From contig CAIXXY010000008.1 of the NCBI GenBank assembly GCA_903923535.1, positions 1-36,321 of the forward strand: a DNA stretch of 36,321 bases, read 5' to 3'. The notes under the pieces are model-generated. The model was not told where the DNA came from, searched no databases, and saw only the letters and a list, made by a program, of their open reading frames with translations. Within the stretch, counting starts at the first letter, position 1. Every line of letters starts with the position of its first letter. The position numbers and the translations under genes were made by a program. Source of the stretch: Candidatus Staskawiczbacteria bacterium (lineage in GTDB: Bacteria > Patescibacteriota > Minisyncoccia > Minisyncoccales > Staskawiczbacteraceae). Below, one piece after another: positions 1-36,321 of this stretch.

Positions 1-3
1 ATC

Positions 4-33
4 AAAAAATCCTCCGCCAGGGAGGATTTTGAT
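4..33 (-). terminator. Terminator or SD-sequestering hairpin
   Basis: A 10-bp perfect stem (arms 6-15 and 21-30) with a 5-nt loop is followed on the minus strand by six T. It fits an intrinsic terminator for a transcript starting near 245. The 3' arm also carries GGAGG, followed by seven bases and GAT at the window edge. If the next base is G, this would be a ribosome site and ATG of a gene outside the window, and the hairpin would be an attenuator. Confidence 0.6.
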
Positions 34-245
34 GTAAAATTATATTTTGTTTATATTGTATTATTATGTATTATTCATCAAAAACCTCCTGGACTTTTAT
101 CCAATAAAAGAAGGCTTAACAATAAGTTTGTCAGAAGATTTACCCTGTTAAATAATTTCGCCGAAGGCGAAATTACCGCTTCGCGGTATTTAACTGGGTG
201 AAACTTATTATTTTTATAAACCGTATTTTTCATTTAATTAAGATA
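34..245 (-). ncRNA. Structured leader or small RNA with four-way junction
   Basis: This stretch has no long ORF. On the minus strand a promoter (252-280) would start RNA near 245. The RNA contains nested helices: an outer pair 121-129/201-209 (9 bp), a 13-bp stem 142-154/187-199 with one mismatch, and inside it two hairpins, 154-162/166-174 and 174-179/183-188, which abut without spare bases. Downstream, AGGAGG (85-90) is placed six bases before ATG (76-78) of a four-codon ORF (Met-Asn-Asn-Thr-stop). The transcript then reaches the hairpin at 4-33. It could be a free ncRNA or an attenuated leader of a gene outside the window. I do not recognise a known family. Confidence 0.5.
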
Positions 246-251
246 TACTAC

Positions 252-280
252 ATTATTGCAAAAATAATCTTCTTTGTCAA
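252..280 (-). promoter_or_regulatory. Promoter, TTGACA-17-AATAAT, with upstream GGTGAAAGAG
   Basis: On the minus strand the -35 is TTGACA (275-280), the spacer is 17 bp and the -10 is AATAAT (252-257). The -35 is immediately preceded by a GGTGAAAGAG sequence that recurs at two other promoters in the window. An inverted copy, AAGGTGAAGAGTCAA, lies at 351-365, making an inverted repeat with about 55 bp between the arms. Confidence 0.6.
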
Positions 281-394
281 CTCTTTCACCTTGCGGTAAA
301 ACCCTGAAATAAAATTAATTTATTTTTTACAACGATTTTGAAGCTTCTGCAAGGTGAAGAGTCAATCCACAATTGTCGTATAATAAAATCTATC

Positions 395-3034
395 TTATTC
401 GACAGGATTAACTATTACTTCGAAAGTTTCTGGATTAATTTCAAATTTGTCTCCTTTTTTAATTTTATCAGATAAAAGAGCTTCAGCAACTGCATTTTCT
501 ACTTTGTCTTGTATTACTCTTCTCATTTCCCTGGCGCCAAATTGCGGTTTATAAGAAAGCAAAACAATTTTTTCTTTCAATATATTTGTGACCTGGAAAT
601 CAATATCTTTTTCTTTTAAGTTTTTTTGCAAGCCCTGCAAAGACAATTGGGCTATCTGCATTAAATTATCTTTTGTCAAAGGATGAAAAATTACAGTGGC
701 ATCAAAACGATTGATAAATTCCGGCCTAAAAATATTTTTTTCGAAAAGATTATCCAATAATTTATCTTTTTCTATTTCCTGATTAGATTCAACCTGCTTG
801 AAAATCATATCAGCTGCGGCATTTGAGGTGCAGATAATAATTGTATTTGTAAAAACAACCTTTCTGCCCTGGCCGTCTGTTATGTGTCCTTCGTCTAAAA
901 CTTGCAGAAATAAGTTCAGAATGTTTGGATGAGCTTTTTCAATTTCATCCAATAAAACCAAAGCAAATGGAGTTTCCCTTACTGGAGTTGTTAAAAGCCC
1001 CTGCATTTCTACCGGCGAAGTTGATCCGATTAATCTTTGAATGTCTGAAATTTCCTGAAACTCTGACATATCAAGCCGTATCATTTTTTGTTCAGAACCA
1101 AAATAAATTTGAGCCAAAGCTTTTGCAGTTTCTGTTTTGCCAACGCCCGTAGGACCTAAAAATAAAAATGTTCCCATGGGCCTTGTTTTTGAAGCAATTC
1201 CCATTCTTGCCCGTCTCATGGCAATTGATATTTCTTTTACCGCCTCTTCCTGGTTTATAATCCTGCCATGAATTAAATTTTCTAAATTAAGCAAAGTTTC
1301 CTTTTCTTTAAACTCCATTTTTCCTACCGGTATGCTTGTTCTCTTAGAAACAATTTCAGCTATATGGTGGGGCAAAACAATGGGGTACCCTTTGGGTCCT
1401 TTTGATTTTCGCACATAAATAACTGACTCGTCTAAAATATCCAAGGCCTTTTTGGGAAAAGGGAGAGAAGGCATGTATCTAGCAGTTAAATTCACTATTT
1501 CTCTTATGCTTGGATATAACACTAAAACTTTATGCACATATTCTAATTCTAAAGCAGAGGACTGCAAAATATTGATGGTTTCTTGCTCCGTAATTTCTAA
1601 AACCTCAACTTTCTCGAATAAATCTAAAAAAGATGCTTCTTTTTCTATATTTTTATGCAATCCTTCATACGACGTGATTCCGACAAATCTAAAGTTGGGC
1701 ATAGGCAAATATTTCGATAATACTCCTGAAACATCAAAAGATCCTGCCTTTTGCACTTTTTGCCCGACAAAATTCTCAATGTCATCAATTACTAAAATTA
1801 CATTACCTGACATTGCGACTTCTGAAAATATCTGGTCTAAAGTAGATTCCAATTTTTCAAAATCTGGAATTTGCGCAGCCAGCATAACAGCATCGAGTTC
1901 CACTACCCTCTTGTTATTTAATTCTGGCAAAGATGTTCCTAAATAACATTTCTGGGCTAAAGCCTGAATTATGCTTTTTCTGCCTGTTCCCTGGTTTCCA
2001 ACAATTAAAACATTAGCCATAGAAGATTTGGCTAAGATTGTCTCAGTCTCCTCTATTTCTTTTTTATGGCCTATTATCTCCCTAAATCTCCATTTTGAAA
2101 CAACTTTTCTCCAGTCAGTAGAAAATTTGTCTAAGGTTATAGTATATCCAGATGAAAAATCTTTTCCCAAAGAACCTTGCCTTAATAAATTTTCATATGT
2201 CCAGAATTTTCTGTTTTTTTCTGCTAAATCCTCTGCAGAATCCAGCCATGAAGTCAAATTTTCAACATCTTCCGGCTTTAAATCAAAATCGACTAAAAGT
2301 TTCTTAAAAAATTCATCTTCTCTTGCCAATCCGGCTAAAATTTCTTTTTCTCCAATGTAATTATGCTGCCTGTCTGCTGAAACTTTAATAGCTAACTTTA
2401 TTGTTTTTTCAAAATCTTCTGAAAAAGAATCATCATCAGAATTTTTTTTAGGAATCTTTTCCAAATAATTTTTAAGATCATTCTGCAATTTTTTAGTATC
2501 CAGGCCCAAGCGGAAACAGATTAGATTTATATCCTTGCTTAATTTTATCGCAGAATAAAAAAGCGAGGCTGAATTAATTGGAATTTTCTTTTTTTTGCAA
2601 AAATTTATTGAATCTAAAATAATTATTGCGGCATTAAAATTCAAGAATTCAGCTAAATTATAATTATCCGGATTTACCCCCACACCAAACGAGCTCGAAG
2701 ATTCTTGTGAGTCAATGACGTCTGTACTCGTTGTGGTGTGGGGGTGAAAAATTGCATCAGCAATATTTATTGCAATTTCCGGTTTTTTAATTTTTATTTC
2801 CAAAAATAAATCAAGATTCCAAAAAATAAGATAAAAAGATAAGAATAAAACCAGCATTTTTACAGCAAAATATCCGGAAGTAAAATTCAGGAAAGAAAAT
2901 CCTATAAACAAAAGAGAGATTATAAGCAGAATTAGAAAAATATTTTCTAAAATTCCTGCAAACCTAAACAAAGGGAATTTTCCCCTTTTAACTGCCCTCA
3001 AAATTTCTGTATCTTTTAAATTAAAGTTGTTCAT
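395..3034 (-). CDS. Membrane-anchored Clp-family AAA+ ATPase
   Basis: Two-domain Clp/Hsp100 ATPase of 879 aa. Two predicted membrane segments lie at about 28-50 and 55-78, then a helical region that may correspond to the Clp N-domain (~130-270), then NBD1 (~318-540) and NBD2 (~580-870). NBD2 is canonical: Walker A GPTGVGKT (627-634), Walker B LVLLDE, the GHITDGQGR segment, an arginine-finger region FRPEFINRFD and sensor-2 GAREMRR. NBD1 is degenerate: its P-loop reads GNQGTGRKS (346-354), with Arg where the Walker lysine belongs, and Walker B is IDD rather than IDE. It probably unfolds or remodels substrates at the membrane; no ClpP is in the window. It is co-transcribed with the small membrane protein upstream (1-bp gap). 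Residues ~97-120 are encoded by an inverted-repeat element also found in an intergenic region. Confidence 0.9.
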   Translation of the reverse strand: MNNFNLKDTEILRAVKRGKFPLFRFAGILENIFLILLIISLLFIGFSFLNFTSGYFAVKMLVLFLSFYLIFWNLDLFLEIKIKKPEIAINIADAIFHPHTTTSTDVIDSQESSSSFGVGVNPDNYNLAEFLNFNAAIIILDSINFCKKKKIPINSASLFYSAIKLSKDINLICFRLGLDTKKLQNDLKNYLEKIPKKNSDDDSFSEDFEKTIKLAIKVSADRQHNYIGEKEILAGLAREDEFFKKLLVDFDLKPEDVENLTSWLDSAEDLAEKNRKFWTYENLLRQGSLGKDFSSGYTITLDKFSTDWRKVVSKWRFREIIGHKKEIEETETILAKSSMANVLIVGNQGTGRKSIIQALAQKCYLGTSLPELNNKRVVELDAVMLAAQIPDFEKLESTLDQIFSEVAMSGNVILVIDDIENFVGQKVQKAGSFDVSGVLSKYLPMPNFRFVGITSYEGLHKNIEKEASFLDLFEKVEVLEITEQETINILQSSALELEYVHKVLVLYPSIREIVNLTARYMPSLPFPKKALDILDESVIYVRKSKGPKGYPIVLPHHIAEIVSKRTSIPVGKMEFKEKETLLNLENLIHGRIINQEEAVKEISIAMRRARMGIASKTRPMGTFLFLGPTGVGKTETAKALAQIYFGSEQKMIRLDMSEFQEISDIQRLIGSTSPVEMQGLLTTPVRETPFALVLLDEIEKAHPNILNLFLQVLDEGHITDGQGRKVVFTNTIIICTSNAAADMIFKQVESNQEIEKDKLLDNLFEKNIFRPEFINRFDATVIFHPLTKDNLMQIAQLSLQGLQKNLKEKDIDFQVTNILKEKIVLLSYKPQFGAREMRRVIQDKVENAVAEALLSDKIKKGDKFEINPETFEVIVNPVE
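2676..2745. repeat. Inverted-repeat element inside the clp gene
   Basis: Arms ACCCCCACACC (2676-2686) and GGTGTGGGGGT (2735-2745) are separated by 48 bp. The pairing continues inward (AACGAG with CTCGTT). The same outer arms with nearly the same spacing occur in an intergenic region at 31246-31316. Here the element is in frame and encodes a Thr/Ser/Gly-rich linker. Confidence 0.75.
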
Positions 3035-3035
3035 T

Positions 3036-3425
3036 TCAATACAATAAGACGAATATTAACCCGGCTATTATGATAAATGGAATTAACATCCATAATAAAA
3101 AAATAATCAATCCGGCAAAAATAACAAAAATCTGGAATAAAATTCCAGCTATAATCAAAACAATTCTCATTACAGCTCCTATAATCCTTGAAAATGCATT
3201 AGAAACAAGAGTGCTGAAAAATTCACCAACATCAAGCATCTTAGGATAATTCCATCTATATTTGCGCCATGGGGCAAAAAGCGATTTTAATAAAATCGGC
3301 AAAGAAAAATAATTCAAAGCAAATAGAATATGATTTTTCCAGACTGAAAGCAAAAATTTAGGCATTTCGTAAAAATGCCAAAAAAACCATAAAGAAAAAA
3401 TATTTTGATCGTTATTTAATTCCAT
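3036..3425 (-). CDS. Small membrane protein, clp operon
   Basis: A 129-aa protein with no function I can name. The N-terminal half is aromatic-rich (an FFWHFYEMPK segment) and contains a probable re-entrant or membrane helix (~35-55) followed by FAPWRKYRW. The C-terminal half is one long hydrophobic hairpin (~85-128). The stop lies one base before the clp start, so the two are almost certainly co-transcribed and may act together at the membrane. In other CPR genomes I recall similar proteins next to Clp genes; that is memory, not something visible here. Confidence 0.75.
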   Translation of the reverse strand: MELNNDQNIFSLWFFWHFYEMPKFLLSVWKNHILFALNYFSLPILLKSLFAPWRKYRWNYPKMLDVGEFFSTLVSNAFSRIIGAVMRIVLIIAGILFQIFVIFAGLIIFLLWMLIPFIIIAGLIFVLLY

Positions 3426-3436
3426 TGCAAATAGGT

Positions 3437-3766
3437 TTACTTAAGTAATTTTACACCAATTCCGGATATTGCGCCACCGGCAACAACTAAGATGCCTGCA
3501 AAAAGAGACCATGCAAATAAATTTAAAATTTTTGGAAAAGTATCAACCGGAATCATTTTACCAAATTGCTGGTTAATGGCGTCATTCAATTGCTTCTGCA
3601 AATCCTGATTTATAACATTCTGCGACTGAGGAATTATTTGCGTCTTAAAAATCAAAGGCGCTGAAGTTTTATCCATAAAGATATTGTAAGACTGGTAAAT
3701 CACGCAAAAAATAATTACTAGTCCGATTATTAGTAAAGCATATCCTATAATTTTATTTGAAATCAT
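3437..3766 (-). CDS. Hypothetical two-TM protein
   Basis: A hypothetical protein of 109 aa with a membrane helix at each end and a polar Gln/Asn-rich middle (a QDLQKQLNDAINQQFGK segment) that probably faces outside. I chose the ATG at 3764-3766. The frame can be opened six codons earlier at a TTG (3782-3784), but that codon lies inside a perfect 30-bp palindrome, which is an unlikely start site. The gene is 11 bp upstream of the next membrane gene and probably heads the clp operon. Function unknown. Confidence 0.65.
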   Translation of the reverse strand: MISNKIIGYALLIIGLVIIFCVIYQSYNIFMDKTSAPLIFKTQIIPQSQNVINQDLQKQLNDAINQQFGKMIPVDTFPKILNLFAWSLFAGILVVAGGAISGIGVKLLK

Positions 3767-3774
3767 TTTTTTAT

Positions 3775-3804
3775 GATTTACCAATTCGCACGAATTGGTA
3801 AATC
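3775..3804. repeat. Perfect 30-bp palindrome upstream of the clp operon
   Basis: 14-bp perfect arms (3775-3788 and 3791-3804) with a 2-bp centre. It sits between the 123-aa gene and the start of the membrane-protein/clp operon, eight bases before the chosen ATG. It could be an operator for a dimeric regulator, a hairpin in the leader, or a repeat insertion. No T-tract follows it, so it does not look like a terminator. Confidence 0.6.
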
Positions 3805-3816
3805 GATTAAATATTA

Positions 3817-4188
3817 TTAAAATTTACTATTGTTTAATAATTCCAGACGAATATCTTCCGGTATTGGAATTTCCTCGCCGGGTTTAGAAATTCCAGGATA
3901 TCGCCAAGCTGAAATTATTTTTCGGAAATCTTTTGTATCTTTGTACATTATCCAAATTTCACCGGGTACTCGTCTTGGTTTCTGCCATGCTTTTGTTAAG
4001 GTTATTTGTTTTGCCTTAAAAAATACTTTGTTGGTTCTCATCATTGCAAAAGTTCCCGGAACAATCCCCAACTCTCTGCGTTCTGGATTTGAAAGTATGC
4101 CCAGCAATTTCTGCTTTGAAAGCCCATACTGCTTCATTTTTATTTTTGAATGCTCTGTCCAAAAATATTTTTTAAATACGGCTGCCAT
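3817..4188 (-). CDS. Hypothetical protein with WTEHxKxKM N-terminus
   Basis: A 123-aa soluble protein. The N-terminus (FWTEHSKIKMKQYGLS) followed by an ILxNPERRE segment resembles the small DUF4258/BrnT-like fold, in which an N-terminal xxHxxxxMxxR pattern is common. The C-terminal KIISAWRYPG is a motif I associate with a recurrent CPR family. No catalytic assignment can be supported. It lies just downstream of the interrupted tRNA on the same strand. Confidence 0.6.
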   Translation of the reverse strand: MAAVFKKYFWTEHSKIKMKQYGLSKQKLLGILSNPERRELGIVPGTFAMMRTNKVFFKAKQITLTKAWQKPRRVPGEIWIMYKDTKDFRKIISAWRYPGISKPGEEIPIPEDIRLELLNNSKF

Positions 4189-4257
4189 GATTTTTTTATA
4201 CTGAATTTATAGAAATGTGGGCGACACAGGACTTGAACCTGTAACCTTTCCGACTTG

Positions 4258-4362
4258 TCCGCCTAACTTTTGGGTGGGTGATGCTGGACTCGAACCAGCG
4301 ACCTTTGCAATGTGAATGCAACGCTCTAACCAACTGAGCTAATCACCCAAAAGTTAAGCGGA
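4258..4362. repeat. 18-nt inverted arms around tRNA-Val
   Basis: Arms at 4258-4275 and 4345-4362 (TCCGCTTAACTTTTGGGT and its near-perfect complement, one G-U) enclose tRNA-Val and overlap the outermost bases of its acceptor stem. The outer part (CAAAAGTTAGGCGG) closely resembles one arm of the palindrome in the L10 leader (CAAAATTTAGGCGG), which suggests a split copy of the same repeat family. Confidence 0.65.
4275..4348 (-). tRNA. tRNA-Val(CAC)
   Basis: A complete 74-nt cloverleaf: acceptor GGGTGAT/ATCACCC, D-stem GCTC/GAGC, anticodon arm TTGCA-TTCACAT-TGCAA with anticodon CAC, T-arm GCTGG-TTCGAGT-CCAGC, discriminator A. CCA is not encoded. The gene lies entirely inside the anticodon loop of another tRNA on the same strand. 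Confidence 0.9.
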
Positions 4363-4430
4363 TGAATAAACGGAATGCTCCGCCATTGAGCTAGTCGCCC
4401 ATATTCAGATATTTTATCACTTTTTAAACA

Positions 4431-4462
4431 AAAAAACAGAGGATTTTAATCCCCTGCTTTTT
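4431..4462 (-). terminator. Terminator after rplL
   Basis: On the minus strand, a stem of CAGGGGATT with AATCCTCTG (one mismatch) is followed by a T-run at 4430-4436. It ends the rplJ-rplL transcript just before the tRNA locus. Confidence 0.7.
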
Positions 4463-4471
4463 GTTTTAGAT

Positions 4472-4873
4472 CTACTTAATCTCAACTTTAGCTCCAGCGG
4501 CTGCAAATTTCTTTGCAATTTCATCTGCCTCTTCTTTCTTGACGTCTTCTTTGATCATTTGAGATGCGCCGGCTGCTGCTGCGTCAACCAAGTCTTTTGA
4601 TTCTTTCAATCCTTTTGCAGTAACGTCTCTTACAACCTTAATAACTTCAATTTTCTGCGCTCCAACTTCTTTCAATTCAATACTGAAAGCTGTTTTTTCT
4701 TCAACCGGGCCGGCTGCAGCTGCTGCAACTGCAACTGGAGCTGCTGCTGAAACGCCGAACTTAGCCTCCAAAACTTTCACTAGTTCTGCCAATTCTACGA
4801 CTGGCATTTTTTCTATTTCAGAAACTAATTTCTGAAATTTCTCTGGTATTTGTACATTATTTTCTTCTGTCAT
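4472..4873 (-). CDS. rplL: 50S ribosomal protein L7/L12
   Basis: Stalk protein that recruits translation GTPases to the ribosome. It is 133 aa, the usual length. It shows the N-terminal dimerisation domain (~10-40), an Ala-rich hinge ([13 protein letters not shown]), and the C-terminal domain with [39 protein letters not shown] and the [14 protein letters not shown] end typical of L7/L12. It follows rplJ in the standard order, separated by a 152-bp AT-rich repeat tract. Confidence 0.97.
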
Positions 4874-5025
4874 AATTATGAAATTATTCTAATTATTCTA
4901 ATTGCTCTAATTATTCTAAATAATTTTTAATATCTAATATCTAAAACATTTTAGAAATTAGGTATTAGGCATTTATATTTGATTAGGTCAATTAGAAATT
5001 AGGTTAATTAGGTTAATTTAATTAT
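4874..5025. repeat. AT-rich ATTAG-type repeat tract
   Basis: The spacer between rplJ and rplL consists of short imperfect units such as AATTAGAAATTAGGTTAATT and TTATTCTAATT. A closely similar tract lies at 6891-7068 (shared TTGATTAG and TTAGAAATT blocks), so this is a dispersed low-complexity family. No gene is visible in it. Confidence 0.6.
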
Positions 5026-5523
5026 TTATTTTTTACTTTCTCTTATTTTATCCAATACTCTCACAAAGCTTGTTACCGGGCTATATATCGAGCCAACCAA
5101 TCTGCCCAATAATTCATTCCTTGGCGGTATGTTTGCCAATTCCAATACTTTTGCCCTATCAATAAATCTGTTTTCAAAAATTCCTCCTAAAATCTTCAAA
5201 TTTTCCTGCGTTTTTGCAAATGTGTTTGCAATTCTTGCCGGAGCTATCTCGTCTTCAATTCCAAAAACCAAAGCTAATTGTCCCGGAATACTGGATTTTA
5301 TCTTGTTCCAGTAAGAGATATTCGACTGGCCGAAAGCGATTCTGACCAATGTTTTCTTTGCAATTTTTAAATTGCATCCGGCTTCCTTTAATGATTTTCT
5401 CAAGCTGAACATTTCCTTTGAAGGAACCTTTGAAAAATCAACAAAAATCACTGATTTCTGTTTTGAAACTTTTTCTTTTATGCTCTCTATTTGCTTTGTT
5501 TTTTGTTCTTTTGTAAGCGCCAT
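5026..5523 (-). CDS. rplJ: 50S ribosomal protein L10
   Basis: Binds 23S rRNA and anchors L7/L12 dimers as the stalk base. It is 165 aa, with the N-terminal MALTKEQKTKQIESIKEKVSK-like helix, the VDFSKVPSKEMFSLRKSLKEAG core, and LVRIAFGQ. The C-terminal tail that binds L12 is short. It is preceded by an L10-type leader with an attenuator, which implies autogenous control with rplL. Confidence 0.96.
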   Translation of the reverse strand: MALTKEQKTKQIESIKEKVSKQKSVIFVDFSKVPSKEMFSLRKSLKEAGCNLKIAKKTLVRIAFGQSNISYWNKIKSSIPGQLALVFGIEDEIAPARIANTFAKTQENLKILGGIFENRFIDRAKVLELANIPPRNELLGRLVGSIYSPVTSFVRVLDKIRESKK

Positions 5524-5556
5524 GAATTTGCGAGCAAGCGAGCGAATTCACTTCGT

Positions 5557-5595
5557 AATTTTAGCATGATATATAGAATACCTTAATGCTAAAAT
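5557..5595 (-). promoter_or_regulatory. Hairpin in the rplJ 5' UTR
   Basis: Inverted repeat AATTTTAGCAT/ATGCTAAAATT (11-bp arms, 17-nt loop) lies 34-72 bases upstream of the rplJ ATG and downstream of the attenuator. It would affect access to the ribosome site. Confidence 0.5.
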
Positions 5596-5626
5596 TGCGC
5601 TCGAGTCCTTTCGCTGTTAATTTAAT

Positions 5627-5650
5627 AAAAAAACTGTCTCCACAGACAGC
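5627..5650 (-). terminator. Attenuator in the rplJ leader
   Basis: On the minus strand, CTGTCT-GTGG-AGACAG is followed by seven T, about 130 nt into the transcript and before rplJ. An adjacent hairpin (AACTAGT/ACTAGTT, ~5654-5672) could compete with it. Confidence 0.75.
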
Positions 5651-5775
5651 AATAACTAGTAAAAAACTAGTTGATCTTGCCCGCCAAAGTTTTGCGAAGC
5701 AAAATTTAGGCGGGTAAACCTCGATGGGTCTTCTTCCCTTTTGGGATGCCCATTGTCTATGGCTTATTTTTAATT
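5651..5775 (-). promoter_or_regulatory. Ribosomal protein L10 leader
   Basis: The minus-strand RNA contains AGACAATGGG paired with CCCATCGAGGT around an inner TCCC-AAAA-GGGA hairpin and a GAAGA purine run. This arrangement matches the L10 leader family, in which L10 (or the L10-L12 complex) binds a kink-turn to control rplJL. A 35-bp palindrome (5680-5714) of a repeat family related to the arms around tRNA-Val lies between the L10-binding part and the attenuator. Confidence 0.75.
5680..5714. repeat. REP-like palindrome in the L10 leader
   Basis: Arms CCCGCC/GGCGGG enclose AAGTTTTGC-GAA-GCAAAATTT, giving a nearly perfect 35-bp palindrome. I recall similar short palindromes scattered through CPR intergenic regions; within this window the arms flanking tRNA-Val are related. 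Confidence 0.7.
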
Positions 5776-5784
5776 GTATTCTGT

Positions 5785-5813
5785 ATCTTAATCTATTTTA
5801 TATTACGTGTCAA
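5785..5813 (-). promoter_or_regulatory. Promoter of rplJ-rplL, TTGACA-17-TAAGAT
   Basis: On the minus strand -35 TTGACA (5808-5813), a 17-bp spacer and -10 TAAGAT (5785-5790). The start would be near 5778, just ahead of the L10 leader. The promoter lies close to the stop of mltG, which is read in the same direction. Confidence 0.75.
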
Positions 5814-5852
5814 GTCTTCGCCATACAAATTGTATAATGAAGACCCAATAGT

Positions 5853-6890
5853 CTACTTGCTAAGATATTTTGCTCTGGCCGCCTCGTGCTGTTCCAATGT
5901 TTCGCTGAAAACTGTTTTGCCATTTGATAAATAATACAGATATTTGGTTTGTGTCGGATAAATAGCGGCTATTATAGAATTAATGCCAGGATTTGAGATT
6001 GGTCCTTTGGGCAATCCCCTATATTTATAAGTGTTATACGGCGAATCAATTTGTATATCCTTTAATAATGCTCCGGGATCGTTTTTTCCAGTAATATAGT
6101 TGATCGTTGCGCATGATTGAAGAGGCATGTAAATTTCTAAACGCTTCCAAAAAATACCTGAAACAATTTTTTTATCTTCCAGATTTCTAACTTCTTTTTC
6201 AATTATTGACGCCATTGTTACTATATCAAAAATTGATTTCGGGGCACCCTTTGGGTCTTTTTTTATTTCGGTTCTCAATTCAGGCGTTAATTTTTTATCA
6301 AAATTTACCAGCATGGCGTTTAATATGTCTTCGCAGGTTTCGCCTTTGCTGATTTCGTAAGTATCCGGAAAAAGATAACCTTCAAGGCCGACATCTTTCG
6401 GCTTGTCTTGTAAAAAATCGAATTCATCTGAATAATCTTTCTGTGTGAGAGAAATGAAATAGCTTTGCTGGCAGATATTCTTTGATTCCAAATATTTTCC
6501 AATGTCTTTTACATCCCAGCCTTCCAGAATTTTGACTTCATCCTTAATTACATCCCCATACGCCATTTTATTTGTAATCTGGTAAATAGACATTCTGGGA
6601 GATAAATTATATTCGCCTGCCTGCAATTTAGAATGCTTTAAAGATAATATTGCATAAAACTTTAAAAAATAGCTGTTTCTGATTATGTTCAACTTCTGCA
6701 ATTCATTGGCAATTTCATCATCTGACCATCCTTTTTGCACAGTAAAAATAATTTTTTCATGAGAATTTGGATTTATCGGAACGTAAATTTCAAAAAATAT
6801 GAAAAAAATCAACAATAAAAAAACAATTCCGATTATTGATGTAATCTTTTCAAAAACTTTCAAAGAAATTTTAGAAAAATCCTTCTTCAT
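5853..6890 (-). CDS. mltG: Endolytic peptidoglycan transglycosylase MltG
   Basis: Cleaves nascent glycan strands at the membrane to set their length. It is 345 aa, with one N-terminal membrane helix (~17-36), a LysM-like region (~40-110) and the catalytic YceG domain. Family signatures visible are GLEGYLFPDTYEI (168-180), MASIIEKEV with the likely catalytic Glu231, and PYNTYKYRGLPKGPISNPG near the end. It opens with MKKDF at an ATG. It is the last clearly core gene before the accessory island. Confidence 0.95.
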   Translation of the reverse strand: MKKDFSKISLKVFEKITSIIGIVFLLLIFFIFFEIYVPINPNSHEKIIFTVQKGWSDDEIANELQKLNIIRNSYFLKFYAILSLKHSKLQAGEYNLSPRMSIYQITNKMAYGDVIKDEVKILEGWDVKDIGKYLESKNICQQSYFISLTQKDYSDEFDFLQDKPKDVGLEGYLFPDTYEISKGETCEDILNAMLVNFDKKLTPELRTEIKKDPKGAPKSIFDIVTMASIIEKEVRNLEDKKIVSGIFWKRLEIYMPLQSCATINYITGKNDPGALLKDIQIDSPYNTYKYRGLPKGPISNPGINSIIAAIYPTQTKYLYYLSNGKTVFSETLEQHEAARAKYLSK

Positions 6891-7068
6891 AAATATCTAA
6901 TTAACCTAATTATACTAATTAACCTAATTAAATAAAAATGTCTAAATCATAATGCCTAAAAAATGTTTTATAAATTAGACATTAGAAATTGATATTTGAT
7001 TAGAATAAGAACCCTACGGGGAATCCGCCTATGGTCGTCAAATAGAAATTAGAATAATTAGAATAATT
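6891..7068. repeat. AT-rich ATTAG-type repeat tract
   Basis: A second copy of the tract seen at 4874-5025: TAATTAACCTAATTA units at one end, TTAGACATTAGAAATTGATA in the middle, AGAATAATTAGAATAATT at the other. A short GC-richer interruption lies at ~7010-7040. No gene is visible. Confidence 0.55.
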
Positions 7069-7443
7069 TTATAATAGCTTTCCTTGGCGCAAAATTTTCG
7101 CAACTGCCGCTGCTCTCGCTTCGCCTGCTTTTGTAAGAATAAAATAATTTTTCGGATCTCCAAGTATCAGTTTTTCATTGCGGAGCGCCCTCAAAGGCCT
7201 GTCTAATTTGCGGGAATCCGGCCAAATGGGATATCTTGTGAATCTTAATGTTTCAGGAAACAAAGTAAAACATTCTTTAACTAAACGCTCAAAACTGCAT
7301 TGCTCATTATTTGAAACAATTGAATGTATGCAATATAAAATCAGATCGTTTACTGTCCCGATTTTATCGTGGATCCGCGACTTTGTCGGGAAAAAATTTG
7401 AATTTTTATTAATTTTATTCTTAATCATTTTTAGTGCAGACAT
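7069..7443 (-). CDS. Winged-helix-like hypothetical protein
   Basis: A 124-aa soluble protein. The segment FERLVKECFTLFPETLRFTRYPIWPDSRKLDRPLRALRNEKLILGD (~50-98) looks like a winged-helix DNA-binding domain with the recognition helix around DSRKLDRPLRALR, followed by FILTKAGEARAA (wing and last helix). I recall similar small proteins in archaeal and CPR accessory regions. It may regulate the neighbouring genes. The preceding 5' region carries an extended -10 promoter. Confidence 0.6.
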   Translation of the reverse strand: MSALKMIKNKINKNSNFFPTKSRIHDKIGTVNDLILYCIHSIVSNNEQCSFERLVKECFTLFPETLRFTRYPIWPDSRKLDRPLRALRNEKLILGDPKNYFILTKAGEARAAAVAKILRQGKLL

Positions 7444-7501
7444 CGTCGGTCTAGAACCTGGATTCCTAAGGGCAAATCTGACCTTTTGACGAATCCCAGT
7501 T

Positions 7502-7516
7502 CGAGGCCTCTCGGTC
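7502..7516. other. Candidate left attachment site
   Basis: CGAGGCCTCTCGGTC here and CGAGGGCTCTCGGTC at 26722-26736 are direct repeats with one mismatch. They are GC-rich in AT-rich surroundings and bracket nearly the whole accessory region that carries the serine integrase. Part of it (CGAGGCCTC) is near-palindromic, as serine-integrase sites often are. Confidence 0.4.
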
Positions 7517-7532
7517 TTATGTTTATTAGCTG

Positions 7533-7541
7533 ATTATAGCA
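7533..7541 (-). promoter_or_regulatory. Extended -10 promoter of the winged-helix gene
   Basis: On the minus strand TGCTATAAT (7533-7541) is a consensus extended -10. The -35 is poor. RNA would start near 7526, leaving a leader of ~80 nt with a GAGGCCTC hairpin. Confidence 0.5.
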
Positions 7542-7677
7542 AATTTAGACAAAATTGGAAGGATTTGGCGTGTCTCGCTTATTGTGATTTTGTTCTGCAA
7601 ATAAGACAAATAATACACAAAAGGGTGTATTATTTCTGTGTCTTATTTAGATATTTTGTCGCACAATAAAATTGCCC

Positions 7678-8928
7678 TTAGGAATCGTCTCTTTGGCTAT
7701 TTTCAACCTCTGGCGGTACTAATCTCCACTTCCCTCTTCTGGCAGGAATGAGTTTCTCAATAACAATATGGTTAGCCTCCTCTGAGCTTAGATGTATTGA
7801 CGGATCAGTTACTTTGGCATTTTCTTTAAACTGACGTATATGCTCCATCAACTTTTCTTGTATTTCGGGGTTAACACTTATTGCATTACTATTTGCCTCG
7901 TTTCGCCAGCTTTTACCAGAATGCTTGTCCCATAACCTGGTCACAAGAAAATTAGAATCTAAGGGTGGCCTCGGAGCAAATCTCATTACTCCTTGTATCG
8001 TAACTTCGTCTGGCAATTTTGAATAATAATCGTTAAGTTTCTTAAAATCCTTTTTAAGATCGTAAGCGTTTATAAAACTTTGGTCGCTTTCAATAAATAG
8101 TGGTGCGACTTTTGCGTGTAGTTTATCCCCGGAAACAAAAACCATACAAAAAGGTAAATAATAAAGATATGCCATGTCTATCTTATTGCTTGGTCTTTCC
8201 TTAGAAATAAGGTTAGCGGCCACCGCAATATTAAAAAACAAATCTACACTAAAAACATGAGCTGAGTATGGTGCAAAATCTTTGAATAAACGCCTTCCTT
8301 GAATTTCCCAGCGCTTAATAATCTTTTCTTGTTGAAGCACCGGAACTGCTAAAATATCAAGTGCAGATCTTAATACAGCTTCTTTTTTATCTTCGTCTAG
8401 CAAGATATTATTTACTATCTGTTTCACGGCAGAAAGCGATTTTGGCCTGACTGCTAGTTCAAATAACTTATAATCTTTTAAGACTGAACTTAACAAATTT
8501 AAACGCCAAAGCTTAGCAGTTTGCCTCTCTAGGTCTAAAAATTCTTTGTGTTGCCACCTCTTAAAAGATTCCTCTTCGGGCGAAGATTTATAAAATATCC
8601 CTTTTTGATCTGCGGTGGCAACGGGAATACCGCCACTTATTATCATTTGCCTGTGTTTCATAGGAACGCTTTCACCCAATAATTCTCCTGCTATAAGATG
8701 TCTGTGATACACATTTGGTCTAGCTCCTAATATTGGCACCTTCTCTGCAATATTGCCCACAACTTGTTCTGGTGTCCGCCCATCTTTAATATTCTTTTCC
8801 AAATCAGCTAAGGTTTCTACAAAAAATATAGGAGTGATGTTTGTAATGAAAAAATTTTCAAGCCAACAGGATTCTTCAACATTAAGGCATTGCAAGGCAG
8901 ATTTATCAAAAATTAATATTGGACCCAT
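7678..8928 (-). CDS. PIN-like domain protein
   Basis: A 416-aa protein. The N-terminus (ILIFDKSALQ, Asp8) matches the first PIN acidic strand, FVETLADLEK supplies Glu38, and IDMAYLYYLPFCMVFVSGD supplies Asp251 and Asp268 in the strand-acid pattern that ends PIN folds. The long insertion between them (~50-240) is helical. This suggests a metal-dependent RNase or DNase, inferred from motif order only. It overlaps the upstream zinc-ribbon gene by 23 bp, so the two are translated together and probably act as a pair. The setting suggests defence or a toxin-like role; substrate unknown. Confidence 0.6.
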   Translation of the reverse strand: MGPILIFDKSALQCLNVEESCWLENFFITNITPIFFVETLADLEKNIKDGRTPEQVVGNIAEKVPILGARPNVYHRHLIAGELLGESVPMKHRQMIISGGIPVATADQKGIFYKSSPEEESFKRWQHKEFLDLERQTAKLWRLNLLSSVLKDYKLFELAVRPKSLSAVKQIVNNILLDEDKKEAVLRSALDILAVPVLQQEKIIKRWEIQGRRLFKDFAPYSAHVFSVDLFFNIAVAANLISKERPSNKIDMAYLYYLPFCMVFVSGDKLHAKVAPLFIESDQSFINAYDLKKDFKKLNDYYSKLPDEVTIQGVMRFAPRPPLDSNFLVTRLWDKHSGKSWRNEANSNAISVNPEIQEKLMEHIRQFKENAKVTDPSIHLSSEEANHIVIEKLIPARRGKWRLVPPEVENSQRDDS

Positions 8929-10009
8929 TTTTTTCTTTTAACTTTAACAAATCTTCGTCATTTTCGTATCCCCTTAGCCGACCAGATAAGATTCCTAACT
9001 TGTAGTATACTCCGTCGCTCATCAGTCGCCAATTAGTTTTTTCAAGATTTGTTTTAAAAATCTTTTTAAGGTTATGGATACTGTCGTACTCTACCCTATC
9101 TGGTTTACTATCCTGAGCTGTAAAATTAATTATTATGTCCCTGGCAATCTCCGGCTTTGAAAATTCAAGTTTCATATATCCCTCTTTCTCTATCGCCTGA
9201 TTTAAAATTTTTGTTAGCTCTGCAATATTTAATTTTTTAATATCAGCTATCTTTTTCTTTACTTCCTCTTTTTTACCAAACTCTTTCATCATTTCTTCAA
9301 AATGTTTTATCCTGGCCATTCCTTCAACATATTTTTCGCCCTCTTCATTAGAGAGGCAAAATTCCTTGCGGTCTTTCGCGAAATTAGGATCTGGTTTTTC
9401 GGGCTCTAATTTTTTATCAAAATCCCAGACATCTTCTTTTTTATGTCCGCAGCTTTGACACAAATAAACAGTGGTTATTATGGTGCCATTTTTTGTAGCA
9501 CTTTCTTTAATTGATTCGCCTTTACATTTTTCGCACTTAACTTTCAGCTTCCATTCTCTGCCGTCTTCCCATATACCTTTTCTTTTTTGGCACATCGGAC
9601 ACTCAAACATAAATACCACTTCGTCTTCTTTTTTATCCCAATCCATTAAAAAGTGCTTATCCATTACTGTCATAATAGAACTGCAATTGCTACAAAAAAT
9701 ATTCTTAGGCTCTTGAGCATTATCTAGTTTTGCATCTTTTTGCCGGTCGAGGTTCATCCACTCAGCTATGGTTCTATTTTTATCGGCATAGCGCTGACCT
9801 TTTATAACATAAAGCATCGTGGGGGCTACTATAGTAACTTTTAATTGATTTTTCAGCTTGGCAGTTTTATTTTCTTTATCATCGTCTTTCATTTCACCCC
9901 AATCCTTTGATACTCCGGACTTTACCCAATAACGGCACTCCTCAACCGTGCCACGATCATAGCGCTCAATATAATACGACTCGTCTTTTAGATATTTATA
10001 GTTTTCCAT
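8906..10009 (-). CDS. Zinc-ribbon protein paired with the PIN-like gene
   Basis: 367 aa from the ATG at 10007-10009. Four CxxC pairs (Cys 106/109, 137/140, 159/162, 184/187) make two zinc ribbons in the middle. The N-terminal ~100 aa are mixed alpha/beta and the C-terminal half is Lys/Glu-rich helix. It may bind nucleic acid and guide the PIN-like partner; that is inference. The frame opens 14 codons earlier at a TTG, but that TTG is the first triplet of a TTGACA -35 box with GATATT 17 bp on, so the ATG is preferred. The messenger would have almost no leader. Confidence 0.6.
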   Translation of the reverse strand: MENYKYLKDESYYIERYDRGTVEECRYWVKSGVSKDWGEMKDDDKENKTAKLKNQLKVTIVAPTMLYVIKGQRYADKNRTIAEWMNLDRQKDAKLDNAQEPKNIFCSNCSSIMTVMDKHFLMDWDKKEDEVVFMFECPMCQKRKGIWEDGREWKLKVKCEKCKGESIKESATKNGTIITTVYLCQSCGHKKEDVWDFDKKLEPEKPDPNFAKDRKEFCLSNEEGEKYVEGMARIKHFEEMMKEFGKKEEVKKKIADIKKLNIAELTKILNQAIEKEGYMKLEFSKPEIARDIIINFTAQDSKPDRVEYDSIHNLKKIFKTNLEKTNWRLMSDGVYYKLGILSGRLRGYENDEDLLKLKEKNGSNINF

Positions 10010-10021
10010 AATAATTAGCTT

Positions 10022-10051
10022 TAATATCTCGCTAAATTCGGCTCTTGTCAA
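10022..10051 (-). promoter_or_regulatory. Promoter of the zinc-ribbon/PIN pair
   Basis: On the minus strand TTGACA (10046-10051), 17-bp spacer, GATATT. It is divergent from the promoter at 10086-10115, about 35 bp away. Confidence 0.5.
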
Positions 10052-10085
10052 ACTCTAACACGGTTAAAAATCAAACTCAAAAGTC

Positions 10086-10115
10086 TTGACAAGGGGCCAT
10101 TAAGAGGAATATAAT
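10086..10115 (+). promoter_or_regulatory. Promoter of the structured RNA, TTGACA-18-TATAAT
   Basis: Both hexamers are consensus (10086-10091 and 10110-10115) with an 18-bp spacer. The expected start is near 10122. Confidence 0.75.
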
Positions 10116-10121
10116 TAGAGT

Positions 10122-10470
10122 AGAATAAGTTATTTAAAAATTGAAAAAGATCAGGTCAAATGTTTATTTGCAAATGTTCTTGCGCTCTTCCGCAAGTAAA
10201 AATGGAAGTAAAAAAACATTGCAAATGACTATTGGACATCTTTATCGTCAAACTAAAACTTTATTTTGTAGATATCTCGCTATCTTCTGCGAGTAAAGAA
10301 ATGGAAGTCAAAGCTATCGTAAATAAAATTTTAGTTTTTCTGAGAGTAATTTTCACTCTCGGGGGAACTAAATATTCTTTACCTTTAGCTTACTAGAATA
10401 GCTGTAATTAAAAAAGACTATTTAGTGTCATAAGATTAATTCTTGTGCCCCTGAATGGTCTTTTTTGTTT
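10122..10470 (+). ncRNA. ~345-nt structured RNA with two tandem pseudoknot hairpins
   Basis: This unit has its own consensus promoter and terminator and no convincing ORF. Hairpin A (10166-10226) has an outer stem ATTTGCAAATGTT/AACATTGCAAAT and an inner stem CTTGCG/CGCAAG. Hairpin B (10250-10337) has an outer stem of 9+7 bp (AAACTAAAA/TTTTAGTTT, TTTATTT/AAATAAA) and an inner stem CTCGC/GCGAG. In both, the inner loop carries CTTC and is followed by an A-rich linker and AATGGAAGT, so loop CUUC(C/U) can pair with GGAAG as a pseudoknot. A third hairpin lies at 10340-10362. It does not match tmRNA, RNase P, 6S or a riboswitch that I know. It precedes the ParB-methyltransferase/terminase genes. Confidence 0.6.
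10410..10466 (+). terminator. Terminator of the structured RNA
   Basis: A 16-bp stem (10410-10425/10451-10466, two wobbles) ends in six T on the plus strand. An inner AAGATTAATTCTT hairpin occupies the loop. Confidence 0.75.
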
Positions 10471-10520
10471 TTAAAAGCGACTGGCTTATCCAGCGGTAGT
10501 TAATAATATTAAAAACAAAA
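10462..10520 (+). repeat. Hairpin just before the ParB-methyltransferase ATG
   Basis: TTTTGTTTTTAA (10462-10473) and TTAAAAACAAAA (10509-10520) are exact complements enclosing a CTGG-CTTAT-CCAG hairpin. The right arm ends two bases before the ATG, and no Shine-Dalgarno is visible, so initiation could be restricted or leader-independent. Confidence 0.5.
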
Positions 10521-10522
10521 AA

Positions 10523-11863
10523 ATGAATAAAAAAACACAAAGTAAACTTAAAGTAGAATACGTTTCGATAACCGAACTCCATGTATCAGAATACAACCCC
10601 CGCAAATGGAGCAAGGAAGCAGCTATTCAATTAAAGGAAAGTATTAAGAAATATGGGATTGTTGATCCCCTCTTAGTTAACTCAGCTACCAACAGAAAAG
10701 GAATTGTCATTGGCGGACATTTTAGGTTGTCGGTTATCAAAGAGCTGGGATACAAAGAAGTACCCGTCGTCTACTTAAATATTCCAGACCTAGAAAAAGA
10801 AAAAGAACTAAATATCCGGCTCAATAAAAATACTGGAGAATTTGACTGGGCCTTGCTGGCAAAACTGGACGAAGCATTTTTATCGCAAGTCGGATTTTTA
10901 TCTGAAGAGTTGGATGACATTTTCCAAATCGAAGATACCCCGGAGCAATTTGATTTGGAAAAAGAGCTTAGAAAGTTGGACATTACCAAGATTGAAATAC
11001 AGAAAGGAGATGTTTACGACTTAAATGGCAGCCACCTAATGTGCGGTGACTCCACAATCGCAGAAAATGTAAAAAAACTTATGGGCGATGAAAGGGCTAG
11101 TATGTGTTTTACCGATCCGCCGTATATTTTAGACTACCTGCATGGAAAGAAGAAAAATGGTAAAGCCATCACCGGTTTTGGAGCCAAAAGGGACCGACGA
11201 TATTTAGAGACCGATTCCCTACCGGATAATTTCACTGAGCTTTGGATGAAAAACATAAAAGATGTTGCCAAAGAAGATTTTCATATAATCGTTTATGAAA
11301 ACTGGAAGAATATCAGGACTATTTGGAATGAAATGGAAAAATATTGGAAAGTGAAAAATATGATAGTCTGGCACTTGCCAAACCGAGTACAGGGATTTGC
11401 CGCCAAGTATAAGTTCTTTAACAAGCATGATATTGCCATGGTCGGACAATCCGGGGACCCAGTTACAAACGACGAGCCAGAGTCAGAACTGCTTCAAAAC
11501 GATTATGAAACTGCTCTCTACGCCATTTCTGGCAAACCGCATTGGGAGGGATACGAGAAAGGCAAAAAGATTTGCCCGACAGATTTCTTAGAGTTTAAAG
11601 CAGCCGATGAAAAATCCAGCGGACAAGGCATCATATTCGGCACAAAGCCCATAGAAATCCTAATCCCCTACATTAAAGTTTTGACTAAACGAGACGATCT
11701 TATAGTAGAACCGTTTGGTGGATCGGGCTCCACCTTAATCGCTGCAATAAAAATGAAAAGGAGGTGCTACCTCATGGAAAAGTCGCCAGTATATGCGGAG
11801 GTCATTAAAAATCGATGGGAAAAATTAACAGGGCTAAAAGCTCAAAAAATATATGGAAACTAA
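10523..11863 (+). CDS. ParB-like domain fused to an N6/N4 DNA methyltransferase
   Basis: 446 aa. Residues ~12-95 are a ParB/sulfiredoxin-like domain (ISITELHVSEYNPRK-type start, GGHFRLSVIKELGY at 64-77). Residues ~155-446 are an adenine or cytosine-N4 DNA methyltransferase of the beta order: motif IV DPPY (198-201) precedes motif I EPFGGSGS (396-403). Such ParB-methyltransferase fusions are common in phages and integrated elements, where they modify phage DNA. The stop overlaps the next gene by 11 bp, so it is translationally coupled to the small terminase gene. Confidence 0.9.
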   Translation: MNKKTQSKLKVEYVSITELHVSEYNPRKWSKEAAIQLKESIKKYGIVDPLLVNSATNRKGIVIGGHFRLSVIKELGYKEVPVVYLNIPDLEKEKELNIRLNKNTGEFDWALLAKLDEAFLSQVGFLSEELDDIFQIEDTPEQFDLEKELRKLDITKIEIQKGDVYDLNGSHLMCGDSTIAENVKKLMGDERASMCFTDPPYILDYLHGKKKNGKAITGFGAKRDRRYLETDSLPDNFTELWMKNIKDVAKEDFHIIVYENWKNIRTIWNEMEKYWKVKNMIVWHLPNRVQGFAAKYKFFNKHDIAMVGQSGDPVTNDEPESELLQNDYETALYAISGKPHWEGYEKGKKICPTDFLEFKAADEKSSGQGIIFGTKPIEILIPYIKVLTKRDDLIVEPFGGSGSTLIAAIKMKRRCYLMEKSPVYAEVIKNRWEKLTGLKAQKIYGN

Positions 11864-12225
11864 TACTTCTTATAATCAAACCGTACAGCAAAGACAGGGG
11901 AAAAATAAAAAGTCTTTGCTCAACACATTAAAGGAAATGCCCATCATTGAAGTTGCAGTAAAAAGGGTTGGCATCAGCAGAGATACATATTACCGCTGGA
12001 GGCAGGATGACCAAGAATTCTTTCAGCAAAGCGAAGATGCTATATTGCAGGGCATTGAGTTTATCAATGACATGAGCGAATCACAGCTCATCACGTTGAT
12101 TAGAGAAAAAAAAGATGCCGGCGATTGCTTTGTGGTTGAAACACAATAATTTGAGATATATGAAAAATGGCCGGAATGAAAAGGAAGACCCTGGCCCAAA
12201 TACAATTATCTTAACAGATGACTAA
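11853..12225 (+). pseudogene. Small terminase subunit-like protein, frameshifted at an A8 run
   Basis: The N-terminal part has a helix-turn-helix (EVAVKRVGISRDTYYRWRQD) followed by a helical segment, the pattern of phage small terminases. The frame as given stops at 12147-12149 after GDCFVVETQ. One base after the run of eight A (12106-12113) the plus-one frame continues as MPAIALWLKHNNLRYMKNG and stops at 12223-12225. That is what the family normally looks like after LIREK (a xAIxxWLKHN segment), and the stop then overlaps the ATG of the large terminase. Seven A instead of eight would give one 123-aa protein. A sequencing error, a real mutation or slippage are all possible. Confidence 0.7.
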
Positions 12226-13612
12226 TATGAAAAACTACAAAAAAGAAATCACTTTTAACGAAATCTGTAACTTTACAGAAAAACAAAAAGAAGCCTGCAT
12301 AGCAGTTAGAAAATATAAATTTGTGTTATTCGGAGGCGCGATGGGTGGCGGAAAATCATATTTTCTAAGATGGCAATTAATACGTCTCCTTTTGGAATTT
12401 AATGCCAAAGAAATTAAGCATGTGACTGTTGGCTTGTTTTGCGAGGACTACCCTTCTCTTGATGACAGGCATCTTTCAAAAGTAAAGTTTGAATTCCCAT
12501 GTTGGCTTGGAAATTATAACTCAAGCGAACGTAATTTTGTTTTGAGAGAAAAATGGGGCGGAGGCATACTTGCTTTCAGAAACCTTGATGATGTTTCCAA
12601 GTATCAATCCTCAGAGTTTGCTGCCATTGCGGTTGATGAGCTCACAAGGAACAAGGAAGAAATATTTATTACCCTACGCACGCGACTCCGCTGGCCGAAA
12701 ATAGAGGGCACTCGGTTTATAGCCGCCAGTAACCCCGGAGGCATTGGACACGAATGGGTCAAAAAATTATGGATTGATAAAGTATGCTATCCAAACGAAA
12801 AACAAGCAGATCAGTTTGTTTATATCCCGGCACTACTCAAAGACAATCCACATATTGACCCTTCCTATATAGAGCAGATAGAAAGCATACCTGATGAAAA
12901 AAAACGAAATGCCTATTTAAACGGTAATTGGGACATTTTTGAAGGCCAGTATTTTAGCGAGTGGGACAGAGAAAAGCACGTGATTAAACCATTCAAAATT
13001 CCTGATTCTTGGTTTTGCTTTAGGTCTATTGATGTAAGCGGAAGATCCGGCATCACTTCCTGCCATTGGTATGCATTAGATCATAGCGGTAATGTTTGGG
13101 TGTACAGAGAACATTACGCAACGGGTTTAGATTCTGACCAGCATGCCGAAAGGATAAAGGAATTAAGCGAGAATGAAGAATATAGATATACTGTATACGA
13201 TAATTCTGCAGATGCTAAACTCGGCTTGCCAGAGACTACATCCGAGATATACCTTCGCCATGGAGTTAATCTAGATGTGCCATCAAGCAAAAAAAGGGTA
13301 ATGGGCTGGGACGTTGTTCACCAGTACATGCGTTGCGATGAAAACAACGAACCGAAGTTGAAAATTTTTGAAAACTGTCCGAATATGATCCGAGCCATAC
13401 CAATGCTTATTCATGACGAAAATAACAAAGATGACGTTGATCCAAGGGGAGAATGTCACGCAGCCGATGATTTGCGTTACTTTTTGCAGACCCTAAGGGA
13501 ACAAAAATCGCCGAGGCCGTTAACTCCGGTGCAAAAAAGACTTTTAGAAATAAGAGAATCTGCGGGCTATGAAAATCCTTACGACGGACTGTTCCAAGAT
13601 GAAACAGAGTAG
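12218..13612 (+). CDS. Phage terminase large subunit
   Basis: DNA-packaging motor and nuclease, 464 aa. ATPase: Walker A GGAMGGGKS (39-47), Walker B AAIAVDE (135-141), coupling motif AASNPGG (169-175). RNase H-like nuclease: Asp272 in SIDVSG, Asp328 in VYDNSA, and Asp417/418 in HAADDLRYFL. All expected motifs are present, so it could be active. The ATG overlaps the stop of the restored small-terminase frame. No portal, protease or capsid gene follows; transcription ends at a strong terminator 15 bp on. Confidence 0.93.
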   Translation: MTNMKNYKKEITFNEICNFTEKQKEACIAVRKYKFVLFGGAMGGGKSYFLRWQLIRLLLEFNAKEIKHVTVGLFCEDYPSLDDRHLSKVKFEFPCWLGNYNSSERNFVLREKWGGGILAFRNLDDVSKYQSSEFAAIAVDELTRNKEEIFITLRTRLRWPKIEGTRFIAASNPGGIGHEWVKKLWIDKVCYPNEKQADQFVYIPALLKDNPHIDPSYIEQIESIPDEKKRNAYLNGNWDIFEGQYFSEWDREKHVIKPFKIPDSWFCFRSIDVSGRSGITSCHWYALDHSGNVWVYREHYATGLDSDQHAERIKELSENEEYRYTVYDNSADAKLGLPETTSEIYLRHGVNLDVPSSKKRVMGWDVVHQYMRCDENNEPKLKIFENCPNMIRAIPMLIHDENNKDDVDPRGECHAADDLRYFLQTLREQKSPRPLTPVQKRLLEIRESAGYENPYDGLFQDETE

Positions 13613-13626
13613 AAAGTCTAACCCAT

Positions 13627-13659
13627 AAACTAAAAAGCCCAAGTTGGGCTTTTTAGTTT
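13627..13659. terminator. Bidirectional terminator
   Basis: A perfect 33-bp palindrome with 16-bp arms: A-rich flank, AAGCCCAA/TTGGGCTT core, T-rich flank. It separates the plus-strand terminase module from the minus-strand secreted-protease gene. Confidence 0.85.
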
Positions 13660-13680
13660 ACTATTTTTAAATATAGTATT

Positions 13681-15885
13681 TTATTTATGGAATAAACTAC
13701 TAATCCAATTAATAAAACGCTCAAAAATAGACGACCTTTTTACTGGCTGATCCTTCACTGGTTCTATGTTTTGCTTATTTTGATCAGAATTTGTTTCTTG
13801 GATAATGTTATTAGAATCGACAACAACTGATTTTTTCTGTGTTTGGCTTAGTGTTTGATTTTGAGTTTCAGTGTTTTTGCTACCAGCAACAAGAAATTGC
13901 AAACTCCCAAGTTTTTTTAAATCTATACTCTCTAAAATAGATGACACTCTAGAATAATTATTACTACCGCCACCGCCATAAGTTATATTAGAGGTATTTC
14001 CCAACCAAGAGTTAACGGTGTTTATAGATAATATGTAGCCCAAAGAATTCAATTGTCCTTTTACTACCGCAGATGGTATGCCAACGAATGTGCCATTATT
14101 TGAATAAGCTCCTCCACCAGAGTTGCCGTGCTCAAGAATAGCAGTTGTTTTTAAATAGCTTCCATCTACTCCGCTGAAATCACCGCTTGTATAAGTAATA
14201 TCTGTGCCGAATATAGCTGGATACCCATAAACATTAATTTTTGTGCCCAATTGAAGGTTGCTATTACCACTTGCAATGTTTATATATGTAAGTTGTTGGT
14301 TATTCGGATTCCTGAGTTTTAAAACAGCTATATCTTCAGTAGAAGAAACTTTTAAAATATCTGCTATCTGTCTGTCTCCAAAATATGGTTTGTCGTTTAG
14401 GTTATTTATAAACCCAACAAAACAGCCAACAGTTCCGTTGACTACATGTTTGTTAGTTAAAATTAAACCGCTGGCATCAATAATTGTACCCGAACCCTGC
14501 ATGCCAGTATTTGCATCAAAAAGACACATAAGTTTAACAGTTGCTTTTATTATTGTATCTTGATTTGAAACTTCATCATTACCGCTTGGCGGAGTTTGTG
14601 GAGTTAGTCTATTTGGCGGTGTGCAATATTGGTCTGTTATTGGCGGTAGCGTTACTACACTTGGGCAATCAAAAGTTATTCTGCAACTTCTACTTTGCAC
14701 ACCAGATGGGGAGCAGGCGTTCCAATCTCCGCAAGCCCATGTATCTGCGGTGCAGGTTGGTTGTGGCGGTATGCAACTTTGAGAACTCGCTGGCGAAGGC
14801 GTAGTGGCTGTCGGACAATCAAATGTTTTATTACAGGTTCTATTTTGCAAACCATGAGCAGAACAATCACCCCAACCTCCGCAAGACCAAGTATCAGAAG
14901 TACAAGGAGAAATATAGGTGCAAGATTGTGTAGTTGCTGGAGATGATGTTCCCCCTTCGCAATCTGAAATTTTATTACAAGCCCTTGTTTGATTATTGTT
15001 TGACGAACAAGTACTCCAAACACCGCAAGAATAATCATTAGTGGTGCAGGCGGGTATATAACTACAACTTTGAGTTAAAGCTGGATTGCCACCGACGCAA
15101 GTTTCGGGGAAAGAATTTGTGATAGTCCTTGTTTGTTGCCCATTGGCCGAGCATATTCCCCAACTAGAGTATGTCCATGAATTACATATAGGGAGTTCGA
15201 TTTTTATGGGAAATAAATTACTGCAGTACATCCTTGTATCGGGCAAACGCGCTGCAACGATTAAATTTGTATTGCCGGCAAAAGCATAGGAAAAACCGGT
15301 AAGCTTTATACGTATTTGAGTATCCGACCAACTAATAATCTGATGTGGCCAAAATGGTTGAATATAGTCCGTCATTGTACCAACCTGGCCACTCACTCCT
15401 GTCCCAAAGCCGGAGCCATTAATTACAATTTCGTCGTCTGCATGGGCCGTCGAGGGTATGACCGATGTTATGACTGCCGAACCAAGCTTCTTGCCAATGA
15501 TAGTAAATGGGGCCGATTCTGCGCCTGAACTCATTTTAATCTTGAACGAATTTACTCCTTCTTGCAGCAAATTCGGTGGTATTAGATAAGTGTCAAAATT
15601 AATAAATATCGATCCTTCCTGCCATATTTGACTAACCAACGGAGATGTTATGTTAAGTTTCTGATTTGTATTTACATTAATTATTTCTCCCGGCGTAAAT
15701 CCAAAGTTATTACCAGAAATTAGTATATTAAAACCAGCGTCAATAGATACTTCTTCCGGTGAAATCGTAGTAATTATCGGTAAATTTTCTTCTGCAAAAA
15801 CAAAGCCACTCGATATAAAATTCGAAGAGAATGTGAAAAAAATAATACTGGCAGAAAGCAAAATGAGAAAGAAATATTTTTTCAT
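13681..15885 (-). CDS. Secreted TIG/Cys-rich-repeat/trypsin-like protease
   Basis: 734 aa. A Sec signal peptide (1-31, ending VFA-E), two IPT/TIG domains (~36-130 and ~136-230), and four Cys-rich repeats of ~45 aa with a WxxCS...RTCNxxxDC pattern (~236-421) that resemble thrombospondin type 1. A trypsin-like serine protease domain (~445-630) follows, with His480 (LTNKHVV), Asp518 (TEDIAVLKL) and Ser589 (HGNSGGG), the DegP/HtrA-type triad, then a polar tail. Probably a cell-surface protease that binds glycans or proteins through its TIG and Cys-rich parts. The SppA gene lies 45 bp upstream on the same strand. Confidence 0.85.
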   Translation of the reverse strand: MKKYFFLILLSASIIFFTFSSNFISSGFVFAEENLPIITTISPEEVSIDAGFNILISGNNFGFTPGEIINVNTNQKLNITSPLVSQIWQEGSIFINFDTYLIPPNLLQEGVNSFKIKMSSGAESAPFTIIGKKLGSAVITSVIPSTAHADDEIVINGSGFGTGVSGQVGTMTDYIQPFWPHQIISWSDTQIRIKLTGFSYAFAGNTNLIVAARLPDTRMYCSNLFPIKIELPICNSWTYSSWGICSANGQQTRTITNSFPETCVGGNPALTQSCSYIPACTTNDYSCGVWSTCSSNNNQTRACNKISDCEGGTSSPATTQSCTYISPCTSDTWSCGGWGDCSAHGLQNRTCNKTFDCPTATTPSPASSQSCIPPQPTCTADTWACGDWNACSPSGVQSRSCRITFDCPSVVTLPPITDQYCTPPNRLTPQTPPSGNDEVSNQDTIIKATVKLMCLFDANTGMQGSGTIIDASGLILTNKHVVNGTVGCFVGFINNLNDKPYFGDRQIADILKVSSTEDIAVLKLRNPNNQQLTYINIASGNSNLQLGTKINVYGYPAIFGTDITYTSGDFSGVDGSYLKTTAILEHGNSGGGAYSNNGTFVGIPSAVVKGQLNSLGYILSINTVNSWLGNTSNITYGGGGSNNYSRVSSILESIDLKKLGSLQFLVAGSKNTETQNQTLSQTQKKSVVVDSNNIIQETNSDQNKQNIEPVKDQPVKRSSIFERFINWISSLFHK

Positions 15886-15929
15886 AGTTTTATTTTTTTA
15901 ATAATCATAATTAGTTTAGTTTAATAATT

Positions 15930-16754
15930 TTAGAATGACCCGTTGTTTAACCAATTCTCAGCGCTGTTTCTATCTCCTATTTCATCAATAAGGCCGTTTT
16001 CTTTGGCGGCTACGCCAAGCATTGTGGAACCATCAGCCAATTTTCTAACTTTCTCAATGTCTAAATTTCTATTAGTCGCTACATTTTTTATAAACGCTTC
16101 GTACATTAAATTGTTATCTCGCATAAACAATTCCTTTTCTTCGTCAGTTAACGGCCTGTCTGGATCTCCAGCATCCTTAAATTTACCAGAAGATAATTGC
16201 TGATAAATAATACCCTCGTCTATGTTTTTTTGGGAGTAATCTAAATAAGACATTGTGACTCCTATGCCCCCGATATCAGAAAGCTCGCTGGCAAATATCC
16301 TATCTGCTGCTGTTGCTATAAGATAACCTCCCGACACTGCACTTTCTCTAACAACGGCCACAGTTGGCTTATTTAAGTTCTTTATAGCATTCATTATTTC
16401 TTCTGAGGCCTCTGGACTACCTCCATTAGAATTTATCTCTATAATTACTCCTCTTAAAAAGGGGTCTTCTTTTATATCATTTATACAAGCCACAACTTCT
16501 TCTGATGATACTCCGTCATAAGCGTCTGAGTTGTCTGGTTCAGATGATTTGGGTACTTTTACAAAATAAGGAGTTATCTCTCCTCTTATCTCTATAGTGG
16601 CAATGCCGCCATCTTTTTTGCACGGCCCCTCTGTAAAATTTTTAACATCTACCCAAAAATGTGAAGCTTTTTCGCCCCAAAAATACAAAGCAGTTGCAAC
16701 TACAAAAACAGCTAAAACAATTATTAAAATTTTCTTAACTTTTTCTTTATTCAT
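15930..16754 (-). CDS. sppA: Signal peptide peptidase SppA-type (S49) protease
   Basis: 274 aa from ATG 16752-16754. A frame start 11 codons earlier would overlap the upstream gene; the chosen one lies 5 bp past its stop. One membrane helix (~8-26), then the S49 domain: ATIEIRGEI strand, EINSNGGSPEAS loop, ESAVSGGYLIATAADRI with the nucleophile Ser141, and a downstream GKFKDAG region likely to supply the lysine. Half-length like archaeal and Gram-positive forms. It probably degrades leftover signal peptides or membrane fragments. The secreted protease lies downstream. Confidence 0.9.
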   Translation of the reverse strand: MNKEKVKKILIIVLAVFVVATALYFWGEKASHFWVDVKNFTEGPCKKDGGIATIEIRGEITPYFVKVPKSSEPDNSDAYDGVSSEEVVACINDIKEDPFLRGVIIEINSNGGSPEASEEIMNAIKNLNKPTVAVVRESAVSGGYLIATAADRIFASELSDIGGIGVTMSYLDYSQKNIDEGIIYQQLSSGKFKDAGDPDRPLTDEEKELFMRDNNLMYEAFIKNVATNRNLDIEKVRKLADGSTMLGVAAKENGLIDEIGDRNSAENWLNNGSF

Positions 16755-16758
16755 AGAT

Positions 16759-17025
16759 TTATTTGTTAGTTTCTTTAGATTTATCACCCAAAATTACAAA
16801 AAAGATAAGAGCAGGAATCGCTAAGACCATCCAACTTAATACATCTGAAAGAAGCATTTTACCAAGAAGAAAGTCCATATTACTATAATCTCCGCTATAT
16901 TTCCCCCAAAGAAAAGCATCAAGCAAAAGTTGGTTAAATTTAAAATACCAAAGGAGAAATGCCAGAAATATCAGAAAACAGCCCACCACATAAGCACTTA
17001 TAACTATTTTCCGAGCTTTATTCAT
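16759..17025 (-). CDS. Small two-TM protein
   Basis: 88 aa with two membrane helices (~7-28 and ~60-80) joined by a loop with KYSGDYSNMDF. No known family recognised. Tightly packed between another small membrane protein (4-bp gap) and sppA (5-bp gap), so probably an accessory membrane component of the same operon. Confidence 0.6.
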   Translation of the reverse strand: MNKARKIVISAYVVGCFLIFLAFLLWYFKFNQLLLDAFLWGKYSGDYSNMDFLLGKMLLSDVLSWMVLAIPALIFFVILGDKSKETNK

Positions 17026-17029
17026 AAAT

Positions 17030-17224
17030 TTATTTAACTTTATTTCTGTAACCGAGTATGCCCTTCATAAAAATGACAAAACCCAATAAAGGTAGAAAAA
17101 CAGCCCAAAGATTGAAACCTATTAATTCTCCTGAGCTCCAATTATTTAGGTTAGAAAAATCATTAACAAAAACAAAGAGCATTAATATTATTCCTATACC
17201 TATTTCATTTATATATTTTTTCAT
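17030..17224 (-). CDS. Small two-TM protein
   Basis: 64 aa with two membrane helices (~6-22 and ~38-54) and a short polar loop (NNWSSGELIG). No known family. It lies 13 bp downstream of the nuclease gene at 17238 and 4 bp upstream of the next membrane gene. Confidence 0.55.
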   Translation of the reverse strand: MKKYINEIGIGIILMLFVFVNDFSNLNNWSSGELIGFNLWAVFLPLLGFVIFMKGILGYRNKVK

Positions 17225-17237
17225 AAATTATTTTTTA

Positions 17238-17909
17238 TTACTTAATTGGAAAATACTTGCTTAAAAGCTTAATCCTTTTTCCAGCGTTCGGCATATCTAA
17301 AATTATTTCTTTTTCTTTGATGGATCGTAAATAATTAGACATGGAAAATACATTTAACTTTTTGAATTTTTTAATATTCACATCTATATTAAAAAATGGG
17401 TCTAATTTTATGCCGTCTTTAGACAAAACAATCCAATAAATAATTAAGGGTTCGACGGTCGCATTATTAGGAAAATCTATTGGCTTCTTCCTCATAGGGT
17501 AAAAAACCTTGTTCTCTCCATTTTTCTTCCTATCCAGTAAATGTTTCCTTCTATCTTTCCAGTTCAATAAACCCGTAGCCGGTATGGTCGCAAAATCTGT
17601 TCCAACTGTATGAAGGCCTAAGGCATAAGCTGACCAATTTTTTATTTCTGTTTGGTATGCCGTAACCTTATTTTTTGATTTCTCAACATAGATCCAACGA
17701 TCGAGTCTCGGACCCTTTAATTTTCCGTCAGATACTAATAAAGAAGAGCTAACTGTAACTTTTTTGTTAAAAGATCTTTCATAACAGCGCTTGAACAAAG
17801 CTGCGCCAAGATCTTCACCCACCACGCTAATTACTGGGCTGATATCATGTCTTACGTCATCCTTTTTATTATCAAAAAAATCTAACAATTCTTTAACGTT
17901 TAGTTTCAT
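17238..17909 (-). CDS. PD-(D/E)XK-type nuclease, putative
   Basis: 223 aa. Residues E32 (VVGEDLG), D70 (PRLDRWIYVE) and E88-x-K90 (AYQTEIKNW) have the order and spacing of a PD-(D/E)XK nuclease core, in which the strand with Asp is followed by a strand ending in ExK. The C-terminal half lacks recognisable motifs. It is 9 bp downstream of the 223-aa protein ending at 17919 and presumably forms a two-gene unit with it. A restriction or defence role is inference. Confidence 0.6.
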   Translation of the reverse strand: MKLNVKELLDFFDNKKDDVRHDISPVISVVGEDLGAALFKRCYERSFNKKVTVSSSLLVSDGKLKGPRLDRWIYVEKSKNKVTAYQTEIKNWSAYALGLHTVGTDFATIPATGLLNWKDRRKHLLDRKKNGENKVFYPMRKKPIDFPNNATVEPLIIYWIVLSKDGIKLDPFFNIDVNIKKFKKLNVFSMSNYLRSIKEKEIILDMPNAGKRIKLLSKYFPIK

Positions 17910-17918
17910 AAACTATTT

Positions 17919-18590
17919 TCAATTTTTTAAAAGAGTCTGCCCTTGAATAAAACCGACCATATCAATTATTTTAGCTTTTGTATAGTTTCTCTTCGTGTCT
18001 TCACCCGAATCAAAATCTAGGGTACATATTTTTTTGCTCTCATCGTAGATAATTCTTTGATTATCTTTGTAGAAATTCTCGATCCCTTCGAGAGATTCTT
18101 TATTAAAAGTCTGACATATCCTTTTCTCCTTGAGAAATCTTTTAAAATTGGTGTCGTAAGCCGGAACGTTTCCAAATATTCCCAACATTATTTTAGTGAC
18201 CAAAGTATCCCATGTTTTTGCATTATTTTTTCCCAAAGTCTTGATCGCCCTTTCCTTAAATTTAATTAGTATTTTAATATTTTCTGCCTCATTATAATTA
18301 TCAACATCAATATTCCAAATACGTTTATCAAAATTACTTATCTCTTTTATTAGTTCGGAATAATGCCGAACACTTTTTTCTAATAAAAATGATGCTCCAC
18401 GTAGCATCCCCCAGCTTGCTAAATAAAAACCTAATTGAAGGCAACTATTCTGAATATTGACTGGGTTTGCGATATCTGCCTTATTCTTAAAACCTTGAAA
18501 ATAGTTAAAACAATAATCAAAGGATGCGTATCTTTCATTAGATTTCCTGTCTTTCCCAAAAATTTCTAAATTTTTGTTAATATCACACAT
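17919..18590 (-). CDS. Conserved hypothetical protein
   Basis: 223 aa from ATG 18588-18590. The frame opens 23 codons earlier at GTG, but that part lies within a structured leader. The sequence is mostly helical; the segment YASFDYCFNYFQ followed by NIQNSCLQLGFYLASWGMLRG (~25-70) is familiar to me as a conserved hypothetical family without assigned function. No catalytic motif is evident. It is the first gene of the unit that continues with the PD-(D/E)XK nuclease. A promoter candidate is at 18772-18800, leaving ~175 nt of leader. Confidence 0.6.
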   Translation of the reverse strand: MCDINKNLEIFGKDRKSNERYASFDYCFNYFQGFKNKADIANPVNIQNSCLQLGFYLASWGMLRGASFLLEKSVRHYSELIKEISNFDKRIWNIDVDNYNEAENIKILIKFKERAIKTLGKNNAKTWDTLVTKIMLGIFGNVPAYDTNFKRFLKEKRICQTFNKESLEGIENFYKDNQRIIYDESKKICTLDFDSGEDTKRNYTKAKIIDMVGFIQGQTLLKN

Positions 18591-18766
18591 AGTTGATAAC
18601 TTTATCGCGGGGAAACAAAAAAGGTCTCCCGACACAGCGGCAATCCCTTTCGGAATCACCCTACACCCTTTCGGATATAGACCTAGACAATAAGCGCTGG
18701 TCAGAAGACCATCTTTATTGTCTAGGAATTTTTTGCCATGCCCGAAATTATTATTTCGAGTTTAGG
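18591..18766 (-). ncRNA. Structured 5' leader of unknown family
   Basis: On the minus strand the leader folds into several strong elements: a small CTCGAAAT/ATTTCGGG hairpin (~18740-18760), a 12-bp perfect stem CCTAGACAATAA/TTATTGTCTAGG (18682-18693/18715-18726) with an inner TGGTC/GACCA helix, and then a domain closed by GGTCT/AGACC. That domain holds a 9-bp hairpin with a GAAA loop (GGTGATTCC/GGGATTGCC) and a second CCGAAAGG loop. The closing AGACC is followed by six T. This could be a riboswitch with a terminator, but I cannot assign a class. Confidence 0.5.
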
Positions 18767-18771
18767 CCCAT

Positions 18772-18800
18772 TATTAAATTGTAATTTTATGTTAGCTCAA
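18772..18800 (-). promoter_or_regulatory. Promoter candidate, TTGAGC-17-TTAATA
   Basis: On the minus strand -35 TTGAGC (18795-18800), spacer 17, -10 TTAATA (18772-18777). It lies between xseB and the structured leader and would make the downstream genes a separate transcript. Confidence 0.4.
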
Positions 18801-18848
18801 TTTTCATTCTTTGTGAAGTCCGAGTTACCGACAGCTTACCAACCTACA

Positions 18849-19076
18849 TTATTCTTCAATTTCTGGCACTACTTCTTTTTTAATTTCTTCAAATTCATTT
18901 TCTATCTCTTTCAACCTATCCTTACTAGCTTTTATAATGGCGACTGCTTCTTTCACTTTTTCTAACCCTTGCTCTATATCTCCTGCATTATTTCTCTCTT
19001 CAAACCAACTTGTTATTTCCCCCAATTTTTTAAGATTCTCGCTTAAATTTTTGACGTTCTGTTTTTCTTTTTCCAT
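18849..19076 (-). CDS. xseB: Exodeoxyribonuclease VII small subunit
   Basis: 75 aa, helical and highly charged throughout, the normal size. The pattern of LSENLKKLGEITSWFEERN...DIEQGLEKVKEAVAIIKASKDRLKEIENEFEEI matches the XseB helical hairpin, with the DIEQGLEKV stretch standing for the usual LEEAL segment. It starts 3 bp after the xseA stop, which confirms the assignment. Confidence 0.85.
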   Translation of the reverse strand: MEKEKQNVKNLSENLKKLGEITSWFEERNNAGDIEQGLEKVKEAVAIIKASKDRLKEIENEFEEIKKEVVPEIEE

Positions 19077-19079
19077 ATT

Positions 19080-20342
19080 TTATTTGTTAATTTTATTAAT
19101 ATTTTTTACCTCTGAAAGAATATTACCGTCTTTTATTCTAATATTTAAATCTTCGCCGATAACAACATCTTTAACTTCTCTAACTATTTTATTTCCAATT
19201 GTAATAATACTATACCCTAAATCAAGTTGTCGCTCCGGGTTATTAATAAGAATAATTTTTTCTGATTGATATAAACTTTGCTTGTTGATTAATAATAAAT
19301 AGTTAAAACCATCGATGCACCTTTTATAAAAATTACTAAATTCTATTTTTTTATTTAATAATAAATTTCTGAAATTCTGAATTGAAATAATTGTTTGATT
19401 TTTAACTATGTTATATTTCTCATAAACTAAATTTTTGTAATCTTTAACAATATCTAATGATTTTTTAACTAACGAATCTGCATCGTATAAAATAGTTTCA
19501 TAACTACCAATGATATTCCTTTCTTGCCTTTCTAAAAAAAGTAATGCTCTTTTCCATGATTCGCTTAATGTAGTTGCGGCGATGCTGGGAGTCGAAACTT
19601 CCAAATCAGCGGCTAACGAAACTAATGGCACATCTTTATGATGACCAATTGCTGCTATTACTGGAACCGGAAAATTTACCACCTCCCTGATCAATAATTC
19701 ATTATTGAATGGCATCAAGGGCATCAAGGTTTCTAAAGAGCCTCCGCCCCGCATAATGACTAATACTTCTATGTCTTCCTTTCTTAACATTTTGATTGCC
19801 GCCAAAAGATCAGCAATTGCTGATTGACCATCAACGCGCGAATCAACCATTTTTACCTTAAAACCAAATTTACCTAAATTATTAGAAAAATCGGCAATAA
19901 CTGCTCCTCCTCTTAACGAAGTTATGACCCCGATTTTGTGAGGATAAAGTGGTATTTTTCGTTTTCTTTCTTCGGCAAAAAGACCTTCTTCAGTTAGTTT
20001 CTTTTTCAGTTTTTCATATTCCTTCCTTAAAACCCCTTCTCCGGAGTATTCGATCACTTCTGCTATAAATGCAAAACTATATATCTTATGCAAATTAGGA
20101 TATCCCTCAGCAATAATTTTTAATCCCTCTTCCAATTTAATCCCATAAATGTCGTATTTATCTTTATATATCAAACACTTCAAGACACTCTGACCCTTTT
20201 CGTCTTTCAAGTAAAAATATACATTGCCCGTGGGACCCATGTCTACTTTGCTTACCTCACCAATAATTTTTGCCGGGAATCTTCTTAATCCTTGGTTAAC
20301 TAGGTCAATATATTCTGAAATAGAAAAAATCTTTTCTTCCAT
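19080..20342 (-). CDS. xseA: Exodeoxyribonuclease VII large subunit
   Basis: Degrades single-stranded DNA from both ends to short acid-soluble pieces. 420 aa from ATG 20340-20342 (a GTG five codons earlier overlaps the upstream gene). N-terminal OB domain (~8-100, GEVSKVDMGPTGNVYFYLKD), catalytic region IGVITSLRGGAVIADF, VLVIMRGGGSLETL and AAIGHHKDVPLVSLAADLEVSTPSIAA, then a coiled-coil stalk and the C-terminal GYSIITIGNKIV segment. In most bacteria it is a housekeeping repair enzyme. Here it sits directly after a RecB/Cas4-like nuclease gene inside an accessory island. Confidence 0.93.
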   Translation of the reverse strand: MEEKIFSISEYIDLVNQGLRRFPAKIIGEVSKVDMGPTGNVYFYLKDEKGQSVLKCLIYKDKYDIYGIKLEEGLKIIAEGYPNLHKIYSFAFIAEVIEYSGEGVLRKEYEKLKKKLTEEGLFAEERKRKIPLYPHKIGVITSLRGGAVIADFSNNLGKFGFKVKMVDSRVDGQSAIADLLAAIKMLRKEDIEVLVIMRGGGSLETLMPLMPFNNELLIREVVNFPVPVIAAIGHHKDVPLVSLAADLEVSTPSIAATTLSESWKRALLFLERQERNIIGSYETILYDADSLVKKSLDIVKDYKNLVYEKYNIVKNQTIISIQNFRNLLLNKKIEFSNFYKRCIDGFNYLLLINKQSLYQSEKIILINNPERQLDLGYSIITIGNKIVREVKDVVIGEDLNIRIKDGNILSEVKNINKINK

Positions 20343-20346
20343 TTTT

Positions 20347-21036
20347 TTATTTCTCACTTAATTTTTTAGACAAATCATCTACCCAACGACAAATTCCTTT
20401 ACAATTTGGATTGGGTGAAGGAGGATTTTTATTATCAATTATTTTTCTCGCTTTTTTAAGCAAATTGGAAATTATTTCTGGTTTAATATTAATTTCTTTA
20501 TTGTTACTTATAAATGTTAGCTTGAAACCGTTGTCGTCGTCTAGCTCTTCCTTCGGCTCGCAATAAATAAGAGTCAATTTAGAAATAGGTTTTAAGCCTT
20601 GATGCGGTAAAGCAAGGGCGTAGGCATTGAGCTGAACTTCGTACATTGGAAATAATTTGTCTTGGGTTTCAGTAAATTTAGATGTTTTATAGTCAACGAT
20701 GTGGAAAGAGCCATCTTTTAGTTCAAAAACATCATCCGGGGTACCAGTGAGGATCCAATCGCCACAATCTTCCATGGAGACGCTTATCTTTTTAAAATCA
20801 GCTATACTCTTAACGTTTTCTATTTTAAGCCAATCGGGCAAAATACCCCTCTCTAAAAATGACCTTCTAACACTTTTTTTAGATAAACTATCAAGGGTAC
20901 TGAATATACCAGGAAACACGCCGGGGGCTTTCCCGTTATGTCTCTCTAGCCAAAAACAACGCGGGCAAAAATCCTCTAGGGCGAGCGATCCCAAATCTTT
21001 ACCGCTTATAATTTTTGTTTGATCTTGTCTAGCCAT
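20347..21036 (-). CDS. RecB/Cas4-like PD-(D/E)XK nuclease with Cys cluster
   Basis: 229 aa. Cys24 and Cys27 (FCPRCFW) near the N-terminus and Cys212 and Cys216 (NCKGICRW) at the C-terminus could hold an iron-sulfur cluster, as in Cas4 and AddB. The nuclease core shows GTPDDVFE (Asp101/102), IVDYKTSK (Asp115, Lys117) and YEVQLNAYALAL, the QxxxY motif of RecB-type nucleases. No cas genes or CRISPR array are present, so a stand-alone DNA-end nuclease is more likely. It ends 4 bp before xseA and starts 16 bp after the HEPN gene. Confidence 0.85.
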   Translation of the reverse strand: MARQDQTKIISGKDLGSLALEDFCPRCFWLERHNGKAPGVFPGIFSTLDSLSKKSVRRSFLERGILPDWLKIENVKSIADFKKISVSMEDCGDWILTGTPDDVFELKDGSFHIVDYKTSKFTETQDKLFPMYEVQLNAYALALPHQGLKPISKLTLIYCEPKEELDDDNGFKLTFISNNKEINIKPEIISNLLKKARKIIDNKNPPSPNPNCKGICRWVDDLSKKLSEK

Positions 21037-21052
21037 AATTTTTATTTATAAA

Positions 21053-22081
21053 TTATTTTTTAAATGGATTAAATTTAGGATCTTTTACCAAGTGATCTTT
21101 TAAAAAATCTACTGCTTTTTGAGAGTATCTGTTGACTTTACTATTTTTAGACGATCTTACTGCCTGATGGAAAATATCATTACCTTTTAATCCAAGCTTA
21201 TTTATAGATTTCGCTGTAAATTGCCTACTCCTCCCAATTATATTAGCAATTTCGTAATTTAAGTATGGGTAGTCATCTTCAATTTCTGTCTTTTTGATCA
21301 TTACCGGCAGAGCACTACCAGCTTTATTTTTTCCTTTCCTTAAATTTATATCAGCGGTGTAACCTTTTGGGGCTTGAACTGGTACGACAACAACCATGTT
21401 GGCGTTTTTGATAAAATCAGATATTTTCAAATGAGGATATAGTCTCTTTTTCCTTCCTAAATTTTTAATCTCCTCTTCAAATTTATTTTGCACAATATAT
21501 TGACCACCATTAAATCTGATACCTCTTTCTAAAAGCCATACCAATTCTTGCTCTTTACTCCCCCGTCGTTTGCTTTTAGATATTAATTTTTGCACTTTAT
21601 CGGCGTAAGTGGTAAATGTGTCGAAGCTTATAGATAGAAAATTACCACTACATCTTTTTGAGTATGCAGGGAATTCTGAAATCACTAGATCTTTGAAGAA
21701 CTTCACCGCATAAAATTCCAGATGGAATATAATCTCAAGAGGAGTCTGAGGTACTATAGAATGTATTGCCGCGTTTCTTAAAGAAATTATTTGCTGTATA
21801 TGTTGAGCTTGGTTGTCTTTTAGGTAGTTACTTGTAACCAGTTTCAAAATAGCATCTTCGGCTGAGATAGATCGTCCGTCCTGATATTCAATTGTTGTTT
21901 TGTCTCTTAATAATATTGCTTTCGATATCAACTCCCACGCATTAGTTATTAAAATTAAAGACTCTTCAATTTTATAGATGTCGTGTACGCTGTTTATTCT
22001 ATCTATTGCAGAAAGAAGAGCGTTTATGCTTCTTTCCAAATAAATAAGATATTTTCTTTTTGTCTTTTTTCTTGTGCTCAT
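21053..22081 (-). CDS. DUF3644/HEPN-domain protein
   Basis: 342 aa. The N-terminal ~150 aa match the DUF3644 pattern (ESLILITNAWELISKAILL) and contain RNAAIH (Arg102, His107), the Rx4H signature of HEPN ribonucleases. HEPN proteins with that motif are often metal-independent RNases that act as toxins or abortive-infection effectors. The C-terminal half is basic (KSKRRGSKEQ, GRKKRLYPHLK) and may bind nucleic acid. It lies 33 bp downstream of the Type IIG enzyme gene and in the same transcript. Confidence 0.75.
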   Translation of the reverse strand: MSTRKKTKRKYLIYLERSINALLSAIDRINSVHDIYKIEESLILITNAWELISKAILLRDKTTIEYQDGRSISAEDAILKLVTSNYLKDNQAQHIQQIISLRNAAIHSIVPQTPLEIIFHLEFYAVKFFKDLVISEFPAYSKRCSGNFLSISFDTFTTYADKVQKLISKSKRRGSKEQELVWLLERGIRFNGGQYIVQNKFEEEIKNLGRKKRLYPHLKISDFIKNANMVVVVPVQAPKGYTADINLRKGKNKAGSALPVMIKKTEIEDDYPYLNYEIANIIGRSRQFTAKSINKLGLKGNDIFHQAVRSSKNSKVNRYSQKAVDFLKDHLVKDPKFNPFKK

Positions 22082-22114
22082 TTATAACTTATTTTTCATT
22101 TCTCAATTAATTTT

Positions 22115-25100
22115 TTAGCTTTTTAAAATATCATCAATTTTTTCCATGATTCGAGCTGTTTCTACTAACGCAATGATTATTTTTTGATAATGTTCAATAT
22201 CGTCGTTGGTTAGTTTGCGACCCTTGCGGTCTTTGAGCCACTTTTGAGCTGGCTGATAACCGCCTATATAAAAATTCCATGCAATTTCCGGAACATCGCC
22301 AAAATACTGTGTTTTGTTTATATAAACATTTCCGTTTTTATATTCAACCTTTTCAACAAGATTGTCTCCGGCAACAGAATAAGAAGTAATCGGCTTGTCT
22401 AATTTTGGCAATTCAAACAAATGCAATTCGCGAAGTTCTTTCCCGAGTTCAGCAAGCTTTGCAAAAGTTTTTTTGTCGATTGGATACGGAACGCGAGGAA
22501 AATCTATTTTCAAAAATTCCTTGTACCTCTCGCGATATTTTGGCGAATGCAATACCGCATAAATATAATCCAAAATATCTTCGGGCGAAACTCTCCCAGT
22601 AATTTTTTCTATTCCAGATACAACTTCCCTTTTTAAGTTTGTAATTTTTGTTCCATCTTCGGCATATAAATAAAGTGGGAAAACATAATCAGTCCCAAGT
22701 GATCCGGGGTTTGAATAGGTTCTTAAATCAGAAATATATTTTGAAACTAGACATGTATCTTCGAAAATTTGGTTTCTACATGTTATCAAAATAATATTTT
22801 CTTTGTTTAAAATATTTTTATTTATTTTTTCCCTTGGGTAAGCAATTAATCCTTTCGATCTCTGCGTATAGGCGGTAAAACGGACATCGAATGGTCTATA
22901 TAAAATATTAGATACAGCATATCCTTTTAATAAATCCTTTTTTACCCAATCAACTTTCCAATCTCTCCCATCATCTGGTAAGCCATATTTTGCTCTTAAA
23001 ACTCCTGCTTCTAGATTTAAAATATCTTTAATTTTTTCTTCCTGCTCGATAGCCGTAAAAGAGATAGCAATATCATCTCTCTTCGTTTGTATTCCAGAAT
23101 TATTTTCTAAAAATATTTCGGTCATAGAAAATCCTTTTTCATATTCTTCGTGCGTAGAAAAATCCTTTGGAACGAAAAAATAATACGGCTCGGAATAATT
23201 AAGATTTTTCCACTTAATAGTTTTTAAGTCGCTTTTATCCAATGTCTCAAATTTTACCTCTCTTTTTCCATAAATTTCCGAATGGAAAACTTTACCCAAA
23301 CCTTTTTTCTCGCCCTCTTTGCGGACAAATATAGAAATGGAAACTCCTTGCATGATATTAAAAACATTTTCGTCCTTGCCACCATCGGAAGCTTTTTCTT
23401 TTTTCTTTGAATTTCCATGTAAATCTAAAATATAAATTTCGTCAAAAGTTTCAAGCAAGTGTTTTCTCATTTGCCTGTGAGTAATTCCGTCTATAAAAGA
23501 ATTATTGGTAATCATTGCAACGATTCCGCTTTTATTTTTTTCAATAAAATGCTCGGCAAAACGGATAAACTTTATGTAATCGTCGTCAAGGTTTATTTTT
23601 CGCTCACCAAGCCCTTTTTTATAATCCTTTATTAAATTTAAAATCCACTCACCCTTATTTGATGAGCTAATTGAATATGGCGGATTTCCAACCACAACCA
23701 TTATTGGTTTTTCATTTTTTATTTTCGACGCTTCTTTTGCTTCTTCGGCGATGCTGGCGGCAAAATCAAAAGCCAAGAGTTCGGGCTGTCTGCCGATGTC
23801 TTCAAGAGAATTTGTAAGATAAATTCCAAGACGCGCCTTGCCGGAGCGAGTTTCGTTAAAATACAAAAAACCAGTCTCTTTTAGGGCCATAGTTAATTTT
23901 AGATGAGCTATAGTATATGGTGCCATCATAAGCTCAAAACCATAAAGCCGGGGAAGTAAATTATGATGAACATACGATGGCCAACTGCCCTGCTGTTTGT
24001 TTTTTACTATCCTAATATAAATTTTTCTAATAACGTCGCTGATAAATGTTCCTGTGCCAACGGCAGGATCGATAATTTGAACCCGATGAACACCGCCCAC
24101 TGTTTTTGAAGTGTCAGCCAACCCCGAAGCAAGGCCGAATTCCTTTTCAAGTAAATAATCTACGGAACGCACAATAAATTGAACAACCGGAAGGGGCGTA
24201 TAATAAGCTCCCATTTTTTTTCGTAAAGTTTCGTCATATTCCTCCAGAAAATCTTCGTAAAAATGAATAACTGGATCCGGGCCCCTATGAGTATTACCCC
24301 ACAAATCTTTTTTAAAATATTGGTTCATAAGTTCTTGGACATCGGCATGGGAAAAAACCTCGCATAATTCATCAACAATATATGCAATACGCTTCTCGAA
24401 ACTTCGTCCTGCAATATGGTCAAAAAAATTTCCCAAAAATGGATTGGACGCTGGAATAAGGTCGCGAGCTTCTTGCCGAGTGAATGATCCTGGAGATTTA
24501 TCGTAGAACCTTGCAACAAAAAGACCATATACAAGTGTTTGTGCATACATATCCGCAAACGATTCTATTGTAAGATCGTGGACAAGAAGTTTTTTTATCG
24601 TTTCATATACGCGGAAAAGTTCATTGTTTTTATCTGATTCAACAGCCAAAAATTGTTTTATATTGTCTCTTATCCTACGAGCCTTGCCACCCATGATTTT
24701 TGCAAGGTGCTGACCAGATTTTATCTTTTCTTTCTGCGACTGAGAAAAATCAAAAAGTGTTTTGGTGACATGGTCATAATTTTCTGGAATTGGGTTGATT
24801 GTTCTATTTTTAATATCATATTCGGCTATTTTTATTGGTTCTTCATACTTAATTCCATTTCTATAAAAACGAAATTCTACATAATCCGTCAAAACTAAAT
24901 TCGTATATCCGTAATACCTTGCCATCTGTTCAGATTTCTCGACCTTATCTAAAGACACACCGATGTCTTTTGCCTCAATATATAAAATTGGTATTTCGTG
25001 ATTATAAACCACAAAATCCGGTTTATTACCGTCCATTGACTTTGCATCGTGATCAATTCTTGATACTTTTAAGGTTTCGAAAAACCCTTTGAGCAAGGAC

Positions 25101-25201
25101 TCAAAATCAGAACGATAACCCATTTCACTTGTTTCCTCGTGCGAAAATTTAGAGGCGACTGATTGGATATATTTTTCGAAAATATCTTTCATATTTTTCA
25201 T
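22115..25201 (-). CDS. Type IIG restriction-modification enzyme
   Basis: A single-chain restriction endonuclease and adenine methyltransferase, 1028 aa from ATG 25199-25201 (a GTG four codons earlier is possible; residue numbers here count from it). N-terminal PD-(D/E)XK nuclease: Asp66 (KPDF) and Glu80-Ala-Lys82 (YIEAKD). Helical linker ~160-330. Methyltransferase: GAYYTP (335-340), motif I DPAVGTGTF (382-390), GFELMMAPYTIAHLKL, and motif IV NPPY (510-513). The C-terminal ~400 aa would be target recognition. No helicase domain is present, which separates it from Type ISP enzymes. No separate methylase or specificity gene is needed. Confidence 0.9.
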   Translation of the reverse strand: MKNMKDIFEKYIQSVASKFSHEETSEMGYRSDFESLLKGFFETLKVSRIDHDAKSMDGNKPDFVVYNHEIPILYIEAKDIGVSLDKVEKSEQMARYYGYTNLVLTDYVEFRFYRNGIKYEEPIKIAEYDIKNRTINPIPENYDHVTKTLFDFSQSQKEKIKSGQHLAKIMGGKARRIRDNIKQFLAVESDKNNELFRVYETIKKLLVHDLTIESFADMYAQTLVYGLFVARFYDKSPGSFTRQEARDLIPASNPFLGNFFDHIAGRSFEKRIAYIVDELCEVFSHADVQELMNQYFKKDLWGNTHRGPDPVIHFYEDFLEEYDETLRKKMGAYYTPLPVVQFIVRSVDYLLEKEFGLASGLADTSKTVGGVHRVQIIDPAVGTGTFISDVIRKIYIRIVKNKQQGSWPSYVHHNLLPRLYGFELMMAPYTIAHLKLTMALKETGFLYFNETRSGKARLGIYLTNSLEDIGRQPELLAFDFAASIAEEAKEASKIKNEKPIMVVVGNPPYSISSSNKGEWILNLIKDYKKGLGERKINLDDDYIKFIRFAEHFIEKNKSGIVAMITNNSFIDGITHRQMRKHLLETFDEIYILDLHGNSKKKEKASDGGKDENVFNIMQGVSISIFVRKEGEKKGLGKVFHSEIYGKREVKFETLDKSDLKTIKWKNLNYSEPYYFFVPKDFSTHEEYEKGFSMTEIFLENNSGIQTKRDDIAISFTAIEQEEKIKDILNLEAGVLRAKYGLPDDGRDWKVDWVKKDLLKGYAVSNILYRPFDVRFTAYTQRSKGLIAYPREKINKNILNKENIILITCRNQIFEDTCLVSKYISDLRTYSNPGSLGTDYVFPLYLYAEDGTKITNLKREVVSGIEKITGRVSPEDILDYIYAVLHSPKYRERYKEFLKIDFPRVPYPIDKKTFAKLAELGKELRELHLFELPKLDKPITSYSVAGDNLVEKVEYKNGNVYINKTQYFGDVPEIAWNFYIGGYQPAQKWLKDRKGRKLTNDDIEHYQKIIIALVETARIMEKIDDILKS

Positions 25202-25341
25202 TAATTTAACCACAAATTAGACATTTTTTCAAATTTTTAGCTGATGGGTTATCGACTATCTAGGTCTGGACTACCTTGCACAATTGCGTCATTCCTTGAT
25301 GTAGAAAGGTCGAATATGTACTATTAAAAACTAACAAAATC

Positions 25342-26658
25342 ATGCAACAAACAACAACGCAATTCAGTGGCCACACGGCACCAACCATTGTCACTACTCC
25401 TATCAAGTACTGCCTTTATGCTCGAAAAAGCACTGAGTCCGAGGAACGCCAGATCTTGAGCATTGATAGCCAAATAAAAGAAATGTTGGCTGTCGCACAA
25501 CAAGGAAACCTGGATATTGTAGAAATCAAACGCGAATCCCATTCTTCAAAGGAGGTTGGTCAAAGACCTATATTTAACCAAATGATTTCCGAAGTCCGGG
25601 AAGGAAAATACAACGGCATTCTGACCTGGGCGCCAGACCGATTGAGCAGAAATGCCGGCGACTTAGGATCGATGGTTGATTTGATGGATCAGAAACTATT
25701 GGTGGAAATAAGAACACACAGCCAAGTGTTTACCAATAATCCAAACGAGAAGTTTCTGCTCATGATCCTCGGAAGCCAGGCAAAGCTAGAAAATGATAAT
25801 AGAGGTATAAATGTGAAACGTGGGATGAAAACAAAATGCGAAATGGGCTGGAGGCCTGGAACTGCTCCAACCGGGTATTTGAACGAAAAAAATGTAGACA
25901 AAAGGGGTCAGTGCCATCCGGATCCAAAAAGAGCTCCTATTATTAAGCAGGTATTTGAGAAAATAGCTTTCGAGCAATGGCCAGGCAGAAAAGTGCACGG
26001 CTGGCTAAAAAACATGGGTTTCAAAACTAAATACGGTAAGCCACTTAGCTTATCAAACATCTATCTTCTTCTAAGAAACTCATTTTACTACGGCGAATTT
26101 GAGTATCCGAAAAAGAGTAATCAATGGTATCAGGGGAAGCACACTCCAATAATCACTAAAGAATTATTTGATAAGGCACAAGCAGTAATAAACGCAAACC
26201 TTATACCAAAAGTTGAATCAAGAGAATTCGCATTCACTAAAATGATAAAATGCGGACACTGCGGATCAGGAATATCAGCCGAAGAAAAAATGAAACAGCT
26301 CAAAAGTGGCGGATTCAACAAACACATTTATTATTTCTGCACAAAAGGGAAAGGATTGGAGTGCGATAACCCACGAATTAATGAGCCGGATTTAATCAAC
26401 GAACTGGTGAATCTAATAGACAGAATAAATCTAGATGAACTAGGAATTAAATCGCGAATCAACCAAGAGATTGCAAGATTCAATAAATTCAGAATCGGAG
26501 TGCTTGGTTACAAACAAGAAGCTCACGAGTCAGGGGTCAATGCAAAAAATTACGTAAAATATTTACTCAAAGAAGGAACACTAATTGAAAAACGCGAACT
26601 ACTATTTTTTCTGAAAAGCAAACTAATTCTGAAAGATAAAAAGATTGTTCTTGAGTAG
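25342..26658 (+). CDS. Serine recombinase (site-specific integrase)
   Basis: 438 aa. Resolvase domain (~20-165) with the nucleophile Ser30 (YARKST), the SIDSQ segment and LTWAPDRLSRN. Recombinase domain (~190-300) with GTAPTGYLNE and YYGEF, then a zinc ribbon (KCGHCGSGIS...YFCTKGKGLECDNP) and a short helical tail. This is the large serine integrase class, though the C-terminal coiled coil is short. It probably integrated the island. It is the only mobility gene seen and is read toward the right att candidate, 64 bp past its stop. Confidence 0.92.
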   Translation: MQQTTTQFSGHTAPTIVTTPIKYCLYARKSTESEERQILSIDSQIKEMLAVAQQGNLDIVEIKRESHSSKEVGQRPIFNQMISEVREGKYNGILTWAPDRLSRNAGDLGSMVDLMDQKLLVEIRTHSQVFTNNPNEKFLLMILGSQAKLENDNRGINVKRGMKTKCEMGWRPGTAPTGYLNEKNVDKRGQCHPDPKRAPIIKQVFEKIAFEQWPGRKVHGWLKNMGFKTKYGKPLSLSNIYLLLRNSFYYGEFEYPKKSNQWYQGKHTPIITKELFDKAQAVINANLIPKVESREFAFTKMIKCGHCGSGISAEEKMKQLKSGGFNKHIYYFCTKGKGLECDNPRINEPDLINELVNLIDRINLDELGIKSRINQEIARFNKFRIGVLGYKQEAHESGVNAKNYVKYLLKEGTLIEKRELLFFLKSKLILKDKKIVLE

Positions 26659-26670
26659 ATCTGCCAACTA

Positions 26671-26698
26671 AAAACCACTGAAAATCCAGTGGTTTTTA
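26671..26698 (+). terminator. Terminator after the integrase
   Basis: Stem AAACCACTG/CAGTGGTTT with a loop of about six bases and a T-rich end on the plus strand; 13 bp beyond the integrase stop. Confidence 0.85.
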
Positions 26699-26721
26699 TC
26701 TTCTAAAATCCTAAAAATTAA

Positions 26722-26736
26722 CGAGGGCTCTCGGTC
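26722..26736. other. Candidate right attachment site
   Basis: CGAGGGCTCTCGGTC, a near-exact direct repeat of 7502-7516. It lies 18 bp beyond the 3' end of tRNA-Trp, a typical integration spot. Confidence 0.4.
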
Positions 26737-26754
26737 GCTAGAATGCGCACTAAC

Positions 26755-26828
26755 TGGCAGGGGCAGAGGGAATCGAACCCCCGTCCGCGGTTTTGGAGAC
26801 CGCTATTTTACCACTAAACTATGCCCCT
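26755..26828 (-). tRNA. tRNA-Trp(CCA)
   Basis: 74 nt with encoded CCA: acceptor AGGGGCA/TGCCCCT, anticodon arm GCGGT-CTCCAAA-ACCGC with anticodon CCA, T-arm GGGGG-TTCGATT-CCCTC, discriminator G. It is the only tRNA in this window with CCA in the DNA. A promoter lies ~80 bp upstream. Confidence 0.95.
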
Positions 26829-26906
26829 ATGTTTTTTTAAAATTCTAAATCCCAAATGCCAAACCCCAAAAAGATAACGGATCTAAAATCAACATTTTAT
26901 TCTATA

Positions 26907-26935
26907 AATATAACATAAAAAGAACATTTTTTCAA
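26907..26935 (-). promoter_or_regulatory. Promoter of tRNA-Trp, TTGAAA-17-TATATT
   Basis: On the minus strand -35 TTGAAA (26930-26935), spacer 17, -10 TATATT (26907-26912). It is preceded by AAGGTGAAGAG, the same element as at two other promoters in the window. Confidence 0.7.
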
Positions 26936-26963
26936 CTCTTCACCTTTATCAGTTCAATAAAAT

Positions 26964-27557
26964 TTACTGTTTAAATTTCAAAAAAGGATTTTCCATGTCA
27001 AAAGTAACTTCAGAAACATGATTGTTGAAAATATCTTCCGGCAAATTGTATTTTTTACTGTAAATCGTGTCAGTAGAGCAAAACATCGCCTTTGAATAAT
27101 CCAATCCAAGTCTTTCTGCAACATTTTTTACTGCTTGTTCGGACTTGCCTTCTATTTCTATGAATGGTTCCAAAAATGGCCAATCGTCAATTGTTATTTC
27201 AACATCATCTAGCATCCATAATTCTCTTTTATTTTCCTGATATGCTTTTTTTCTGCAACCTGTTTCAGACAAAAATTTAACTCCTTTATCAAAATTATCT
27301 ATCTTCAAGCAAATTTCTTTTTGATTTTCTATTTTATCGCCATCAACCACTTTCAAACTCATTGTTATTTTGTCTCCCTCATCCCTGACTCTTATCCACC
27401 CGCCTTTAATTTCGTGGCCTTCGGGTAAATTAAAAACAACCCTTTTCTGAAAAAATTCCGGCTTTATTAATTTCGCCCCAATTTTTTCTAATTTTTTGCG
27501 GTATTCGCTTTTATCAATATTTATAAAAGTTGCCTCGTATTCTATTTCCATTTTCAA
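26964..27557 (-). CDS. CYTH-domain protein
   Basis: 197 aa. CYTH enzymes form a beta-barrel that binds triphosphates and metals. Visible are the N-terminal EIEYEA (the family usually has ExExK), the GGWIRVRDEGDKITMSLK strands, KRELWMLDDVEITIDDWPFLEPFIEIEG, and a Lys-rich end. It resembles class IV adenylate cyclase or thiamine-triphosphatase-like members common in CPR; substrate cannot be told. The last Lys of ExExK appears to be missing, so activity is uncertain. Confidence 0.85.
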   Translation of the reverse strand: MKMEIEYEATFINIDKSEYRKKLEKIGAKLIKPEFFQKRVVFNLPEGHEIKGGWIRVRDEGDKITMSLKVVDGDKIENQKEICLKIDNFDKGVKFLSETGCRKKAYQENKRELWMLDDVEITIDDWPFLEPFIEIEGKSEQAVKNVAERLGLDYSKAMFCSTDTIYSKKYNLPEDIFNNHVSEVTFDMENPFLKFKQ

Positions 27558-27657
27558 AATATATTTTGTTAAATTTTAACACAAAATTAAAAGTAAAAAA
27601 AGTGCCCCGTCTATAATAGCCCGGGGCCTTGCATTTTCACCGAAGCGAAATTGCCTA

Positions 27658-28749
27658 TCAGGTTTCGATCACCCCGCGCATATGGCGGAGCATCTTCCAG
27701 AAATTACGAATGCTCAGTTCGAACACATTGGCGGGATTCTGTCCCGCCGGATTCACATCGTGTTCGAAGTAGATGACTTCCTGGCCGGCCCGATCCATCA
27801 AACCTACGGCCTCTTGTTGATCTTCCCATGTCTCCGGGCCACCCACGCCGACCGCCCAGTCCCAGTCGATAAGGATGGGAATGTCCTCGGGTTGAGTCCC
27901 CGAATCGAGCATGCTTTGGATGCTGGTTGGCAGCATCTGCCCGCTGTTGCCATGCACGAACATCGAGAACAGCCCGGCATCAATCGTCATCTTCACGCCC
28001 TCGGCAACGTCAATGCCCGACAGGAGAATATGCGCGAACTCGTTGTTGATGAACATGGCGATCCTGCCGAGCACCGCGTTCACGGCGTTGCAGAACTCGA
28101 TGGCCAACTTCAAGGTCATCAGGTAATCGATGCCCGGATCCCCGGGCTTCCATTCGAGCCACATCGTCCCGCCGGTCTTGCCTAACACATCCACCCAGAA
28201 GGCCAGCATCATATCCCAGGCCTTCTGAAACTCTATCGGCGGGCTGTCGGGATCATCCACCCGGCGCGCCGTCCATGCCGGCCACCAGATATTAATGCCG
28301 GCGCCAAGTCCTTCGCTCTCGAGTTTCTGGGACCACTCGATGGCCTCCATGTGCAGATCCTTAGCCATAACGCGGTCGGCCGGATCCTTCGAGAGAATCC
28401 CGCCACGCTCAGCCCCCTTGAATCCGAACTGGGGTGCCGTCATGGCCACCCAGCGAGGATACTTTTCGTTGTAGATTCCAGACCTGAGGTCATGATAGCT
28501 GATGGCCATCGGGGAATTGTGTTTCTTATATTTCCCGATACTTGTCCGAATCTCGTGCAGGATGTGACCCGAACTGCGAAGTTCCTCGGCGCCCTTCAAT
28601 CCGAGACGCTTGCTTAGCTTCTTGACCGCCAACAATCTGTTGGATACTTCGGGAATTCCCGCAGTAACAATATTCCCGCCGAACTTGGCGGAAAATGCCC
28701 GCTCTCCCAGCGCCCATGCGGGCACCGAATGGATAAACTGCGTCAACAT
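27658..28749 (-). CDS. TIM-barrel sugar isomerase, GC-rich and probably acquired
   Basis: 363 aa from ATG 28747-28749, which follows a good AGAGGAGA ribosome site; a GTG 17 codons earlier has none. The GINIWWPAWTARR, LEWKPGDPGIDY, NNEFAHILLSG, DWDWAVGVGG and YFEHDVNPAGQNP segments supply the Glu, Asp and His residues of a xylose/L-rhamnose isomerase-type metal site. It is visibly much richer in G and C than every neighbour, with GC-ending codons, so it looks horizontally acquired. It has its own promoter. Substrate is unknown; sugar isomerisation is inferred from the fold. Confidence 0.75.
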   Translation of the reverse strand: MLTQFIHSVPAWALGERAFSAKFGGNIVTAGIPEVSNRLLAVKKLSKRLGLKGAEELRSSGHILHEIRTSIGKYKKHNSPMAISYHDLRSGIYNEKYPRWVAMTAPQFGFKGAERGGILSKDPADRVMAKDLHMEAIEWSQKLESEGLGAGINIWWPAWTARRVDDPDSPPIEFQKAWDMMLAFWVDVLGKTGGTMWLEWKPGDPGIDYLMTLKLAIEFCNAVNAVLGRIAMFINNEFAHILLSGIDVAEGVKMTIDAGLFSMFVHGNSGQMLPTSIQSMLDSGTQPEDIPILIDWDWAVGVGGPETWEDQQEAVGLMDRAGQEVIYFEHDVNPAGQNPANVFELSIRNFWKMLRHMRGVIET

Positions 28750-29045
28750 GGTGCGAAATCTCCTCTTCACTTTTCGACCTTCTCCGCTTACCCGGCACAC
28801 TTTGTACCAGAACCAATAAGCGAAGAATAACTACACTACAACTATCTATAGTAACAGCTGTCTGATAACAACTGTAGATGTAAATGTGCGAAACAATATT
28901 ATTAGTCTAATAGTTTTTAAAAATTTTGTCAACTCTTCACCTTTTCACAAATACTTTTGTTAATTCAATATAATATCATCATACTTTTTTTGTTTATCAT
29001 AAAATATTTCCAACATTAAGGTGAAGAGTCAACCCAGCAGTAACT
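28750..29045. other. Isomerase upstream region with inverted AAGGTGAAGAGT arms
   Basis: About 300 bp without a gene. It holds the isomerase promoter (28904-28932) and an inverted repeat whose arms carry GTCAACTCTTCACCTT (28928-28943) and its complement at 29017-29032. Between the arms is an AT-rich stretch with AATATAATATCATCAT. Nothing else is evident. Confidence 0.55.
28904..28932 (-). promoter_or_regulatory. Promoter of the isomerase gene, TTGACA-17-TAGACT
   Basis: -35 TTGACA (28927-28932), 17-bp spacer, weak -10 TAGACT (28904-28909). AAGGTGAAGAG precedes the -35 as at 26907-26935 and, with one extra A, at 252-280. Confidence 0.5.
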
Positions 29046-29046
29046 A

Positions 29047-29076
29047 AAAAGTCCGGACTTATAACCCGGACTTTTA
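29047..29076 (-). terminator. Terminator of the two-component operon
   Basis: AAAAGTCCGG/CCGGACTTTT stem with a 9-nt loop and T-run on the minus strand, just past the response-regulator stop. Confidence 0.85.
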
Positions 29077-29088
29077 TATTAATTTAAA

Positions 29089-29463
29089 TTATTTTATATT
29101 TAACTTTTCTTTAACCCTAACAACAATATCATCCGCGCTTGTGTCAGCTTTAACAATGTAATCTGTCGCGGTTTCTGCCGCTTCGCTAACATGCTCTATA
29201 TCGCTCATATTTGTCAAAAATATGATCGGCACCTGCATATTAGATTCTCTTAGTTTTTTAGCCATAGTTATTCCGTCCATTTTAGGCATTGTGATATCTA
29301 AAAGAATCAAATCAGGCTTTTCTTCATCTACAGCAGATAGACCCTCCTCTCCATTTCCGGCGGTAACCACAATAAATCCCGCATCCCTAAGGGTCTCTGA
29401 AAGAATAAAAAGATAACTTTTAGTGTCATCTACGATAAGAATTTTTTTATTTAAATCTGCCAT
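29089..29463 (-). CDS. Response regulator, receiver domain only
   Basis: 124 aa, CheY-like. Acidic pair Asp12/Asp13 (IVDDTKS), phospho-acceptor Asp56 (LILLDITMP), conserved Thr (IIFLTNMS), and Lys in YIVKADT. There is no output domain, so it would act by protein contact or pass phosphate on. The gene is 41 bp downstream of the histidine kinase on the same strand, which makes them a pair. Confidence 0.92.
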   Translation of the reverse strand: MADLNKKILIVDDTKSYLFILSETLRDAGFIVVTAGNGEEGLSAVDEEKPDLILLDITMPKMDGITMAKKLRESNMQVPIIFLTNMSDIEHVSEAAETATDYIVKADTSADDIVVRVKEKLNIK

Positions 29464-29504
29464 TTGATTTTAAAAAATTTTAATATTTTTATGTTTTTAT
29501 TTTT

Positions 29505-31229
29505 TTATAAGTTTATTGGCAATGTAAAATAAAATGTTGTCCCCTGCCCTTCAATCGATTCTGCTCCCACCACGCCTCCATGCGATTCAACAATACTTTT
29601 GATTATAGCCAAGCCCAAGCCAGTTCCCTCTTTCTCTACAAAAGCGCTTTTAACCTGGAAAAATTTATTAAAAAGCTTGTCTATCTGATCTTCAGCTATG
29701 CCTATGCCGCTGTCTGTGACTGCAATTACCAAAGAGTCAGGGATATCTGCAATATCTTTTTTAATAAACCAATTTATTCCAGAATTTTTTGCCTCTTCTT
29801 TTAAGCTCTCCCCATTTTTATGCAACAGAGCCTGAATTGCCACACTGCCGTTTTCTTTGGTAAACTTTATAGCGTTAGAGATAAGATTATTCAGCACCTG
29901 AGAAATTGTGTTAGGATCAAATTCAACTTTATCGGGTATATCTTTGCCAAGCTGGCTTGTTAATTTTACTTTAGCATCTTTTGAAGCTATATCAAAAAAT
30001 AAAACACGGCTTTCAATTGTTTTTTTGATATCATATTCCTGCTTTTTAAGCTCGAATTTTCCTGCTTCAATTTTAGCTACATTTAACAGATTGTTGACAA
30101 GCTCCAACATTTCAGAAGAACTGCTATATACCATTTGAAAACATTCTTCCCGCTTTGCTTTTGCAACTTCTGAACTCCTCATTAATGCTATCATTTTTTT
30201 AATCGAATCCAACGGAGAACGAAGCTCGTGCACTATCATAGAAGTAAAATCCTCCTTAATTTTTTCAACTTCTTTTTCATGGGTTATATCGCGGAAAACG
30301 ACAACACATCCCAATGCTTTCCAATTATCTTTGACAGGAGAAACTATAATCTGGAAAAAACCGCTTGGCAGCGAAATCTCTTCAGAAAGAAAAACTTTTT
30401 CCAGCCTTACGCTTTCTTCAATTTTATCTTTTAAATCAAACTTTTCATTAAGGCCTGATGCAAAATCTGATATAGAAAAATCGCTTTTATTTTCAAGGCC
30501 CACGGCTTTTTTGGCTGCCGGGTTTACCACAAGAATCCTATTATCCATATCTGTCATAACTACGCCGTCTGTCATGCTTGCCACCATGGCATTTAATTTG
30601 CTTTTTTCAGATTCAACAACTTCCTGCAGTTTAGTAACTGCTTGGGCTACCTGCTGAGCTGTTCCGTTTACAGTGGCTATTTGTTTTTCTTTATAAAAAC
30701 CGACTCTTGTATCAGCTATATTTAACAGGCCGACAACTTTTGAAGATATTATTAAAGGAATATTAAAAAACGATCCTAAAGGCTCATAAGATTCTTCCCC
30801 TAAAACAGTGCCCCATAAAGTTTCTTCTATTTTCGAATTTCTCAAATCAGTTTTTGAAAGAGTTGAGATAAAATCCAGCATTTTTTCTTTAACCTCATTA
30901 ATAAATTTTTGAGAAACGGGTTTCTCAATATAAGACCTGAAAATTATTTTTTCCGGCAAAAACATCATATAGGACACCGCATTATAATCAACAATATCGG
31001 GCAGAGATTTTTTGATTATTTCTATGACATTCTGCACGCCAAGCGAATAGCCCATTTTATCGCTGAGTTCATTTAAAATCGAAATCTCATACATTTTGTG
31101 CTTGACTTCTTCTTCCCTCTTAGCCAAATCGCTCTCAAGCTTTTTATTTTTCTGAAAAACAGAAAACTCAGCAATGGCAACAATGACAAAGATTATACCT
31201 ATGATTGCAATTAAAATTTCTACTATCAT
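29505..31229 (-). CDS. Hybrid-free sensor histidine kinase (GAF-PAS-HisKA-HATPase)
   Basis: 574 aa. One membrane helix (2-22), coiled coil (~27-55), GAF-like sensor (~60-200), PAS domain (~210-320, MTDGVVMTDMDNRILVVNPAAKKAVG), HisKA with phospho-His334 (MIVHELRSPLD), and HATPase with N-box NLISNAIKFT, G1 DSGIGI and G2 GTGLGLAI. All catalytic boxes are intact. The signal is unknown; with one helix and no extracellular domain it probably reads a cytoplasmic cue. It feeds the receiver-only response regulator downstream. Confidence 0.94.
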   Translation of the reverse strand: MIVEILIAIIGIIFVIVAIAEFSVFQKNKKLESDLAKREEEVKHKMYEISILNELSDKMGYSLGVQNVIEIIKKSLPDIVDYNAVSYMMFLPEKIIFRSYIEKPVSQKFINEVKEKMLDFISTLSKTDLRNSKIEETLWGTVLGEESYEPLGSFFNIPLIISSKVVGLLNIADTRVGFYKEKQIATVNGTAQQVAQAVTKLQEVVESEKSKLNAMVASMTDGVVMTDMDNRILVVNPAAKKAVGLENKSDFSISDFASGLNEKFDLKDKIEESVRLEKVFLSEEISLPSGFFQIIVSPVKDNWKALGCVVVFRDITHEKEVEKIKEDFTSMIVHELRSPLDSIKKMIALMRSSEVAKAKREECFQMVYSSSSEMLELVNNLLNVAKIEAGKFELKKQEYDIKKTIESRVLFFDIASKDAKVKLTSQLGKDIPDKVEFDPNTISQVLNNLISNAIKFTKENGSVAIQALLHKNGESLKEEAKNSGINWFIKKDIADIPDSLVIAVTDSGIGIAEDQIDKLFNKFFQVKSAFVEKEGTGLGLAIIKSIVESHGGVVGAESIEGQGTTFYFTLPINL

Positions 31230-31245
31230 ATAATTATCTTATTTT

Positions 31246-31316
31246 ACCCCCACACCATAAAATTTACAATTTTAATTATGGGTATAACTTTTTCTTCAAA
31301 TTTTTGGTGTGGGGGT
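31246..31316. repeat. Inverted-repeat element, second copy
   Basis: Arms ACCCCCACACC (31246-31256) and GGTGTGGGGGT (31306-31316) around 49 bp, directly upstream of the kinase ATG. Same arms and spacing as the element inside clp (2676-2745); the middle sequences differ. Confidence 0.75.
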
Positions 31317-31325
31317 GAACCACAA

Positions 31326-31362
31326 AATAAAAGCCCGAGCTAATAAGCTCGGGCTTTTATTG
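31326..31362. terminator. Bidirectional terminator
   Basis: AATAAAAGCCCGAGCT/AGCTCGGGCTTTTATT palindrome with A- and T-rich flanks, between the histidine kinase and coiled-coil genes. Confidence 0.8.
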
Positions 31363-31367
31363 TCGCA

Positions 31368-31387
31368 CCTGCCTGCCGGCAGGTAGG
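31368..31387. repeat. CCTGCCTGCCGGCAGGTAGG palindrome
   Basis: A 20-bp imperfect palindrome centred on GCCGGC. A GC-rich block in AT-rich DNA; I recall similar palindromes repeated in CPR genomes. Only one copy is seen in this window. Confidence 0.45.
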
Positions 31388-31455
31388 CAATAAATTATCT
31401 CTTGCCTTCTTTGTGAGAAGTAATATTCCCAAGAGGCAATAAAAATTATTGCAAT

Positions 31456-31701
31456 TTACGTTGCTAATATTTCTCGCAATTCTTTTACTTCCGCTTCCAA
31501 TTTTTCAATTCTTTTCTGATGACTAGCCAAAACCCTATCCTCCAATCCATCAAAACGTCTGTTCATTTCAGCTTTTGTTACTATAGCATCAAAGCGTTTA
31601 TTAACCTGCTCAAAACGCTTATTCATATCTTCTTTTGCTTCAGTAAAACCATTCTGAACCATCGATGCCAAATCATCAATTGATATATTTTTCTTTGCCA
31701 T
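31456..31701 (-). CDS. Short coiled-coil protein
   Basis: 81 aa, almost entirely charged helix (FEQVNKRFDAIVTKAEMNRRFDGLEDRV, KRIEKLEAEVKELREIL), with regular hydrophobic positions consistent with a coiled coil. The N-terminal SIDDLASMVQNGFTEAKEDMNKRF resembles a family found repeatedly in CPR. Probably oligomeric; function unknown. Confidence 0.6.
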   Translation of the reverse strand: MAKKNISIDDLASMVQNGFTEAKEDMNKRFEQVNKRFDAIVTKAEMNRRFDGLEDRVLASHQKRIEKLEAEVKELREILAT

Positions 31702-31782
31702 ATACTTTTATTATATTCCCAAAAAAATCTGTGTCAAATCTCACAAAACCTCCAACCCTTCGACTTCGCTCAGGTTAAACCA

Positions 31783-31808
31783 AAAAAGAGCTTTTGGGGC
31801 TCTTTTTA
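31783..31808 (-). terminator. Terminator of the large hypothetical gene
   Basis: GAGC/GCTC stem with A/T-rich extension and T6 on the minus strand, overlapping the stop of the gene ending at 31806. Confidence 0.7.
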
Positions 31809-33359
31809 TTTTTCCCCTACAAATTCTTTGTATAACTTTGGGCTAACTTTCTTAATAAAATCTGCACGTCTTTGTCCTTCCTTTATTTCTTCTTGCCAAT
31901 TATCGGCAGAAAGTTTGCCAGGGGTGAAAAGATATGCAGGATTTTCTGATATTTCTGGAGCAACTTGTGTTTTGTCCAGTACAACTCTTTTACCTAACCA
32001 CGCATCAATTGCCGTTTGGCTGAATCCATATGCTTTTCCCTTCAATTCGTCATCTCCGCTTTCCAAGGCTCTTGCCAAAAATTCTACAGATTTCTGGTCT
32101 CTTCCTATAAGAAAAGAAATGAATTCTTGGTTATATGGGGCTAACGTGCCATCTGGTTTTTTATATTCGTAGGTAAACTCTGGTTTTTCACGGCGGATAA
32201 AAGCCATACCAGATTTTTCTATCATTCGCGATGATTCTTCAGCTAACTCTTTCGGAACAGACTGCTCTATTTCTTCATCATTCCAAACCTTAACATCAAT
32301 TGAGATTAAAGAAGCTGGCTTTAAGCCTGCCTTCACTAGCAAAATATTTATTTTATCATCTAAAGGAAATACCGAGTCCTCTACTTCTTTTACAAACTCG
32401 GGACTTATCTCTTTTTCAATTTGTTGTTCCTGTTGGGATGTTTCTGTACGTCTTCCTACATATCTATCTAATGTTCTTTTTTGGCTTTCAATAAAGTCAT
32501 CGAGCTCTTGTTCGCTTTTAGCTGGTCGTGATTGAAGTATATTTCCATCAACCCAAAATATTCTATTATCCTTCCTGATAAAGTTATCCAAAGATGAATC
32601 ATCCTCTCCTACGTCAAAACCGAAGATTAAACCACTTTCTCTAGCTCTCGCAAGCCAGTCTTCAACCTCTTGTTGTGTTAAATTTTTAGGTCGTTCTCCG
32701 TCCTTGATAAATTCCATGGCATAAGCAGTTTCTTTATCATTTATTTCCTTAGCTTCTACCTTTGGAGTTAGAAAATTAACGTGTTGTATAAAATCATCAA
32801 GATTTTCCCTGTTGTCACCCCTCATCATCCTTGCGATTCTTCCATCAGAATACTCAATTGCCGAAAATTGATTCATAACTGAACCAGACTCTGGGAAGAG
32901 AATTACTCCAATATGGCTTTCGGAAAAATGTTTTGATGCTTTAACAAATTCATCATCAATCTTGCTTTCGTCTAATGCTAAAAATATAGGTTTTCCTTCT
33001 TTTAGAGATTGAACTGCGATTCTTCGTTCAGAAGACATTTCTCTTTTTGGGTCACAAAGTTGTAAGGGCAGTCCTTCAAATAACCTAGAAAAAGAAATGT
33101 TCATTTTATCTTGACTGCTAAGAACCCCTGCATCAATATCTTTTTGCGTTACTCTACGGTCAGATTCCCGCAAAATATTAAAATTTCCATCAGCTGAACG
33201 AAAAGACAGGTCATTTGAATATTCAATTTCTGGCTTCTCTACTCCGTCACCTTTTATATTTTGTGCCATTTCACGCAGTCGTCTTGAAACCTCAGCTTGC
33301 TCTGGAGTTTCTTCGCTTAAATTTTCTCCATTATTTTTTAAATCGTCTGGATTATCCAT
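31806..33359 (-). CDS. Large hypothetical protein, leaderless start
   Basis: 517 aa from ATG 33357-33359. The frame opens 18 codons earlier at a TTG that lies upstream of the promoter, so the ATG is preferred. No membrane segment or signal peptide. The protein is acidic and soluble, with a Pro/Glu-rich linker (~300-330). SLDNFIRKDNRIFWVDGNIL has the spacing of a kinase catalytic loop plus DFG-like Asp (aminoglycoside phosphotransferase style), but the rest does not clearly fit; I treat it as unassigned. It has its own promoter and terminator. Confidence 0.6.
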   Translation of the reverse strand: MDNPDDLKNNGENLSEETPEQAEVSRRLREMAQNIKGDGVEKPEIEYSNDLSFRSADGNFNILRESDRRVTQKDIDAGVLSSQDKMNISFSRLFEGLPLQLCDPKREMSSERRIAVQSLKEGKPIFLALDESKIDDEFVKASKHFSESHIGVILFPESGSVMNQFSAIEYSDGRIARMMRGDNRENLDDFIQHVNFLTPKVEAKEINDKETAYAMEFIKDGERPKNLTQQEVEDWLARARESGLIFGFDVGEDDSSLDNFIRKDNRIFWVDGNILQSRPAKSEQELDDFIESQKRTLDRYVGRRTETSQQEQQIEKEISPEFVKEVEDSVFPLDDKINILLVKAGLKPASLISIDVKVWNDEEIEQSVPKELAEESSRMIEKSGMAFIRREKPEFTYEYKKPDGTLAPYNQEFISFLIGRDQKSVEFLARALESGDDELKGKAYGFSQTAIDAWLGKRVVLDKTQVAPEISENPAYLFTPGKLSADNWQEEIKEGQRRADFIKKVSPKLYKEFVGEK

Positions 33360-33368
33360 ATTTTTTAG

Positions 33369-33400
33369 TTTATCTAATCTTATCAAAATTCCCCAGAAAA
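33369..33400 (-). promoter_or_regulatory. Extended -10 promoter, TTGGAT-17-TAAGAT
   Basis: On the minus strand -35 TTGGAT, spacer 17 ending in TGA, -10 TAAGAT. The expected RNA start falls within a few bases of the ATG at 33359, so the messenger would be nearly leaderless. Hexamer positions are approximate. Confidence 0.5.
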
Positions 33401-33418
33401 TCCAATCCCTCAACCCAA

Positions 33419-33440
33419 CAAAAAAAAGGCATTTCGCCTC
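33419..33440 (-). terminator. Weak terminator, possible end of rpmG transcript
   Basis: AGGC-GAAAT-GCCT stem followed by seven T on the minus strand, 65 bp after the rpmG stop. Confidence 0.45.
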
Positions 33441-33504
33441 CTTTTCCTTGTTCGCACTGATTTTATTACTAACTACAACACAAACGTTGTTATTCGTCTA
33501 TTGC

Positions 33505-33666
33505 CTACTTGCGACCTTCTTTATGCAGAGTGTGTTTTTTACAAGTTGAACAAAACTTTTTCAATTCAAGCTTTTTCTCAGCATTTGCTTTTGATTTTTT
33601 TGTAAAATAATTTGTTTTTTTACAAACACTGCATTGTATTTTTGTGAATGGTTTTTTTGATGCCAT
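33505..33666 (-). CDS. rpmG: 50S ribosomal protein L33
   Basis: A 53-aa protein in the minus strand starting ATG 33664-33666. It begins MASKKPFTKIQCSVCKKTNY and ends CSTCKKHTLHKEGRK, with two CxxC pairs that bind zinc and the Lys-rich body of L33. It lies about 35 bp downstream of tRNA-Thr. The assignment is based on length and the Cys pattern. Confidence 0.9.
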   Translation of the reverse strand: MASKKPFTKIQCSVCKKTNYFTKKSKANAEKKLELKKFCSTCKKHTLHKEGRK

Positions 33667-33700
33667 AACTTTAAAAATTTTATTTATTAATAATAATGTG

Positions 33701-33772
33701 AGCCGAAGGAGAGAATCGGACTCTCGGCCTTCGTCTTACCAAGACGACGTTCTACCACTGAACTACTCCGGC
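33701..33772 (-). tRNA. tRNA-Thr(GGT)
   Basis: 72 nt: acceptor GCCGGAG/CTTCGGC (one G-U), D-stem GTTC/GAAC, anticodon arm TCGTC-TTGGTAA-GACGA with anticodon GGT, T-arm GAGAG-TCCGATT-CTCTC. CCA is not encoded. The discriminator is T, which is less usual. Confidence 0.9.
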
Positions 33773-33776
33773 AAAA

Positions 33777-34377
33777 CTAAGTATATAAATTTTCGATATC
33801 GCTTAAAATTTGTTCTTTTAATTTTTTGTTAGTAAAAATAATCGTTAAAACTCCGCATTCACTTTTCCTTTTATAAGTCCCTTTGCCTTGCGGAGGGATT
33901 ATAGTTATTTTACCAAGTTGTTTTCGTTTGATATTTAAATGTTTTTTCCAAAAACTTACTGCCACAGATTCTATAGCATCGTTAAACAAAATTAATCCAT
34001 ATTTTATTTTTTTTTTCTTTCACATAATAGATTTCTCTCAAAAATTCTCTAAATTTTTTTAATAAAAATGGATCTGTATTTCCTAATCGAACTGATGTAT
34101 TATTTGGACTTTTATCTCCCTCTCCCCAATATATACCTAATCCAAGATTTTTAAGTTCAATATCTTTTCTATTAAGTTTACCTCTTATTTTAAATGGGTC
34201 TCCATCCGGATTTCTTTTTACATAAGTAGCGTCGCTCCAAGACCTTCTCAATATTTTATACTTACTCATCCGATATCTGACCAAAGAATAAGATAAATTT
34301 TCTTTTTCTGATATATCTTTTATTGATAAACCGCTGTTATATAAACTTTCGAGTCTTTTTTTGGTTAAATTTTTCAT
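33777..34377 (-). pseudogene. LAGLIDADG-like homing protein, frameshifted at an A10 run
   Basis: Two overlapping frames encode the halves of one protein. The first (34377 to 33982) has a helix-turn-helix start (LYNSGLSIKDISEKENLSYS) and GLGIYWGEGDKS, close to the LAGLIDADG motif. It ends shortly after a run of ten A (minus strand, ~34007-34016) with NKIWINFV-stop. The second frame carries on as IKYGLILFNDAIESVAVSFWKK and GKGTYKRKSECGVLTIIF (to 33777), matching how the family continues. Nine A would restore the frame. Whether this is a mutation, an error or slippage cannot be told. Confidence 0.65.
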
Positions 34378-34459
34378 AATAGCAATAGATTATTTTATTA
34401 TAAACTATTCCTATTATACATTCAACCTCTACCTATTCTGATAGTTGGTTTACTCAATG

Positions 34460-34542
34460 TGGGCGCGGCAGGACTTGCACCTGCGAAGGGTAGAACCCGA
34501 CAGATTTACAGTCTGTTGCCTTTGCTACTCAGCCACACGCCC
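34460..34542 (-). tRNA. tRNA-Tyr(GTA)
   Basis: 83 nt, type II with a long variable arm (CGGGTTCTACCCTTCG). Acceptor GGGCGTG/CGCGCCC (one G-U), anticodon loop CTGTAAA with anticodon GTA, T-arm GCAGG-TGCAAGT-CCTGC. Discriminator A. No CCA encoded. Confidence 0.92.
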
Positions 34543-34597
34543 TAATTTTGGTGTGGGGACACGCCCCCATTTATGATTTATACCACAAAAATTTTGA

Positions 34598-35320
34598 TTA
34601 TTCAATAACTTTGCCGTGTAATTTTTTCCATTCGTCAATTTTTTTATGGTCGCCGGATAAAAGCACCTTGGGCACAGGCCAAATTTCGGGCTTGCCCGAC
34701 TTAATTTTTCCTGTGAAAAATTTTGGCGGGCGAGTGTATTGAGCATATTCTAAAAATCCTCCTGTTTTTGATATCCGTTCTTTTAATAATTGTTCTTTTC
34801 CAATAACTCCGGGAACCAATCTTGAAATTGTTTCAATTGCCACCATAGCTGGCAATTCTCCGCCCATTAAATCATAGTCGCCAATTGAAATTTCCATGTC
34901 GGCAATTTTTTCTGCAACTCTTTGATCAACCCCCTCATATCTTCCGCAAATAAAAATTATTTGGTCTAATTTTGATAATTTATAAGCTAATTTTTGATTA
35001 AATTTTTCTCCACGTGGAGTAAAAAGTATCACTTTCGTTTTAGAATTTTTTGATTTGGATTTTTTTTGGGATTTGGATTTTGGATTTTGGGATTTAAGGG
35101 CGGCGACCGCTTTATATATTGGTCCAACTTGCAACACCATCCCTAAGCCGCCCCCGTACGGCCTGTCGTCAACAGTTTTGTGCGCGTCATTTGTCCACTT
35201 TCTCAAATTACGCAAATTTATTTTTATAAATTTCTTTTTTTGCGCACGCGCAATCAAGCTCTCATTTATATAAGAGCTAAACATTTCCGGAAATATAGTT
35301 ATAACATCAAATTTTAACAT
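34598..35320 (-). CDS. trmD: tRNA (guanine-N1-)-methyltransferase TrmD
   Basis: Methylates G37 in tRNAs with G36. 240 aa with DVITIFPEMFSSYINESLIARA, DDRPYGGGLGMVLQ, the SPOUT knot ICGRYEGVDQRV, ISIGDYDLMGGELPAMVAIETISRLVPGVIG, and YTRPPKFF. All family signatures are visible. An Asn/Ser/Lys-rich insertion at ~76-93 (NPKSKSQKKSKSKNSKTK) is encoded by AAATCC(C/A)AAA-type repeats found in intergenic DNA, in a surface loop where the family usually has few residues. Confidence 0.96.
   Translation of the reverse strand: MLKFDVITIFPEMFSSYINESLIARAQKKKFIKINLRNLRKWTNDAHKTVDDRPYGGGLGMVLQVGPIYKAVAALKSQNPKSKSQKKSKSKNSKTKVILFTPRGEKFNQKLAYKLSKLDQIIFICGRYEGVDQRVAEKIADMEISIGDYDLMGGELPAMVAIETISRLVPGVIGKEQLLKERISKTGGFLEYAQYTRPPKFFTGKIKSGKPEIWPVPKVLLSGDHKKIDEWKKLHGKVIE
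35040..35098. repeat. AAATCCCAAA-type low-complexity repeat inside trmD
   Basis: Several units of AAATCC(C/A)AAA on the minus strand within the trmD coding region. The same type of sequence (CTAAATCCCAAATGCCAAAC) occurs between genes at 26842-26867. It reads in frame as a Lys/Ser-rich loop. Confidence 0.6.
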
Positions 35321-35323
35321 TAT

Positions 35324-35352
35324 TTGACAAATGGTTATTAAAACAATATAAA
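35324..35352 (+). promoter_or_regulatory. Promoter TTGACA-17-TATAAA
   Basis: On the plus strand -35 TTGACA (35324-35329), -10 TATAAA (35347-35352). It drives the lipoprotein-like gene and is divergent from trmD. Confidence 0.75.
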
Positions 35353-35406
35353 TGATTTAGAAACTTCCCAATTGAATATGGATAAAAACAGCTAAGGAGA
35401 ATGGAA

Positions 35407-35673
35407 ATGATTAAAAGTCTGATTGTAGTAATTCTGCTTCTGGTGATTATTGCAGTCTGTGTCGGCTGTGGCGCTAAGAAAGCGCAAGAGCAAAAAACTC
35501 AAGAACCGAGCAAAGGCGAGAAAGCCTTTTGGTCGGGATTCGAGCCTGCATTCTGCATAACTCTTCACATCGGAGGATATGCGCTTGGTGTTATTGCCGG
35601 ACTAACAATCTTGGCAATAATATGTATAATAGCTTTAATCATTGGTGCATGGCTTCTCAGCATGCTTGGCTAG
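35407..35673 (+). CDS. Small lipoprotein-like membrane protein
   Basis: 88 aa. An AAGGAG site at 35393-35398 is two bases from the first ATG (35401) but eight from the second (35407), so the latter is preferred. N-terminal hydrophobic helix ends in AVCVGCGAKK, a plausible lipobox. A charged segment (QEQKTQEPSKGEKAF) is followed by one or two membrane helices to the end (~50-86). A lipid anchor and a second membrane segment together are unusual. Function unknown. It has its own promoter and terminator. Confidence 0.65.
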   Translation: MIKSLIVVILLLVIIAVCVGCGAKKAQEQKTQEPSKGEKAFWSGFEPAFCITLHIGGYALGVIAGLTILAIICIIALIIGAWLLSMLG

Positions 35674-35714
35674 TTGTAATGACTTAAGAAGCAGCTCTGC
35701 CTGTCTTCATTATG

Positions 35715-35741
35715 GCTCGGACAATGTTCGAGCTTTTTTTT
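35715..35741 (+). terminator. Terminator of the lipoprotein-like gene
   Basis: GCTCGGAC-AAT-GTTCGAGC stem (one G-U) followed by eight T on the plus strand. Confidence 0.85.
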
Positions 35742-35744
35742 AAC

Positions 35745-35776
35745 AAAAAAGCGTTGATTTATATTAACGCTTTTTT
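35745..35776. terminator. Bidirectional terminator of khpA
   Basis: AAAAAAGCGTT/AACGCTTTTTT stem, 10-nt loop, 16 bp past the khpA stop. The A- and T-runs allow function in both directions. Confidence 0.8.
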
Positions 35777-35791
35777 GATTCTATGTAAATG

Positions 35792-36109
35792 TTACAGAGA
35801 AATATTGTCTATGTCGTCTGAGGAGACTTCTTTTCTCTCAGCTCTTGGAGCACGTCCGCCTTCTGGTTCCTCAATCTTGAGGTTCACTCTGGCGTGGTTC
35901 TTCAATCCGACAATTCGGACTAAGTTCCTGATTGCCTTGGCTGTTGATCCTTCTCTTCCAATGATTTGGCCCATATCTTCTGGGTTTACTTTCAAAGAAA
36001 GCAATACTCCCATTTCGTCAACTTTTCTTTCAACTTTGACGTCTTTAGGATTATCAACTAATTCCTTGACAATGTACTCAAGAAATTCCTTGTCATTATC
36101 TTTTGCCAT
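35792..36109 (-). CDS. khpA: KH-domain RNA-binding protein KhpA
   Basis: 105 aa from ATG 36107-36109 (MAKDNDKEFLEY). The frame extends 14 codons upstream, but those codons come from a repeat palindrome. A single KH domain with PKDVKVERKVDEMGVLLSLKVNPEDMGQIIGREGSTAKAIRNLVRI; the GxxG loop reads GREG. It carries a longer acidic tail (PEGGRAPRAERKEVSSDDID) than the classic family. KhpA often lies next to trmD and rpsP and helps in RNA metabolism and cell-wall control. Confidence 0.92.
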   Translation of the reverse strand: MAKDNDKEFLEYIVKELVDNPKDVKVERKVDEMGVLLSLKVNPEDMGQIIGREGSTAKAIRNLVRIVGLKNHARVNLKIEEPEGGRAPRAERKEVSSDDIDNISL

Positions 36110-36118
36110 TGCTTTGTC

Positions 36119-36143
36119 CCGCCGTAGCTTTATGCGTAGGCGG
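36119..36143. repeat. REP-like palindrome at the khpA start
   Basis: CCGCC/GGCGG arms around GTAGC-TTTAT-GCGTA (imperfect). It lies 9 bp upstream of the chosen khpA ATG, within the extended frame, so it gives the messenger a hairpin there. Confidence 0.5.
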
Positions 36144-36179
36144 ATTTTCATTTAATCTTTATTCATTCTGCGACCTTTA

Positions 36180-36321
36180 ATTATTTTTAATTATACTCCT
36201 TTTAAAAAACCTGTCAAACATTTTGACTATTTTGGCGCGAAATTTCGCGCGCGCGAAATTTCGCGCCAAAATAGTCAAAATGTTTGACAGGTTTTTTAAA
36301 AGGAGTATAATTAAAAATAAT
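36180..36321. repeat. Perfect 142-bp palindrome at the window end
   Basis: Two 71-base arms are exact reverse complements with no spacer (centre between 36250 and 36251, core GCGCGCGC). It runs to the last base of the window, so the arms may extend further. Each arm contains TTGACA-16-TATAAT; the left copy points to khpA on the minus strand, the right copy outward. It may be an assembly fold-back or a genuine giant palindrome. Confidence 0.9.
36190..36217 (-). promoter_or_regulatory. Promoter of khpA, TTGACA-16-TATAAT
   Basis: Both hexamers are consensus on the minus strand, spacer 16 bp. It lies within the left palindrome arm. RNA would start near 36183, leaving a leader of ~75 nt. Confidence 0.7.

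Follow-up and report, generated by a model that had tools for sequence, protein, structure and literature searches.

Two of the described systems stand closest to the locus presented here, one in function and the other in structure. In tRNA-dependent lysogeny, an actinobacteriophage brings a tRNA of its own to make up for the host tRNA that it destroys (PMC10865867); the invading unit is a whole phage, which employs a tyrosine integrase and a common core of about 10 bp. Rickettsia palindromic elements (RPE) and MITEs (PMC10969869) are short dispersed palindromes, several of them lying in frame in protein genes. Neither of these systems includes a hairpin that carries a tRNA only and nests repeatedly.

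Such a hairpin was found in the window, by which we mean the whole stretch of 36,321 nucleotides analysed here, from a Candidatus Staskawiczbacteria genome of 755 kb in 66 contigs. We consider, with a probability of about 0.85, that a tRNA-Val gene once stood at the locus and that a short palindromic element, bearing an intact tRNA-Val, broke up its anticodon loop. An earlier note on this DNA had regarded nested tRNAs as undescribed in bacteria; in the searchable literature, which leaves subscription papers and preprints outside, we likewise found no description of them or of these palindromes in Patescibacteria, a large group made up of very small and for the most part uncultured bacteria.

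Anatomy of the nested locus

The arrangement that the earlier note had placed at 4218-4400 is real and its coordinates are right; the strand, not given there, is minus. An intact tRNA-Val(CAC), 4348-4275, lies inside the anticodon loop of a second tRNA-Val gene, 4400-4218, and the following features can be distinguished:

4411-4424, minus strand: promoter-like motif AAAAGTGATAAAAT, assigned by similarity only, 10 nt 5' of the outer tRNA and 62 nt 5' of the inner one
4367-4400, minus strand: 5' half of the outer tRNA-Val (presumably a dead gene), positions 1-35, GGGCGACTAGCTCAATGGCGGAGCATTCCG TTTA, ending with TTTA of the anticodon loop; called as tRNA-Val by ARAGORN with CA restored
4363-4366, minus strand: left end of the element, the letters TTCA, which are the same in all 21 distinct nests, partly by selection, since TTCA is part of the search pattern
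4349-4362, minus strand: 5' hairpin arm, TCCGCTTAACTTTT, pairing over 14 bp and with 0 mismatches to the 3' arm; the arms covary across nests
4275-4348, minus strand: inner intact tRNA-Val, anticodon CAC, found by ARAGORN and Rfam (RF00005, 73.6 bits) and present in the tRNA list of the genome
4258-4271, minus strand: 3' arm of the hairpin, AAAAGTTAGGCGGA, pairing with the 5' arm
4254-4257, minus strand: right end of the element, CAAG; CAAG or CAGG in nests whose right side is present, and not part of the pattern used to scan the GTDB collection
4218-4253, minus strand: 3' half of the outer tRNA-Val from position 38, T-CGGAAAGGTTACAGGTTCAAGTCCTGTGTCGCCCA, that is T CGGAA AGGTT ACAGG TTCAAGT CCTGT GTCGCCC A

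In the outer gene the D and T stems pair, as do the acceptor over 7 bp and the anticodon stem over 5 bp, in line with the earlier note. The insert (4366-4254) is 113 nt long and contains the inner tRNA as its sole gene; the length of 118 nt given previously holds for the insert together with five retained loop bases, not for the insert itself. The arms of the presumed 18-bp helix do pair, but over 14 bp, without mismatch and with one G.U pair; a longer helix arises only if GGG of the tRNA pairs with the spacer CCC, which separates the 3' end of the inner tRNA from the 3' arm, rather than with its acceptor partner. Folding of the minus strand between 4210 and 4410 gave -82.5 kcal/mol (z = -7.4), a value equalled by 0 of 200 shuffles, and the motif TTCAYCC-N90-120-GGRCARG has 1 match in the window against 0.02 expected.

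At this locus ARAGORN and Rfam called the inner tRNA-Val(CAC) alone, in agreement with the full tRNA placed earlier at the tip of the helix. Because both programs report the innermost tRNA only, nests are likely to be invisible in present gene lists. A cmscan of the whole window with all Rfam families showed just the tRNA at the locus, consistent with the reported lack of a group I core. The inner gene is the sole intact tRNA-Val(CAC) found in the genome, in which every anticodon was found once; the outer gene, for whose identity another tRNA was to be sought, is itself a Val gene. The locus is neighboured by rplL and rplJ upstream and by a small ORF downstream.

Several other features of the window deserve mention. 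Just upstream of tRNA-Tyr(GTA), the segment 34543-34568 (minus strand), GGGGGCGTGT-CCCCACACCAAAATTA, resembles the first part of another tRNA-Tyr with a hairpin arm behind it, and is a probable 5' remnant of another nest in the window. LOOT RNA (RF03000, 77.4 bits) occurs at 18639-18768 on the minus strand. Genes for a ParB/DNA-methylase fusion, a terminase-like protein and a large serine recombinase near tRNA-Trp (10523-13612 and 25342-26658, plus strand) are perhaps remains of an integrated element.

The insertion rule and its recurrence

The earlier note had proposed a comparison with related genomes, and the same arrangement was indeed met in many independent assemblies. A nucleotide search of relatives uncovered two further nests, one from the same genus (G009) and one from the family (G016), and pattern searches added more. 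The GTDB genome collection was scanned once with the left-end motif and a D-arm, the isotype of the inner tRNA being left free; of the 32 loci obtained, 26 are nests, in about 25 genomes, and the other 6 are unrelated. The titles of these genomes are Patescibacteria names or plain bin labels, and include Niyogi-, Lloyd-, Buchanan-, Sungi-, Berkel-, Veblen-, Kerfeld-, Lipton-, Doudna-, Portnoy-, Taylor- and Staskawiczbacteria. Every readable inner tRNA in them (24/24) is Val, even though the pattern was isotype-free. All nests come from draft assemblies, nearly all labelled as metagenome-assembled.

The insertions follow a common rule: on one strand or the other of a tRNA-gene loop, TTCA-arm-[tRNA]-arm-CAAG takes the place of a single CA dinucleotide. 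When the outer halves of 21 forward nests were joined with different fillings and submitted to ARAGORN, restoration of CA yielded a recognised tRNA in 16, of which 14 had the identity and anticodon of the inner tRNA; with any of seven other fillings, such a match was obtained in at most 2 nests. The rule is obeyed by Val(TAC), Val(CAC), Gly(CCC), Leu(CAG) and Met(CAT) nests. In the window, the outer gene with CA restored reads TAC and thus does not match the inner CAC, and the Ile(GAT) nest L004 is without the left TTCA. As CA of the loop is replaced by the element, the anticodon of the outer gene is destroyed; the nests show this replacement and not a clean target-site duplication. In the anticodon loop or D-loop of Thr(TGT), Val(GAC), Pro(GGG) and Gln(CTG) nests, the CA to be replaced is on the opposite strand, and for this reason the element is inverted (CTTG...TGAA); the inner and outer tRNAs still run in the same direction. 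The tRNA-bearing hairpins measure 109-132 bp and contain no gene except the tRNA. Their arms pair in 93.3% of cells across nests, compared with 67.9% after shuffling (0 of 500 shuffles were as high), with 53 double changes versus 15.8 in shuffles, and pairing falls to 51-56% when the partner is slid by one column.

Up to three complete levels of nesting occur. L050 (G147:C24) is a complete triple nest, tRNA-Val in tRNA-Val in tRNA-Val, in the outermost copy of which the D-loop contains a hairpin as well and the 3' end is duplicated behind a further palindromic insert; L123 is a complete double nest. In L096 (Portnoybacteria, PEYL01000040) six successive 5' parts of tRNA-Val form a row, with just one outer 3' half remaining; here the 5' halves persist and the 3' halves are lost. 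In the genome of the window itself seven tRNAs are carried by hairpins of this kind that have outer halves beside them on one or both flanks, namely Val(CAC), Val(GAC), Thr(TGT), Gly(CCC), Pro(GGG), Leu(CAG) and Ile(GAT), and there are 5' remnants of Met, Lys(CTT) and Tyr. A scan of 55 genomes with the exact motif, a small sample bound to that motif, placed 13 of 13 tRNA-bearing hairpins in a remnant of a tRNA gene, with matching isotype wherever the outer gene was readable.

Two further observations concern these loci. Some contigs end inside nests (L039 in G026:C35, with a tandem repeat of the 5' half at the contig end, and L187 and L188 at the ends of C8 and C9 of G016), and nests probably break assemblies. 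The T-loops of dead tRNA copies hold other palindromic inserts (L015 in G025, L044 and L012 in G009, L004 in G000); several of these end with GCCTTCGGGCAACT, and in some cases a duplicated tRNA 3' end or another intact tRNA of the same isotype comes next.

Plain hairpins, with the same ends and no tRNA, were also detected. There are 8 exact copies in the genome of the window, as compared with 1 for a reversed control pattern, and 7 of them lie inside open reading frames, including secA, dnaG, rpoD (sigma-70) and rpsJ (S10); one in a relative lies inside uvrB. The plain TTCA-hairpin-CAAG loci crossing these open frames are L265-L276, L219, L203 and L197, and the length of several plain hairpins is incompatible with the frame under strict two-base replacement. 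Such a distribution is RPE-like behaviour.

Several other readings of the element were considered and rejected. For a Y1/RAYT transposase as mover (an element of REP/RAYT or IS200/IS605 descent), there are 3 Y1_Tnp genes in this genome and none in G009 at the threshold used; the flanks of the Y1_Tnp loci examined contain no TTCA-hairpin-CAAG element with a G/C-rich arm. The 113-nt insert of the window, which holds the tRNA only, includes neither an integrase nor a shared att core. The sole IMG/VR match (L098), which would represent a viral carrier, is a tRNA-Val that lacks both an outer tRNA and arms that match. A large island would have carried the 3' half to a distant place, but within the limits of the pattern no convincing half of this kind was found elsewhere in seven genomes in which the 5' half alone was seen (L066, L068, L071, L080, L086, L097, L101). 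Integron attC-like arms are suggested by GTTAGAT/ATCTAAC, which fits GTTRRRY/RYYYAAC in some nests; this reading does not hold generally, since the arms of others are CCCGCC or CCCCCACACC.

Resident gene, newcomer and rival explanations

The position of the promoter-like motif points to the outer gene as the one that occupies the resident position, since the distance from the motif is 10 nt for the outer tRNA, 62 nt for the inner one and 8-25 nt for un-nested orthologs. The motif AAAAGTGRTAAAAT, or one similar to it, stands 5' of tRNA-Val(CAC) at a distance of 8 nt in G004 and 23-25 nt in G013, G023 and G025, a variant is located 8 nt 5' of tRNA-Val(CAC) in G006, and in the nested G009 the motif lies 16 nt 5' of the outer tRNA. 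A generic promoter scan did not flag the motif of the window (4424-4411). By its place behind the motif, the outer tRNA would be an old resident, now dead, which the inner one replaces. The inner tRNA is 98.6% identical to tRNA-Val(CAC) of G020, a member of another genus, and the outer tRNA is 93.1% identical to the inner tRNA of G016, while the two tRNAs of the window share 71.6%, a pattern that suggests repeated replacements across lineages.

Elsewhere, outer copies decay by acquiring additional palindromes in the D- or T-loops or by losing a half; interrupted or lost outer halves were seen in G009, G016, G147, L066, L068, L080, L096 and others. In the window, the outer gene has G21, as opposed to A21 in 107 of 108 intact tRNAs of these genomes. 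Joining the loop across TTTATTCA...CAAGT so as to obtain 7 nt is possible in six single ways, which give CAA, TAA, TAA, TAT, TAT and TAT, none of them a Val anticodon. Considering this failure of splicing together with G21 and the decay observed elsewhere, we conclude that the outer gene of the window is most likely a recent fossil. This supports the second of two possibilities raised in the earlier note, namely that a repeat plus tRNA had destroyed the outer gene.

One plausible course of events under the interrupted-gene explanation is that the transcript would start at the old promoter, pass through the outer 5' half and enter the hairpin, from which RNase P and 3' trimming enzymes would release the inner tRNA. 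Only this tRNA would then work, the outer halves being discarded fossils, and later rounds would strike the new working tRNA and create Russian-doll nests. The inner copies may be of horizontal origin. Isotype and orientation could be maintained either because other insertions into a single-copy essential tRNA would be lethal, or through targeting by tRNA homology.

The latter idea leads to a refinement of the preferred explanation rather than to an exclusive alternative. Through the similarity of its tRNA, the hairpin would find a resident of the same isotype, and tRNA genes would be the true target rather than places where landing is tolerated; we put this forward tentatively. It is favoured by the 13 of 13 tRNA-bearing hairpins in tRNA remnants, with plain hairpins found mostly in protein genes. 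However, survival of the host alone would also impose an isotype match, the scan was confined to an exact motif in 55 genomes, and the identity between the inner and outer tRNAs of the window is just about 72%.

Some facts sit uneasily with the interruption of a tRNA gene by a palindromic element. No transposase or recombinase is tied to the hairpins, and the exact loss of two bases is unusual for a transposon. The mismatch of TAC and CAC in the window, the absent left TTCA of L004 and the plain hairpins whose lengths break the frame under strict replacement also count against it. Moreover, free transposition predicts some tRNA-bearing hairpins in neutral DNA too, and those found are in tRNA-gene remnants; targeting or local formation may be involved.

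The first possibility of the earlier note was that the outer tRNA is functional and that splicing removes the hairpin, along with the inner tRNA, from the anticodon loop, freeing two tRNAs. Pairing of every outer stem in the window agrees with this, as does the recurrence of the internal loop TTYATTCA/CAAGY with co-varying arms, which a processing motif might show; joining TTTA to CAAGT would even put TAC at positions 34-36, but in a 9-nt loop. Nevertheless, we find a nested intron very improbable. The 7-nt joins provide a Val anticodon in 0 of 6 cases, the motif occurs also inverted, in D-loops and in protein genes, unlike an RNA splicing signal, and outer halves are often broken or missing. 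In addition, the inner tRNA already supplies the isotype of the outer one, G21 of the outer gene departs from the nearly universal A21, and Rfam shows no intron family at the locus. An assembly artefact, in which a chimeric contig joined two tRNA-Val loci through their shared tRNA sequence, might be suspected since all sources are metagenome assemblies and some contigs (in G026 and two of G016) end within nests, but it is scarcely credible in view of the same ends, the same CA and co-varying arms in about 25 independent assemblies and in both orientations, and of the synteny (rplL, tRNA, following ORF) common to the window locus and G004.

Returning to the palindromic element, it offers a way for single-copy, presumably essential tRNA genes to undergo one replacement after another and keep their function, through DNA too small to encode an enzyme, and the fossils of 5' and 3' halves provide a readable order of the replacements. 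This joins two questions, how short RPE-like palindromes move and why tRNA genes diverge between close relatives among Patescibacteria. A further and rather speculative step would be to see in it a minimal self-spreading tRNA gene, a hairpin with a tRNA only which homes into residents of its own isotype, kills them, takes over their promoter and is then itself invaded. If that were true, the tRNA sets of Patescibacteria would be swapped gene by gene via horizontal homing.

Comparison with known systems

Interrupted tRNA genes and fragments left by mobile elements are known from archaeal intron-containing and split tRNAs, among them the disrupted tRNA-Thr of Caldiarchaeum (PMC3293823); the archaeal introns are spliced, whereas the outer gene described in this work is lost and has no fitting splice junction. 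Dada DNA transposons of eukaryotes likewise use fixed sites inside tRNA genes, with a DDE transposase, target duplications of 6-7 bp and many tRNA copies, and they are not reported to bring a replacement tRNA (PMC3706591). Genomic islands (Islander, PMC4383910; archaeal tyrosine recombinases, PMC8371274) also insert into tRNA genes, with the anticodon and T loops among their sites, and fragments are displaced in the process. They restore the split gene through sequence shared at attL/attR and carry an integrase, neither of which is the case here.

The RPE resemble the present hairpins by build. Unlike them, the palindromes described here have TTCA/CAAG ends, belong to a different phylum, and exist in a version with a complete tRNA at the tip, which resides in tRNA genes of matching isotype. 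With tRNA-dependent lysogeny they share the supply of a tRNA of the isotype destroyed (14 of 16 recognised outer genes). In contrast to the actinobacteriophages, a hairpin of 109-132 bp with nothing but a tRNA takes the place of a whole phage, the same CA is replaced in several loops and isotypes, and the nesting is repeated.
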